DNA of 64,000 nt from Persephonella sp. (lineage in GTDB: Bacteria; Aquificota; Aquificia; Aquificales; Hydrogenothermaceae), in NCBI GenBank assembly GCA_026987075.1, contig JALSNI010000067.1, forward strand, positions 1 to 64,000, written 5' to 3'. This document shows, one piece after another, positions 1 through 64,000 of the stretch. The position numbers were made by a program, and so were the translations under genes. Within the stretch, counting starts at the first letter, position 1. Each line of letters begins with the position of its first letter. The notes beneath the pieces were generated by a model, which saw only the letters and a list, made by a program, of their open reading frames with translations, was not told where the DNA came from and did no database searches.

Positions 1-7
1 CTGTCAT

Positions 8-436
8 ATGCCTTCTCAAAAGGACAGACTGATACAGAAATTTCCCTTTATGTATTTCCACTCAAAAAAGGAAGTTCACAATCACAGATTTTTAACCCTA
101 AAAGCAAGTGAGAAAGATTTTCAGGTATTTGCAGAATATAAAGACAGCTCTGTAGTTGTTACTGTTAAAAACGACAGAATTCCCCACACAGTTCCTACTG
201 CCCAGCAGGGAAAACCCAAGTACTACCTGCAGCTAAAAGGATTTATAAATGAGAAAATGTTTATTTTTGAAACAGAGATGATTACTCCCAAAAACGGCTT
301 TGGGTATAAAAAAGAGAAAAGTTTTGTGTTTTATTCTGATAGAAAGCCTGATGTTGTTGTGATTGAGATTTACAGAAAATTAGCATGGAAAAGAGAAAGA
401 GAGTTTATTTTAAAGAAAAAACTCAAAATAGATTAA
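8..436 (+). CDS. hypothetical protein (frame is open to the window edge, may be 5'-truncated)
   Basis: ORF track; no recognised motif. Confidence 0.5.
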   Translation: MPSQKDRLIQKFPFMYFHSKKEVHNHRFLTLKASEKDFQVFAEYKDSSVVVTVKNDRIPHTVPTAQQGKPKYYLQLKGFINEKMFIFETEMITPKNGFGYKKEKSFVFYSDRKPDVVVIEIYRKLAWKREREFILKKKLKID

Positions 437-675
437 TCCTTTTTGTCGTAATACTTCTTCATCCTTTCGTCTTGCTGGGTATGTTTTTTCATATATTTGA
501 AAACCCACACAAGAATAGCAATAATTATTGTCCATCCAATAAAATGTATGATACCCTGCATTGCTGAGTAATGTTTTTCGTCCATATTAACACTGCCCTG
601 ATAGGGCTCAAACACCTTGAAACCTGTATCCAAAAGTTCCAGAATATCTGTCAGCAGAGATATTATCAGCTCCAT
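433..675 (-). CDS. small membrane protein, hypothetical
   Basis: ORF with one hydrophobic helix (IIHFIGWTIIIAILVWVF). Confidence 0.5.
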   Translation of the reverse strand: MELIISLLTDILELLDTGFKVFEPYQGSVNMDEKHYSAMQGIIHFIGWTIIIAILVWVFKYMKKHTQQDERMKKYYDKKD

Positions 676-830
676 TTTTTATACCCTGAAGTTTTAGATT
701 TATTATAAATGATACTGGTCAATTTGTCAGAAGGAATAAACTGTTAACATATAAAGGTATGATAGTTATCATAGCTAATTATTAGTATTAAAATATCCTA
801 TTAATCAAGCAAAAAGGAGGAGGTTTTTTA

Positions 831-1898
831 ATGGCATTAACTGGTGTTATAGACAGACTTAAAAACACAAATTTAGAGGAGATAGGGGTAAGTTTTTCCC
901 TTGCTGACCTTATGAGAGATTTAAAGGTTGAGGGTAATAACGTTTATATAAAGCTGTTTTCTCCCAGTGAGAAGTATCATGAGTATCTGAAGGAAAAAAC
1001 AGAAAGAACCCTTAAATCTATTGGTGCTGAAAGTGTGGAAGTAGAGTTTACATCAGAGCCACCAAAACAGCAGCAGCAGCAACCACAACCTCCACCTCAG
1101 CAGAATCCTTTTGAATCAAGAAGAAGAATTCCTGGAGTAAAAAAGGTTATAGCTGTTGCATCAGGTAAAGGTGGTGTTGGAAAGTCAACAGTAGCCGTTA
1201 ATCTTGCAGCGGCATTGAAGAAAAAAGGATACAGTGTAGGATACCTTGATGCTGATATGTATGGACCATCTGGTCCCACAATGTTAGGAGCTAAGGATAA
1301 ACAGGTTGTTGCAACCCCTGACAATAAACTGATAGCCCCTGAAGCTCACGGTATAAAGATGATGTCAATAGGACTTCTCCTTCCTTCAGAAGACACCCCT
1401 GTAATATGGAGGGGACCTGTCCTGTTTAAAGCATTATCACAGTTTCTGTTTGATATAAACTGGGGTGAAGAACTGGACTTTCTGATTATAGATTTACCAC
1501 CGGGAACAGGAGACGTTCAGATAACCCTTGGACAGACAGCAGAGATAGATGGCGCTGTTATTGTTACAACTCCCCAGGACGTTGCACTGATAGACGTTAA
1601 AAAAGGAATACAGATGTTCAATGAGGTTCAGATACCAGTTATAGGTATTGTTGAAAATATGAGTTACTTTGTATGCCCAGATACAGGAAAAAAGTATGAG
1701 ATATTTGGAAAGTCAAAGACTGAAGATGTGGCAAAACAGTATAACACAGATATTTTAGGAAAAATTCCTATAGAGCCGAAAGTGGCAGAGTTTTCAGACC
1801 TTGGAATTCCTGTAGTTTTAGCTAAAGAAGATGCCCAGTCAACACAGGCATTTATGGAAGTTGCAGAAAAACTGATAAAAAAATTAAGTGAGCAGTAA
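831..1898 (+). CDS. mrp: Mrp/NBP35-type P-loop ATPase (Fe-S carrier) with N-terminal MIP18/DUF59-like domain
   Basis: GKGGVGKST Walker A, DADMYGPS, LPPGTGD; RBS aggaggtt upstream. Confidence 0.93.
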   Translation: MALTGVIDRLKNTNLEEIGVSFSLADLMRDLKVEGNNVYIKLFSPSEKYHEYLKEKTERTLKSIGAESVEVEFTSEPPKQQQQQPQPPPQQNPFESRRRIPGVKKVIAVASGKGGVGKSTVAVNLAAALKKKGYSVGYLDADMYGPSGPTMLGAKDKQVVATPDNKLIAPEAHGIKMMSIGLLLPSEDTPVIWRGPVLFKALSQFLFDINWGEELDFLIIDLPPGTGDVQITLGQTAEIDGAVIVTTPQDVALIDVKKGIQMFNEVQIPVIGIVENMSYFVCPDTGKKYEIFGKSKTEDVAKQYNTDILGKIPIEPKVAEFSDLGIPVVLAKEDAQSTQAFMEVAEKLIKKLSEQ

Positions 1899-1912
1899 AA
1901 GGAGGTTTAGAT

Positions 1913-3148
1913 ATGTTAGAAAAAAGAGGAATTGTTTATGCAGACCATTTAGCTACAACACCTGTTCCAGAGGAAGTTGTTGAGGCTATGAAGCCCTACT
2001 TTACAGAGCATTTTGGTAACCCAACATCTTTACATAAATTAGGTGTGGAAGCAAAGAAAGCTATAAACAGGGCAAGGGAGCAGATAGCCCAGCTCCTGAA
2101 TATAGGAAGACCTGAAGATATTGTTTATACATCAGGAGCGATAGAAGCAAACAACCTTGCAATAAAAGGATTTGCAAAGGCTCCTGGTATAACAAGAAGA
2201 GGTAAACATATCGTAGTTTCTGCCATTGAACACCACTCTGTTCTGCACTCCTGTAAAACATTGGAAAAGGAAGGATTTGAGATTACATATCTGATGCCTG
2301 ATAAATACGGAATAATAACTCCAGAGCAGGTTTCTGAAGCTGTCAGAGAAGATACAATACTTGTCTCAATAGGATATGCTAACAGGGAGATAGGAACAAT
2401 ACAGGACATTCAGGCTCTGGTTGCTGCAGCAAAGGAAAAAAATCCAAGGGTTGTTTTCCACTCAGACATAGCTGCAGCCGTTGGGCATACCCCTGTCAAT
2501 GTAGAAGAGTGGGGACTTGATATGGCTTCATTTACAGGTCATTACTTTTATGCTCCAAAAGGAGTTGGTGGACTGTACGTGAAGAAAGGAGTAAGACTGA
2601 AACCTCTCATTGAAGGTGGAATTCAGGAAGGGGGAAGAAGGGCTGGAACAGAGCCTGTTCCTCTAATTGTTGGTATGGGTGCAGCTGCAGAGCTTGCAAT
2701 TAAGGAGATGGACGACAGGGTAAACAGACTTAAAGCTCTCAGAGACAAACTGAAGAAAGGTATAGAAGAGAAGATACCATACATCCAGTTTACTGGACAT
2801 CCAGAGAAAAGACTGCCAAACCATCTATCCCTCATCGTGATGTATATAGAAGGGGAAGCTATGCTTCTGATGCTTGATTACCACAAGATTTACACAGCTT
2901 CAGGTTCAGCCTGTGTTTCCTATGCATTAAAACAGTCTCATGTTCTTGCTGCTATAGGTGTTGATAAGGAAATGTCTAACGGCTCTATAGTGTTTTCACT
3001 GGGAAGGGAAAATACAGAAGAAGACATAGATTACATATTAGACAAATATCCTGCTGCTGTTCAGAGACTGAGGGAGATATCCCCATTTGGACCAGAAAAC
3101 TGGGAAGAGTTTGCTAAAAAGGCTGACAAATTTAAGAATGTTACATAA
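1913..3148 (+). CDS. cysteine desulfurase-family protein (NifS/IscS-like), PLP-lysine replaced by Tyr
   Basis: YADHLATTPVPEEVVEAM, IEHHSVLHSC, SGSACVSYALKQSHVLAAIG; TGHYFYAPKG where SAHKFYGPKG is expected. Confidence 0.9.
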   Translation: MLEKRGIVYADHLATTPVPEEVVEAMKPYFTEHFGNPTSLHKLGVEAKKAINRAREQIAQLLNIGRPEDIVYTSGAIEANNLAIKGFAKAPGITRRGKHIVVSAIEHHSVLHSCKTLEKEGFEITYLMPDKYGIITPEQVSEAVREDTILVSIGYANREIGTIQDIQALVAAAKEKNPRVVFHSDIAAAVGHTPVNVEEWGLDMASFTGHYFYAPKGVGGLYVKKGVRLKPLIEGGIQEGGRRAGTEPVPLIVGMGAAAELAIKEMDDRVNRLKALRDKLKKGIEEKIPYIQFTGHPEKRLPNHLSLIVMYIEGEAMLLMLDYHKIYTASGSACVSYALKQSHVLAAIGVDKEMSNGSIVFSLGRENTEEDIDYILDKYPAAVQRLREISPFGPENWEEFAKKADKFKNVT

Positions 3149-3151
3149 AAG

Positions 3152-3170
3152 TAGCCCCCTTTTTGGGGGT
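3152..3170. terminator. hairpin between convergent genes
   Basis: CCCCC-TTTTT-GGGGG. Confidence 0.6.
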
Positions 3171-4927
3171 TATACCTTTCCTGTTAATACTTTACCGATG
3201 TCGTAGTCAGAAATGATACCAATAAGGAGTTTTTCTTCCTGATTGTTAACTACAGGAGCTACACCGATGTTATTTTCAATAAATATACTCATTGTCTCAA
3301 AAAGCGTTAAATCCTGAGTAACAGTGATAGGTTCTTTTTGCATAATGTGTTTAACCTTTATCTCATTGATATCTGAGCCACAGGCTTTTATCAGGTCTGT
3401 GCTTGTAATCAAGCCAATAACCCTGTTTTCTTTGTCAACAACAGGAAGAGCTGATATGCTGTGCTCGTCCATAAATTTACTGGCATACAGAACTGTTGCA
3501 TCAGGAGATATTGTGATCACATTTTTTTCCATAACATCTTTTACTATATATCTGTTAAGGAGCATGTATTTTATTTCGTCCTGATGAACAGGAGAATCAA
3601 GCTTTGTATCTACCTGACTTTTGAAGATACTCTTTTCTCCTGATAAAAAGTGTGATATGGCAACAGATATGGTTGCAGGAACTAACAGCTGATATCCCCC
3701 TGTTATCTCAGCAATAAGGATAATTGTGGAAAGGGGAGCCTTTGCAGCAGCTGCAAATGTGGACACCATCCCTACAACAGTAAAAGCAGCAAGATTAAAT
3801 GTTGAGCTTTCTGGAAACATGAAGACCTTACTAAGAAAGAAATAAACAGAAGCTCCCGTTAGTCCACCTATCACAAGGGAGGGACCAAAAACACCTCCAG
3901 AACCACCAGAACCCAAAGTAAATGCAAATGCAATAATAACCAAAAAAACACTTATAACAATTTTCCATATAGGAAAGTAAGTGAGATTTTCTACCATTAT
4001 AAGCTGAAGCCATCCATAACCTGTTCCTACTGCAACAGGAACAGTCATACCTATAATACCTACAAAAAATCCTCCAATTGCTGGCTTGAAAATGTTGTGA
4101 ACTTCAAGCCTGTCAAACAGATTTTTGACACTATCTAAGGAGAAAATCATAAGTCTTGCAACAGTAGCAGTAATAAGTCCAAGAAATATGTAGCTAACAG
4201 CATCGTATATAGAAAAATTAGAAAAAGAGGGCAGATTTATGTGGAATAAGGGAGAAAAACCAAAAACAGAAGAGACTATAATAAAAGCAACAAAAGATGC
4301 AATAAATGCAGGAATAAGTGTTTCTGTTTCAAAATCTTTTTTATAAAAAACCTCGGAGCTTATTATTGCTCCTGCAAATGGGGCTTTGAACACGCCTCCT
4401 ATTCCTGCTCCAAGACCAACAGCCAGTGCAATGTTTCTCTCCTTTTCAGAAAGACCAAATATTTTCCCTACAAAAGAGCCAATACCTGCTCCAATAAGGG
4501 CAATGGGACCTTCTTTACCTGAAACCTGACCACTCCCTATGGTTATGGCAGATGTTATAAGCTTCCATACAGATGTTTTCAGCCCAAGAGGTTTCCTCTC
4601 GTGAAATGCTTTTATCGCTGCATCTGTTCCAACACCTGCAGATTCAGGGGAAAAAAAATGAACCAAAATGCCGACGATAAGACCGCCAATTGTAGTTGAC
4701 ACAGGAATAAGATAAGGATGCTCCATAACAAATCTGTAGCTGAGACTTCCTCCTTCCCCATATGGATACGGAGGGTTGTATCCTGCAAAATCTACTAAGA
4801 ATATGTCAGAGAAAAAGTGTATAGCTTTTAAAAATATAACTCCAAATATACCTGCACATATACCGATAATAACAGGTATAAATAGATTGAGATAATTAAA
4901 TCTATACCCAAAAATATTTTTAAACAA
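3170..4927 (-). CDS. ClC-family chloride channel/antiporter with C-terminal CBS pair
   Basis: GSGQVSGKEGP and GSGGSGGVFGPSLVIGG motifs; two CBS domains. Confidence 0.93.
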   Translation of the reverse strand: MFKNIFGYRFNYLNLFIPVIIGICAGIFGVIFLKAIHFFSDIFLVDFAGYNPPYPYGEGGSLSYRFVMEHPYLIPVSTTIGGLIVGILVHFFSPESAGVGTDAAIKAFHERKPLGLKTSVWKLITSAITIGSGQVSGKEGPIALIGAGIGSFVGKIFGLSEKERNIALAVGLGAGIGGVFKAPFAGAIISSEVFYKKDFETETLIPAFIASFVAFIIVSSVFGFSPLFHINLPSFSNFSIYDAVSYIFLGLITATVARLMIFSLDSVKNLFDRLEVHNIFKPAIGGFFVGIIGMTVPVAVGTGYGWLQLIMVENLTYFPIWKIVISVFLVIIAFAFTLGSGGSGGVFGPSLVIGGLTGASVYFFLSKVFMFPESSTFNLAAFTVVGMVSTFAAAAKAPLSTIILIAEITGGYQLLVPATISVAISHFLSGEKSIFKSQVDTKLDSPVHQDEIKYMLLNRYIVKDVMEKNVITISPDATVLYASKFMDEHSISALPVVDKENRVIGLITSTDLIKACGSDINEIKVKHIMQKEPITVTQDLTLFETMSIFIENNIGVAPVVNNQEEKLLIGIISDYDIGKVLTGKV

Positions 4928-4973
4928 CTACAGCCCTGCCAAAAAGCCTTATTTACTCTATTTTAAACTATTT

Positions 4974-5153
4974 TCAGGAAGAAGGAGCATAATAACATCT
5001 TTTAGGAGATTCTATTTTTCCTTCTTTTTTTAGTTTTTTAATTGCCTTTTCTACTTCTTTTTTGTCAAGACCTGTAAGCTCAGCTATCTCCCCTGTTTTT
5101 AATGGTTTTCCAGCCTTTTTCATTGCATCTAAAACCTTTTGCTCTACAGACAT
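4974..5153 (-). CDS. 59-aa winged-helix DNA-binding protein (absent from the ORF track)
   Basis: Reverse-strand reading MSVEQKVLDAMKKAGKPLKTGEIAELTGLDKKEVEKAIKKLKKEGKIESPKRCYYAPSS*; gaggaggttgaaaaa upstream of ATG. Confidence 0.8.
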   Translation of the reverse strand: MSVEQKVLDAMKKAGKPLKTGEIAELTGLDKKEVEKAIKKLKKEGKIESPKRCYYAPSS

Positions 5154-5278
5154 TTTTTCAACCTCCTCAATTCCTTGTATAATTTATTTTTCGTAAGGGT
5201 ATGTATATGATTTAACTCATTGAGGGGTTATACTTATAGTTATAAATTGAGAGCAAGATAAAATCAGGAGGTTTAGAG

Positions 5279-5737
5279 ATGTTTGAATATACAGAGAAGG
5301 TGATGGACCACTTTATGAATCCAAGGAATTTAGGGGAGATACCTAATCCAGACGGATATGGACAGTGTGGTAATCCATCCTGTGGAGATGCAATGCTTTT
5401 TACCATAAAAGTAAATAAAGAAACAGACGTGATAGAAGACGTCAAGTTTAAAACATTTGGTTGTGGTTCTGCCATAGCTGTTTCTTCAGTTCTGACAGAA
5501 ATGGTAAAGGGTAAACCTATAGATTACGCCCTCAATCTGACATACAAAGAGATATTTGAGGAGCTTGGTGGACTTCCATCTCAAAAGATACACTGCACTA
5601 ACCTTGGACTGGAGACACTCCACGTTGCAATTAAGGACTACCTTATAAAACAGGGAAGAATTGAAGAGGCAAACAAGATACCAGACTGCATAGAAGAAGA
5701 GGAAGAAGAAGGTATTGACCTTGAGCATATAGGATAA
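5279..5737 (+). CDS. iscU: Fe-S cluster scaffold IscU/NifU N-terminal type
   Basis: CGNPSCGD, FGCGSAIAVSS, KIHCTNLGLETL. Confidence 0.93.
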   Translation: MFEYTEKVMDHFMNPRNLGEIPNPDGYGQCGNPSCGDAMLFTIKVNKETDVIEDVKFKTFGCGSAIAVSSVLTEMVKGKPIDYALNLTYKEIFEELGGLPSQKIHCTNLGLETLHVAIKDYLIKQGRIEEANKIPDCIEEEEEEGIDLEHIG

Positions 5738-6789
5738 TGAAGGAAAAAAGAAGAGCTATAGCTTTATATTCTGGTGGACTGGACAGCACCCTTGCAGTAA
5801 AGCTGATTCAAAATCAGGGAGTTGATGTGGTTGCTGTCCACTTTTATACAGGGTTCTGTATTACAGAAACAAAGAGAAGGAGAGGAGAAAAAAAGCCTGA
5901 CGGCTCACACTACATGAATCCTGCCCTCAAGTACGCAGCTAAATACGGCTTCAGGCTGGAGATAGTGGACATATCAGAGGACTACTTTGAGATAGTAACA
6001 AATCCAAAATACGGATATGGAGCTAACATAAATCCCTGCATAGACTGCAGGGCCTTTATGTATAAAAAGGCAAAACAGCTGATGAAAGAGTTTGATGCTG
6101 ATTTTATTATTTCAGGTGAGGTGCTGAACCAGAGACCAATGAGCCAGCATCTGAAAGCCATGAAAATAATAGAGAAGGAAGCTGGAGTGGAAGGTCTTGT
6201 GCTAAAACCTCTATCAGCAAAAGCTCTTCCTCCAACAATTCCAGAGATAAAAGGGTGGGTTGACAGAGAGAAGTTAGAAGGAATAGTGGGAAGAAGTAGA
6301 AAGAGACAGCTCCAGCTTGCAAAAGAGCTAGGAATTGATGAATACGAACAGCCAGCAGGAGGATGCTGTTATCTGACAGATGAGAACTTTGCAAGGAAGT
6401 ATAAAGAAACCCTTTCTGTGGAAAACAGAATAACAAGGGAAGACCTTTATCTGCTTACAATAGGAAGACATTTTAGACTTCCCACAGGAACAAAAGTTGT
6501 TGTATCAAGAAATGAAGGGGAAGGTAACTTTATAAAAGGTCTGAAAAACAGCTACTGGTACTTCGAGCCTGTTGGAAAGGGTGCTGTGGCAATAGCTAAA
6601 ACTATTGAGAACAGGCCTCTATCGCAGGAAGAGATAAAAATAATTGCAGATTTAGTTGCAAGATACTGTAAAACAGATGAAAATGGTAAAATAGATATAA
6701 AATATTTCTCTCCTTCAGAGCAAGGTATAAATGGTGTTATAGAAGGAGAGAGAATGCAGGAAGAAACTGTAGAAAACTGGAGGATATAA
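5737..6789 (+). CDS. PP-loop ATPase, tRNA-thiolation-like (ThiI/MnmA superfamily)
   Basis: YSGGLDSTLAV PP-loop; NPCIDCRAFMYKKAKQLM; GGCCYLTD. Confidence 0.8.
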   Translation: MKEKRRAIALYSGGLDSTLAVKLIQNQGVDVVAVHFYTGFCITETKRRRGEKKPDGSHYMNPALKYAAKYGFRLEIVDISEDYFEIVTNPKYGYGANINPCIDCRAFMYKKAKQLMKEFDADFIISGEVLNQRPMSQHLKAMKIIEKEAGVEGLVLKPLSAKALPPTIPEIKGWVDREKLEGIVGRSRKRQLQLAKELGIDEYEQPAGGCCYLTDENFARKYKETLSVENRITREDLYLLTIGRHFRLPTGTKVVVSRNEGEGNFIKGLKNSYWYFEPVGKGAVAIAKTIENRPLSQEEIKIIADLVARYCKTDENGKIDIKYFSPSEQGINGVIEGERMQEETVENWRI

Positions 6790-7037
6790 TGAATTTAGAA
6801 AACATAAAGCCGGATATTGTTCATGATGCAACAGGAACATACTGCCCTATACCTATAACAGAACTTGCTAAAGTGATGAAAAAAGCGGAAAAAGGACAGA
6901 TTGTTGAGCTGTTAGCTGACGACGAAGGGGCTGTTCAGGACGTTCCTGCGTGGTGTGAGACTACAGGGAATGAATTTTTAGGGTATAAAGAAGAAGACGG
7001 TATATACGTGTTTTATGTAAAAAAGACTCAGGACTGA
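6789..7037 (+). CDS. TusA/SirA-family sulfur carrier protein
   Basis: DATGTYCPIPITELAKVMKK (CPxP motif). Confidence 0.88.
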   Translation: MNLENIKPDIVHDATGTYCPIPITELAKVMKKAEKGQIVELLADDEGAVQDVPAWCETTGNEFLGYKEEDGIYVFYVKKTQD

Positions 7038-7041
7038 GAAA

Positions 7042-7293
7042 ATGGTAAGAATAACAGAAGAAACTAAAGTGTTTCATCTGCTTGAGGAGCATCCAGAAAG
7101 CGAAGAGATTATAAGGAAGTATTTTGGATACTTTTATGAAAAAAAATTAGAAGATGTAGCCCTAAAAAGGCTCAGTATTAAAGGGGCATTCAATGTTTTG
7201 AACCTCTCTGAAGAGGAGAGGGAAAGATTTTTTATAGAGCTTAACGAGAAGTTAGGCATTGATATTCCAAAAACACATCTGGAGAGAGAGTGA
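7042..7293 (+). CDS. DUF1858-like small protein
   Basis: ITEETKVFHLLEEHPESEEIIRKYFG resembles the DUF1858 N-terminus. Confidence 0.55.
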   Translation: MVRITEETKVFHLLEEHPESEEIIRKYFGYFYEKKLEDVALKRLSIKGAFNVLNLSEEERERFFIELNEKLGIDIPKTHLERE

Positions 7294-7550
7294 TGGTAAA
7301 AACAAAAGAGCAGGAAGTAGAACATGTTCTTGATATGATAAGACCAGCTTTAGCCCTTGATATGGGTGATATAAAGCTGGTTAAGGTAGAGAATGATACT
7401 GTTTATCTTGAGCTTTTAGGTGCCTGTTCTACATGTCCAGTTCCAGACATAACAATGAAAGATGTTATTATTGTTGCAATAAAGAATTTCCTCCCATGGG
7501 TTAAAAAAGTCCAGATAGGACAGCACAAATTTGATATATCAACTCTGTGA
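7290..7550 (+). CDS. NifU C-terminal (Nfu)-like Fe-S protein
   Basis: IRPALALDMGDIKLVKV...LLGACSTCPVPDITMKDVI (CxxC). Confidence 0.88.
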   Translation: MMVKTKEQEVEHVLDMIRPALALDMGDIKLVKVENDTVYLELLGACSTCPVPDITMKDVIIVAIKNFLPWVKKVQIGQHKFDISTL

Positions 7551-8389
7551 TGCTTGTTAACGGCGAAACAGAAGTTTACGGAATTATCGGCTATCCAGTA
7601 AAACACTCTAAGTCTCCCCAGTTTCAAACTGCAGCCTTCAGACACAAGAATATTAACGCAGTTTATCTTCCCTTTGAGGTAAAACCTGAAAATCTGAAAA
7701 AAGCTGTTAACGGAATTAAGGCACTGTCTATCAAAGGTATAAACATAACTGTTCCCCACAAGGAAGAAGTTATCAGATATCTTGATGAAACTTCAGAAGA
7801 GGTTCAGTTTATAGGGGCCTGCAACACAGTCAAAAATATTGATGGATACCTGATAGGCTATAACACAGATGCTTATGGATTTATAGAGGGACTGAAGGAG
7901 ATAGAGCCCCAGTTTCAGGATAAGACTTTTCTGATATTGGGAGCAGGAGGAGCATCAAGGGCTGTTTTGTATGGTCTCATCAGGGAAGGTGCTGAGAAAA
8001 TATTTGTTGCCAACAGAACAATAGATAGGGTATTTCAGATAATTCAGGATTTTTCAAAATTAAACAGGTTTATTCAGGAAATAATAATTCCAGTTCCTCT
8101 TGATAAAGTGGAAGAATATCTCTCTTCTACCCATATTATCGTAAACACAACATCTGTTGGCCTGAAAGATGAAGACCCTCCCCTTTTTGATTACTCAAAG
8201 ATTCAAAAAAAACATACAGTGGTTGATATTATATACAAAAAGACAAAACTTCTGAAAGTAGCTCAAGAGAAGGGATGTAAGTGGCAGGATGGTCTTCCTA
8301 TGCTGCTGTATCAAGGAGCAAAAGCATTTGAGATATGGACAGGAGAGAAAGCTCCTGTGGAGGTTATGAGAAAAGTTTTGCAGGAGTAA
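7547..8389 (+). CDS. aroE: shikimate dehydrogenase
   Basis: GYPVKHSKSPQFQ, GINITVPHKE, LILGAGGASRAV. Confidence 0.95.
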   Translation: MMLVNGETEVYGIIGYPVKHSKSPQFQTAAFRHKNINAVYLPFEVKPENLKKAVNGIKALSIKGINITVPHKEEVIRYLDETSEEVQFIGACNTVKNIDGYLIGYNTDAYGFIEGLKEIEPQFQDKTFLILGAGGASRAVLYGLIREGAEKIFVANRTIDRVFQIIQDFSKLNRFIQEIIIPVPLDKVEEYLSSTHIIVNTTSVGLKDEDPPLFDYSKIQKKHTVVDIIYKKTKLLKVAQEKGCKWQDGLPMLLYQGAKAFEIWTGEKAPVEVMRKVLQE

Positions 8390-8396
8390 TTAAAAA

Positions 8397-8412
8397 TCCC
8401 CCTTTCGGGGGA
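8397..8412. terminator. hairpin between convergent genes
   Basis: TCCCCC-TTTC-GGGGGA, T-tract on the minus strand. Confidence 0.6.
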
Positions 8413-8500
8413 AAGGAGGGAGAGGGAGGAGGTTTAGGAGAAAACTTAAGTGAATTACATTAATTATGGTATTGCTCCAATGTGAAAATGCTGTGAAAAC

Positions 8501-9661
8501 TTAAAATTTTATAACAAATTCGTTGTGAACGCCTTCGGATTTGACTTTTATCTTTAATCTGTAATGGTCTGCTATCTCCTTTACTATAGCAAGTCCCAGC
8601 CCGTAACCTTCGGAAGTCCTTGACCTGTCTTCTCTATAAAACCTTTCAAATATTTTGTCTATGTTCTCTTTATCTATAGGTTTTCCTGTATTTTTTATAG
8701 AAACAGATTTTTTCTTTATGGTTATGATGACTTCTCCATTTTTGTAGTTGTATTTTATTGCATTTTCTATTAAATTAAAGAACAGTTTTTCCATATCTGT
8801 TTCCGTTGCTTCCACTTCTAAGCTGTCCTCTTCTTTTACAATAACCCCTAAAGACTTTTCTTCTATCTTTGGGGAAAGTATGGACAACTGTTTTTTTATA
8901 ATCTCGTTTATGTTTACTCTTTTCTTTTCTTTTTCTCCTATGTGACTGATAAAAAGCAGGTCGTTTACTAAACTTTTCATGTAATCAACAGTTTTTGATA
9001 TGTTTTCTATATTTTTCTCAATGTTTTTAAACCCTTTCTGTTTTATAAGATATAGATTTGTTGATATTACTGTCAGTGGTGTTCTAAGGTCGTGGGATAC
9101 GTTCTGTGTAAATCTTTCCTGTTTGTCAAATGCTTCTTTTATAGGGGAGAGAATTCTCTTTGATATAAGAAAAGAAAAAACCAGTATTACTGTAGAAATA
9201 ACAAATGTTGTGTATATCAAAATCAGTTTTAGCTTTTCTAAGTTAGCTAATATTCTGCTCAGGTCTTTCCCAACATATACATAATATAAAGTATCCCCTT
9301 TTTTTATTGAACCTCCAAAAAGAACGTCGTGTTTTATTATATTAAATCCATTGAAAAATCGTGATATATTGCACAGCTTGTTTTTGTAAAACACAATTTT
9401 TGCGTCATAATTGTAAACGCATAGGTAAGTATCATCTGGTATGTTTATATTTTTTACAAGAGAAAAGTCAATAACAGGATTTTCAACAGTTTTAGAAACT
9501 TCAAAAGCTATACCTTTAAGCTCGTCAGAAATCTCATAAAGTATCTGCTCTTTGTAAAAGTAATAAATACTCCCTGAAAATGCAGCGAGTATAAATGTGG
9601 ATATTGCTGAGATAAGGAGTGTTATTTTAAAGCGAGCTTTTAAAAATTGGTCTAATTTCAT
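8501..9661 (-). CDS. membrane sensor histidine kinase
   Basis: HDLRTPLTVIST, GYGLGLAIVKEIA; two N-terminal TM segments. Confidence 0.93.
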   Translation of the reverse strand: MKLDQFLKARFKITLLISAISTFILAAFSGSIYYFYKEQILYEISDELKGIAFEVSKTVENPVIDFSLVKNINIPDDTYLCVYNYDAKIVFYKNKLCNISRFFNGFNIIKHDVLFGGSIKKGDTLYYVYVGKDLSRILANLEKLKLILIYTTFVISTVILVFSFLISKRILSPIKEAFDKQERFTQNVSHDLRTPLTVISTNLYLIKQKGFKNIEKNIENISKTVDYMKSLVNDLLFISHIGEKEKKRVNINEIIKKQLSILSPKIEEKSLGVIVKEEDSLEVEATETDMEKLFFNLIENAIKYNYKNGEVIITIKKKSVSIKNTGKPIDKENIDKIFERFYREDRSRTSEGYGLGLAIVKEIADHYRLKIKVKSEGVHNEFVIKF

Positions 9662-10314
9662 TCTATTTTGTATCCTACTCCAGAGACATTCTGGATTATA
9701 TCTTTGTCCTGAAGTATCTTTCTCAGCAGTTTAATGTTTGCTCTTACTGTTTCCCTTGATGGATAGTCTGTAATGTCCCAGCATTTATTCATCAGACTTT
9801 CGTATGTAACCACCTTTCCTCTATTTCTTATCAGTTGCTCCAAGATACAGAACAGCTTAGGAGTAATTATCAGACTTTTTCCGTCTCTGTAAACCTCCCT
9901 TTTATCAAGGTCAATGGTTATTCCCTTGATTTTAACTATGTTGGATTTTTCTGTTGATACTCTTCTGATTAATGCTCTTACCCTTGCAAGGAGTTCTTCT
10001 ATCTCAAAAGGTTTTACTAAGTAGTCATCAGCTCCTATATCTAATCCTTTAACCTTGTCCTGTGTTGTGTCCTTTGCTGTAAGCATCAGTATTGGTGTGT
10101 CATCGTTTCTTTCCCTTACTATCTGGCATACCTTAAATCCATCAATTTTGGGGAGCATAATGTCTAATATGACAGCATCGTAATCATATATCTTCATATG
10201 TTCAAGGGCTTCTTCTCCATCAAAAACAGTATCAACGTAGTAGCCATTTAACTCTAAAATTTCTTTTAGCGTATTGTTAAGCTCTTTGTTATCTTCAACT
10301 ACCAAAATCTTCAT
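9658..10314 (-). CDS. OmpR/PhoB-family response regulator
   Basis: Receiver (VILDIMLPKIDGF, MLTAKD, DYLVKPF) plus winged helix. Confidence 0.94.
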   Translation of the reverse strand: MKILVVEDNKELNNTLKEILELNGYYVDTVFDGEEALEHMKIYDYDAVILDIMLPKIDGFKVCQIVRERNDDTPILMLTAKDTTQDKVKGLDIGADDYLVKPFEIEELLARVRALIRRVSTEKSNIVKIKGITIDLDKREVYRDGKSLIITPKLFCILEQLIRNRGKVVTYESLMNKCWDITDYPSRETVRANIKLLRKILQDKDIIQNVSGVGYKIE

Positions 10315-10398
10315 AATAAAAATCTAAAACTCTTCTGGTGAAATTTATGTGAATAAACTTTCAAAAAATCAATTTATGTTTTATTCTTAGAATATCAA

Positions 10399-11508
10399 AT
10401 GATTAAGATTAATGTTGTAAAGGCTTATCTAAAAAAAGAGTTTTCAGAGCTTGTTCGGTCAAAGCTCATAATAATGGTATACCTTATGCCCAGTATGGTT
10501 TTAATCCTGTTTGGCTATGGTATAAAGATGGAGGTTTACAATGTTAGAACAGCAATCATAAATTACGATAAATCTCAGCTTTCTTACAGGATTATATCTG
10601 CTTTTGAACATTCAAGATATTTTAAAACAGAGGTTATGAACATACCAGAAAAAGAAGCATTAGAAATGATGAAAAGGGCTGAGATAGACCTCCTGATAAT
10701 AATTCCAGAAAATTTTGAGAAAAATCTACTAAAAGGATTAAAAACAGAGATAGGTATATTTATTGACGCTTCATTTCCTTTCAGGGGGTTGACTATACAG
10801 AACTATGCGGAAGGAGTTCTTCTAAAAGAAGCTCAGGAGCTATCCCAGAAAAAACTACCAATCGTTGTAAACCATAGAAATATGTTTAACCAATCAATGA
10901 GAGATGAAAATGCCATTGTCCCCGGTCTTTTAGGTATTGTTTTTTTAGTTGCTCCTGCAATTTTATCAGCACTGCTGATAGTAAGGGAAAAAGAGAGGGG
11001 GACGATATTTAACTTTTACTCTTCTCCCATCAGAAAGATAGACTTTGTTATAGGAAAATTAACACTTCCATTTTTACTTCATTCTGTAAACATTTTTATA
11101 ATCTTCCTGTGGGCTACGTATCTTTTTAAGGTTCCTTTTAGAGGGAATTTTTTCATATACTGGATAACTTCTGAGATTTATGTTCTTATTAGCGTGAGCA
11201 TAGGTCTGTTAGTTTCTATTGTTGCAAGAACACAGATTGTCGCTATCGTTCTTACTATTATTATTACGGTTATTCCTGGTTTTTTATATTCAGGTATTAT
11301 TATGCCTATCTCTTCAATGAAGGGAGAGGCTGCTTTTGAAGCCCACATCTTCCCTGTTATGTATTACAATCACATTATATACGATGCCTTTCTTATTGGG
11401 CAGGGATTTTCTTCTGAAAAAAATCTATTTTACTTTTTTGTCCTCATTTCTTACTGGATTTTTATAACTGTTGCTGGGACACTCCTTCTGAAAAAGGAGC
11501 TGAGATGA
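10399..11508 (+). CDS. ABC-2 type permease (YbhS/YbhR-like)
   Basis: ABC-2 topology; ALLIVREKERGTIFNFYSSPI. Confidence 0.88.
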   Translation: MIKINVVKAYLKKEFSELVRSKLIIMVYLMPSMVLILFGYGIKMEVYNVRTAIINYDKSQLSYRIISAFEHSRYFKTEVMNIPEKEALEMMKRAEIDLLIIIPENFEKNLLKGLKTEIGIFIDASFPFRGLTIQNYAEGVLLKEAQELSQKKLPIVVNHRNMFNQSMRDENAIVPGLLGIVFLVAPAILSALLIVREKERGTIFNFYSSPIRKIDFVIGKLTLPFLLHSVNIFIIFLWATYLFKVPFRGNFFIYWITSEIYVLISVSIGLLVSIVARTQIVAIVLTIIITVIPGFLYSGIIMPISSMKGEAAFEAHIFPVMYYNHIIYDAFLIGQGFSSEKNLFYFFVLISYWIFITVAGTLLLKKELR

Positions 11509-12581
11509 AAGCTTTTTTAACAGTTTTTTTGAAGGAACTGATAATGTTTTTCAGAAGCTGGGGACTTGTGGCAGTTGTTCTTTACTCTTTTACTGTTGAT
11601 GTGTATATAGCAGGAAAAGGGTTTGAGGTCAAACCACGGAACGTATCTGTGGGATACGTTGATTTTACAGATGGCGTAATATCGGGGAAAATACTTTCCC
11701 ATCTTCACTCACCAGAGTTTCAGGAGCCTGTAAGGTTTTTATCAGAAGAGGAGCTGAAAAAAGCCCTGTTTAACAGAAATATTATGGTTGGTATTGTGTT
11801 TGACTCTGATTTTGAAAAAGATTTTTTTGAAAAAAAAGCAAAGCTGAATGTTATGTTAGACGCAACAGCAGCAGCTCAAGGATATGTAACGCTTGCTTAT
11901 CTTCAAAATATTGTCCTTAGATTTGGAGAAGAAAATTTCCCAGTGGAGCTAAAAACCCATAAACTTTTTAACCAGAATTCAGATACGCCTAAGTTTCTGT
12001 CGTTAGCAGAGTTTCTGTCTATACTAACACTTATTACAGTTATACTTTCATCTGTAGTTTTTGTGAAGGAAAGGGAAAGTGGAACATGGGACATTATGCT
12101 TTTGATGCCTGTGAATTCTAAAATCATAATACTGGCAAAGAGCTTTTCTCAAATTGTTGTTGTTATGATAGGGACAATTATATGTGTAGGGATTGTTTTA
12201 TTTGGAATTTTTAAACTTCCTATGAACGGTAGTTTTATGGCTTTTCTTGTTCTGACGTTGATTTACTCGTTTTCTATTTCAGGGATAGGCTTGTTTATCG
12301 CATCTGTTGCAAAAAATATGCTTCAGGTTGCTCAGCTTTCTGTAATTATTATGATGCCTATTATATTTCTCAGTGGTTCGTGGACACCTATATATTCCAT
12401 GCATCCTGTCTTGCAGGAACTTTCTCTCTTATCACCACTTAGATACTACATAGAAGGCTGTGAATCACTGTTTTTTAGGGGAACATCTGTTTTTGACCTG
12501 TGGATAGACTTTGTGGCTTTACTCGTTTTAGGGGTAGCTTTGTACATGTTTGGATTTAGGAAAATAGGGAAATTATTTTAA
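11505..12581 (+). CDS. ABC-2 type permease (YbhR/YbhS-like)
   Basis: VKERESGTWDIMLLMPV; overlaps the previous gene by 4 nt. Confidence 0.88.
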   Translation: MKAFLTVFLKELIMFFRSWGLVAVVLYSFTVDVYIAGKGFEVKPRNVSVGYVDFTDGVISGKILSHLHSPEFQEPVRFLSEEELKKALFNRNIMVGIVFDSDFEKDFFEKKAKLNVMLDATAAAQGYVTLAYLQNIVLRFGEENFPVELKTHKLFNQNSDTPKFLSLAEFLSILTLITVILSSVVFVKERESGTWDIMLLMPVNSKIIILAKSFSQIVVVMIGTIICVGIVLFGIFKLPMNGSFMAFLVLTLIYSFSISGIGLFIASVAKNMLQVAQLSVIIMMPIIFLSGSWTPIYSMHPVLQELSLLSPLRYYIEGCESLFFRGTSVFDLWIDFVALLVLGVALYMFGFRKIGKLF

Positions 12582-12616
12582 GGGATTGATTTTTACTTTT
12601 TTCTGGTTTAAATTAA

Positions 12617-12634
12617 TGACTGATGAATCAGTCA
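12617..12634. promoter_or_regulatory. dyad TGACTGAT-GA-ATCAGTCA, candidate TetR operator
   Basis: Perfect 8-bp inverted repeat spanning the tetR start codon (ATG 12623-12625). Confidence 0.65.
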
Positions 12635-13168
12635 ACAAAAGAGAAACTTATCAACTCAGCGATTAAAGTTTTTTCTGAAAAAGGATTTTTTAATACTAAA
12701 GTGTCTGATATAGTAGGTGAAGCTGGAGTAGCACAGGGAACATTTTACATATATTTCAAAAGTAAAGAGGAAATATTTTTTGAAATAGTCCAGATGGTGG
12801 TTGACCAGATTTCAAATATCATAGATAAATATACAACCTACGAAGATGAAACACGCAGGGTTATAAAACTCTTTGGTAGAGAGATTTTTAAAGTGTTGTA
12901 TGAGTATAAAGAGATAGCTTACATATTTTTCTTTCAGGTTATATGTGTTGGAGGAGAGTTTCAGAGGATATATTTTGATGTGTCCCAGAGGATAAAAGAT
13001 TTCTACCTGAAAAAACTTTCTAAATACCCAAAATCCCAGCTAAAAGCTGAAATACTTATAGGTTTTGGGAAAAGACTTGTTGAGTTTGATATGCTTGCTG
13101 GAAATAGAACCTTTACATACATAGTTTCCCAGTTTGAGGATGCTGTTGACTTGATTTTGGGAGAATAA
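12623..13168 (+). CDS. TetR-family transcriptional regulator
   Basis: INSAIKVFSEKGFFNTKVSDIVGEAGVAQGTFYIYFKSKEEIF. Confidence 0.94.
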   Translation: MNQSTKEKLINSAIKVFSEKGFFNTKVSDIVGEAGVAQGTFYIYFKSKEEIFFEIVQMVVDQISNIIDKYTTYEDETRRVIKLFGREIFKVLYEYKEIAYIFFFQVICVGGEFQRIYFDVSQRIKDFYLKKLSKYPKSQLKAEILIGFGKRLVEFDMLAGNRTFTYIVSQFEDAVDLILGE

Positions 13169-13169
13169 A

Positions 13170-14441
13170 ATGAAAAAACTGTTGATAATCACCTTGCTAC
13201 CTGCATTTTCTTTTGGAATGGATATGCAGGAAGCAGTGAATGTGGCATTAGAAAATAATCTTGAAATCAAGCAGGAGAAGGTAAATCTGAAGAAGGCTCA
13301 AATTCAGCTGAAGGAAGATAAGAACCTGTTTATGCCAGAGTTTTTCCTTAACTTCTCTTTTACATTCCAGAAAGATACACCTTACACAAAGATACCTGCA
13401 GGAGTCCTTCCTTTTCCCCTTTCGTTTAAACAAACTGAGAAGGATTTTAGATATTTTGATGTTGGTATTAATTATCCTATTTTTACTGGCTTTTCAAGGA
13501 TAGAAAAGCTGAAGATATCAAGGCTTGATATAGATACAGCTAAATATATGCTCTCAGAGAAAGAAAACCACATAACAGCTTTAACGAAAAAAGCATATTT
13601 AGATGTTTTAATGGCAAAAAGTCTTGTTGAGATTTACAAAAAGCAGCTTACTGCCGTTGAAAAGCATCTTGAGAGGGTCAGGGCATTTTTTAAAGAAGGT
13701 TTAGTAGCCAGAATAGACATACTCCAGACAAAAGTCAGGTTGTCTCAGGTGAAGAGGGATTTAAGAAAATCAGAAGGTGAATTTAAAATAGCATTAGAAA
13801 GATTAAAGAACATTCTAAATGTGAAAGACTCTTTTCCTGTGGAACCTGTAAATGTAAACATTCCAGAAAGCTTAAATTTACAGAGTCTTATAGAAAAGGC
13901 TTACAAAAATAGAACAATAATAAAAGCTATAGATACAAAGTTAGAACAACTGCAAGGATACGAAAGAATAGAGCGTTCCCCATTTTTACCTAAAATATTT
14001 GCACAGGCAAAGTATTTTTACACAGACCAGTATCCATACTTAGACCCAAAAGAAAATTATGCAGTTTCTGTGGGGCTAAGCTGGAAGTTTCAGGGTATAA
14101 AACCTTACTATGCATCCTTAAAAGTAAAGCAAGATTACAGAAAAATGAGATTAAAACTTCAACAGCTTAAAAATGACATAAGATTTCAGGTTAAAGCAGC
14201 ATACGAAAAATATTTAACAGCACGAGAGAACCTTAAAGTAGCTGAGGACTCCCTGTCTGAAGCAGAGGAATACTACAGAATGACTGTTGAACAGTTTAAC
14301 AACCAATTAGCAACTACTACAGATGTGTTAGATGCGGAGAGTATGCTCACAGCTGCAAGAAAAGGGAAAGAGATTTCTTACTACCAGCTAATAAAAGCAT
14401 TTGTTGATTTGGAAGAGGCTGTTGGAGGCTCTATCAGATGA
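13170..14441 (+). CDS. TolC-family outer-membrane efflux protein
   Basis: Signal peptide; tandem OEP-type helical regions. Confidence 0.93.
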   Translation: MKKLLIITLLPAFSFGMDMQEAVNVALENNLEIKQEKVNLKKAQIQLKEDKNLFMPEFFLNFSFTFQKDTPYTKIPAGVLPFPLSFKQTEKDFRYFDVGINYPIFTGFSRIEKLKISRLDIDTAKYMLSEKENHITALTKKAYLDVLMAKSLVEIYKKQLTAVEKHLERVRAFFKEGLVARIDILQTKVRLSQVKRDLRKSEGEFKIALERLKNILNVKDSFPVEPVNVNIPESLNLQSLIEKAYKNRTIIKAIDTKLEQLQGYERIERSPFLPKIFAQAKYFYTDQYPYLDPKENYAVSVGLSWKFQGIKPYYASLKVKQDYRKMRLKLQQLKNDIRFQVKAAYEKYLTARENLKVAEDSLSEAEEYYRMTVEQFNNQLATTTDVLDAESMLTAARKGKEISYYQLIKAFVDLEEAVGGSIR

Positions 14442-15568
14442 AAAACAAGGTGGGCATAGGGATTGTCCTTCTTCTGATTATTGTTTTTGCCGTTATTGCA
14501 TTTAGATGGATAAAACACAGGATGGAGTATGCAGTAACAGATGCTGTCTTTGTTGAGTCAGACTCTATGGTAAATCTGTCTTTTTACAGGGTAAAAGGAA
14601 AAATAGTCAAGATGTTTAAAAGAGAAGGAGATTATGTAAAAAAAGGAGAAGTTATAGCTAAGATAGACGATAGGGATTACCAGCTGAAACTTCAGCAGAT
14701 AAACGCCCAGATACAGTCCCTCAAACAAAAAAAGGAGTCTCTAAATAGTAAACTTTCAAAAATAAAAAGCCAGATAGATATCAAAATAAAACAGGCTGAG
14801 CTAACAAAAGAGCAGGTTACTTCTTCCATTAAAGCCTTAGAAGAGCAAGAGAAGGAAGTATCCCTTCAGATAAAACTTATCCAAAAAGATAGGGAGAGGT
14901 TTAAAAATCTCCTTGGTAAAGGTTTAATCCCCCAGAGAAAGTTTGAACAGATAGACACCCAGTATAAAGTATTAATCCACAGGAAAAACTATATAGACAA
15001 AAAGATTCAAGAGCTGAAAATACAGCTAAAAAAAGCAGAAGAAGGTATAGCTCTCGCATATACAGAGAAGAAAAGTATTGACGAGCTGAAAAAACAGGTA
15101 AAAAGTTTGGGCAAACAGATAGTTGCTCTTGAAAAAAAGAAAGAGGATGTAAGAAACTTGATTAAATACACACGCCTTGTTTCTCCCTACAATGGTTACA
15201 TTGCCAAAAAGTTTGTCAGCGAAGGGGAGGTTGTTCCGTCAGGAAGGCCTGTTTACTCTATTATTCCAGAAAACTCCCTTTATATCTTAGTTCTCCTTGA
15301 AGAAACAAAGCTAAAAGGTGTGAAGGTAGGCAGTGAAGCAAACATATACATAGATGCATTTCCAGACAAAACTTTTAAAGGAAAAGTATTTGAGATAAAC
15401 CCAGCAACAGCTGCCAAGTTTGCCCTTGTTCCCAGAGATGTAACTGCTGGTGAGTTTACAAAAGTAGCCCAGAGAATTCCTGTAAAGATAAAGATAACAG
15501 AAGGAGATACATCTATCCTTAAGGTAGGTCTTGGCGGGGAAGTGGAGATAAAAAAAGTCAGGGATTAG
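14438..15568 (+). CDS. HlyD/EmrA-family membrane fusion protein
   Basis: N-terminal TM, coiled coil, LVSPYNGYIAKKFVSEGEVV. Confidence 0.93.
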   Translation: MKNKVGIGIVLLLIIVFAVIAFRWIKHRMEYAVTDAVFVESDSMVNLSFYRVKGKIVKMFKREGDYVKKGEVIAKIDDRDYQLKLQQINAQIQSLKQKKESLNSKLSKIKSQIDIKIKQAELTKEQVTSSIKALEEQEKEVSLQIKLIQKDRERFKNLLGKGLIPQRKFEQIDTQYKVLIHRKNYIDKKIQELKIQLKKAEEGIALAYTEKKSIDELKKQVKSLGKQIVALEKKKEDVRNLIKYTRLVSPYNGYIAKKFVSEGEVVPSGRPVYSIIPENSLYILVLLEETKLKGVKVGSEANIYIDAFPDKTFKGKVFEINPATAAKFALVPRDVTAGEFTKVAQRIPVKIKITEGDTSILKVGLGGEVEIKKVRD

Positions 15569-15569
15569 T

Positions 15570-17120
15570 ATGGAAAAGCCTATATATCAGCAAATTTCTG
15601 TCTGGGAAAGAACACTGATAACTGTTATTGTGATGCTTGGGGCATTTATGGCTATATTAGACACAACCATTGTTGACATAATCGTTCCTAAAATAACAGC
15701 TCCACTGAAAACAGACCTTTATGGTGTTCAGTGGGTCATAACAGCCTATATGATAGCTTCTGCAACGATGCTGATACTTGCCCAGTGGCTGGACAGAAAT
15801 TTTGGGCTGAGGAATGTTTATATATTTGGAGTGGCACTTTTTACAGTTTCTTCCTTTGCCTGTGGTATGTCAGAGAGTCTTGAAAGTATGATAGGAGCGA
15901 GAATTTTTCAGGGAATGGGAGAGGCATTTATAATGGCTACAGCACAGGCTATTCTTTTTTCTGTTTATCCTCCTGAAAAGAAAGGACTTGCAATGGGTAT
16001 ATTTGGTCTTGGAGTCAGTTTTGCACCTTCTCTTGGACCGACGCTGGGGGGATATATTACAGAATACATAAACTGGCGGTGGGTATTTTTTATTAACATT
16101 CCTTTTGGTATCCTGACAGTAATACTGGCACTGTTTTACCTGCCAGAAACAAGCCTTATAAGGGAAAAAACAAAACTGAACTTTGTCTCATTTGGATTAC
16201 TATCAACCTTTACTATAACAACCTTGATAATACTCTCTAAAGGACAACAACTTGGATGGTTTATGTCTGACTTTATTGTGTATCTAACAATTATTGCCGT
16301 TTTTTCTCTTCTGTTCTACATTCTCTCTGAGATGGTCTCCAAAAACCCCCTGATAGATTTTTCTATATTCAAAACAAAAGAATACTTTGTAGGTTTTTCC
16401 ATATTTTTCCTGTTGTTAGGGTTTTCTATGTATCAGGTTTTTTATCTACTTCCCCTTTACTTTGAAAGACTGAAAGGTCTTTCAACTTTTGATGCTGGAT
16501 TACACATATTAGCATTTGCTGTTTTTATAGCTTTTTTTTCACCTATTGCAGGGATTATGTCTGATAAGATAGGAGAGAAAAAAGTATTGTATGTTGCAGT
16601 AATTATATATCTGTTTTCTTCTATGTATTTTCTTCCCAAATTAGAATACTTTACACCTAATCTACAGGCAGCTCTAATGACAATACCGCTGGGAATAGCT
16701 CTTGGAATGTTTTTTGCTCCTGTTACAACTCTTGCTTTAAGAAATCTGGGAGATAAAACCTCTCTTGGGACAGGACTTCTCCACTATTCTCGGTTTATTG
16801 GAGGTTCTTTTGGAACAGCTATCGCTACCAACGACCTCTATAAATTCGGATACGAACACTTTGAAGGTATTAATAACATACAGAACATATCATACCTAAC
16901 AATGTTCAAAGAAAAAATTTTTACCATTTTCCTGCAATTCACTTTTCCTGAAAAAGCTGAAAAACTTGCTAATGCTATTATGTATAAACTTCAGTATCTT
17001 TATAGTATGAACTGGTCTTTTCAGGACACATTTTTTGTTGCAGGGCTTTATGGGTTGTTAGGCTCATTTCCTGTGTTAATACTTATATACTATGACTTAT
17101 TTGTGAGGAAAAAAGGATGA
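15570..17120 (+). CDS. EmrB/QacA-family (DHA2) MFS transporter
   Basis: MLGAFMAILDTTIVDIIVPKI, GVSFAPSLGPTLGGYITEYINWRWVF. Confidence 0.95.
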   Translation: MEKPIYQQISVWERTLITVIVMLGAFMAILDTTIVDIIVPKITAPLKTDLYGVQWVITAYMIASATMLILAQWLDRNFGLRNVYIFGVALFTVSSFACGMSESLESMIGARIFQGMGEAFIMATAQAILFSVYPPEKKGLAMGIFGLGVSFAPSLGPTLGGYITEYINWRWVFFINIPFGILTVILALFYLPETSLIREKTKLNFVSFGLLSTFTITTLIILSKGQQLGWFMSDFIVYLTIIAVFSLLFYILSEMVSKNPLIDFSIFKTKEYFVGFSIFFLLLGFSMYQVFYLLPLYFERLKGLSTFDAGLHILAFAVFIAFFSPIAGIMSDKIGEKKVLYVAVIIYLFSSMYFLPKLEYFTPNLQAALMTIPLGIALGMFFAPVTTLALRNLGDKTSLGTGLLHYSRFIGGSFGTAIATNDLYKFGYEHFEGINNIQNISYLTMFKEKIFTIFLQFTFPEKAEKLANAIMYKLQYLYSMNWSFQDTFFVAGLYGLLGSFPVLILIYYDLFVRKKG

Positions 17121-18274
17121 ACTTTTTAAAGAAATACTGGTTAGGATTAGTTGTTGGTTTTCTTTTTTTTATTGCTGCAGTGATGATTTATAAAAAATTA
17201 AATCCTAAAGAACTCCCTCCAAATTTAGTTGTTGGAGTTGGTAGGATTGATGGGGATTTGATAGCCCTATCTTCAAAATATCCAGGAAGAATAAGAGAAG
17301 TTTCTGTGTCAGAGGGAGACAGTGTCCACAGGGGACAGACCATTGCCATATTGGAAAGTGAAGAGTATTCAGCTCAGTTAGAAAGTGTAGAAGCACAGAT
17401 TAAAGCAAAGGAAAAAGAGCTCAAAGCAAAGAAAATACAGCTTGTGATAACTAAGGAAACTCTCCCAGAAGATGTTAAGAAAGCTGTCCAGTCTATAAAT
17501 GTCCTGAAAGCAATGTTAAAAGAGATTGAAAAAAGTATTGATACGATGTTGAAGGTTGTTAATCAAGACGAAAAGGATTATAAGAGGATTAAAAATCTTT
17601 ACAGTAAAAATCTTGTTCCAGAAAAAAAGTTAGAAGAAATAAAACTAAAATTAGAAACAGACAAAAACAGCTTAAAATCTCTTTACGATAAAAGGGAACA
17701 GATTATAGCAAAGATAAAAGCATCGGAAAGCAGTTTAAAGCAGTCAACATCCATTCTAAAGAGAATAAAAGCATTAGAAGAAGAAATAGAAGCATTGAAA
17801 AATGTTATTCTTTCGTTAAAAGCTAATAAAAAACAGATAGAACTGATTATTTCTAATTTAAAAATTAACTCTCCTGTTGACGGGTATGTTGTTGACAAGC
17901 TAAAAAATAAAGGGGAAGTAGTGTCAGCGGGAATGCCTATTGTTACTCTAATAGACTCATCACAGCTATATCTAAAAATTTATGTTGACACTATAAAAAA
18001 CGGAAAGATAAAAATAGGAGACAGAGCTGTCATATTTTTAGATGCATATCCAGACAGACCTATACCTGCAAGAGTTGTAAAAATAGCAAAAAGAGCAGAA
18101 TTTACTCCAAAAGAAGTTGCAGTAAGGGAAGATAGAATACAGAGAGTTTATGCAGTTCACATAAAACCATTAAAGCCTCAGCCTTTATTTAAACTTGGTC
18201 TTCCAGCTATTGGGATAATATCGTTAGACGGAAAGGGTCTTCCAAAAAGCCTTAAAGACATTCCAGAGATTTAA
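17117..18274 (+). CDS. HlyD-family membrane fusion protein (YbhG-like)
   Basis: N-terminal TM, coiled coil, INSPVDGYVVDKLKNKGEVV. Confidence 0.92.
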   Translation: MNFLKKYWLGLVVGFLFFIAAVMIYKKLNPKELPPNLVVGVGRIDGDLIALSSKYPGRIREVSVSEGDSVHRGQTIAILESEEYSAQLESVEAQIKAKEKELKAKKIQLVITKETLPEDVKKAVQSINVLKAMLKEIEKSIDTMLKVVNQDEKDYKRIKNLYSKNLVPEKKLEEIKLKLETDKNSLKSLYDKREQIIAKIKASESSLKQSTSILKRIKALEEEIEALKNVILSLKANKKQIELIISNLKINSPVDGYVVDKLKNKGEVVSAGMPIVTLIDSSQLYLKIYVDTIKNGKIKIGDRAVIFLDAYPDRPIPARVVKIAKRAEFTPKEVAVREDRIQRVYAVHIKPLKPQPLFKLGLPAIGIISLDGKGLPKSLKDIPEI

Positions 18275-18276
18275 CA

Positions 18277-19890
18277 ATGGGATTAACTGTTAAGAATGTT
18301 TCCGTCTGGTATGGGAAGAAGGCAGGGATAATAGATGCCTCCTTTGAAGCAAAAGAAGGGGAAATAGTAGGATTTATTGGGCCTGATGGAGGAGGAAAAA
18401 GCTCCCTTATGCACGCTATTGCAGGGGTTATAAAGTTTGAAGGAGAAATCACATTTAAAGGGTTCTCTTACAGCTCTCCAAAACAGGCAGAAAAGATAAA
18501 AAGCCGTATAGGATTTATGCCGCAAGGAATTGGCCTTGTTCTGTATCCACTGATGAGTGTTGAAGAACATCTAAATTTTTTCACCGAGATAAGGGGACTA
18601 AAAAAAGATGAAAAATACTGGAATTACAGACAGCATCTTCTAAAAATGGCAGGTTTGTTCCAATTCCAAAAAAGGGAAGCAGGAAAGCTCAGTGGTGGAA
18701 TGATGCAAAAACTTTCTCTCATATGCACACTTATTCACAGACCAGAGCTCCTTATTTTAGATGAACCAACAACAGGTGTAGACCCTCTCAGCAGAAAAGA
18801 ACTCTGGGAAATATTAGACCAGATTAGAAAAGAAGAGGGAATTATCGCTGTTATAAGTACAGGATACATGCAGGAAGCGGAAAATATGGATAAAGTGTTA
18901 CTCTTTGAAGAGGGGAAGATTATTGGAGCAGGAAAAGCTGAGGAACTAAAACAGTCTGTAAAGAAGTATGTGTATGTGGAAACAGAATGCACGGAGGGAT
19001 GCTTTACCTTTCACGGAAAAACATACTCACTTAAACCTTTAAAATCTCCCCACGCAGAACCTACACTTGAGGCCGTATTTTTTGTTAATGCTTTAAAAAA
19101 ATCAGGAGAAATACCTGAAATAAAAATAGGAAAAAGAGAAAAAGAACACAATCTTCCTGACATTGTTCTAAGGGCAAAAGGTTTAACAAAAAGGTTTGGT
19201 GATTTTGTGGCTGACGACCACATTGACCTTGAAATGAAGAAGGGAGAGATATTAGGCTTACTCGGAGCTAATGGAGCAGGAAAAACAACCCTGATAAAAA
19301 TGCTGCTTGGTCTGTATCCAATAGATGAAGGAGAGCTGTGGCTTTTGGGAAAGAAGATACAGAGTTATGAGGATAGAATTGAACTTAAAAGCAAAATTGG
19401 ATACGTCAGTCAGAGATTTTCTCTCTATAAGGACATGACAGTCAGGGAAAATCTCCTATACTTTGCAAACATGTATCGCATACCTACTACTGAAGCAGTT
19501 AAAAGAATAGATAAATTCTCAAGGTGGTTAGGATTTAAAGAGTATTTAGATTATCTTCCAACAGAGCTACCTTTAGGTATTAATCAAAGATTTTCTGTTG
19601 CAGCTGCTATTATGCACGAACCTGTTATTTTGTTTCTTGACGAACCTACAAGTGGGGTTGACCCAGTGGCACGAGCCCAGCTGTGGAAACTGATAATACA
19701 GCTAAAAGAAAAGTGGAGGATATCAGTATTAATTACGACCCATTATATGAGTGAGGCTGAATTTTGCGACAGGGTAGTCCTGCTAAAACAGGGAAAAAAA
19801 ATTGCCGATGACACCCCGGAAAATCTATACAAAAAGTTCCCTGAAGCAAAAAGCTTTGAAGATATATTTATCAGATTCTATGAAGATTGA
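18277..19890 (+). CDS. fused double ABC ATPase (YbhF-like)
   Basis: Two ATPase domains; second has GANGAGKTT, first has GPDGGGKSS and LSGGMMQKLSL. Confidence 0.94.
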   Translation: MGLTVKNVSVWYGKKAGIIDASFEAKEGEIVGFIGPDGGGKSSLMHAIAGVIKFEGEITFKGFSYSSPKQAEKIKSRIGFMPQGIGLVLYPLMSVEEHLNFFTEIRGLKKDEKYWNYRQHLLKMAGLFQFQKREAGKLSGGMMQKLSLICTLIHRPELLILDEPTTGVDPLSRKELWEILDQIRKEEGIIAVISTGYMQEAENMDKVLLFEEGKIIGAGKAEELKQSVKKYVYVETECTEGCFTFHGKTYSLKPLKSPHAEPTLEAVFFVNALKKSGEIPEIKIGKREKEHNLPDIVLRAKGLTKRFGDFVADDHIDLEMKKGEILGLLGANGAGKTTLIKMLLGLYPIDEGELWLLGKKIQSYEDRIELKSKIGYVSQRFSLYKDMTVRENLLYFANMYRIPTTEAVKRIDKFSRWLGFKEYLDYLPTELPLGINQRFSVAAAIMHEPVILFLDEPTSGVDPVARAQLWKLIIQLKEKWRISVLITTHYMSEAEFCDRVVLLKQGKKIADDTPENLYKKFPEAKSFEDIFIRFYED

Positions 19891-20057
19891 TTATGAAAGT
19901 TTCCTGTTTTATTACAACGGGGCGTAAAATTTCCTTACTAAAAGGAAAGATATTTTTAAGGAGCTTATTTTAGAGTTTCATCATTACCAAATCCTTGAAG
20001 TAATATATAGGAAGATTTTTATTGGATTGGGATTTAGTTTTACTGCCTTTTTTCAAT

Positions 20058-22673
20058 TTATACCAAAATATACTTCTCTTTCACGTATTCTATTGCTTCT
20101 TCCTTGTTTTTTATCTCTCCATCTAAATACTTTTTGAATACATCGTCCAATATCTTTCTATATATAGAAGATGGAGGAATGCCTAACTTTTTCAGGTCTT
20201 TCCCTGAAAGGAGAAGATTTTTCTCTTCCTCTTTCTTCAATATTCTTATAATTCTCTCTGACAATTCTACATCTGAAGACGCAGATAAAAACACTAAAAT
20301 GTCTTTTTTTATAAACTTTATTTTTTTGTAAAGCTCAGAGTCTTTTTCTGGCACTTCTTTAAACAGGTCTTTTACTTCAAAATACTCTTCAAAAAATTTT
20401 ACAGTTTTGTTGAAGTGGTACTTTTCAAGAAATTTGTATGACAGCTCAAAAGGTAGATGGTATAAAAGGGCAAGGAGGTAGTTTGATACTCTGTCTATCT
20501 TTATTTCAAAGAACATCTCAAAAGATATGATACTATCCCTCAGTCTGTTCAAAAGTTCTTCTCTTTTTTCATCCATATAAAACTCTGGAATTAGACTATG
20601 GAGAACTTTATACCTGTTCATGAGCATAAGTATGTCCACTACTCTGTCTTCATTTAATGAGTAGTTTAACTCAAGGTTAACCCTTCCAGAAGGGGCAAGC
20701 TCTAACATATTTTCGTCAACAGCTAATTTTAAGAGTTTTTCTGTAGGCTTTCCAAGTTTAAAGCCCAGTCTTCCTGCAAATCTTAATGCTCTTAATATTC
20801 TTATAGGGTCTTCTATAAAGCTGAGCTGGTGCAGAACCCTTATCATTCTGTCTTTTATGTCTTTCAGCCCGTTAAAGTAATCAACTAATATTCCAAATCT
20901 GCCTTCTGTTATGTCTATTGCCAGTGTATTTATCGTAAAGTCTCTCCTGTATAGGTCTTCTTTTATGCTTGCTTTCTCAACCTTTGGGTATGCTCCCGGA
21001 TGGGTGTAAGTTTCTTTTCTTGCTGTTGCAAGGTCTATTTTTTCTCCTGTTTCTAATGTTATCTGGGCTGTCATAAACTCTTCAAAGGTATGGACAGGTA
21101 GATTTTTTTCCTTTGCGTATCTCTTAGCAAGCTCAATGGCATCTCCTTCAACAATAACATCAATATCCAGATTTTTTTTACCAAGGACAATGTCTCTAAC
21201 TATTCCACCTACCAAAAAACTGTTAAATCCCATCTGAGAGGAAACTTTACCTATCTGGATAAGGTGGTTCAGTATGTTCTGTGGAATGAATTTTTTTACC
21301 TTTCCTTCAAAGTTTAGAAATTTTGGTTTTATCCTTTCCCTTGATATAAATATGTCTTTTTCTGTATCAAATATCTGACCGTGGAGAACCTTTATTATGT
21401 AAGTCCTGTTTATCACTCCCACAGGCTTTCCTTTTTCTATTACAGGGAAGTATTCTTGAGAAGACTGGGATATAATTTTCTCTGCTTCAGCAACTGTCAT
21501 TTCAGGTTCAAAGGTTATGATACTGTCTATTATAAAGTTTTCTACTTTTACTTTTTTAATGCCGTGTTTCAGACTTTCTTTTATCACTCTGGATAAAATA
21601 ATTCCTACAAATTTTCCTTTATTGTCAATAACAAATAGAATAGGAGCTTTATCTGCTTTTTCCTGAATTTCCTCAATAGTTTGGTCTTTTTTTATAATAG
21701 TAATTTCCCTGGACATAAATTCTTCAATTTTTTTATTTCTGTAAGCTTCACTGAGTAACAAACCTTCTATGTAATTTTTTATCTCTTGAACAGTCATTCC
21801 TTTAACTGTAGCACTTGCTGCAAAAGTGTGTCCTCCACCTCCAAGGAAAGACATTATTTTCCCAACATCTATGTTTTGGTCTTTTGAACGGGCAATGATA
21901 CTGGTTTTCCCCTTTTCGTTAATTAGAACAAAGAATGCATCTGCCTCTTGCAGAGGTTTAATCATGTGGAGGAATCCTGATATGTCAGGTACATACTTGC
22001 TGGAATAGGCAAATGTGAATATGACTTTTTTGCTTTTCAGCAGGAAAAACTGAACATTTTCTATAAGCTGATGTATTATAGATATCTGTTCATAATCTAT
22101 TCTTTCTTCTATAATGTTTTTTATAGTTTCAAGGTCTGCTCCTTTTTTTAGTAAAAATGCTGCTGTTTTCATGTCTTTGTCTGTTGTTGTTGTATAAGTG
22201 AAACTTCCTGTGTCTTCATATATACCTAAAGCAAGTAGTGTAGCTTCTTCAGGGGTTAAGGGAATTTTTTTCTTTTTAATCTCTTCTACCACTATTGTTG
22301 TAGCAGCTCCAGTTCTTTTTATCTTTTTAATTGCATTTGGAGGTAGTTTTTCCCTTACAGGGTGATGGTCGTATATGATAATCTGTGTATTTTTTTTTAT
22401 GTATTCTCCTAACTTTTTTTGAATAAGATTGTAATTGTTGGTATCTGCAAGGAAAATAGTATCTATGGCATCTATCTCTTCTTTTCTTATAATTTTGGGA
22501 TTTAATAAACTTTCAAATCTTTTTAGGGCTAATTTCACGCTTGAAGATACAGCTCCGGGAAGTAAAATCTTTGCTTCTGGGTATAACTTTGTTATTCCAT
22601 AAGCTGTTGCGAGGGCATCTAAGTCTGCTCCTTCTACGAGAAAAACAGCTTGCAAATTTTTCTCCTTTTGCAT
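20058..22673 (-). CDS. DHH phosphoesterase - CBS pair - class II tRNA nucleotidyltransferase fusion (CCA- or A-adding)
   Basis: DHHPVREKLPP; two CBS; GGIVRDIVLGKKNLDIDVIVEGD; RRDFTINTLAID. Confidence 0.92.
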   Translation of the reverse strand: MQKEKNLQAVFLVEGADLDALATAYGITKLYPEAKILLPGAVSSSVKLALKRFESLLNPKIIRKEEIDAIDTIFLADTNNYNLIQKKLGEYIKKNTQIIIYDHHPVREKLPPNAIKKIKRTGAATTIVVEEIKKKKIPLTPEEATLLALGIYEDTGSFTYTTTTDKDMKTAAFLLKKGADLETIKNIIEERIDYEQISIIHQLIENVQFFLLKSKKVIFTFAYSSKYVPDISGFLHMIKPLQEADAFFVLINEKGKTSIIARSKDQNIDVGKIMSFLGGGGHTFAASATVKGMTVQEIKNYIEGLLLSEAYRNKKIEEFMSREITIIKKDQTIEEIQEKADKAPILFVIDNKGKFVGIILSRVIKESLKHGIKKVKVENFIIDSIITFEPEMTVAEAEKIISQSSQEYFPVIEKGKPVGVINRTYIIKVLHGQIFDTEKDIFISRERIKPKFLNFEGKVKKFIPQNILNHLIQIGKVSSQMGFNSFLVGGIVRDIVLGKKNLDIDVIVEGDAIELAKRYAKEKNLPVHTFEEFMTAQITLETGEKIDLATARKETYTHPGAYPKVEKASIKEDLYRRDFTINTLAIDITEGRFGILVDYFNGLKDIKDRMIRVLHQLSFIEDPIRILRALRFAGRLGFKLGKPTEKLLKLAVDENMLELAPSGRVNLELNYSLNEDRVVDILMLMNRYKVLHSLIPEFYMDEKREELLNRLRDSIISFEMFFEIKIDRVSNYLLALLYHLPFELSYKFLEKYHFNKTVKFFEEYFEVKDLFKEVPEKDSELYKKIKFIKKDILVFLSASSDVELSERIIRILKKEEEKNLLLSGKDLKKLGIPPSSIYRKILDDVFKKYLDGEIKNKEEAIEYVKEKYILV

Positions 22674-22678
22674 ATAAT
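22650..22678 (+). promoter_or_regulatory. sigma-70-type promoter for tRNA-Leu
   Basis: TTGCAA - 17 bp - TATAAT, 13 bp before the tRNA. Confidence 0.65.
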
Positions 22679-22691
22679 ATTTACCTCATTT

Positions 22692-22779
22692 GCCCAGGTG
22701 GCGGAATTGGCAGACGCGCTGTCTTGAGGGGACAGTGCCCTTAACGGGCGTGCGGGTTCGACTCCCGCCCTGGGCACCA
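22692..22779 (+). tRNA. tRNA-Leu (anticodon GAG), 3' CCA encoded
   Basis: GCCCAGG/CCTGGGC acceptor, CTGTC-TTGAGGG-GACAG anticodon arm, long variable arm, GCGGG-TTCGACT-CCCGC T-arm, ACCA. Confidence 0.97.
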
Positions 22780-24093
22780 TTAAACGCCTCCTATCATCAT
22801 TTTATCAACTAAGATAGAAGGGCTTCCGAAATTACCGTAAAATTTCAGGTCATTTCCTATCTGAATTATACTTTTTAATAATTCAAAAAAATTCCCTGAC
22901 AGCGTAACACTATTAACTGGTTGAACAATCTCTCCATTTTCTACGATAAATCCTGAAACCCCAACAGAAAAGTCTCCAGTTACAGGATTTGATGTGTGTA
23001 ATCCAAGCATTTCAACAACATGGAAATATCTGTCAGGGTAATTTATTTTCTTATTTCCTTTATCTACAAAAAGGTTTGATGGTTTAATAGAAGGTAAATC
23101 CTTGTAGGAGTTTCTAAATCCATTACCTGTGCTTTCTGCTTTTACCTGTGATGCTGTGTATAGGTTGTGTAGAAAATTTTTCATAATGCCACTTTTTATT
23201 ATGTAGGTTTTTTTTGTAGGAACTCCTTCATCATCATAACTTCTGGTCATTATACCACCTAATAATTTTCCATCATCTATGATATTGAGAGTTTCTACAC
23301 CAGCTTTATCCTCTATGTTCAGTTTGTTTTTATTTTTTATCAGAAATTCCCCTGAAAAAGCAGGATAAAATACTTCTAATAGCTGGGAAAAAGCATAAGG
23401 AGGAAAGTTTATGTACATTTTTGTGGTTTGAATAGGTTTTGCATTTAGCAGGTTAATCGCATTTTTGACAGTTTCTTCAATTGTTCCATCTAAATCAAGG
23501 TCTTTTAGATATCTTGACTGAGTAAATCCCCACACAATCTGGAAGTTACCGTTTTCTTCAGCTACAGGAGATATGGAAACGGTGTAAATAGTTCCCTTTT
23601 CTGATATGTCAAGACCTTCACTGTTAATAATTTTGTATTGGAATATGGTTTCTGAGAAACTGCAATCTCTTATGTTTTTTATTCTGCTATCTTTTTTTCT
23701 CAGGGAGTATTCTATCTCTATGGGGAGATTTATTTTTTCTTCTGCTTTAATCTTTTCTGCTGTATAGCTGTCGTATTCCTCTAATGTTTGTTCTATTTTT
23801 TCTAACTTTTTAAATGGTATAAATTCTTCAGGAGAAGAAATTCTACTTATTTCTATAGCCTTTTCAACAGCTCTTTCTATATTGTCTTTGTTTACGTTAG
23901 TGGTGTATGAGAATCCTGTATGACCTTCCCTGTAAACTCTTATACCAATACCAGTATCTTCTGAATTAATCAGGTTTTCTATCTGGAAATTTTTGGAACT
24001 GCTCTTTAATTTTTTTGTGCTTAGGAGATATATTTCCCATTTATAATTTTTTAGCAGCTTTTCTACAGTCTGAAGCATCTCTAATTTTTCCAT
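22780..24093 (-). CDS. TldD/PmbA-family metalloprotease homologue
   Basis: GIGIRVYREGHTGFSYTTN; GVSGFIVENGEIVQPV. Confidence 0.88.
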   Translation of the reverse strand: MEKLEMLQTVEKLLKNYKWEIYLLSTKKLKSSSKNFQIENLINSEDTGIGIRVYREGHTGFSYTTNVNKDNIERAVEKAIEISRISSPEEFIPFKKLEKIEQTLEEYDSYTAEKIKAEEKINLPIEIEYSLRKKDSRIKNIRDCSFSETIFQYKIINSEGLDISEKGTIYTVSISPVAEENGNFQIVWGFTQSRYLKDLDLDGTIEETVKNAINLLNAKPIQTTKMYINFPPYAFSQLLEVFYPAFSGEFLIKNKNKLNIEDKAGVETLNIIDDGKLLGGIMTRSYDDEGVPTKKTYIIKSGIMKNFLHNLYTASQVKAESTGNGFRNSYKDLPSIKPSNLFVDKGNKKINYPDRYFHVVEMLGLHTSNPVTGDFSVGVSGFIVENGEIVQPVNSVTLSGNFFELLKSIIQIGNDLKFYGNFGSPSILVDKMMIGGV

Positions 24094-24467
24094 TGTTTTA
24101 GCACCTGTGGGACTGTAACTATCTTTCCTGTTTTCCTGTCTATACAGGCGTGTTTTGTTTTTCCTTCTGCAATAATGATTTTTCCCAAATAGACTGTGTA
24201 GTCAAAACTAAAAAAATATCTATCCATTGAGGAAAGGTTCAGATGAATACTAAATACATCTCCAAATCTCAGAGGCTTCTTGTAATGTATAGAAAGCTCT
24301 AACAGAACGATATCAATGTTTAACTCCTCTCTTATTTTTTCGTAGGGCATTCCTTTTTGCTCAAGGAAAAAACCTCTTGCTTCTTCAAAATATCGGGCAT
24401 AGTTTGAGTGGTGGACTATTCCCTGAGCATCTGTTTCATAAAAAAACACCTTCCTTGAATAAATCAT
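24081..24467 (-). CDS. YbgC-type acyl-CoA thioesterase
   Basis: VFFYETDAQGIVHHSNYARYFEEAR. Confidence 0.92.
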   Translation of the reverse strand: MIYSRKVFFYETDAQGIVHHSNYARYFEEARGFFLEQKGMPYEKIREELNIDIVLLELSIHYKKPLRFGDVFSIHLNLSSMDRYFFSFDYTVYLGKIIIAEGKTKHACIDRKTGKIVTVPQVLKQWKN

Positions 24468-24877
24468 TCCTCTTCTATCTCTTCACTGATAGATTCCCAC
24501 ATCTTTGATGCACCTGCTATGTAGCCTTTTAGAAAGCCGTCAAGCTCTATAGTTACTGTTATAGCGTCTGATGTATTTCCGTGGTCAAGGTCAAACTGGG
24601 TGAGTAACACGACAGATACCAGACCTTTTTCTGAAAGAGCATCCCAGGCTTCTCCATAAGGGAAAGCCATAAAAATCTGTCCGTTATCTTTGTGGAGGGT
24701 CAGCATCAGATAAGGTTCGTGTTCTTCTTCATCGTAATCTACGTCAACATCTACTTCCCAGCATGTTTCTTTGTTTTCTATCATCTCTTTTATATAACTG
24801 TCTGGTTCAACAATAGCAATAATTTCCCCTTCTTCAGACATTCTTACGTCATAAGGTTGATAGATGTGCTCTTCCAA
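24464..24877 (-). CDS. hypothetical acidic protein
   Basis: ORF in a tightly packed operon. Confidence 0.6.
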   Translation of the reverse strand: MEEHIYQPYDVRMSEEGEIIAIVEPDSYIKEMIENKETCWEVDVDVDYDEEEHEPYLMLTLHKDNGQIFMAFPYGEAWDALSEKGLVSVVLLTQFDLDHGNTSDAITVTIELDGFLKGYIAGASKMWESISEEIEEE

Positions 24878-24879
24878 TT

Positions 24880-26259
24880 TTAACCTCCAATAAGTTTTTT
24901 GCTCTCTTCTAATATCATATCAACTTCTTCCTTTTCTGGCATCTCTACATATATTCTGAGGACAGGTTCTGTCCCTGAAGCCCTAAGTAAAATCCATCCG
25001 TCGTTTTCAAATATAAATTTTACTCCATCTGTCAGGTCAATTTCTTTTATCTTTTTTCCTGCTATCTCCTTTAATGGCTCTTTTTTTAGTTTTTCAACAA
25101 GGTTTCTTCCTTCATCTCCTTTAACTTTTAGGTCTAATCTCTTGTAGTAAGCTGTTCCAAATTCTGAGAACAGGTTTTCTATCAGCTGTGTTAATGGTTT
25201 TCCATGTAGATGAATCATCTCAAGTATCATAAGTCCAGACAGTAATCCGTCTCTTTCTGGAATGTGAAATCCAAACCCATAACCTCCAGACTCTTCCCCT
25301 CCAAAAGCTATCTTTTCTTTTAAGAAAATGTCCGCTATATACTTAAAGCCAACAGGGGTTTTAAACAGTTTCAACCCTTCTTTTTGAGCAATTCTATCTA
25401 CTAAATATGTTGTTGACACAGTTTTGGCAACAGCTCCTTCTGTTTTTCTATTCCTTACCGTATGAAGAAGTAGAAGGGCAAATATGATTTGTGTATTAAT
25501 GTATTCCCCTGCTTCGTCAACAATACCAACCCTATCACCATCTCCATCATTTGCTATACCTGCTACCGCTTCTTCTGCGACGACTTTGCCCCTCAGGAGA
25601 GGTATGTTTTTTTCAATGGGTTCAGGATGTTTAAATCCAAAAAATGCATCCCGGTAGTGATTTATTTCTACTACATCTATAAGTGTATCCTCTAATACCC
25701 TGTTTAGTAACCCGATAGTAGCCCCATGCATAGGGTCGTGAATAACCTTTTCAGGGTGTTGATTAAAAACCCCAGGTATTATGTAACTTTTCAGTTTTTC
25801 CACATAGTAACTGTTAAGATTTATCTCTTCCCATTGAGTTTTTCCTGTTTTTGGAACAGCCTTTTCTATTTTTTCTTCAACATTTTTTATTATCTCTGGG
25901 GTTGCAGGTCCTCCGTAATTTCCTTTTATCTTATATCCGTTATACTGATAGGTGTTGTGGGATGCTGTAATCATAACTCCTTCATCTGCTCCAAACTCTT
26001 TTACTGCGAGGGAAAGAGCAGGTGTAGAGCAGAAACCTTTAGACAATATAACTTTAAAGCCATTTGAAGAAAAAACTTCAGCTACTGTAGAAGCAAAATC
26101 TTCAGACATAAAACGGGTGTCGTATCCTACAACAACTTTTTTACCGTTTTTCTGTTTCAGATGGTCTGCATGTGCCTGAGTAACCTTGAGAAGATTGTCA
26201 ATAGTAAAGTCTCTGGCAATAACTGCCCTCCATCCATCTGTTCCAAACTTTATGTTCAT
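24880..26259 (-). CDS. phosphoglucomutase/phosphomannomutase family
   Basis: GTDGWRAVI, TASHNTYQYNGYK, DGDGDRVGIVDE, RASGTEPVLRIYVE. Confidence 0.95.
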   Translation of the reverse strand: MNIKFGTDGWRAVIARDFTIDNLLKVTQAHADHLKQKNGKKVVVGYDTRFMSEDFASTVAEVFSSNGFKVILSKGFCSTPALSLAVKEFGADEGVMITASHNTYQYNGYKIKGNYGGPATPEIIKNVEEKIEKAVPKTGKTQWEEINLNSYYVEKLKSYIIPGVFNQHPEKVIHDPMHGATIGLLNRVLEDTLIDVVEINHYRDAFFGFKHPEPIEKNIPLLRGKVVAEEAVAGIANDGDGDRVGIVDEAGEYINTQIIFALLLLHTVRNRKTEGAVAKTVSTTYLVDRIAQKEGLKLFKTPVGFKYIADIFLKEKIAFGGEESGGYGFGFHIPERDGLLSGLMILEMIHLHGKPLTQLIENLFSEFGTAYYKRLDLKVKGDEGRNLVEKLKKEPLKEIAGKKIKEIDLTDGVKFIFENDGWILLRASGTEPVLRIYVEMPEKEEVDMILEESKKLIGG

Positions 26260-28863
26260 CTAACCCTCCTTATGAATTTTTCTAATCATGTTTTCTGTGG
26301 CTTTTCCAAAATAAAATCCCTGTCCATAAGAAACACCAAGTTTTTTTAATGTTTCTAACTCTTCTTTTGTTTCTATCATCTCAGCAAGAAGTTTTATTCC
26401 TTTTTCTTTGCATATGTAAGATATACCTCCTACTATTATTTGATTGTCTCTGTCTTTGTCAATATTTTTGACTAAGGAGCCGTCTAACTTAATTATGTCA
26501 ATATCAAAATGCTTTATATAAGAGAAAGTTGAGTAACCTACCCCAAAGTCATCAAGGGCAAATCTTATACCTTTGGATTTTGCTATTCTTATTGCTTCTT
26601 TTACTACGGTGATTTCACTAATTGCTTCTTCTTCTGTTATTTCTAAGACAATACTTTCTTTTGGAATGTTGTTTTTTTCCAGCAGTTCCACAAGATTCAT
26701 CAGATGTTGCGGGTCCTGTATGTAAGGTCTTGAAAGGTTGAAAAACAACATCTGTGGTGTTTCACCTCTTTTACAGAGAAATTCTACAGTTTTCCTCTGA
26801 ATTATCTCATCAATTTTCAAAACAATTCCAAACTTAATTGAGGTGGAGATAAATTGGTAGGCAGATATAATAGTATCATCTTCCTCAATTCTTGCAAGCA
26901 CTTCATACCCCACAATTTCCATACTGTCAAGATTTACAATAGGTTGGAAGTAAGGTATAATCCTATCTTCTTTTATAGCTCTGTCAAGGAAGTTTTTACT
27001 TTGGAATTCTTCTCTTTGTATTTTTGCAATTTCTTCTTTTTCTAACACAACAACTTGATTTTTACCTCTTTTCTTTGCTTCGTAAAGGGCAAGGTCTGAA
27101 GCCTGCAGTATCTGTTCAAAAGTCTCTCCATGTTCTGGGAAGCCTGCCACCCCTGCACTGATTGTTAAAGTAAGGGCATAGTTATTTATCTCAAAATGAT
27201 ATTCTGATATTTTCCTTTTAATTCTTTCTGCAAGTTTGACTGCGTTTTGTATGTTTGTTTCAGGAAGAACAATGATAAACTCCTCCCCTCCGTATCTTCC
27301 TATTTTGTCAACATCTCTTACCTCTTCTTTCAGGATGTCTGCTATTTTTTTAAGGACAATATCTCCTATTGTATGACCGTATGTATCGTTTATGGCTTTA
27401 AAGTCATCTATGTCTATCAGTATTATACTGAAGCTGTGGTGATATCTTTTTGACCTTTCTACCTCTTTTTCTGCAAACTGAACAATCGCTCTCCTGTTGT
27501 AAAGCTTTGTTAGAGGGTCATAAGTTGCGAGATTGAGAAGGTTTATGCTGTAAACTAAATGGGAAACAATCATATCTATATAATTGATGTCTTCTTCTGA
27601 AGGTTTTTCTTCCCTTTTGAAGGACAAAAGAAAAATAGAGTATTCTTCGTTTACTTCCCTTTTTATAGAAACTATATAGATACTTTCCCTTTGGCTTAGT
27701 GTTATTCTGTTTTTTTCTCTGATTTTTGAAAGTTTACTGAACTCTTCACTTTCGTGTGATATAGGAACTGTTCCACTGAGATACCTATCAGAATGCACCT
27801 TAAATACGCATTTGTTGTCAATTTTTGAGAAAAGACATAGCACTGTTCCTTCGGCCTGAAGCAGCTCATCTAATCTGTCAACAGTAAAAAGAGAAAAACG
27901 GTGTATGTCGTTTGTCATAGATATCATTTTAGATGTTGTTTGAAGGACAAGTGACATTCCCATCTGATGTTTTAGTATTTTTAGCCTTGTGTCTTCAAGA
28001 ACTTTAGATATCTGGGCAAACTCATCTTCCCCAAAATTGTGTAACTCAAATCTGACGTTTGCAAGACCTTTTTGGTTCATCCTTTCTATGTCTTCTTTTA
28101 ACCTGTAAACAGGATACAAGAGCACCTTTTTAAATATGAAACTATACAGTAGCATAGCTAAAAGGAAGAATGCAGAAAATACAGTAGCATTCTTTATTAT
28201 AGAGCTTAGAACTACAGACCTTAAAATCTGGGAGTTTTCTACACAACCTACAATATAAAAATTACTGCTTTTTACTTTCTGTGGATAACATATAAAAGAC
28301 TGGTATTTCTTTATAGAGTGTTCAAGTATAAACAAGGGTTCGTAATTAGATATAAAGCTTTTTTTAGGGTCAAGGATATCTTTTATAGCTGACTTACTAG
28401 CATAAATATAGAAGCTGTTGGCAACATTTATGACTATAAATCTGTCTTTTAAGACATACTTATTTTTTGTGTTTTTTTTCAAAGGAGAGACGACCCTTCC
28501 TAAAAATATCCCATCATTTTTTAGATATATCCCGTAAATTTTGTATCTTTTAAAAGTGGTATAATCTGGTTCTATTTCTGTTTTTCTATACTGGGACAGA
28601 ATAATTTTTCCGTTGTCCTCAATTTCTTTTAATGTTTTTAACAGTATCTCTTCTTTTATAACAACTGTTTTTTGCAGTGCTTTTTTTACGTTTTCTTTTT
28701 CTTCTTTTATGTTTATGATTGTAAAGATTACGTTTACTACAGCTGATGTTGCTACAAATAGTAGTATTAGTATTAAAACAACCTTTTGACCATAGCTTTT
28801 TATTCTTGCCCTTTTTTCAAGAAATCTATTTAATTTAAACCAAAAATTATTTCTCATACTCAT
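26260..28863 (-). CDS. membrane GGDEF-EAL c-di-GMP protein
   Basis: RYGGEEFIVVLPE; GYEVLARIE; DDFGVGYSTFSYIKHF. Confidence 0.94.
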   Translation of the reverse strand: MSMRNNFWFKLNRFLEKRARIKSYGQKVVLILILLFVATSAVVNVIFTIINIKEEKENVKKALQKTVVIKEEILLKTLKEIEDNGKIILSQYRKTEIEPDYTTFKRYKIYGIYLKNDGIFLGRVVSPLKKNTKNKYVLKDRFIVINVANSFYIYASKSAIKDILDPKKSFISNYEPLFILEHSIKKYQSFICYPQKVKSSNFYIVGCVENSQILRSVVLSSIIKNATVFSAFFLLAMLLYSFIFKKVLLYPVYRLKEDIERMNQKGLANVRFELHNFGEDEFAQISKVLEDTRLKILKHQMGMSLVLQTTSKMISMTNDIHRFSLFTVDRLDELLQAEGTVLCLFSKIDNKCVFKVHSDRYLSGTVPISHESEEFSKLSKIREKNRITLSQRESIYIVSIKREVNEEYSIFLLSFKREEKPSEEDINYIDMIVSHLVYSINLLNLATYDPLTKLYNRRAIVQFAEKEVERSKRYHHSFSIILIDIDDFKAINDTYGHTIGDIVLKKIADILKEEVRDVDKIGRYGGEEFIIVLPETNIQNAVKLAERIKRKISEYHFEINNYALTLTISAGVAGFPEHGETFEQILQASDLALYEAKKRGKNQVVVLEKEEIAKIQREEFQSKNFLDRAIKEDRIIPYFQPIVNLDSMEIVGYEVLARIEEDDTIISAYQFISTSIKFGIVLKIDEIIQRKTVEFLCKRGETPQMLFFNLSRPYIQDPQHLMNLVELLEKNNIPKESIVLEITEEEAISEITVVKEAIRIAKSKGIRFALDDFGVGYSTFSYIKHFDIDIIKLDGSLVKNIDKDRDNQIIVGGISYICKEKGIKLLAEMIETKEELETLKKLGVSYGQGFYFGKATENMIRKIHKEG

Positions 28864-28978
28864 ATTCTATTTTATAGTATTCCATCTATTAATAATAATC
28901 CTTTTCGTTTAATTTTAAAGATAGGAAAATTTATGGGTTATTTGTATATAATTATTTATTACTACAAAGGTGAGGTAG

Positions 28979-30871
<1,893 letters not shown>

Positions 30872-30882
30872 CGGGGAATTGT

Positions 30883-31368
30883 ATGAAGTATAAATATCTT
30901 ACAGAGGATATTATTCAGAAAATAGAAGAATGCAGGGGCAGATTTCCTTTAAAGGAGCAGTGTATTATTCCAGCCCTTCATCACATATTGGATAAACATA
31001 GAGACATTGTTCCTGAGGCAGTGATAGAGCTATCAGATTATCTTAAGGTTCCTGTCTCACATATTGAAGGAATAGTTACTTTCTATGACATGTTCAGGCA
31101 CAGGAAAAACGCAAAAAATCATATAAGAATATGTAGAAACCTGCCCTGTCATCTTGCAAACTTCCATAGTCTACTTGAAAAAATAAAGGAGAAAACAGGA
31201 GCAGATGTAGGCAGGAGTAGTTCCGATGGATTATGGTATATAGAGTTAGTTGAATGTATAGGAAGCTGTGGCATAGCTCCTGCATTTTTAGTAAATGACG
31301 ACCTGTATGATGGAAGCAAGATAAAGACTGAAGAAGATTTAGAAAAAATATTAAGTAAATATAGATAA
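30883..31368 (+). CDS. nuoE: NADH dehydrogenase subunit E (2Fe-2S)
   Basis: CRNLPCHL and ECIGSCGIAPAF ligands. Confidence 0.93.
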   Translation: MKYKYLTEDIIQKIEECRGRFPLKEQCIIPALHHILDKHRDIVPEAVIELSDYLKVPVSHIEGIVTFYDMFRHRKNAKNHIRICRNLPCHLANFHSLLEKIKEKTGADVGRSSSDGLWYIELVECIGSCGIAPAFLVNDDLYDGSKIKTEEDLEKILSKYR

Positions 31369-31389
31369 GTTTACTGCAAGGTAGAAAAT

Positions 31390-33036
31390 ATGAGAGAGAA
31401 AATTTCAGAAAAAGAGCTCCTTGAAGAGATAATAAAAATTGCAATGCTCTTAAAAGAAAGGTCAGAAAAAGAAGATGAGAAAGACAGCACTATAGTTAAT
31501 CTGTCAATTATAAAACCAGAAATTTATTCCCTTTTTATGCAGAAATTAGCAGACATGACAAAAGAAGAAATAACAGAGCTGATAACAGGTGTATATTTTA
31601 AATTTAGGAACATAAAGATTATCAAATCAGTAAACAGAAGTATAAATGAAGAAGGTTTTTCTTATGATACTTATCTTCCAAAATTGATTGCTGATATGAT
31701 TTTAGAAACATTTATGTCAGATGAGAACGAGGATATAGAGGACATATACGTACCAGAAGATTTAGAAGCTGAATATATAGGAGCAACTATAAAAAAATTA
31801 GTAAGAACAATACAGGAGATAAAACCAGAATATTATCCGATTTACTACGGAGATATAACTTACTCAGGTATAACAGACTTTATAATTTCCCGATTTTCCA
31901 AACCTATCAATAGAAGCAATTTTTCAATTTCACACCCATTATTTTCATTAATGTTAAAAGACGAAAAAATACGCAAATATACGCCTGAAATAAGACAACA
32001 TTATGGATACATGTATTCAAAACCCTTATTCTATGAACTGATTCGCATTGGAATTTTCGTTCAACTTATGTTTGATTTCTTAATATTTTCTTTTAAGAAA
32101 AAAATTTCAGAAATATTACTAACTGGAGATAAAGAAAAAGCAGCAAACAATTTTGAAAAGCTGATAAAATCACTAAGTGAAGTTTACATAGACTTTATAT
32201 TAGATAGAAACATATCATTAACATCTAAGGAATTTGGTGAATTCTTAGTAGAGGCAAGAAAATTTTTGGAAAAAAATTATGATGAACTATTTGAGTTGGT
32301 AGAATATTTAGAAGATGACTATACAGTTGAGTTGATAAATTTTAACAGAACCGTTACAGAAATTAAATACAAAAACAAAGAAGGGGACGAAATTTTTAAA
32401 TTTGTCAGTATGTACGGATTAGAAAACATAAAAAAAGAAGAACTGGTGCTGTCTTTTGATAGTAGTTTGTTATACTCATTTTTAGATTATGCTTTAAAAA
32501 ATTCCGGTGATAAGGAGTTTTATCGTTTATTAGAGTTTACAGAATACATTATTAATAACATGCCCTACATTTCAAAAAATTACGATTATCAGCATTTAGA
32601 TGAAATTATAGACTCAATAGCTTTTGATGAAAAGGGACTTGACCCCTATTACGCACATATGTATTTGAAATATCTATACAAGACAGAACAGTATGAAGAA
32701 TTTGTTGAGTATTTTGATAAATTTCAAGATGATTTAGAAGAATATATGTTTTTATATAAACTATTTGCACTTTATTTTGCCGGAAAGGTAATAAAAGAAG
32801 ATTTAATTGAGGTTTTAGAACGCTTAATAAAAGAAGATAACTATTTCCATGGAAATATGCTCGTTCCTATTCTAAGCTCTTTAAAAAATGAAGGAAATCT
32901 ATCTAAAATAATTGATAATTCTGTTGAACATGAAGAGGATGTGTTAGATTTAATTGATTTATATCCATATGAACCGGAATTTTATAAAAAATTAAACATT
33001 AAGTTTGAGTATGAACCAAAACAGTTGAGGTTGTAA
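31390..33036 (+). CDS. hypothetical 548-aa acidic helical protein
   Basis: Full-length ORF between nuoE and nuoF on the same strand; no recognised motif. Confidence 0.75.
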   Translation: MREKISEKELLEEIIKIAMLLKERSEKEDEKDSTIVNLSIIKPEIYSLFMQKLADMTKEEITELITGVYFKFRNIKIIKSVNRSINEEGFSYDTYLPKLIADMILETFMSDENEDIEDIYVPEDLEAEYIGATIKKLVRTIQEIKPEYYPIYYGDITYSGITDFIISRFSKPINRSNFSISHPLFSLMLKDEKIRKYTPEIRQHYGYMYSKPLFYELIRIGIFVQLMFDFLIFSFKKKISEILLTGDKEKAANNFEKLIKSLSEVYIDFILDRNISLTSKEFGEFLVEARKFLEKNYDELFELVEYLEDDYTVELINFNRTVTEIKYKNKEGDEIFKFVSMYGLENIKKEELVLSFDSSLLYSFLDYALKNSGDKEFYRLLEFTEYIINNMPYISKNYDYQHLDEIIDSIAFDEKGLDPYYAHMYLKYLYKTEQYEEFVEYFDKFQDDLEEYMFLYKLFALYFAGKVIKEDLIEVLERLIKEDNYFHGNMLVPILSSLKNEGNLSKIIDNSVEHEEDVLDLIDLYPYEPEFYKKLNIKFEYEPKQLRL

Positions 33037-34335
33037 ATGAGCATAAGAGATAAAATACCTCACATTCCAGAAATACATGTTGAGAGCAATTTAAATCTTC
33101 TACTTAGAAGGGCTAAAGAAAACAGAACTGTTGACATAGAAGAGTATGAAACAACAGGAGGATATTCTGCTTTAAGAAAAGCTTTAAATAAATTTTCCCC
33201 TGAAGATATTGTTGTTCTTGTTGAAGAAAGCACGCTAAGAGGCAGAGGGGGAGCTGGCTTTCCAACAGGAAGGAAATGGAGATTTGCTCTGATGAATCCA
33301 CCTCCCAGATATCTGGTATGTAATGCTGACGAATCAGAACCAGGAACTTTCAAGGACAGGATAATAATAGAGAGGGACCCCCATCTACTTTTAGAAGGAA
33401 TGATAATAGCAGGTTATGCCCTTGGAGCAAAAGAAGGATACATATACATTAGAGGAGAATACCCTGCTGGATATCTTATATTAGAAAATGCTATTAACGA
33501 AGCAAAGGAAAGGGGATATTTAGGGAAGAATATATTAGGAACAGACTTTTCTTTTGATATAAAGGTTTACAGAGGAGCAGGAGCTTACATCTGCGGAGAG
33601 GAAACTGCTTTACTTGAAAGCTTAGAAGGCAAAAGGGGACATCCACGGCTCCGACCCCCCTATCCTGCTCAATCTGGTTTATATGGAAAACCCACCGTTG
33701 TTAACAATGTGGAAACCCTGTCAAACATACCAATTATTATCACTTATGAAGCATACTTTATGAACATAGGACCTGCTGGCTTTTATGGTCCTAAACTATT
33801 TCCTGTTAGCGGGAAGGTAGAAAAACCAGGAGTTTACGAAGCAACAATGGACATAACTTTGAGAGAGCTGATAGAGATGGCAGGAGGTGTAAAAGGGGGT
33901 AAACAGGTAAAGGCAGTATTTGCAGGGGCATTAGGGATTTACAGAGAAGATGAGTTAGATATGCCTATGGATTACTCTCCAAAAGGGTTTGGTGGAACAG
34001 GAACAACCATAGTGCTTGACGAAGATGACTGCGTAATAGATGCACTCCTTGTTGTAACACAGTTTTTTCACCACGAGAGCTGTGGTAAATGCACCCCCTG
34101 CAGAGTAGGAACTTACGAACAACACCAGATACTGAAAAAACTGAAAGAAGGAAAAGCAACCAAGGAAGAGGTAAATTACTTGAAACATTTATCTCAAAAC
34201 ATACCTGCCAACTCTATATGTGGGCTTGGTTTTTCTGCTCCTAATGCAGTTTCAGATGCTCTTAAAAAATTCTCTGAAGAGATAGAAGCACACCTGAAAG
34301 GTGAGTGTCCAGTATGCTTTAACAGAGGAGATTAA
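33037..34335 (+). CDS. nuoF: NADH dehydrogenase subunit F
   Basis: RGRGGAGFPTGRKW; NADESEPGTFKDR; SCGKCTPCRVGT. Confidence 0.96.
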   Translation: MSIRDKIPHIPEIHVESNLNLLLRRAKENRTVDIEEYETTGGYSALRKALNKFSPEDIVVLVEESTLRGRGGAGFPTGRKWRFALMNPPPRYLVCNADESEPGTFKDRIIIERDPHLLLEGMIIAGYALGAKEGYIYIRGEYPAGYLILENAINEAKERGYLGKNILGTDFSFDIKVYRGAGAYICGEETALLESLEGKRGHPRLRPPYPAQSGLYGKPTVVNNVETLSNIPIIITYEAYFMNIGPAGFYGPKLFPVSGKVEKPGVYEATMDITLRELIEMAGGVKGGKQVKAVFAGALGIYREDELDMPMDYSPKGFGGTGTTIVLDEDDCVIDALLVVTQFFHHESCGKCTPCRVGTYEQHQILKKLKEGKATKEEVNYLKHLSQNIPANSICGLGFSAPNAVSDALKKFSEEIEAHLKGECPVCFNRGD

Positions 34336-34337
34336 TT

Positions 34338-35339
34338 ATGGAATACAGAAATTTAGGTAGTACAGGTCTGAAAGTTTCCGTAATATGTGTTGGAGCTATG
34401 ACTTTTACAGAAAAAGGGTGGAGAACAGCTGGAAGTATGAAATTTTCAGAGATTAAAAAAGTTGTTGACACAGCAATAGATAGAGGGGTGAACTTTTTTG
34501 ATACTGCTGATATATACGCCTTTGGAGAGTCAGAAGAGCTTTTAGGCAAAGCCCTTGGAGACAGGAAAAATGACGTGATTATTGCAACAAAGGTAAGGGG
34601 AGTAATGTCTGAAGACCCTAATGACAGGGGACTTTCCAGACACCACATATTCAAATCTATTGACAGCTCCCTGAAAAGACTGGGAAGGGATTATATAGAC
34701 CTGTATCAGGTTCACTGGTGGGACAGTTCTACACCTATTGAGGAGACATTAGAAGCTCTAAATGACCTTGTTAGAATGGGAAAGGTCAGATATATAGGTA
34801 TATCAGACTTTGCAGGCTGGCAGATAGCACGGTCTGTAACCCTTCAGGAGATGAAAGGATACTCAAAATTTGTCTCAGCCCAGATGTATTACTCCCTTTT
34901 AGGGAGAGATATAGAATTTGAGGTCGTCCCAGCTTGTCAGCATCTTGGTTTAGGAATACTGGCATGGAGTCCCCTTGCAGGGGGATTTTTAACTGGAAAG
35001 TATTCCAGGGAAAACATTCCTGAAGATTCCCGATATGCTCGCATGGAAAGACCATTTTTGCGGTTTGATTTTGAGAAGGGTTATTTTGTTGTTGATGAAT
35101 TAAGAAAAATTGCTCAAAAGTATGAAACTTCTGTATCGCAAGTCGCTCTTAACTGGATTAAATCAAAACCTTTTATCAGCTCTATAATTATCGGTGTCAG
35201 GTCAGTTGACCAGCTGTTAGATAACTTAGGGTGCGTCAGCTGGGATTTGACTGAAGAAGATGTGGAGTATTTAGACCAGATAACTCAGACAGACAGACCT
35301 TATCCCCAGTGGTTTTTAGATATGTTTGCTGACCTTTAA
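34338..35339 (+). CDS. aldo/keto reductase
   Basis: MEYRNLGSTGLKVS; FFDTADIYAFGESEELLGKAL. Confidence 0.95.
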   Translation: MEYRNLGSTGLKVSVICVGAMTFTEKGWRTAGSMKFSEIKKVVDTAIDRGVNFFDTADIYAFGESEELLGKALGDRKNDVIIATKVRGVMSEDPNDRGLSRHHIFKSIDSSLKRLGRDYIDLYQVHWWDSSTPIEETLEALNDLVRMGKVRYIGISDFAGWQIARSVTLQEMKGYSKFVSAQMYYSLLGRDIEFEVVPACQHLGLGILAWSPLAGGFLTGKYSRENIPEDSRYARMERPFLRFDFEKGYFVVDELRKIAQKYETSVSQVALNWIKSKPFISSIIIGVRSVDQLLDNLGCVSWDLTEEDVEYLDQITQTDRPYPQWFLDMFADL

Positions 35340-35347
35340 GGAGAAAG

Positions 35348-37117
35348 ATGTACAACTGGCAAAAAATATTTCAGGAAGTAAAAAAATACAAAAAAGAGCT
35401 TATCTTAGGTCACATATTTGCTGTAATAGCCACTTTGATAAGTATACCTACCCCATTGTTTCTACCTCTTCTTGTAGATGAAGTTCTCCTGAATAAACCG
35501 GGGATATTTATTGAAACTTACAAGAAGCTCTTTGGAGAAGGAAATCCTGTAACATATACCTTGGCTGCTCTGATTATTGTTTTGATAATGAGATTTTTAT
35601 TTTTTGTGTTTAATGCTCTTCAGGCAAAAATATTCACAAAAATTTCAAAAAGTGTTACCTACAAAATCAGAGAAGACCTACTTAAACATCTAAAAGATGT
35701 GTCTATGGCAGAATTTGAAACAGTAGGAAGCGGAGCAATAGCATCAAAACTGATAACAGACGTGAACACAATAGATGATTTTATCGGTAAAACTGTAAGC
35801 AGGTTTATCATATCTGTTTTGACGATAATCGGTGTAGCTGTTGTGCTGATTTTGATAAACTGGAAGTTAGGACTTTTAATAGTATTTCTAAATCCTGTGG
35901 TTATATACTTTACTACTGTTATAGGGAGAAAAATAGGTAAACTAAAAGGTATAGAAAATAAAGCAATTGAAAAATTTCAAGAAAAGCTAACTGAAACATT
36001 AGACCTATTCTGGCAAATCAGGGCAAGCAATAGAGAAAACTCTTTTATACAATCAGTTTTAGAAGCAGCAAAGGAGGTAAAAAAAACTTCTATTGAGTTT
36101 GGATGGAAAAGTGATGCAGCAGGAAGGCTATCTATGTTAGTATTCTTGTCAGGTTATGAAGTGTTCAGGGCAGTAAGCATACTATTCGTAGCTTACTCAG
36201 ATCTAACGATAGGTCTGATGCTTGCGATTTTTGGTTATCTGTGGGTAATGATGACACCTGTTCAGGAACTGCTTTCTATCCAGTATGCGTTTCATTCAGG
36301 GGAAGCTGCATTAAACAGGATAAATGAAATCCTACAGATGAAGAAAGAGCCAAAATATCCTCACATCCTAAATCCTTTCAAAAACAGAGAAACCTGTTCA
36401 GTAAAACTGAAAGATGTTTACTTTTCCTACGATGGGAAAAATTATGTCCTTCAGGGAATTAATATAACAGCAGAGAAAGGTAAAAAGATAGCCATAGTAG
36501 GAGCAAGTGGAAGTGGTAAAACAACCCTTGCCCACATAATGGTAGGTTTTTATGCTGTTGATAGAGGCGATGTTTTATACGACGACATTTCTGTAAAGGA
36601 AATCGGTCTTGACGTTGTCAGGGAAAATGTTTTTTTAGTCTTACAAAATCCTATGATGTTTAACGATACTATCAGATTTAACCTGACCCTGGGAAAAGAC
36701 ATTTCTGAAGATAAAATATGGGAAGCTTTAGAGATAGCCCAGATGAGAGATGTTGTAGAAAGTATGCCTCAAAAATTGGATACCCTTATAGGAAAAAACG
36801 GCATAAGATTGTCTGGTGGACAAAGACAGAGACTTGCCATAGCAAGGATGATACTCCAAAATCCCAAAGTAGTAATATTAGACGAGTCAACTTCAGCTCT
36901 TGATACCCATACAGAGTATAAACTGTTTACAGCTTTGCAAAAATACCTTGAGAAAAAAACAGCAGTAATAATAGCCCATAGACTGAGCACAGTCCAGCAG
37001 GCAGATTACATATACGTTTTAGACAAAGGTAGAGTTGTTGAGGAAGGAACACACCAGGAACTGATAGAAAAAGAAGGCATCTATAATCAATTTATGAAAA
37101 AATATTTTTCAGGTTAA
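35348..37117 (+). CDS. ABC transporter, fused TM and ATPase (exporter half-transporter)
   Basis: GASGSGKTT, LSGGQRQRLAIARM, VILDESTSALD. Confidence 0.95.
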   Translation: MYNWQKIFQEVKKYKKELILGHIFAVIATLISIPTPLFLPLLVDEVLLNKPGIFIETYKKLFGEGNPVTYTLAALIIVLIMRFLFFVFNALQAKIFTKISKSVTYKIREDLLKHLKDVSMAEFETVGSGAIASKLITDVNTIDDFIGKTVSRFIISVLTIIGVAVVLILINWKLGLLIVFLNPVVIYFTTVIGRKIGKLKGIENKAIEKFQEKLTETLDLFWQIRASNRENSFIQSVLEAAKEVKKTSIEFGWKSDAAGRLSMLVFLSGYEVFRAVSILFVAYSDLTIGLMLAIFGYLWVMMTPVQELLSIQYAFHSGEAALNRINEILQMKKEPKYPHILNPFKNRETCSVKLKDVYFSYDGKNYVLQGINITAEKGKKIAIVGASGSGKTTLAHIMVGFYAVDRGDVLYDDISVKEIGLDVVRENVFLVLQNPMMFNDTIRFNLTLGKDISEDKIWEALEIAQMRDVVESMPQKLDTLIGKNGIRLSGGQRQRLAIARMILQNPKVVILDESTSALDTHTEYKLFTALQKYLEKKTAVIIAHRLSTVQQADYIYVLDKGRVVEEGTHQELIEKEGIYNQFMKKYFSG

Positions 37118-37141
37118 ATTTACAAAATTATTAGCCGATAA
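37115..37141 (+). promoter_or_regulatory. sigma-28 (FliA)-type promoter
   Basis: TAAATTTA-N11-GCCGATAA. Confidence 0.8.
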
Positions 37142-37185
37142 AATAAATTATGAAAAACACGAAAAATAATTTTAAGAGGAGATAG

Positions 37186-39180
37186 ATGAAATTTCTGAAA
37201 AATATGTCCATTAAGAAAAAAATCTTTATCCTTACCTTTGTCCCTATCTTAACTACTATTATGTATGCTGTTAATCTATGGCTGAATAACTACAAGATTT
37301 ATAAGGAAGAAGTTGTCTTAGAAAAGAGCGTTATTCTTTCAACAAAGATATCAGCTCTTGTTCATGAGCTACAAAAAGAAAGGGGAAGAACCGCTGGCTT
37401 TTTAGGAAGTCAGGGAACAAAGTTTCGTTTGGAGCTACAACAGCAGCGAAGACTTACAGACCAGAAATTGAGAGAGTTAAAAGAACACATCAAAGATATA
37501 AATAAAGGAGATATTTCAGAGGAAACTTATCAGGAGCTGAAAAGTTCACTGAATATGATAGAAAGATTACCAGAAATAAGAAGTGCTGTAGATTCACTGA
37601 GTATAGAAGTTGGTAAAGCTATAGGATTTTACACAAACCTAAACTTTCATCTGTTAAAAACTATAGGCTCTTTTGCAAAAAGTAGCTCTAATGCCCAGAT
37701 TACAAAAGAATTGACAGGATATTTAGACTTCTTAATGGCAAAAGAGAAGATGGGAATAGAGAGAGCAGTTCTTTCAGCAGTATTTGCAAAAAATCAGTTT
37801 ACTAAACAGCTTTATTTTAAGTTTATCTCCCTTTTAAGTGAACAAAAGGCATATCTTCAGTCTTTTCAATTTGTAGCCCCAAAAAAGTTTTTAGACATCT
37901 ATAAAAATACTGTAACAGGAACTGCTGTAGCTGAAGTTGAAAGAATGGAAAAAGTAGCCCTGGAAAAGGCTGAAACAGGAGATTTTGGTGTAGATCCTTC
38001 TTACTGGTTTGATACTATTACGCAAAAAATAAATCTGATGAAAAAAGCAGAAGACCAGATGTCCAATCAGTTAGTTAAAGACATAGTTAGTTTAAAGGAA
38101 TCTGCCGTAAGCAATCTTATCCTTATAACGGTAATATCAGTTGTTGTTATATCTGTAATAGTTGTGATAGGCATCGTGATAAACAGAACTATAAGCTCAA
38201 CCATAACTACCATAGAAAGAGAGCTGAAGTATATTGCAGATGCTAAAGACTTTACAAGAAAAATTGTGGTTGATACCAAAGACGAGATGAACAGTATTGC
38301 TAACTCTATTAATTATCTCATTGAGGCCTCCAGAGAAGCTCTTGAACAGGCAAAAATATCCGCGCAGGAAAACACATCTATTGCAGCAGAGCTGTCTGCA
38401 ACAGCTACAGAGATAGAAAAAAGGGTGGAGGAAGAGTCCCATATAGTTGAAAGCACCACACAAAAGGCTGTTTCAGTTCAGAAACCACTTGAAGAGGAAA
38501 TCTTAAAATTAGACAAGACAAAAGATGAAATTAAGAAAGCTAACTCTGTATTGAAAAATACTAAAGAACAGATAATAAGCCTTATAAACACCGTCCAGAC
38601 AAGTGCCCACGAGGAAATCAAAATAGTAAATGAGTTAGAAAACTTAAAAGAAACTACTGATAAAACAAAGGATGTTCTTAAACTGATAGAAGATATAGCC
38701 AATCAGACGAATCTTTTAGCATTGAATGCAGCTATAGAAGCAGCAAGGGCAGGAGAAGCAGGAAAAGGTTTTGCAGTAGTGGCAGATGAAGTAAGAAATC
38801 TTGCGGAAAAGTCCAGAGAATATGTAGAAAACATAACAGATACGATAGTAGAACTTATTAACCAGATAAATGAAATTTCAGAGCAGATATCAAACAATGC
38901 TCAGAATGTGAACAAGTTGGCAGAAGAGTCAAAAACTGTAGAACACGACGTAAATACTATATCTGAAGTTATGGAAGAAACTGTAAAAGTTTCAGAAGAT
39001 GCTTCTGAATCTATAAAAGCTATAGTAGGAGACATCAAAAATATTATTAAAGATATAGAACAGATTAATCAGCTCTCCTCTGCGAACACAAGAAGCGTAG
39101 AAGAGATAGCTAAAGCTACAGAACATCTATATGCGATGACAGAAAAATTGAGCAAAATATTAGAAGAGTTCAAAACATAA
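37186..39180 (+). CDS. methyl-accepting chemotaxis protein with NIT-like sensor domain
   Basis: [63 protein letters not shown]. Confidence 0.94.
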
Positions 39181-39198
39181 AAATGATAAAATGAGAAT

Positions 39199-41283
39199 AT
39201 GGAATATAAAATTCAGTTAAATGAAGAACAACAAAAAGCAGTAGAGTATTTTAGCTCTCCACTATTAGTGCTTGCTGGAGCAGGTTCTGGAAAAACAAGA
39301 GTAATTACCCAGAAAATTGTTTATATGGTTGAGAATCTGTCTATTCCAGTAAATAGAATTCTTGCCATAACTTTTACAAACAAAGCAGCTCAAGAAATGA
39401 AAGAGAGGGTCGTGTCAGCTCTCAATCTTGATTATCAGCCCCAATGGATAACGACTTTCCACAGTTTATCAGCAAAAATACTCAGGATAGAAGCAGAAAA
39501 TTTGGGATACCACAGGGATTTTGTTATATATGACGAGGAAGACAGCAAGAAAGCTATAAAAGATGTTTTAAAGGAAATGGATTTAGATTCTGAAGTTTAC
39601 AAACCAGAAAGAATACGAAATGTTATCAGCCAGATAAAACAGAATTTAGATGAGTCTGTCCTTGATTTTTATGCATTTACAATGCCGCACCTACCTGAAA
39701 TCTATGAAAAATATAACTACCATCTTACCCTCAGTAATGCAATGGATTTTGACGACCTGCTAATAAACGTGGTAAAACTTTTCAGAGAATATCCTGAGAT
39801 AAGAAAGTCGTGGCAAGATAGATTTGATTATATTTTAGTGGACGAGTATCAGGACACAAATCTTGTTCAGCACGAGATACTTAAATTGATAGTCGGAGAT
39901 AGAGACTGTATAACAGTAGTTGGAGACCCTCAGCAGTGTATATACACCTGGAGGGGAGCAAATCCAGATAATATATTAGAATTTGAGAAAGACTTCCCTA
40001 AAACAAAAATCATTAAGTTAGAGAGGAATTACCGCTCTACAGAAAAAATACTGTCTGTCGCAAACTCTGTTATATCTTCTGCAAAAGGCAGGTGGAAAGA
40101 GAAAGTGTTAAAGCTGTGGACAGAGAAAAAAGGAGATGAAGATGTATACCTGATATCTCTTGAAACAGATAAAAAAGAGAGTGATTTCGTAAGTAAGAAA
40201 ATTAGCTCACTGATTAAAGAAGGCTACCAGTATGGAGACTTTGCTGTTTTGATAAGAATGTCTTATCTGTCAAGGAATTTAGAAGAAGCATTTATTAAAA
40301 GAGGAATACCATATCAGGTAATTGGAGGGGTAAAATTTTACGAAAGGGCTGAAATAAAGGATATTCTTGCTTACATCAGATTTGCTCTACAACCAAAAGA
40401 TACTCAGGCATTCAAAAGAATAATAAATCTTCCCTCAAGGGGAATTGGAGAAAAAACAGTTGAAAAGATAAAACAGTTTTACGAAACAGACTGGCTTCAG
40501 GCATTACAGGATGCCTACCCGAACTTATCAAAAAAAATCCAAATCAGATTACAGGAATTTTTAGAAATTATTGACTACATCAGGAAACACGGAAATGAGA
40601 GACCTTCAGAAACAGCTAAATATCTTGTCAATGCTATTGGATACGAAGAATACTTAGAAAGTAAGTATAAAGACTGGGAAGACAGGGTCGCAAACATTCA
40701 CGAGCTGTTTAATGCACTAAAGGAAGTGGAAAAATCTGGAAAAACCTTTTTGGAGTTTTTAGAAGAGAGTTCCCTTTCTCAGGCTCAAGATAGTTTAGAA
40801 AATTCAAACTCAGTAAAGATTATGACTGTTCACGCATCAAAAGGTCTTGAGTTTCCCGTTGTTTTTATAGGGGGAATGGAAGATGGAATTTTCCCCAGTG
40901 GTAGAGCATTTGAAGACATAGAGCAGATGGAGGAAGAAAGAAGGTTGTTTTATGTTGCCATAACGAGAGCAAAAGAAAAAGTTTTCATAACTTATGCAAG
41001 GAAAAGAGCTACATTCAGTGGACATCTAAATGAGACAAAGCCGTCAAGATTTTTGAAAGATATAAAGGACAAGGTGAAAACCTTTTCAGACAGAAGAAGA
41101 ATTGAGGAAAAGTATAGAGCCACATCTGAGAATTGTGTTACAAGTATTAAGACGGGACAGCTGGTAAAACACGAAAAATTTGGTAAAGGAGTAGTCATTT
41201 CTGTTTCAGGAAATAAAGCAACAGTAATTTTTGAGACTGTAGGGCATAAAACAATAATAAAAGATTTCCTGAAAGTAGTTTAA
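39199..41283 (+). CDS. UvrD/PcrA-family DNA helicase
   Basis: LAGAGSGKTRVITQKI; VDEYQDTN; VGDPQQCIYTWRGA; TVHASKGLEFPVVF. Confidence 0.95.
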   Translation: MEYKIQLNEEQQKAVEYFSSPLLVLAGAGSGKTRVITQKIVYMVENLSIPVNRILAITFTNKAAQEMKERVVSALNLDYQPQWITTFHSLSAKILRIEAENLGYHRDFVIYDEEDSKKAIKDVLKEMDLDSEVYKPERIRNVISQIKQNLDESVLDFYAFTMPHLPEIYEKYNYHLTLSNAMDFDDLLINVVKLFREYPEIRKSWQDRFDYILVDEYQDTNLVQHEILKLIVGDRDCITVVGDPQQCIYTWRGANPDNILEFEKDFPKTKIIKLERNYRSTEKILSVANSVISSAKGRWKEKVLKLWTEKKGDEDVYLISLETDKKESDFVSKKISSLIKEGYQYGDFAVLIRMSYLSRNLEEAFIKRGIPYQVIGGVKFYERAEIKDILAYIRFALQPKDTQAFKRIINLPSRGIGEKTVEKIKQFYETDWLQALQDAYPNLSKKIQIRLQEFLEIIDYIRKHGNERPSETAKYLVNAIGYEEYLESKYKDWEDRVANIHELFNALKEVEKSGKTFLEFLEESSLSQAQDSLENSNSVKIMTVHASKGLEFPVVFIGGMEDGIFPSGRAFEDIEQMEEERRLFYVAITRAKEKVFITYARKRATFSGHLNETKPSRFLKDIKDKVKTFSDRRRIEEKYRATSENCVTSIKTGQLVKHEKFGKGVVISVSGNKATVIFETVGHKTIIKDFLKVV

Positions 41284-42053
41284 ACTCTACATATCTCAGA
41301 GAGCTCTATCTTTTCAACAGGAATGTTTCCTACAAGCATAGTTTTTAGTTTACTGAAACTTTCTGATTCGTCAGTTATAAATATCTTTTTAGTGCCTCCA
41401 CCGTTAAATTTCAGGTTATTGTTATGTAAAAACTCAGTTATTGCCTGTGAAGAATCAACAATTTTTATCTGTGGATACAGCTTGTTAATTGTATTTCTTA
41501 AAAGGGGGTAATGGGTGCATCCTAATATTAATGTGTCTATATCTTTAGCTACAATTTCGTCAAGGTAGTTTTTTATAATCAGCTCAGCTATTTCTCCTTC
41601 TATTATTCCTTCCTCAACTAACGGAACAAATAAAGGACAGGCTTTTTGGAAAACAGTGATACCTTTTTGTATAAGTATGTTTTTATAGGAATTACTTTTT
41701 ATTGTTGCCTGAGTTCCTATTACTCCAACCCTACCGTTTTTTGTTTTTTTTAATGCTGTTTCAATGCCAGGCTGAATAACACCAATAACAGGGATTTCAA
41801 GTATTTCTCTTAATGTGTCCAGTGCATATGATGAAGCTGTATTACAGGCTATTATAAGGGCATCTATCCCGAATCCTGTCAGGTATTTTGCAGCCTCTAT
41901 AGAGTATCTGATTATGGTCTCTTTAGATTTATTTCCGTAGGGAACTCTCGCTGTGTCTCCAAGATAGTATATGTCAGCTTGTGGAAATTCTCTGGCAACT
42001 TCTTTAAAAACAGTAAGACCTCCGATGCCTGAATCAAATATCCCTATGCTCAT
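41280..42053 (-). CDS. murI: glutamate racemase
   Basis: GIFDSGIGGLTVF; ACNTASSYAL; GCTHYPLL. Confidence 0.96.
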   Translation of the reverse strand: MSIGIFDSGIGGLTVFKEVAREFPQADIYYLGDTARVPYGNKSKETIIRYSIEAAKYLTGFGIDALIIACNTASSYALDTLREILEIPVIGVIQPGIETALKKTKNGRVGVIGTQATIKSNSYKNILIQKGITVFQKACPLFVPLVEEGIIEGEIAELIIKNYLDEIVAKDIDTLILGCTHYPLLRNTINKLYPQIKIVDSSQAITEFLHNNNLKFNGGGTKKIFITDESESFSKLKTMLVGNIPVEKIELSEICRV

Positions 42054-42402
42054 TTTTTTCCTCTGTGCTGTATACTACTGGTGCATCTGACCAGAGCCAC
42101 TCAAGGTTATAGTATTCTCTTAGCTCAGGTATGAATATGTTAACTAACACATCACCGTAATCAATAGCTATCCATCTTCCTTCATTATATCCTTCAACAT
42201 GGGAAGGGATAATTCCTTTACTCTTTAGTTTTTGCGTTATCTCATCGCATATGGCCTTTGTGTGAACAGGAACATCCCCCGACACAATAACCATATAATC
42301 TGCGATTGGAGAAACTCTCCCTATTTCTAAAACCACGATATCTTTACCTTTTTTCTCTTCGGCAGCTTTTATTATTTCTTCAACAATTTCTTTAGATTCT
42401 AT
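42034..42402 (-). CDS. rsfS: ribosome silencing factor (RsfS/Iojap), inferred ATA start
   Basis: IESKEIVEEIIKAAEEKKGKDIVVLEIGRVSPIADYMVIVSGD; AGGAGGG 7 nt before ATA; the ORF-track GTG (42336) would remove the family N-terminus. Confidence 0.8.
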   Translation of the reverse strand: MESKEIVEEIIKAAEEKKGKDIVVLEIGRVSPIADYMVIVSGDVPVHTKAICDEITQKLKSKGIIPSHVEGYNEGRWIAIDYGDVLVNIFIPELREYYNLEWLWSDAPVVYSTEEKNEHRDI

Positions 42403-42405
42403 TTC

Positions 42406-43305
42406 TTAACCCTCCTTTTGTAATTTTTTTAACAGCTCTTCAAGACTTTTTGTATATTGAGAATCAGGATAGTTTTTTAATGCGTGTTTTATTATTTCTA
42501 TAGCCCTTTGTTTACTTGTTCTTATCCTGTCCTGTAATTTACTTATATGTTCCTCTAAAAGTTTTTTTCTATTGAGCAGAACATTTTTTTTCTCCAAATC
42601 TTTTTCCGCTTTTATCTTTTCCTCTAATTTTTCTATTTTTTCTTGATACTCTTGTATTTCGTCAGCATACTGCTGGTCTGTATTTGCTAAATTGTAGGCT
42701 ATTTTATATGTAATATAATCTTCTTCTATCTGGTCTGAATAATCATCAAATACCATGTTATAGTAGATAGAAGCAGAGTAATACTTTCCAAGATGCTCAT
42801 ATAGCTCTGCTATCTCTATTAAATGCTGAGCTTCTGCTTTTCTGACCTTTTGAATTATCTCCTTTGCTTTTTTTGCATATATGCTGTCTGGGTAGTTATC
42901 AATAAGCTCTTCTGCTTTTTCTCCTGCTTTTTTCATATAGGTAAGGTCTCTGTCCGGGGAGGGAGAAACTTTTAAATAGGAAACAGCTAATTTGTATAAC
43001 ACTTCGGGAACATACTGAGAGGTTGGGAACAAAGATAGAAACTCCTCAAATTCAACGATAGCATCAATGTAGTTTTCCTGAAGGTAATATATGTTAGCAA
43101 GATGATATCTTGCTTCCATTATGTCTGTTGTTGTCATATTTTGAGCTTCGTAAATTGCTTTCTTAAAATACTCTTTTGCATCGTCATACTCTCCTTTCTC
43201 ATAAAGCTGAAAAGCTTTCGTTAGAACCTGCTCTTTTTTAATAACCTTTTCAGCACAGGAGAACATAACCGCTGAGCTGATTACAGCTATAAGTAATTTT
43301 TTCAT
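42406..43305 (-). CDS. BamD/YfiO-like TPR lipoprotein
   Basis: Lipobox AVMFSCAEK; AFQLYEKGEYDDAKEYFKKAIYEAQ, LFPTSQYVPEVLYKLA. Confidence 0.85.
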   Translation of the reverse strand: MKKLLIAVISSAVMFSCAEKVIKKEQVLTKAFQLYEKGEYDDAKEYFKKAIYEAQNMTTTDIMEARYHLANIYYLQENYIDAIVEFEEFLSLFPTSQYVPEVLYKLAVSYLKVSPSPDRDLTYMKKAGEKAEELIDNYPDSIYAKKAKEIIQKVRKAEAQHLIEIAELYEHLGKYYSASIYYNMVFDDYSDQIEEDYITYKIAYNLANTDQQYADEIQEYQEKIEKLEEKIKAEKDLEKKNVLLNRKKLLEEHISKLQDRIRTSKQRAIEIIKHALKNYPDSQYTKSLEELLKKLQKEG

Positions 43306-44702
43306 TCTACACTCTCTATAGAAAATTTGTTTATCTGTTGATTTATATCAGAAATAATATCAATACTATCAGTTAGTTTCAATTGGTTTATCAGTTCTTT
43401 TACTGCTCTATACATGTAAGGGTGGATTTTTATTTTTAGTTTTACAAAGGGTTTTAGTTCAGATATTCTTTTCTCTAACTCAAAACTGAATAGATACTTA
43501 CTTTTTATAAAGCCGTTTCCCTGACAGGTATTGCAGATATCGGTAAGCTGTTTTATGAGGCTGTCTTCTACCTTTTTTCTCGTCAGTTCAAGGAGACCAA
43601 GGGATGTGAAATTTTTTATTTTTACCGGTCTCTTGTCCTTTTTTACTTCCTGTTTAAATTGTTCTATAAGTGCTTTTTTCTTTTCTTCATCTTTCATGTC
43701 TATAAAATCTATGACTATTATGCCTCCTAAGTCTCTTAGTCTTATATGTTTTGCAATTTCTTTCATAGCTTCAACATTTGTATGGTATGCTGTTTCTTCT
43801 AAAGATTTATGCTTACAGTGACTGCCGCTGTTTACATCTATGGATACAAGAGCCTCAGTTTCTTCAATAACTAAGTATCCACCATTTTTTAGCCACACAT
43901 AAGGATTGAGAATTTTGTTTATCAATTTGTCTATGCCGTAATAACTGTAAAGAGATACTTTTCTCTTTCTGTATGGTTCTAATTTTATCTGTTTATTAAA
44001 GTTTTTACGAATGTAATCTTTTATCTCTTTTAGCTTTTTTATGTCGTCAGATATTATTTTAGAGAAATTACCAGCATAATCTCTTAATATACTGTATATT
44101 TTTGAAGATTCTTCATACAGAAGGGATGGAGTCTTCTTCTTCTGTGAAATTTTCAAGATGTTTTCCCACTGATGTTTTAACGATAAAAAATCTTCAATTA
44201 TGGCTTCATCAGATGCTTCAACAGCAGAAGTTCTTATTATGTAACCATAATTGTTTTCATTAAACGGTTCTAAAAGCCATTTAATATGCTCTTTAATCTT
44301 TTCTTTTAGCTCTTTGTTGTCAATTTTTGAGGATATTGTTATGTAAGGGTCACTGGGAATTAAAACTAAATATTTGCCAGGGAGTGTAATTTTACAGGAG
44401 AGTTTTGCACCTTTTGAACTGACAGCAGCCCTCTTTACCTGAACTATTATGTTTTTATTAGGCTTCATCTCTTGACAGCTTTTTATGTCTTTCAAAGGAA
44501 GGAATGCTTCTCTATCTTCCCCTATATCCACGAAGGCTGCATTCATTGCTGGGATAATTCTCTTTACTTTCCCTTTGTATATGTTACCAGACTGTCTTAA
44601 AAGCTCTTTGTAATCAATTCTTACTTCAACAGGCTCGCCATCTTCATAAATCACATATAAATAAATATCCCTTGAGGATGTAATAACAAGCTCTCTATTC
44701 AC
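43302..44702 (-). CDS. ribonuclease G/E family
   Basis: S1-like GNIYKGKVKRIIPAMNAAFVDIGEDREAFL; VSIDVNSGS; GGIIVIDFIDM. Confidence 0.94.
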   Translation of the reverse strand: MNRELVITSSRDIYLYVIYEDGEPVEVRIDYKELLRQSGNIYKGKVKRIIPAMNAAFVDIGEDREAFLPLKDIKSCQEMKPNKNIIVQVKRAAVSSKGAKLSCKITLPGKYLVLIPSDPYITISSKIDNKELKEKIKEHIKWLLEPFNENNYGYIIRTSAVEASDEAIIEDFLSLKHQWENILKISQKKKTPSLLYEESSKIYSILRDYAGNFSKIISDDIKKLKEIKDYIRKNFNKQIKLEPYRKRKVSLYSYYGIDKLINKILNPYVWLKNGGYLVIEETEALVSIDVNSGSHCKHKSLEETAYHTNVEAMKEIAKHIRLRDLGGIIVIDFIDMKDEEKKKALIEQFKQEVKKDKRPVKIKNFTSLGLLELTRKKVEDSLIKQLTDICNTCQGNGFIKSKYLFSFELEKRISELKPFVKLKIKIHPYMYRAVKELINQLKLTDSIDIISDINQQINKFSIESVE

Positions 44703-44763
44703 ACGAAACCCTGAAAATAGATTGTCTGTTAAATGATAAAACAGGGAAGAATGTTAATCAAGA

Positions 44764-44789
44764 CTTCCCCCTTCTAAAAAAGGGGGAAG
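44764..44789 (-). terminator. intrinsic-type hairpin downstream of the NapH-like gene
   Basis: CTTCCCCCTT...AAGGGGGAAG. Confidence 0.6.
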
Positions 44790-44795
44790 AGAGCT

Positions 44796-45674
44796 TTATT
44801 TAGAAACCTTTCCAGAGATAAAATCTGGGTCTCTTTCTGGTAACTCTGTAACCCAGGTCATAAGAGGTTCTTTACATTCTGGCAGTCTAACTTGTTTACA
44901 TGTATCAATACATTCGCCACATACAATACATGCCTGAATTCCTTTATAAAAATCATTTATGTATGCCATTCTTCTTGGGTCAAGAGCCATAGGGCAGTTT
45001 TTTATGCATTCTCTACAGCTGCCACAGTCAGATAAATTAAACTGTGGAGCCATTGTTGTTTTAAACTTGTGGTGATATGGGGTTATCTTCTGATATATGC
45101 CTGTTGGACAGAAAGTTCTACACCATCTTTTGCCTATAAATACTTCAAAATACACCACAACTAAAGCTGATAAGAACGCAACCCACATCCATCCAAACAT
45201 AGGATTTGTAGTATAGAAAAAGACTCTCAGGTCTGTAACCCAATTAAAAAACAGAGCTAAAAATAAAATAGAAACCACAAGGGAAACAAAGTAATATCCT
45301 ATTTTACTTAATGATGTTGAACGGGAATGATACATTTTTCTTCTAATTTTGTCCTGAATTTCTGCCACCCATCCACCGGGACATATCCAGCCACAGAACA
45401 CTCTGCCATTAAAAAGATTCATAACAATAACAAGTATGGCAAAAAATCCCAGTGCTAAAATTACAGGCATAAGGCCATCTTCTACAGGAACTTTTTTCCA
45501 GAAAATCCACGCTTCATCGTGGGCAAGGTCAATTTTTGCAATCTTAAAAACAGGTATAACTATGAGTGCAAGTATGACTAAGATGTAAACCACATTCCTC
45601 ATAATTGTGAATTTATGGGTTTCCCAGTAAGAAGGCTGTGGACACGCCTGAACAGTATCTACCTGAGTTGACAT
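44796..45674 (-). CDS. NapH/CcoG-like membrane 4Fe-4S protein
   Basis: CGWICPGGW; CRTFCPTG; CGSCRECIKNCP; CIVCGECIDTC. Confidence 0.9.
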   Translation of the reverse strand: MSTQVDTVQACPQPSYWETHKFTIMRNVVYILVILALIVIPVFKIAKIDLAHDEAWIFWKKVPVEDGLMPVILALGFFAILVIVMNLFNGRVFCGWICPGGWVAEIQDKIRRKMYHSRSTSLSKIGYYFVSLVVSILFLALFFNWVTDLRVFFYTTNPMFGWMWVAFLSALVVVYFEVFIGKRWCRTFCPTGIYQKITPYHHKFKTTMAPQFNLSDCGSCRECIKNCPMALDPRRMAYINDFYKGIQACIVCGECIDTCKQVRLPECKEPLMTWVTELPERDPDFISGKVSK

Positions 45675-45737
45675 TAAATTTACCTCCTAAAAAATTTAAC
45701 ACACTGTAAAATATTATAATATATTATAATAAAGTTC

Positions 45738-45753
45738 GTTAGTTATTACTAAC
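45738..45753. promoter_or_regulatory. dyad GTTAGT-TATT-ACTAAC
   Basis: Perfect 6-bp inverted repeat in the divergent intergenic region. Confidence 0.35.
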
Positions 45754-45771
45754 CATAGGAGAGGACAAAAG

Positions 45772-47385
45772 ATGAAAAAAGTTTTCACAATTTTTTTATT
45801 GGTGGTGGCAGCAGTATTTTTATCATCCTGTGAAGGAAAAGGTAAATTAATCATCAAGGAACCTCCTAATGCTGATGTTTACATTAACGGTAAACATGTA
45901 GGTAAAACTCCTATTGAGCTTGAGCTGAAAGAAGGAAAATATACTGTTGAGGTTGCTGTATCTCCGTTTGATATGGAAAGGAAAAAGAATGTGTGGGTTT
46001 ATTTTGATCATACAACAGAACTATCTTTTAAACCTAAGCCCAAAGGTATTCTTATAGTAGACACCAAACCTCAAGGGGCAGAAGTTATTGAAGGGAGAAA
46101 TCCTTTAGGAAAGACGCCTTTCAAAGACAAGATAGATGTTGGAGAGCATCACATTATACTAAAGCTTGGGGCTGTAGGAACATCAAGAGTGGTAAACATA
46201 GAGTATGGAAAAACCACTAAACTGTTTGTCAATTTGGAAAAAGCAGTTGTCCATTTTAGAGCAAAACCTTCACAGGCTGACCTGATTATAGATGGAAAGA
46301 AGATAGGAAATTTTCCTGTAGACCTGGAACTTGATGAAGGTATCCACAGAATAACAGTTTCTTATAAACATTACACAGATACTTTTTCTTTGAAAGTGAA
46401 AAAGGGAGATGAGATAACTGTAAACTACATACTTAAAGATGTTCAACTTCCTCCAATTCAGGCTTACGGTCCTATTACATTTACCCCAGATAAAAAATAT
46501 TTAGTTACAATGGGAAAAGCAGGTATATATTTCTGGGATTTGAAAAAATTTAAACCTCAAATATCCCTTTATGACCCAAAGGATGTTAGAAATTTTGATA
46601 AATTTATCAATTATGCCATATCAGATGATGGTCATTATGTTGTGGGAATAAAACCAATCAGAAAACTTGCATATGCTCTTCCTAAAAGTCTAAAAGGTAA
46701 AAAAGTGGACAAAATTTTAGTATGGGATTTAAAAACTACTTTTCCTGTAATGTCAAAAATGTATCCAATGAATGCATTGATAACAGCAATAAGTGGAGAT
46801 AACAAAAAAGTTTACTTTATAACAGCAGATAGAAAGATAAAAAGTGCAGACCTTAAAACAGGAAAACTGTTAAAAGAAGAAAAAATGAATTATACCCCTT
46901 CCTTTGGAAGGTATCATAAAGGAAAGATATATATAGGAACAGAAGAAGGCCATCTTGTTATTTACGATACAAATTCAGATACTGTAATAAAAGAGGAAAA
47001 AATACATTCAGGAAAAATCACAGATGTTGAGATTTCCCATGACGGCAGAGAAATCATAACTTCATCACTTGATGGAACTGTAAAGATACATACTGCAGAC
47101 CTTTTACCTGTAAAGACAGTTAAGATAGGAAAAAAAGTGTTTTCTGCCAATTTATCTCCTTCAAAGGATAAAGTGGCATTTGGTTTAGAAGATAAAACTG
47201 TTATGGTAAAAGAGTTAAAGACAGGTAAAGAGTTATACAGTATAAAAAATTTACATTTTGTTCCAGCATCTCTCCTGTTCTCTAATGAGGAAGTCTTAAT
47301 TGTTGCATCTTCTATAAAAGAGCCAGAGATTGACATATTTAGGAATGGTCATCTTATGAAAAAGTGGATTCAAACAATCAAATAG
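45772..47385 (+). CDS. PEGA-repeat lipoprotein with WD40-like propeller
   Basis: Lipobox FLSSCEG; three PEGA-like repeats (ADVYINGKHVGKTPIELELKEGKYTVEV); C-terminal propeller-like repeats. Confidence 0.85.
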   Translation: MKKVFTIFLLVVAAVFLSSCEGKGKLIIKEPPNADVYINGKHVGKTPIELELKEGKYTVEVAVSPFDMERKKNVWVYFDHTTELSFKPKPKGILIVDTKPQGAEVIEGRNPLGKTPFKDKIDVGEHHIILKLGAVGTSRVVNIEYGKTTKLFVNLEKAVVHFRAKPSQADLIIDGKKIGNFPVDLELDEGIHRITVSYKHYTDTFSLKVKKGDEITVNYILKDVQLPPIQAYGPITFTPDKKYLVTMGKAGIYFWDLKKFKPQISLYDPKDVRNFDKFINYAISDDGHYVVGIKPIRKLAYALPKSLKGKKVDKILVWDLKTTFPVMSKMYPMNALITAISGDNKKVYFITADRKIKSADLKTGKLLKEEKMNYTPSFGRYHKGKIYIGTEEGHLVIYDTNSDTVIKEEKIHSGKITDVEISHDGREIITSSLDGTVKIHTADLLPVKTVKIGKKVFSANLSPSKDKVAFGLEDKTVMVKELKTGKELYSIKNLHFVPASLLFSNEEVLIVASSIKEPEIDIFRNGHLMKKWIQTIK

Positions 47386-47390
47386 CTCTG

Positions 47391-47412
47391 AGGGGGATTA
47401 ATACCCCCTTTT
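47391..47412 (+). terminator. intrinsic terminator
   Basis: AGGGGG...CCCCCT followed by TTTTCT. Confidence 0.75.
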
Positions 47413-47452
47413 CTGTTAAAATTTTATTGATAACAAATGTCAGGAAGGTAAA

Positions 47453-48832
47453 ATGTGCGGAGTATTTGGAGTTTACAATAATACTGATGCATCACATATG
47501 ACTTTTTTAGGTCTTCATGCCCTTCAACACAGGGGACAGGAATCTGCAGGTATAGCCGTGTCTGATGGATACGACATTCATCTAAAGTTAGGAGAAGGTC
47601 TTGTAACGAGAATATTTAAAGAAGAAAACCTTAAAGAGTTAAAAGGAGACCTTGCTATTGGTCACGTTAGATATTCAACTTCTGGTGGTTCTGACCCTAA
47701 AAACATTCAGCCCTTTTTTGCTCACTTTTACGGTGGTTCTTTTGCTATAGCCCATAACGGAAATTTAGTTAATGCAGAAGAAGTTAGAATCCAATTAGAA
47801 AAAAATGGGGCTATATTCCGGTCAACATCAGATACAGAGGTATTTGTTCATCTAATAGCAAAGGCAAAAGAACCTCCTCCATCTCACATTATGCTTCACA
47901 AAAACGATAGAGATTTTCTTCCCCTTGTATTTTCTGCAATGTCTAAGGTAAAAGGAGCATATTCTCTTCTAATACTGAGGGAAAAACAGCTTATAGCAGT
48001 GAGAGACCCTTACGGCTTTAGACCCCTCGTCCTTGGAAAAAACAGGTCGGGAAGTTATTTTGTTGCTTCAGAAACCTGTGCATTAGACATTATTGATGCT
48101 GAATACCTAAGGGACATAAAACCGGGAGAGGTTTTAGTTATAGACGATGCTGGTATGCGTTCTTACTTCCCCCTTGACCACGCAGACCAGCCAAAGAAGT
48201 GTATATTTGAGTTTGTTTACTTTGCACGGCCAGATAGCCTTATATTTCAGGACTGGGTTTATGAAATTAGAAAAGAGATGGGAAGAACTTTGGCAAAAGA
48301 GTATAAAATTGATGCAGATTACGTCATTCCTGTTCTTGATTCTGGTCTTATAGCTGCAATGGGATATTCTGAAGAAAGTGGAATACCCCTTGAAATAGGA
48401 TTGATTAGAAACCACTATGTTGGAAGGAGCTTTATACAGCCAAAGCAAGAAATAAGAGATTTAAGTGTCCGCCTTAAACTCAATCCTGTTCGTCAGGTAA
48501 TTGAAGGAAAAAGATTAATAGTTATAGATGATTCGCTGGTTAGAGGAACTACCAGTAAAAAAATCGTAAACATGCTGAGAAGAGCAGGAGCTAAAGAGAT
48601 ACACCTGCTTTTAAGCTCTCCCCCTGTAATCAGCCCCTGTTACTATGGTATAGATACACCAACAAAAGAAGAACTTATTGCGGCTAACAAAACTGTAGAA
48701 CAGATAAGAGAGTATATAGGAGCAGACTCTCTTTATTATCTATCCCTTGAAGGAATGATATCATCAGCTAATAAACACAGACAGAAAGGATTCTGCACAG
48801 CCTGTTTTGATGGAAAATATCCCGTTCTGTAA
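47453..48832 (+). CDS. purF: amidophosphoribosyltransferase
   Basis: MCGVFGVY; LQHRGQESAGIAV; VIDDSLVRGTTSKKIV. Confidence 0.97.
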   Translation: MCGVFGVYNNTDASHMTFLGLHALQHRGQESAGIAVSDGYDIHLKLGEGLVTRIFKEENLKELKGDLAIGHVRYSTSGGSDPKNIQPFFAHFYGGSFAIAHNGNLVNAEEVRIQLEKNGAIFRSTSDTEVFVHLIAKAKEPPPSHIMLHKNDRDFLPLVFSAMSKVKGAYSLLILREKQLIAVRDPYGFRPLVLGKNRSGSYFVASETCALDIIDAEYLRDIKPGEVLVIDDAGMRSYFPLDHADQPKKCIFEFVYFARPDSLIFQDWVYEIRKEMGRTLAKEYKIDADYVIPVLDSGLIAAMGYSEESGIPLEIGLIRNHYVGRSFIQPKQEIRDLSVRLKLNPVRQVIEGKRLIVIDDSLVRGTTSKKIVNMLRRAGAKEIHLLLSSPPVISPCYYGIDTPTKEELIAANKTVEQIREYIGADSLYYLSLEGMISSANKHRQKGFCTACFDGKYPVL

Positions 48833-48838
48833 AAAATA

Positions 48839-48856
48839 GGGGGCTAAAAAGCCCCC
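48839..48856 (+). terminator. hairpin after purF
   Basis: GGGGGCT-AAAA-AGCCCCC. Confidence 0.65.
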
Positions 48857-48880
48857 CACTGATGGCTCCAGCAGGGCATC

Positions 48881-48900
48881 GTTAGTTAACGCTAACTAAC
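48881..48900. promoter_or_regulatory. dyad GTTAGTTA-ACGC-TAACTAAC
   Basis: Perfect 8-bp inverted repeat before a TATAAT-like sequence. Confidence 0.4.
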
Positions 48901-48942
48901 AACAAATATAATATACTATAAAAAAAATTTCAAGGGGTTAGA

Positions 48943-50013
48943 TTGAAGCTGTTAGAAATTCAGGCAAAAATAAAAGAGAAAGGAATAGACGGGTTTTTAT
49001 TTTCCAGTAAACCTTCTGTTTTTTATCTTTCCCGATTTTATTCTACGAATGCTTATGTATTACTTACAGAGAGCAAAAAGCTGTTTATGACAGATAGTAG
49101 ATATTACGAAGGAGCAAAAGACAGGCTAAAAGACTGGGAAGTTATACTTTTTGGAAAGAAAAACAAAAAACAGATAGAAGAGCTTTCAGATATTATCAAC
49201 GAGATGGAAATAAAAAAGTTAGGTTTTGAGGAAGACAGGACAACAGTGTCTTTTTACAGAAAGTTAAAAGAGGCAGTGACAGCTGAACTTGTTGGTTTTT
49301 CAGGCTTTTTAAATCCATTCAGAGTTTCAAAAACAGAAGAAGAGATAGAGATAATAAGAAAAGCTGTTGAGAAAACAGACAGAGTATTTGCATACATTCT
49401 TAACAAGATACCTCAAGCTAAAGATGAGCTTGACCTTAGAAGAATGATAATAAATCAGATTTTTTTGGAAGGAGGAGAGGGAGAGAGCTTTCCTTCCATT
49501 GTTGCATCAGGAAAAAATTCAGCTGTCCCCCATCACGAAACATCCCACACAACAATAGAGAAAAATCAACCAGTCCTGATAGACATGGGAATGGTTTACA
49601 GGGGATACTGTTCAGATTTTACGAGAACAGTTTTTTATGGGAAAGTAGATAGAGAGCTTGAAAAGATATACCACATTGTGAAGGAAGCCCATTTAACAGC
49701 AGTTGAAAAAGTGAAAGCAGGAGTCCCTGTCAGAGAAATAGACTTGGCAGCAAGAAAAGTTATAGAAAAATATGGCTACGGCGATTACTTTTTGCATTCA
49801 ACAGGACACGGTGTTGGTATAGAAATACACGAACCTCCAAGAGTTTCCCACCTGTCAGAAGAGATATTAGTAGAAAATGCAGTTATTACCATTGAGCCAG
49901 GTATATATATTCCAGGAAAGTATGGGGTAAGATTAGAAAATGTTGTGGTTGTCAGAAAAAACAGCTGTGAAACTTTAACTAAGACCCCCCTTCAACCTTT
50001 TAAAATTGGCTGA
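48943..50013 (+). CDS. Xaa-Pro aminopeptidase/M24 family (TTG start)
   Basis: VLIDMGMVYRGYCSDFTRTVFYG; HSTGHGVGIEIHEPPR; ITIEPGIYIPGKYGVRLEN. Confidence 0.94.
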   Translation: MKLLEIQAKIKEKGIDGFLFSSKPSVFYLSRFYSTNAYVLLTESKKLFMTDSRYYEGAKDRLKDWEVILFGKKNKKQIEELSDIINEMEIKKLGFEEDRTTVSFYRKLKEAVTAELVGFSGFLNPFRVSKTEEEIEIIRKAVEKTDRVFAYILNKIPQAKDELDLRRMIINQIFLEGGEGESFPSIVASGKNSAVPHHETSHTTIEKNQPVLIDMGMVYRGYCSDFTRTVFYGKVDRELEKIYHIVKEAHLTAVEKVKAGVPVREIDLAARKVIEKYGYGDYFLHSTGHGVGIEIHEPPRVSHLSEEILVENAVITIEPGIYIPGKYGVRLENVVVVRKNSCETLTKTPLQPFKIG

Positions 50014-50074
50014 CTTGTTAACATTATGACCTTTTTCAGTTTATTTTTCTTTCATATACTGTATTATTACACTT

Positions 50075-50857
50075 ATGAAGATTTCTACTTTTAACGTTAA
50101 CTCTATAAGAGCAAGGAAAGAGCTTATTGTTAGATGGCTTACAGAAAAAGAAAAAGAGATAGACATTCTGTGTTTTCAAGAAGTAAAAGTTGAAAAGAAA
50201 CTATTTCCTTACGAAGACTTTGAGAAACTTGGATTTCACTGCTATGTATACAGCCAAAAGGGGTATAACGGTGTTGCAACATTAACTAAAAAGGAAGCTG
50301 TTGAGATAGTAGAGGGAATAGGGGATAGTTACTTTGACCAGCAGAAAAGAGTTTTAACCACAAAGATTGATGACCTATGGATAATCAATGTATACGCCCC
50401 TCACGGAGACATGAGGGGAACAGAAAAGTATTACTACAAGTTAGACTGGTATAAAAAATTTTTAGAGTTTATTTCCCAGAATTTTTCACCAGAAGATAAA
50501 GTTGTGCTTTTAGGTGATTTAAATGTTGCATTAGAGGAGATGGATGTATGGAATCCTGAGCTCTTAAAAGACAGTATAGGAACTATGGAAGAGGAAAGGG
50601 AAGCTTTAAGAAAGATATTGGATTGGGGATTTGTTGACTGCTTTAGATACTTATATCCAGATAAAAAGCAGTTTACGTGGTGGGATTATATAGGTGGAGC
50701 AATATGGAAGAATGAGGGAATGAGAATAGATTATATACTCGCAACAAAACCTTTGATTCAAAATCTAACAGATGTTTATGTTGACCTATGGACAAGAAGG
50801 CGTAGAAATCCCAAACCTTCAGATCACGCTCCAGTTATAGGAGTATTTGATGTCTGA
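50075..50857 (+). CDS. xthA: exodeoxyribonuclease III
   Basis: STFNVNSIRAR; CFQEVKV; LLGDLNVA; RIDYILAT; SDHAPVI. Confidence 0.95.
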   Translation: MKISTFNVNSIRARKELIVRWLTEKEKEIDILCFQEVKVEKKLFPYEDFEKLGFHCYVYSQKGYNGVATLTKKEAVEIVEGIGDSYFDQQKRVLTTKIDDLWIINVYAPHGDMRGTEKYYYKLDWYKKFLEFISQNFSPEDKVVLLGDLNVALEEMDVWNPELLKDSIGTMEEEREALRKILDWGFVDCFRYLYPDKKQFTWWDYIGGAIWKNEGMRIDYILATKPLIQNLTDVYVDLWTRRRRNPKPSDHAPVIGVFDV

Positions 50858-52154
50858 TGTAAATTTTTTATTAGAAGGTTTTAGACAGGACTTGAAGATA
50901 AGCTTAGAGAAAGTAAGACAGTTTTATGAAGAGTATCAACAGCTTAACAGAATAATAGGAGCATCCCAGGAAAAATACGAAAACATTCTTTTAAACTATA
51001 CAACAGAGGAGCTAAAATTTACCCTTGGATTTTTAACAAATATTTACAAAAACATTGAGAAGAAAAAGTATGTAGTAATAGACAGCATATTTGATACGGT
51101 AGAACATTCAGGGGAATTAAGCCTTTCTGTTTTTTACGGGAATAGAATTTTAGAAAAGTTTAGCTCTCCTGAAATAGAGGATAGTCTTGTAAGAATATAC
51201 ACTCTCAAAAGAGTGTTGAATGCTCTCATACTTTTAGACGATAAAGTTGAATACATAAAGTATCTTTTGCTATTTATGGAGGAAGCATTAAATTTCTATC
51301 AGAAATATCCGTCTTACGTTAAAGAAAACCTAAAAAACGGCACAGATTTTTATCAATTTATGTATATATACTCACTGAAAATAACAGGAGATGAAGAAGA
51401 AGCATTAGGTTTTTTAATAAAAGGATACGACATAAAGAGATTTATGATACAGGAAGATATTATTAACTATCCTGAAGAAAACAATCTGTTTCAGATTATT
51501 AACATAGTAGGTTCTTACCTTCAAATTAAAGATTCCTTCATCGCTTTAATAATAGATGTAGACCAGTATATAAAAGAGTTTGTTAGACAGATAAAAGACC
51601 TTAAGGACTCTTCATTAAAAAAACCTTCTATTTTGCAACCTTACGTTCAAAACCCTTTTAAAAGATACATAAACCAATTTTTAACAAATATGTATGTATT
51701 GGGATTTGAAGAGGAGTATTATGAAATTGCAAAGACGGTTCCAGAAATCATAACAAAAGACCATCAGATAATCATAAGAATAAATGAGATACTCCTGAAG
51801 GAAAACTTCAAAGACAAAAAAATCAAACAGATAAAAGAGGAAATAAATGTAGCATTTAATAATATGTCCATTCAAAAAAAAGAAAGTATTCTTTACGTTT
51901 ACTACAACGCTTATATATCAATTTTTAAAGAAAACATCAAAGAAATCAAAGATATAATAAAAGAGATTAAAGAAAGCATCAAAAAACTGAACAATCCTTT
52001 GAGTTTAAATGTTCCATTGTTTAGAGCATTAAACATATTGGGGGAAAAGGAAGAAGCATTAAAACTGGCAAAAAAAACAGAAGAAGAAGCTAAAATTTCA
52101 GGAAAAAAGTTTTTGGCAGAGGCAATAAAGGATTACATACAGACAGAATTTTAG
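50847..52154 (+). CDS. hypothetical 435-aa helical protein
   Basis: ORF overlapping xthA by 11 nt. Confidence 0.65.
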   Translation: MMSDVNFLLEGFRQDLKISLEKVRQFYEEYQQLNRIIGASQEKYENILLNYTTEELKFTLGFLTNIYKNIEKKKYVVIDSIFDTVEHSGELSLSVFYGNRILEKFSSPEIEDSLVRIYTLKRVLNALILLDDKVEYIKYLLLFMEEALNFYQKYPSYVKENLKNGTDFYQFMYIYSLKITGDEEEALGFLIKGYDIKRFMIQEDIINYPEENNLFQIINIVGSYLQIKDSFIALIIDVDQYIKEFVRQIKDLKDSSLKKPSILQPYVQNPFKRYINQFLTNMYVLGFEEEYYEIAKTVPEIITKDHQIIIRINEILLKENFKDKKIKQIKEEINVAFNNMSIQKKESILYVYYNAYISIFKENIKEIKDIIKEIKESIKKLNNPLSLNVPLFRALNILGEKEEALKLAKKTEEEAKISGKKFLAEAIKDYIQTEF

Positions 52155-52191
52155 TTATATTTAAAAGTATAAAGAACAAGGAGGGTGAACA

Positions 52192-52956
52192 TTGAGAGTA
52201 TTTATAGACAAAGCAGTTCTGTTTTTACACGCCTTTCCTCTAAACAGTGAGATGTTCTGCTATCAGTTTGAAACATTAGAGAAAGAGGGAGTTCCTTACA
52301 TTGCTGTTGATTATCCTGGATTTGGGAATGAAAGAAATTTCCCTTCAGATTACAGTATTGAAACCTTGACAGATGTGATTTTAGGGAAAATAAAGGATAT
52401 GGGAGTTAAGAAGGTTATACCTATTGGAGATTCAATGGGTGGATACATTATGTTTGATATGTGGAGGAGGTATCCTGAAGTAGTAGATGGTATGGTATTT
52501 GTGTCAACAAGAGCTGAAGCAGACACAGAGGAAGCTAAACAGACCAGATTTGCAACTATAGAAAGGATAAAAAAAGAAGGAAAGGGTTTCTTAATTGAGT
52601 TTATGCTGGAAGCTCAAACATCACCAGCAACGAAAAAGAACCCAGAAAAAATGGAAAAACTAAAATGTATAATGAACCAGGCTACAGAAGAAGGGATAAT
52701 AAAAGCATTGAAAGCACTTGCTTATAGAGCAGATAATACGGGATTATTGCCGTCTATAGATGTTCCAACTATCGTTGTAGCTGGGAAAGATGACGAGAAG
52801 GTAACTCCCCCTGAAATTGTGAAAAAAATAGCCGATGGTATAAAAGATGCCCAGTTTATTGAAGTAGAAAACTCAGCCCATCTTCCACCTTTTGAAAATC
52901 CTGACAGATTTAATGAAATTTTAATTACCTTTTTAAAAAAAATCTCCCAACGATAG
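52192..52956 (+). CDS. alpha/beta hydrolase (TTG start)
   Basis: FLHAFPLNSEMF; GDSMGGYI nucleophile elbow; GKDDEKVTP; SAHLPPFENP. Confidence 0.9.
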   Translation: MRVFIDKAVLFLHAFPLNSEMFCYQFETLEKEGVPYIAVDYPGFGNERNFPSDYSIETLTDVILGKIKDMGVKKVIPIGDSMGGYIMFDMWRRYPEVVDGMVFVSTRAEADTEEAKQTRFATIERIKKEGKGFLIEFMLEAQTSPATKKNPEKMEKLKCIMNQATEEGIIKALKALAYRADNTGLLPSIDVPTIVVAGKDDEKVTPPEIVKKIADGIKDAQFIEVENSAHLPPFENPDRFNEILITFLKKISQR

Positions 52957-53029
52957 GAAAAATTTATGAAAGTTACATTTACCAGTATAAGAAAGGATGA
53001 AGAAGGATACTATAAAAGGTAAAGAGATT

Positions 53030-55057
53030 TTATCCTTTAGAGTTTTTTAACCTGAAGCGTATTCTAAAGACAGCTCCCTCCTTTGAGGGAAGGGCTTTTA
53101 TACTCCCTTTATGCTTTTCTACAATTTCTTTTGTTATTGCAAGACCAAGTCCAGAACCTTTTGATTTCTTTGAATAATATGGTATAAATACTTTTTCTAA
53201 CTCCTCTACAGGTATTCCCTTTCCATTATCTTTAAAATAAATCTCTATATACTCACCTTCTTTCTTAGCGGTTATACTTAGCTTACCTTTTTTTTCATTA
53301 AGAGTAGATTCAAAACTGTTTTGTATAAGATTAAGAAAAGCCTGTCTTAATAGCTTTTTATCTCCTGAGATATTAATCTCTGATGGAATGTCTATCTCTA
53401 TCTCAAACTTGTCAGATTGATAACTGTTTTTCAGTTCTTCTAAAAGCTCTTTTAAGTTTATACTTTCAAAACTTAAATTTTCTCCTGTTGATGCAAACTG
53501 TCCAAACTCTTTTACTAATTTTGATAAATGGTCAACTTCTGTAAATATAACTTCAACAGACTTGTTTAAGATTTCTGCAAATCGGGGATTATTGTTTTCA
53601 AACTGTCTTTTTATCCTTTCTGCTGATAATCTTATTGGGGTTAAAGGATTTTTTATCTCGTGAGCTATTCTGCGAGCAATCTCCTTCCATGCTAATATCT
53701 TTTCTGCAGCTACTATCTCTGTAATATCGTCAAAAACAAGGACATAACCCTTTGCAGATATTTTCGTGATTTTTGCTATGAGTGTTTTACCTTCTAAATT
53801 AATTGTTTGTTCTTTATCAATCTCTCTTATGTTTAGTCCAAGATTTTTTATAAACTCTTCAATATCACTGCCTAATAATTGTTTTGGTTCTATATCTAAA
53901 ATCTCTGATGCTGCTTTATTAACTTTTTCTACTTTACCAAATCTGTCAGAGTATATCACGCCTGTTCTGGCATTCTCTAAAATTGCTTCTAAATACTCTT
54001 TGTTTGCTTTAAGGTCTTTGTTACTCCGTTGAAGTTGAAAGTATAGGTTTTTCAATTCGTCTACCATGTGATTAAACTCTTCAATAAGAATACCTATTTC
54101 ATCTGGAGCTTTTATATCCACTTTAACATTGAGGTCTCCATTTGCCAGTTTTTTAGAAGCATCAACTAAACTTTCAAGGGGATAAGTAAGATTTCTTACC
54201 ACATACTGACCAAACCAGAGGGCAGCAAAAATAACAAACATTGTTATAGTTAACATAGTCACAATATAACTTACTCTTATAGGATTCTTATAATATCGAA
54301 ATTGAGAGTATATGTCTGCAATATAGGATACTTCTTTTTTGTGCTTGCTCAAAAGAGGAGGCAAGCGATAATCTATCATTATATATTGATTATTCTTGAA
54401 TTTTCTTACATATCTTAAGTAGTAATTTCCCTTATCCTCTATTATGGATTTTTTTATTTTAAAGTCATAATTTTCTATCCCTTTCCGAGGTTTTCCATAA
54501 ATCATAACAGGTTTTTTATTACTGTCTAATATTACAATAGATACGATGTTAAACTTTTTGAAAGCTTCGTAAATGGTGATTTTTTTCTTTTCAATCATGT
54601 ATACAACGTCATCTAAAAACTGGGAATAATTTTTTATTTCTTCGTCAACAAGCTTCTGAACCGTTTTTAAGGCATTTTCAACTTTACCACTGAACCAGAG
54701 ATTGGTTGCGTTAGATATTAAACTGATAGAGGCAACAGACAAAATCATTGCGGGAATAATAACCATAGAAATCAAAATAAATGACAGTTTTTTTCTTAAT
54801 TTTCCAGTAGGCTGTTTTTTTTCAAAGAATAGCTTTATCAGATGTCTTAGAGAAATAGCAAGAATAGCAAGAAAAAATACAACATCAATGTTTATAATAA
54901 CAAGAAATATGTATGGATTAAAAACATCTTTTACTTTTGATATCTCTTTGAATATGTAAAGATTCCCAACTATAAATACAAATACGATGACGGATATTAT
55001 AAAGATGTTCCGGCGTCTTTTTTGAAAGTCAGCATAACTTCTGTCAAAATCTGTCAT
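53030..55057 (-). CDS. NtrY-like sensor histidine kinase (HAMP-PAS-HisKA-HATPase)
   Basis: IAHEIKNPLTPIRLSAERIKRQF; GSGLGLAITKEIVEKHKG. Confidence 0.92.
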   Translation of the reverse strand: MTDFDRSYADFQKRRRNIFIISVIVFVFIVGNLYIFKEISKVKDVFNPYIFLVIINIDVVFFLAILAISLRHLIKLFFEKKQPTGKLRKKLSFILISMVIIPAMILSVASISLISNATNLWFSGKVENALKTVQKLVDEEIKNYSQFLDDVVYMIEKKKITIYEAFKKFNIVSIVILDSNKKPVMIYGKPRKGIENYDFKIKKSIIEDKGNYYLRYVRKFKNNQYIMIDYRLPPLLSKHKKEVSYIADIYSQFRYYKNPIRVSYIVTMLTITMFVIFAALWFGQYVVRNLTYPLESLVDASKKLANGDLNVKVDIKAPDEIGILIEEFNHMVDELKNLYFQLQRSNKDLKANKEYLEAILENARTGVIYSDRFGKVEKVNKAASEILDIEPKQLLGSDIEEFIKNLGLNIREIDKEQTINLEGKTLIAKITKISAKGYVLVFDDITEIVAAEKILAWKEIARRIAHEIKNPLTPIRLSAERIKRQFENNNPRFAEILNKSVEVIFTEVDHLSKLVKEFGQFASTGENLSFESINLKELLEELKNSYQSDKFEIEIDIPSEINISGDKKLLRQAFLNLIQNSFESTLNEKKGKLSITAKKEGEYIEIYFKDNGKGIPVEELEKVFIPYYSKKSKGSGLGLAITKEIVEKHKGSIKALPSKEGAVFRIRFRLKNSKG

Positions 55058-55088
55058 TTATAAAAATTTATTCCAGTTTTACAAACAG

Positions 55089-55865
55089 TCATAATTTTTT
55101 GTAACTTTCTGGGAGTTCCCGGGGCATTTTACCTAAATACTCAACTTCTTTATCTTCGTCAAGCCGTTTAGAAAAAGGTTTTTCCATAACAAGCTCTTCG
55201 TAAACATGGGCTACAAGACCTGCAGTTCTGCCGATAATAAAAAATCCTTTACCAAGTCTCCAGTCAAATCCCATCTCTGAGACAACAGCAGCAATAGCAC
55301 CGTCAACATTCATAACAAGTTTTTTCCCTTTAATTTTTTCTATAGCTTTTTCAACCTCTTCAGTAAACTGGCACATTTCACCATAAAATCCCAATTTTTT
55401 TGCTAATTCCATTATTTTTTTTGAACGGGGGTCGTATTTTTTGTAATATCTGTGTCCATATCCGGGAATTCTTTTACCAGACTTTAGATATTCTGATACC
55501 ACTTCTTCAGGATTCTTTTTGTAGTTTTCCTGTATAAATTTCATTGCCCCTTCAAGGGCTCCACCATGGGCTTCTCCAAATGCAAGAATTCCTGCTCCTA
55601 CTGCTACATGCAGTGAGTTCCCACCGCTTGCAACAGCCCTTGCAGCAATGACAGAGGGGGGAGCAATAGAGTGTTCCACTGTGGCAACAAATATGGCATC
55701 AAGCATCTGTTTTTCTTTTTCTGAAGGAAGTTCCCCTTTCAAAACTAAATAAACAGCCTCTGTAAAAGTTAGATTACCTATAAGGTCTGAAAGCTTATAA
55801 CCCCTAACATATGCTTCATGGTCAAAATGCCAGCTTATAGCTGTTCTCCACTTTTTCTTCTCCAT
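55089..55865 (-). CDS. citryl-CoA lyase / short citrate-synthase-fold protein
   Basis: AVGAGILAFGEAHGGALEGAM; RIPGYGHRYYKKYDPR; NVDGAIAAVVSEMGF. Confidence 0.85.
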   Translation of the reverse strand: MEKKKWRTAISWHFDHEAYVRGYKLSDLIGNLTFTEAVYLVLKGELPSEKEKQMLDAIFVATVEHSIAPPSVIAARAVASGGNSLHVAVGAGILAFGEAHGGALEGAMKFIQENYKKNPEEVVSEYLKSGKRIPGYGHRYYKKYDPRSKKIMELAKKLGFYGEMCQFTEEVEKAIEKIKGKKLVMNVDGAIAAVVSEMGFDWRLGKGFFIIGRTAGLVAHVYEELVMEKPFSKRLDEDKEVEYLGKMPRELPESYKKL

Positions 55866-55918
55866 AATATCTACCCTGTGATATTATTTAACATAAATAG
55901 TATAAACAAAGAGGAGAA

Positions 55919-56905
55919 ATGTTTTTATACATAGTAAGAAGACTTGTGCAGATGGTTCCCCTTGTTATTGGAATTACATTTATATCATTTCTCATTATAC
56001 AGCTTGCCCCTGGAGATTACTTAGACAAACTAAAGATGAATCCCCAGATATCTCAGGAAACCTTAGAGGAGCTGAAAAAAGCTTATGGATTAGATAAACC
56101 TTTGTTTGTCCAGTATTTTTACTGGTTATTAAATGCATTAAAGTTTGACCTTGGTTACTCATTTAGCTACCACGTTCCTGTTTTGGAGCTTATAAAAGAA
56201 AGAGTTGGTAATACACTATTTTTATCGGTAACTTCAGCTGTTTTGGCGTGGCTTTTGGCAGTTCCTATGGGTATATGGGCTGCACTTAATCCAAATAGAT
56301 GGGTTGATAAATTTGTGCAACTATTCTCCTTTACTTTTATGTCAATTCCAAACTTTTTCCTTGCTTTTTTACTGCTTTTTGTCGCAGTAAAGACAGGTTT
56401 ACTTCCAACAGGAGGAGCAACCTCTCCCAATTACGAGCAGCTCAGCTTTTTTGAAAAAATGTTAGACAGACTGTGGCATGTTTCTCTGCCTGCATTTGTT
56501 CTTGCTATAGGTTCATTAGCTGGATTGGTGAGACTGGTAAGAAGTGCTATGATTGAGTCGTTGCAGTCAGAATATGTTCTTTTTGCAAGAGCTAAAGGGT
56601 TATCTGAAAGGGAGATTATATACAAACATGCATTGAGAAATGCTCTTAATCCTTTTATTACTCTGTTAGGTTTTGAGATAGCAAGTCTTCTTTCAGGTGC
56701 CGCCTTAATAGAAATTATTGTTAACTGGCCAGGAATGGGAATGCTCATGCTTGACGCTGTTCTGTCTCAAGATTTATATCTGGTTATGGGAGGTCTCTAC
56801 ATAGGGGCTATTATGTTGATTATAGGAAATCTTATTGCTGACATTTTACTTGCAAAACTTGACCCAAGGGTTAGACAGAGAGAGGTTGAAGGAGTATTAA
56901 AATAA
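55919..56905 (+). CDS. DppB-type ABC transporter permease
   Basis: MFLYIVRRLVQMVPLVIGITFISFLIIQLAPGD. Confidence 0.94.
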   Translation: MFLYIVRRLVQMVPLVIGITFISFLIIQLAPGDYLDKLKMNPQISQETLEELKKAYGLDKPLFVQYFYWLLNALKFDLGYSFSYHVPVLELIKERVGNTLFLSVTSAVLAWLLAVPMGIWAALNPNRWVDKFVQLFSFTFMSIPNFFLAFLLLFVAVKTGLLPTGGATSPNYEQLSFFEKMLDRLWHVSLPAFVLAIGSLAGLVRLVRSAMIESLQSEYVLFARAKGLSEREIIYKHALRNALNPFITLLGFEIASLLSGAALIEIIVNWPGMGMLMLDAVLSQDLYLVMGGLYIGAIMLIIGNLIADILLAKLDPRVRQREVEGVLK

Positions 56906-56915
56906 GGAGGAGGTT

Positions 56916-57326
56916 ATGACAATAGAAATTTCTTTTCAGGACTTTAGAAAACTTGTCCAGTTTGAAATTGCTCAGATAATAAGGTTTGGATGTCCAGCTA
57001 CATTTAGTATTGGTTTTTTAAGACCTGAAAAGCAGGAACTTTTTGGTGAGCTTAGAGATGTAATTTCTGAAGCGTTAAGAGAAACAGATGTTATGTCTGT
57101 GTATGATAACAACATATTTCTGATATTACCGGGAGCAGACAAAAAGGGAGCACAGTTTGTCAGTAGAGCTATATATGACTTTTTCAATGGTGAAGTTGTT
57201 GAGGTTTATGTAGAGTATCCTGATGATGGTGATAGTTGTGAGAAACTATTAAATGCTTTAGATACAGAAACAAGAAAAAAGTTTGGATACATATTAGAAA
57301 GTATCTTTAAACAATGGGACAGCTAA
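56916..57326 (+). CDS. degenerate GGDEF-fold protein (no GG[DE]EF)
   Basis: LRETDVMSVYDNNIFLILPGADKKGAQFVSRAIYDFF aligns by eye to the GGDEF core. Confidence 0.6.
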   Translation: MTIEISFQDFRKLVQFEIAQIIRFGCPATFSIGFLRPEKQELFGELRDVISEALRETDVMSVYDNNIFLILPGADKKGAQFVSRAIYDFFNGEVVEVYVEYPDDGDSCEKLLNALDTETRKKFGYILESIFKQWDS

Positions 57327-58372
57327 TTAAGTACATAAAGAAAAATAAACTTGCCTATATGTCTCTATACATATTGGGTATTTTATACTTTTTAGCTATA
57401 TTTGCTGACTTTATATCTCCATATCCCTATGACCTCCAGCATAGAGATACTCCTTACCATCCTCCCACACAGATACATTTTTTTGATAGAGAGGGGAATT
57501 TTTCATTACGACCATTTGTTTACGAATATAAACTTATTGACCCTGTATTTAAAAAATATGAGATAGATTATACGAAAAAGCATTTCATTTATTTCTTTGT
57601 AAAGGGAGAAAAACATTATTTATTGGGAGTTATTCCTACAGATATTCATCTGTTTGGTGTGGAAGAAGGAAAGATATTTCTCCTTGGAGCAGACCATTTA
57701 GGTAGAGACATATTTTCACGGCTCCTTTATGGAGGGAGAATCTCTTTATCTATCGGAATTATTGGTGTTTTGATTTCTTTCAGTATTGGAGCAGTTATTG
57801 GGGGTGTATCTGGCTATTTTGGTGGCAGAGTAGATAACATACTTATGAGAATATCAGAAATTGTAATGTCATTTCCCGGCTTTTATCTTATGCTTGCTCT
57901 CAGAGCAATATTCCCTATAACCTTATCCTCTGTTCAGGTTTATCTGCTTATTGTTGTGATATTGTCTTTTATAGGCTGGGCTGGACTTGCAAGGGTTATA
58001 AGGGGAATGGTTCTCTCTATCAGAGAGCAGGAGTTTGTCCTTGCTGCAAAAAGTTATGGTGCTTCTTCTATCAGAATTATAACAAGGCATATTCTACCAA
58101 ACACATTCTCTTATCTTCTTATTGCTGCAACACTTTCCATTCCCGGCTACATATTGGGAGAAAGTGCCCTTTCTCTTCTTGGTCTTGGTATTCAGGAACC
58201 TTACGCAAGCTGGGGCAATATGCTCGCATCAGCAAGGAGCATATCTGCCGTATCCAACTATCCGTGGATACTTGCTCCCGGCATTGCTATATTCATAACA
58301 ATACTGGCATTTAACCTTTTAGGAGATGCTCTCAGAGATGCCCTTGATCCTAAACTGAGAAAAATGTTGTAA
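57314..58372 (+). CDS. DppC-type ABC transporter permease
   Basis: LLGADHLGRDIFSRLLYGGRISLSIG; SALSLLGLGIQEPYASWGNML. Confidence 0.94.
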   Translation: MGQLIKYIKKNKLAYMSLYILGILYFLAIFADFISPYPYDLQHRDTPYHPPTQIHFFDREGNFSLRPFVYEYKLIDPVFKKYEIDYTKKHFIYFFVKGEKHYLLGVIPTDIHLFGVEEGKIFLLGADHLGRDIFSRLLYGGRISLSIGIIGVLISFSIGAVIGGVSGYFGGRVDNILMRISEIVMSFPGFYLMLALRAIFPITLSSVQVYLLIVVILSFIGWAGLARVIRGMVLSIREQEFVLAAKSYGASSIRIITRHILPNTFSYLLIAATLSIPGYILGESALSLLGLGIQEPYASWGNMLASARSISAVSNYPWILAPGIAIFITILAFNLLGDALRDALDPKLRKML

Positions 58373-58383
58373 AAAATCTTTAC

Positions 58384-58404
58384 AGTGTAAAAACCTTTTA
58401 CACT
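58384..58404. promoter_or_regulatory. dyad AGTGTAAAA-ACC-TTTTACACT (copy 1)
   Basis: Perfect 9-bp inverted repeat sharing TGTAAAA-N3-TTTTACA with copy 2. Confidence 0.65.
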
Positions 58405-58454
58405 TTACTGTAAGTTTCTCATTTTTATAAAACTCTGTAAGCATTAAATCTAAC

Positions 58455-58471
58455 TGTAAAAAAATTTTACA
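58455..58471. promoter_or_regulatory. dyad TGTAAAA-AAA-TTTTACA (copy 2)
   Basis: Perfect 7-bp inverted repeat; centres of the two copies are 69 bp apart. Confidence 0.65.
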
Positions 58472-58525
58472 TTTTCACAGAACACCTGTTTATCTAAAAG
58501 TATATATTTTTCAACTACTTATACA

Positions 58526-58542
58526 CTGGCATGCGTTTTGCT
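58526..58542 (+). promoter_or_regulatory. sigma-54 (RpoN) -24/-12 promoter
   Basis: CTGGCATGCGTTTTGCT: GG-N10-GC with the TTGCT -12 box. Confidence 0.8.
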
Positions 58543-58567
58543 ACTTACATATGGAGGAAAAAAAGTA

Positions 58568-58774
58568 GTGAATAGGAGAATTCTAAACTTGCTTTTGGGA
58601 ACAGTAATATCAGCCTTAATAAACAACATAAAGTTATCTGAAATTAAAGACGGGGAATTAGAGGGGGTTTAGGGAGGGTTTTATCAGATAAAAATAGAAC
58701 AGGAGCAAAGCCAGAAAATAATACTCTGGGATGGGAAAAAGGTTTTTCAATTTAAGTGGAATAAAAATCACTAA
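58568..58774 (+). pseudogene. short exported peptide ORF with in-frame TAG (nonsense or recoded)
   Basis: GTG start: MNRRILNLLLGTVISALINNIKLSEIKDGELEGV*GGFYQIKIEQEQSQKIILWDGKKVFQFKWNKNH*; TAG at 58670-58672; GGAGG upstream. Confidence 0.5.
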
Positions 58775-58788
58775 GGGAGGTATAGGTT

Positions 58789-61359
58789 ATGAGACACAGA
58801 AAGAGAAAACTACTGGCAGCTGCAGTTCTCGCAGTGGCAGTATCAACACAGTCAATAGCACAACCTGAAGCAGTCTCAGATGATGCTTTAGAGGAAGTTT
58901 CTGGGCAGGGGCTTCAAGTTGTAGAAAACCACAATGCAACATTCCCAGGGGCTGGAAATCAAGGATTAGGTTCAACAAAAATGCAGAACAATAACGTTGA
59001 TTCTGTCCAGATTAATGATGAAGGTATGATTGGAAGTCAGTTAGGATTAGGTGCAGTTTATGCAAACTCAGCAGTTAACACGACAGCCAACATGTTAAGC
59101 AATTTAGGACAGGCTCAAACCTCTAAAGCAGAGATTAAACAATCTAATAAAAACTTCCAGAAAAATCACAGCAATTATGCAAAAGCTACAGATATAGCTA
59201 TTGCTGGAAACTTAAATAAGCAGACACAACTGATAAACAACGAGATAAGAAAAGGGGACATATTAGAAATAGTTAGACAGAACAACAACAACAACTCTGT
59301 TCAGCTGAATGATTCTGCCCAGGCAGAATCTTCTGGAATAATTCTTGTTAATGCTGCTGCATCTGCTGTAGGAACGGGTGTTAACATTTTTGCTACAGGG
59401 AGTTTAATAGACTCTTCAGTAACACAGTATAACGACCAAATAGCCTCTAATTTTGATAACACTGCAGAAGCAGTAGGAGGGGACAACCCTACAGCATTGG
59501 CTTCAAATGCTGAATCAAGGGGAACCCAGATAATTAACAACGGTGGGGAAATACTATCTCACGAAGACAAGTGGGAAAATGTTGTTATATATAATCAGGA
59601 CAACAATAACAACTCGCTCCAGATTAATGATAAGGCTCAATCAAACGCAAACTACATACTCCTTAAAAATCTTGCGAAAACAGCAGCTAACAATGGCTTA
59701 AACATTATATATGCTGACAATATTGAAACCTCAAAAATATCTCAGGCTAATAAACAGTTTGCATCCAATCACAGTAACATAGCAAAGGCAAAGAGTGGAA
59801 AAGGAAACGGAACTGCAATAGCTCTAAATCTGAATAAGGAAAGACAGTATATAGACAACGGTAGATATTACGATAAAGGGGATAGGACTGAAGACTCACC
59901 TAAAGCAACTATCATAGACCAGGACAACAATAATAACTCTGTTCAACTTAATCATAATGCTCAAAATGGTGTAAGAGGTTTTGTGGTAGAAAATGGAGCC
60001 AACTCGGCAATGAATACAGGCTTAAATCTCGCTTTTATTCCAGGTGACGTTGTAGATTCTACCGTAACTCAAAGAAATATTCAGGTTTCAAACAACTATA
60101 ACAACACTGCTTACGGAGAAAACATAGCTGGAGCCGGAAATGTAGAACAAGGAGCAACCCAAACAGTAGATAATTTCTGGACAGAAGTTAAAGACCAGGA
60201 TAACAATAATAACTCTGTTCAGATTAATGATGCTGCGCAAAGTAATGCTGTTGTAGGAGTTTTAGAAAATGTTGCAAACTCGGCTTCAAATATTGGAGTG
60301 AACATACTTTCAGGTAGTGACGTAGACCCATTTGTGGCAACTAATAGTTTTTCAACGTCTCTAATACAGGAAAATAAACAAACAGCTATTAATCACAGGA
60401 ATATAGCTATTTCTGAGTTTGAAGAAGGAATTGCAGTGGCTACCAACTTTAACAAGCAAACACAGGTAATCAAAAATTACACAACAGATGACCCTCTTGC
60501 TATGGCTTTGATAGAAGACCAAGACAACAATAACAACTCTGTTCAGTTAAACGATGACGCCCAATCTTCTTCTGCCAGCTTAATAACTGTAAACTCTGCG
60601 CTCTCTGGTGTAAACACAGGGATGAACATCCTGAACGCCAACAAAGTCAGCGGAACTATAACACAGAAAAACATGCAGATTGCATCTAACTTTGAAAATA
60701 TTGCGCAAAGTAATAACATAGCTTTTGCAGGTAATGCTGAAATTACAGATGGAACTTTTTATAAAACAGGTGAACCTGAAGCAGGACAGATGATAGAAAA
60801 TGTTCATGTCTGGGTAAAAGAAGGACACACTCAAAACAACAACAACAACTCTGTTCAGCTGAATGACAATGCTCAAAAAGGTTATGTGGGACTTGTTTTA
60901 GTAAATGTTGCCAATTCTGCACTTAACGTTGGAAGTAACATTATGAATGTTGATGTTCTGGCAGATGGAGAAGTTAGACAGATAAACAAACAAAGTGCAG
61001 GAAATCATAATAATGTAGCAAAAGCTAAAAACTTAGCCTTGGCATCAAACATAAACAAAGAAAAGCAATACATATACAACTGTAATTGTTTGGCAATTGA
61101 AGGAGAACAGAACAATAACATGAATTCTGTTCAGATAAACGGAAACGCTCAAAGTGATGTTGCAGCCCTCATATTAGTAAACGCTGCAAACTCTGCAGGA
61201 AATACAGCTCTAAATCTCCTTAATGTTAACGCTATAGAGGGAGGAGCTATCAGCCAGATAAATGTGAGCTCTTCAACTAACTTCTCCAATACAGCTGCTG
61301 GAAGCACGGCTATAGCAGGTAACGGCGATTTTGGAATAGACATAGGTTTTCCTTTCTAA
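58789..61359 (+). CDS. secreted Asn/Gln-rich repeat protein, candidate amyloid/fibre major subunit
   Basis: Sec signal peptide; VSDDALEEVSGQG motif; eight repeats with Q(D/N)NNNNSV(Q)(L/I)NDxAQ. Confidence 0.85.
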   Translation: MRHRKRKLLAAAVLAVAVSTQSIAQPEAVSDDALEEVSGQGLQVVENHNATFPGAGNQGLGSTKMQNNNVDSVQINDEGMIGSQLGLGAVYANSAVNTTANMLSNLGQAQTSKAEIKQSNKNFQKNHSNYAKATDIAIAGNLNKQTQLINNEIRKGDILEIVRQNNNNNSVQLNDSAQAESSGIILVNAAASAVGTGVNIFATGSLIDSSVTQYNDQIASNFDNTAEAVGGDNPTALASNAESRGTQIINNGGEILSHEDKWENVVIYNQDNNNNSLQINDKAQSNANYILLKNLAKTAANNGLNIIYADNIETSKISQANKQFASNHSNIAKAKSGKGNGTAIALNLNKERQYIDNGRYYDKGDRTEDSPKATIIDQDNNNNSVQLNHNAQNGVRGFVVENGANSAMNTGLNLAFIPGDVVDSTVTQRNIQVSNNYNNTAYGENIAGAGNVEQGATQTVDNFWTEVKDQDNNNNSVQINDAAQSNAVVGVLENVANSASNIGVNILSGSDVDPFVATNSFSTSLIQENKQTAINHRNIAISEFEEGIAVATNFNKQTQVIKNYTTDDPLAMALIEDQDNNNNSVQLNDDAQSSSASLITVNSALSGVNTGMNILNANKVSGTITQKNMQIASNFENIAQSNNIAFAGNAEITDGTFYKTGEPEAGQMIENVHVWVKEGHTQNNNNNSVQLNDNAQKGYVGLVLVNVANSALNVGSNIMNVDVLADGEVRQINKQSAGNHNNVAKAKNLALASNINKEKQYIYNCNCLAIEGEQNNNMNSVQINGNAQSDVAALILVNAANSAGNTALNLLNVNAIEGGAISQINVSSSTNFSNTAAGSTAIAGNGDFGIDIGFPF
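58984..61357 (+). repeat. eight protein-coding repeats of ~276-324 bp, alternating A/B type
   Basis: Repeat starts at 58984, 59278, 59596, 59920, 60196, 60520, 60832, 61108. Confidence 0.85.
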
Positions 61360-61368
61360 ATTTCTGGA

Positions 61369-61384
61369 GGGGGCTTAAGCCCCC
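61369..61384 (+). terminator. perfect palindrome GGGGGCTTAAGCCCCC, terminator/attenuator
   Basis: 16-bp palindrome followed by TATAAAATTTTTTAA, inside the cassette. Confidence 0.65.
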
Positions 61385-61417
61385 TATAAAATTTTTTAAC
61401 GAACGAAGGGGTCTAAT

Positions 61418-61771
61418 ATGAAAAAGATAACAATAAAAAGTATTTTCCTGATTATAATGATACTTATCTTTTCATTAAAAAGTCAGACAGTTGCAAAAGA
61501 TAAAGAGTTTGTTGTTTCCTTCGGGAATGGGGGACTTAAAAGTTTTGTCGTAAAGGACAACACATGTTTTAGCTACATAATGGGATATCCAAAGACAGAT
61601 AAAACAGTGCCCAATATTATGAACGAAGCAGTTTTATCCTCTTTGGCTGAAGCAAGAAAAAAGTTCAGTAAAGAGTACGACGGATTTATAAATGTAAGAG
61701 TTCAAATGCAGTTTGTAGATAGGAAGATGATTATCTATCAAATTTGCGGTGATTTAATTAGGAGGAAGTAG
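61418..61771 (+). CDS. small exported protein, hypothetical
   Basis: Signal peptide MKKITIKSIFLIIMILIFSLKSQTVA. Confidence 0.7.
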   Translation: MKKITIKSIFLIIMILIFSLKSQTVAKDKEFVVSFGNGGLKSFVVKDNTCFSYIMGYPKTDKTVPNIMNEAVLSSLAEARKKFSKEYDGFINVRVQMQFVDRKMIIYQICGDLIRRK

Positions 61772-61773
61772 TT

Positions 61774-62181
61774 ATGAGAAGGCTTATAGGTGCAGTTCTG
61801 TGTTCAGGAATTATTTTGAGCGGGGCTTTTGGAGAAAATATCTCTCAGGTTTCTGACAGTGAGCTTGATTCTGTTTATGCACAGGGATTTAACTTTGATA
61901 TAAATATTGACCATATGAAATCCTTTCACATTGGAGAGAACATATACAGCATAGACATTGGAGATATCAACATAAACGACGGAGGGATGCAGTTTAATCT
62001 AAACAGCAGTCTTATGCTGTCTGACAATGCCCAGTCAAACGCATTTATGCCCATAAACATCGTTGATTCAGCAGTAAATATTCCTATAAACATTGTGGTG
62101 ATAATGGGAGATAATAATGGAAGTATTAACATATCCAATTTACTCAACAGTATTAACAAATCCAATTTTATTGGACAGTAA
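61774..62181 (+). CDS. secreted single-repeat relative of the 856-aa protein, candidate minor subunit
   Basis: Signal peptide; VSDSELDSVYAQG; NLNSSLMLSDNAQSNAFMPINIVDSAVNIPINIV parallels SVQLNDNAQ..LVNAANSAxNxxxNIL. Confidence 0.75.
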   Translation: MRRLIGAVLCSGIILSGAFGENISQVSDSELDSVYAQGFNFDINIDHMKSFHIGENIYSIDIGDININDGGMQFNLNSSLMLSDNAQSNAFMPINIVDSAVNIPINIVVIMGDNNGSINISNLLNSINKSNFIGQ

Positions 62182-62207
62182 AATCTCTTCTATGGAGGCC
62201 CCTGTTC

Positions 62208-62933
62208 ATGGTTGAGGGAAAAGGTTTAAAGCTTACATTAATCCTTCTTTTCTTTTACTTTATCCCTTTCCTTTCCCTCAGCCATGTTTTTTCACAGGAG
62301 AGGAAGACAGAGATTCCTGTAATCGTAGGAAGCAGCTTCGGAAAAGTTTATCTGAGACCAAAAGTTATGCCTTACAACGAAATAAAGATGAAAAATGTAG
62401 TGAAACAGAAATTAGATTACAGCTGTGGCTCTGCAGTTGTTGCCACATTGTTTAAATATTATCTTGGACTAAATGTTACAGAGGAAAGTATCATAAACGG
62501 TCTATTTAGAGTGGGAAACGTAAAAAAAATAATAAAAAGAAAAGGATTCTCTCTCCTTGATATTAAGAAGCTTGCTGTTGCTCTTGGTTACAAGGCAGCA
62601 GGGTATAGGACTGATGTAAGAGGTCTAGCAAAAATAGGTAAACCTGCTATTGTTTCAATAACAATCGGCAACTATAAACACTTTGTTATATTCAAAGGTA
62701 TAAGAAATGGTAGGGTTTTTTTGGCTGACCCATCTGTAGGAAATACAGTTATGTCTGTAGGTGAGTTTGAAAGGGTGTGGTACAGGAATATAGCTCTCGT
62801 TATATATCCCAAAAATGAAACAGGAATATTTGGTATATCTGATGAGGAGCTTAGCTATGTAAGCTCTGATTTTGTCAGACAATCTTTATACAGTAATGGT
62901 ATTCCTGGATACAAAACATTTAGTGATTTCTAA
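62208..62933 (+). CDS. periplasmic C39-type cysteine peptidase (FapD-like)
   Basis: Signal peptide/TM; QKLDYSCGSAVVATLFKYYLG (Cys), YKHFVIFKGI (His), FLADPSVGN (Asp). Confidence 0.88.
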   Translation: MVEGKGLKLTLILLFFYFIPFLSLSHVFSQERKTEIPVIVGSSFGKVYLRPKVMPYNEIKMKNVVKQKLDYSCGSAVVATLFKYYLGLNVTEESIINGLFRVGNVKKIIKRKGFSLLDIKKLAVALGYKAAGYRTDVRGLAKIGKPAIVSITIGNYKHFVIFKGIRNGRVFLADPSVGNTVMSVGEFERVWYRNIALVIYPKNETGIFGISDEELSYVSSDFVRQSLYSNGIPGYKTFSDF

Positions 62934-62963
62934 CATAATAGAAAAATAAGCAGGGGGCCGAAC

Positions 62964-63998
62964 ATGAGAGGAAAACTTCTTTTTTTCATTATCTTTCCTT
63001 TCTTTTCATTTCATTCCTATGCATCAGAAATTGAAAAAGCAAAAGAAATACTAAAAAAAGGAAAAACAGAAAAATATGAGGAAAGTCTAACCCAGTTTGA
63101 CAGGGGATATATCCTTTTAAAGAAAAGGCAGTTTGAAATAGAAAACAGCTTTTCATACATATACTACTCAGCAAATCAGATATATCTGAGTAGTTTTGCA
63201 ATTTTAGACCCAATATTTCTAACACTTGGAGAGTTTGGGATTGAAAATGCAAGGAGACATATATTCCAGTACAATCTGGCACTGAGATATGGAATAACAG
63301 ATTTCCTCCAGGCTGAAGTAAACATCCCTTTTATCTTCAGGCACGAAAGATATTCCGTTGTGGGAACAAATGCAGGAGAAAGAACTGCTGACGATTATGG
63401 TTTTGGAGATGTATCCATAGGTATGTCAATTCAACCTATCAAAGAGAGAAGAAGCAGACCTGCTGTAATATTTTCAGTGGCTTTTAAAACGAAAACAGGA
63501 AAAAGTCCTTTTAAAATTGACGACCCTAAAAAAGACCTTCCAACAGGAAGTGGTTATTATGCTGTAAAAGGTGGAGTAAACATATTAAAAAGTATTGACC
63601 CAGTTGTTGTCTTTGGTGGATTGGCCTATTCTTACAATATGCCTGAAGACGTAAGCAGAGTATATACACTAAACACTGGAAGTGGAACAACCTCTGCCAG
63701 ACTTGACAAGTTTTATCCTGGAGATACACTTAGCTTTAACATTGGGTTCGCATATGCCCTTTCCTACAACTTCTCCATGAACTTTCAGTTTGCTCAGGAT
63801 TATACTTTTACATCAAGAAGTAAAGTTAATGGTGTGAAATCTGACGTTAGCAACTCTACTATGAATTCTGCGACGCTGAAGATAGGAACAGGATGGGCTC
63901 TGTCAAAAAGGTCTTCACTGAACGTTTCACTTACAATGGGTCTGACAAATGATGCACCTGATTACGTTATTGAGTTTAGACTACCTGTAAGGTTTTAA
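62964..63998 (+). CDS. outer-membrane beta-barrel with short N-terminal helix (FapF-like role inferred)
   Basis: Signal peptide; EIEKAKEILKKGKTEKYEESL helix; alternating strands; C-terminal VRF. Confidence 0.75.
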   Translation: MRGKLLFFIIFPFFSFHSYASEIEKAKEILKKGKTEKYEESLTQFDRGYILLKKRQFEIENSFSYIYYSANQIYLSSFAILDPIFLTLGEFGIENARRHIFQYNLALRYGITDFLQAEVNIPFIFRHERYSVVGTNAGERTADDYGFGDVSIGMSIQPIKERRSRPAVIFSVAFKTKTGKSPFKIDDPKKDLPTGSGYYAVKGGVNILKSIDPVVVFGGLAYSYNMPEDVSRVYTLNTGSGTTSARLDKFYPGDTLSFNIGFAYALSYNFSMNFQFAQDYTFTSRSKVNGVKSDVSNSTMNSATLKIGTGWALSKRSSLNVSLTMGLTNDAPDYVIEFRLPVRF

Positions 63999-64000
63999 TC

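Follow-up and report, generated by a model that had tools for sequence, protein, structure and literature searches.

Here we describe a Fap/Fil-type gene cassette from a Persephonella-related member of the Aquificota whose Sec-exported subunits carry a double-glycine-type leader directly behind the signal peptide. From sequence comparisons we propose, with a probability of roughly 70%, that this leader is recognized and cut by a periplasmic C39 peptidase and that the subunits are then exported through an outer-membrane barrel. The phenomenon is far wider than the window (the whole 64,000-nucleotide stretch analysed), and the co-occurrence of the leader with a secreted C39 peptidase in several bacterial groups suggests what the Pseudomonas peptidase FapD recognizes.

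All genes of the cassette lie on the forward strand. The largest (58789–61359) encodes an 856-aa Sec-exported protein that, by composition and repeat analysis, is made of about eight imperfect, Asn/Gln-rich units of ~105 aa each (NNNNSVQLNDxAQ ...) and is the probable major fibre subunit. A 135-aa Sec-exported protein (61774–62181) is its one-repeat relative, possibly a minor subunit or nucleator. Neither subunit matches a family in Pfam or NCBIfam. As the original prediction had described, both carry the motif just behind the signal peptide, no more than ~5–10 residues from its hydrophobic core; positions −12 to −1 of the leader fall at 58873–58908 in the 856-aa protein (residues 29–40, VSDDALEEVSGQ↓G; the arrow marks the putative scissile bond throughout) and at 61849–61884 in the 135-aa protein (residues 26–37, VSDSELDSVYAQ↓G). 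Since hhalign shows homology between the two proteins (97%, E 8e-11), these motifs do not represent two independent events in the window. A third leader gene, encoding a small class C 'ILWDE' protein (58538–58774), is broken here: the leader profile matches it at 58580–58696 with one TAG, and its translation (...SEIKDGELEGV*GGFYQIKIE...KIILWDG; asterisk, stop) places the in-frame TAG between leader positions −4 and −2. Its relatives are intact and have a true GG. A Sec-exported protein of 117 aa (61418–61771), kept across Aquificota cassettes, lacks the leader motif; it has a predicted DUF74/YbjQ-like fold (pLDDT 85.6; match to 3qkb, E 2e-5) and is a possible periplasmic helper. The C39 peptidase (62208–62933) is followed by a 344-aa outer-membrane barrel of FapF/FilC (COG4313-like) type (62964–63998), the presumed export pore, which scores above the cut-off for PF13557 and below the curated cut-offs for FapF (NF058560; 2.6e-48, 164.9 versus 700 bits, without the first 119 profile positions) and FilC (NF050079; 2.2e-39, 135.9 versus 630 bits).

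Double-glycine leaders that are cut by C39 peptidases have the form LSxxELxxIxGG, as in colicin V. The likeness to such leaders asserted in the original prediction is borne out by the register: the motif, V-S-D-x-x-L-x-x-V-x-[GA]-Q, places a hydrophobic residue at −12, Leu at −7, Val at −4 and Gly or Ala at −2, exactly as in a double-glycine leader. This leader class is characterized by a fixed spacing of hydrophobic residues at −12, −7 and −4, and in LahT the importance of L−12, L−7 and V−4 of the leader has been shown by structure determination and mutagenesis (PMC6363468). Position −12, which played no part in motif detection, is V, I, L or M in 38/39, 62/65 and 7/7 distinct matches against a background of ~0.2 (p = 1e-22 and 1e-37, values that are optimistic given that the sequences are related). 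The window proteins have G or A at −2 and Q at −1, and their relatives have GG, GA or AG at these positions; across tagged proteins −1 is mostly Gln, with Arg or Lys in Fap and Fil. True GG variants occur naturally in the Aquificota (VYGG↓F/Y, ITGG↓G, VSGG↓Q and ISGG↓Q) and in Fap-like loci (RGG↓F).

The peptidase is free and exported, as had been claimed: its 241-aa product has its own signal peptide and is devoid of ABC and membrane domains, which sets it apart from the peptidase-containing ABC exporters (PCAT/AMS), where the C39 domain is fused to the transporter. It belongs to the C39 peptidases by its domain (PF03412; 5.5e-21, 75.2 bits against a gathering score of 22) and by its intact catalytic residues C73, H158 and D174, which, together with Q67, are invariant among 58 homologues. 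Among solved structures, double-glycine peptidases come closest both in sequence and in fold; the fold matches PCAT1, ComA and LahT, including the LahT–leader complex 6mpz (TM 0.81 by target, r.m.s.d. 2.1 Å). Its C-terminal tail contains a leader-like stretch (62835–62870; ISDEELSYVSSD) with the same hydrophobic register and no Gly or Ala at −2. AlphaFold gives this tail a pLDDT of ~42–62, with a low-confidence helix at residues 212–218.

In known C39 enzymes the cut follows Gly, Ala or Ser, and Gln, Arg or Lys at −1 is unusual. The motif could thus be a docking tag that is bound uncut by the C39 protein or by the barrel, with the C39 protein acting mainly as a chaperone, much as catalytically dead C39-like domains do in type 1 exporters. 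Recruitment of substrates by inactive domains of this kind is indeed known (PMC6363468), and in Pseudomonas mass spectrometry found no processing of FapA–D, although FapA has a motif-like stretch (PMC5557850). We nevertheless consider this reading unlikely: the catalytic residues are invariant, the −2 residue is small and GG, GA or AG is frequent at −2/−1, conserved as a scissile site would require, and replacement of the active-site Cys of FapD by Ala abolished FapC secretion (PMC5557850).

The tie between the leader and a free exported C39 peptidase, central to the original prediction, held up in a survey across genomes. Among 136 Aquificota genomes, the tag is present in 23/23 with the C39 peptidase versus 2/113 without it (p = 5e-24). 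In the Pseudomonadales, tagged DUF6160 proteins (signal peptide plus motif) were found in 31/44 genomes encoding a stand-alone C39 and in 2/201 lacking one (p = 1e-26). These counts are to be read with the caveats that the genomes searched had themselves supplied the sequences for the leader profile and that co-occurrence is partly trivial where genes share an operon. In one genome (G076), ~125 kb separates the tagged subunits, their motif intact, from the locus of the C39 and the barrel. When the whole 1.66-Mb genome that contains the window was searched with the leader profile, only three places had E ≤ 0.01, all inside the window cassette. The tag occurs without a detected C39 in G075 (where the tagged gene lies at a contig end), G147, G203 and G092 (E 0.007), and in Marinobacter many C39 loci have no adjoining tagged gene. 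A second lineage of stand-alone C39 proteins was also observed (G068, G071, G074–G077 and G087), of which four loci also encode a COG4313-like barrel, together with a Sec protein whose motif is looser (LSDRELKKTKGS↓F and ISVEEMKDTNGE↓F).

A peptidase-independent role was also considered, in which the motif is the N-terminal cap helix of a β-solenoid or repeat fold and its likeness to double-glycine leaders is convergent. The motif always opens the mature part of the protein, strand-like GVSI follows it in Proteobacteria, the 856-aa and 135-aa proteins are homologous to one another, and so, among themselves, are many DUF6160 proteins. Yet it heads unrelated proteins (the Asn/Gln-rich repeats, the 85-aa ILWDE protein, FapE and DUF6160), has the register of a helical leader down to −12, is nearly absent from genomes that lack this C39 and has true-GG forms in several lineages, which makes the cap-helix explanation highly improbable. 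The search for the motif beside C39 genes that had been suggested as a check found it, in the Aquificota, on 50 of the 111 ORFs with a signal peptide that lie near C39; residue shuffles gave 5.1 ± 2.1, and of the ORFs distant from C39 only 2/64 had it (p = 2e-10). Chance likeness, given that DxxLxxV is a common helical pattern, that signal-peptide junctions are rich in Ala and Gly and that shuffles yield the motif at a few per cent (5/111 and 13/298), can be dismissed in view of the excess near C39 (~10-fold in the Aquificota, 4.5-fold in others), the conservation of −12 and the profile over 136 genomes, which already refutes it. The motif is also kept in orthologues, a conservation on which the original prediction had staked itself.

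Processing by the C39 peptidase, the reading we favour, would proceed as follows. Precursors would be exported by Sec and their signal peptides taken off by signal peptidase I, leaving ~12–16 leader residues at the N terminus. In the periplasm the leader would form a short helix, with −12, −7 and −4 lodged in the peptidase's hydrophobic groove, and the C39 enzyme would probably cut after −1: GQ↓G or AQ↓G here, and GG↓F, GA↓G or RG[RK]↓Y elsewhere. Once trimmed, the subunit would pass through the FapF/FilC-type barrel and assemble. The leader look-alike in the peptidase tail, which has no cleavable −2, may serve as a pseudo-substrate or internal plug. We infer binding, cleavage, the cut position and coupling to export from sequence; trimming at the motif thus remains a prediction, and the site originally proposed, after GQG/AQG, moves one residue earlier in the canonical register. 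A broader proposal, on which we are evenly divided, is a general secretion code in which a Sec signal plus a double-glycine-type leader is the address for a two-component periplasmic route, made up of a free C39 peptidase and a FapF/FilC-type barrel, in Aquificota and Gamma-, Beta- and Deltaproteobacteria, including Fap (FapE and FapA) and scattered DUF6160 proteins, and in which the conserved C-terminal pseudo-leader tail would keep the peptidase off until displaced by a tagged substrate.

The original prediction inferred that the cassette would couple a bacteriocin-type leader to fibre assembly. As stand-alone periplasmic C39 peptidases are known (FapD, PMC5557850; FilB, NCBIfam), the cassette is of Fap/Fil type and not itself a new coupling; what is new is the leader, which indicates what these free peptidases recognize and moves a bacteriocin-type maturation signal behind the Sec pathway. 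It names the likely FapD recognition site residue by residue, predicts client proteins, including those unlinked to the peptidase, which become findable by sequence, offers a hypothesis for what DUF6160 does and makes a question in the biogenesis of biofilm amyloid testable by point mutation. In our literature search, for which subscription papers were mostly out of reach, no paper was found on the biochemistry of FilA–F, on the function of DUF6160 or on a double-glycine leader combined with a Sec signal.

The Pseudomonas Fap system comprises FapABCDEF, with FapD the C39 peptidase and FapF a trimeric barrel; FapD is essential for amyloid secretion, the literature lists its substrate as unknown and describes the Fap proteins as lacking a canonical C39 site (PMC5557850, PMC6173800). 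As in the window, the C39 is exported and stands alone, its neighbours are a FapF-type barrel and repeat subunits rich in Asn/Gln, and each of these proteins has a Sec signal peptide. FapE of the genuine Pseudomonas Fap carries the leader (ELKDQELATLRGR↓Y), with the forms ELTDPELAQLRGR↓Y and IELKDQELATLRGR↓Y in genuine Fap operons, and FapA of two operons has a motif-like, less canonical LSDGDF--[VI]-SG. FapE is also the sole Fap protein whose N terminus was seen by mass spectrometry to be completely processed (PMC5557850); the unobserved region runs to residue ~70, past the leader, so this observation does not fix the processing site. The leader motif was not found on FapB and FapC in genuine Fap operons, whereas in the window the main repeat protein itself bears it. 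The window C39 is related to FapD and not its equivalog (NF058616; 4.1e-33, 114.5 bits, below the curated cut-off of 330). Homology of the 856-aa protein to FapC was undetectable (probability 3.4% when subunit alignments A5 and A6 were compared by hhalign), and by sequence the Asn/Gln-rich repeats of the window and of FapC/FapB are alike in kind only.

The best family match of the window C39 is FilB (8.8e-48; 163.1 bits, below the cut-off of 475), the C39 protein (NF050078) of the Fil 'putative pilus' system, which includes FilA (NF050077), FilC (NF050079) and DUF6160 (PF19657) proteins. FilA/DUF6160 proteins begin with a signal peptide and leader motif as in the window (LDDxxLSxVTGQDGVSI). 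The two tagged window proteins have no FilA/DUF6160 match, the cassette holds no FilA/DUF6160 or FilD–F-like gene, and the window substrates are instead Asn/Gln-rich repeats. The FapF/FilC barrel N terminus, with a conserved 'AREALAKQEGD' flagged in our scan, was rejected as a further client, its −4 residue being wrong. Finally, the ABC-exporter peptidases LahT, PCAT1, ComA and those of the colicin V type share with the window the C39 fold and the leader register (L−12, L−7, V/I−4 and G/A−2); by contrast, the window peptidase is free and exported with no ABC exporter, its substrates are carried by Sec and position −1 is mostly Gln.

The cassette (58.5–64.0 kb, + strand), in a window that is one contig of an Aquificota genome, comprises a broken small gene, an 856-aa repeat protein, 117-aa and 135-aa proteins, a C39 peptidase of 241 aa and an outer-membrane barrel of 344 aa. 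Family matches are to FilB (8.8e-48) and FapD (4.1e-33) for the peptidase and to FapF (2.6e-48) and FilC (2.2e-39) for the barrel; all four scores fall under the curated cut-offs, so the cassette is Fap/Fil-type, yet strictly neither Fap nor Fil. The 856-aa protein is built of about eight Asn/Gln-rich units, each ~105 residues long; the 135-aa protein shares homology with it over the leader and a single unit (hhalign 97%). Comparison of each with FapC revealed no homology. The exported 117-aa protein (61418–61771), which carries no leader, is kept in Aquificota cassettes; no sequence family was found for it, and its fold is predicted to be DUF74/YbjQ-like.

The two leaders read V(-12)SDDAL(-7)EEV(-4)SG(-2)Q(-1)/G and V(-12)SDSEL(-7)DSV(-4)YA(-2)Q(-1)/G (slash, predicted cut). 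In LahT, leader residues -4, -7 and -12 occupy a hydrophobic groove, and a charged residue, acidic or basic, put in at -4 or -7 abolishes or severely reduces cleavage (PMC6363468). Our motif scan specified only an acidic residue at -10 to -8, L/M at -7, V/I/L at -4 and G/A at -2. Position -12, which was unused, is V/I/L/M in 38/39 Aquificota, 62/65 non-Aquificota and 7/7 Fap-type distinct hits (background ~0.19–0.24). True Gly-Gly occurs among relatives (VYGG/F, ITGG/G, VSGG/Q and ISGG/Q, with RGG/F in Fap-like loci). The proposed resemblance to a double-glycine leader is thus borne out, and by register the window motif appears to be one. The same register shifts the originally predicted cut, after GQG/AQG, by one residue, to GQ/G and AQ/G.

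The motif exceeds chance and goes with the C39 peptidase. Across 23 Aquificota loci, it is present in 50/111 ORFs that encode a signal peptide, lie within 4.5 kb of C39 and share its strand, against 2/64 ORFs elsewhere and 5.1 ± 2.1 in shuffles. Across 66 non-Aquificota loci, 58/298 near-C39 ORFs carry it, against 21/240 elsewhere and 12.8 ± 3.5 in shuffles, a near-versus-elsewhere contrast that is understated because at least 7 of the 21 are neighbours transcribed divergently from C39 and look real. A profile built from 27 leaders and run over Aquificota genomes matched in 23/23 genomes with this C39 and 2/113 others (Fisher p 5e-24, ignoring relatedness), the two exceptions being one at a contig end and one at E 0.007; in G000, the 1.66-Mb genome of the window, it matched in only three places, all inside the cassette. 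Among 245 Pseudomonadales genomes, DUF6160, a Pfam family with signal peptide and motif, is present in 31/44 with a stand-alone C39 and 2/201 without (p 1e-26, ignoring relatedness); the 13 C39-positive genomes lacking it include Fap-only genomes, whose FapE-type proteins bear the motif instead. Operon linkage accounts for part of this co-occurrence but not for scattered copies: DUF6160 genes lie mostly on contigs apart from C39, and in the Aquificota genome G076 three tagged subunits are encoded ~125 kb away from the locus of C39 and barrel. Genome G080 carries tagged subunit genes in tandem within ~12 kb (contig C2, ~987–999 kb; locus L037), namely three large repeat proteins of ~1100 aa and several 135–160-aa relatives, and a single cassette-type C39 was found in that genome.

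Most Aquificota cassettes are preceded by a small protein that has a leader, often with true GG, and a conserved IILWDE near its end. A protein of this type also occurs in L202, a Fap-like locus of a gammaproteobacterium, in the place of FapA (SLEDGDLASIRGR/F ... VILWDE); the short motif (I/V)(I/L/V)LWDE is common to the Aquificota proteins and the FapA-position proteins of L202 (8001–8444, 12269–12658). The window copy (58538–58774, + strand) is broken within its leader by an in-frame TAG that falls precisely between -4 and -2, and has WDG in place of WDE. The gene is intact in close relatives (L033, L034, L036), and the window copy is either a pseudogene in G000 or an assembly error.

In the C39 peptidase, catalytic Cys73, His158 and Asp174, together with Gln67, are invariant among 58 homologues. 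Its AlphaFold model has a confident core (pLDDT above 90); among solved structures, those it most resembles are PCAT1, ComA and leader-bound LahT (6mpz, 2.1 Å). The C-terminal tail (62835–62870) contains a leader look-alike, I(-12)SDEEL(-7)SYV(-4)SSD, kept as L-[KS]-[DE]-[DE]-D-L-R-[FY]-V-D in most FilB-type enzymes; FapD tails finish in a related DAELMEFGF. FilB-type tails (for example, the C39 genes of loci L077–L142) as a rule have no small residue at -2, with exceptions such as ISGG and VSAG in a few tails from Aquificota. This suggests a pseudo-substrate, possibly an intramolecular inhibitor, which we offer as a hypothesis because the tail is modelled at low confidence.

Other C39 peptidases were also observed. 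At locus L002 (1468–2351; contig C48, ~13.7–14.1 kb), the second C39 of G000, an exported enzyme of 161 aa, adjoins a TPR protein and a 131-aa protein, a PA2778/PA2779-like arrangement. The 131-aa protein ends in MSDQQIHMLAQASDKVLAGGDLL and a C-terminal membrane helix; its GG site near the C terminus makes it a possible further C39 client type. A second exported C39 lineage in Aquificota (L055, 4095–6267; L057, 5222–7255; L059, 5056–7407; L062, 5253–7259) is accompanied at each locus by a COG4313-like barrel together with a Sec protein whose leader is looser (LSDRELKKTKGS/F; ISVEEMKDTNGE/F), with Thr or similar at -4.

The original observation, of motifs behind signal peptides alongside a free exported C39 peptidase, is confirmed and extends across genomes. 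The analysis itself shows sequence features, conservation and co-occurrence; for relatives, it is established that C39 recognises the leader (LahT, PMC6363468) and that Fap needs FapD catalysis, secretion requiring the active-site Cys (PMC5557850). The main doubt over cleavage is residue -1, which is Gln (Arg or Lys in Fap/Fil), so the chief rival reading is a tag that C39 binds and leaves uncut. If the Sec-delivered leader is trimmed, signal peptidase would act first on the exported precursor, the leader helix would enter the C39 groove, C39 would cut after -1, and the subunit would then be exported through the barrel and assemble. The original idea, of Sec-exported subunits trimmed by the C39 peptidase, is partly supported, by leader register and C39 co-occurrence, with the predicted cut one residue earlier than proposed.

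Among the examined fap operons of Pseudomonas type, FapE has the leader immediately after its signal peptide (ELTDPELAQLRGR/Y, IELKDQELATLRGR/Y, IELKDAEMADLRGR/Y, VPEEQLSEIRGK/F), FapA of two operons (L162, L198) has LSDGDF--[VI]-SG placed further in, and FapB and FapC lack the motif. FapE is the sole Fap component showing complete N-terminal processing (PMC5557850). Canonical C39 sequences were described as missing from Fap proteins and the target as unclear (PMC5557850, PMC6173800), and a 2025 review names FapE, along with the periplasmic portion of FapF, as presumed targets (PMC12822426). The leader fits FapE as a target and supplies a site, a fit that falls short of proof because the stretch of FapE that went unobserved extends to ~residue 70, beyond the leader. 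Fap/Fil secretion, C39 peptidases and double-glycine leaders are already known; no description of a link between them through a Sec-delivered leader, FapE included, turned up in the literature that was searchable.
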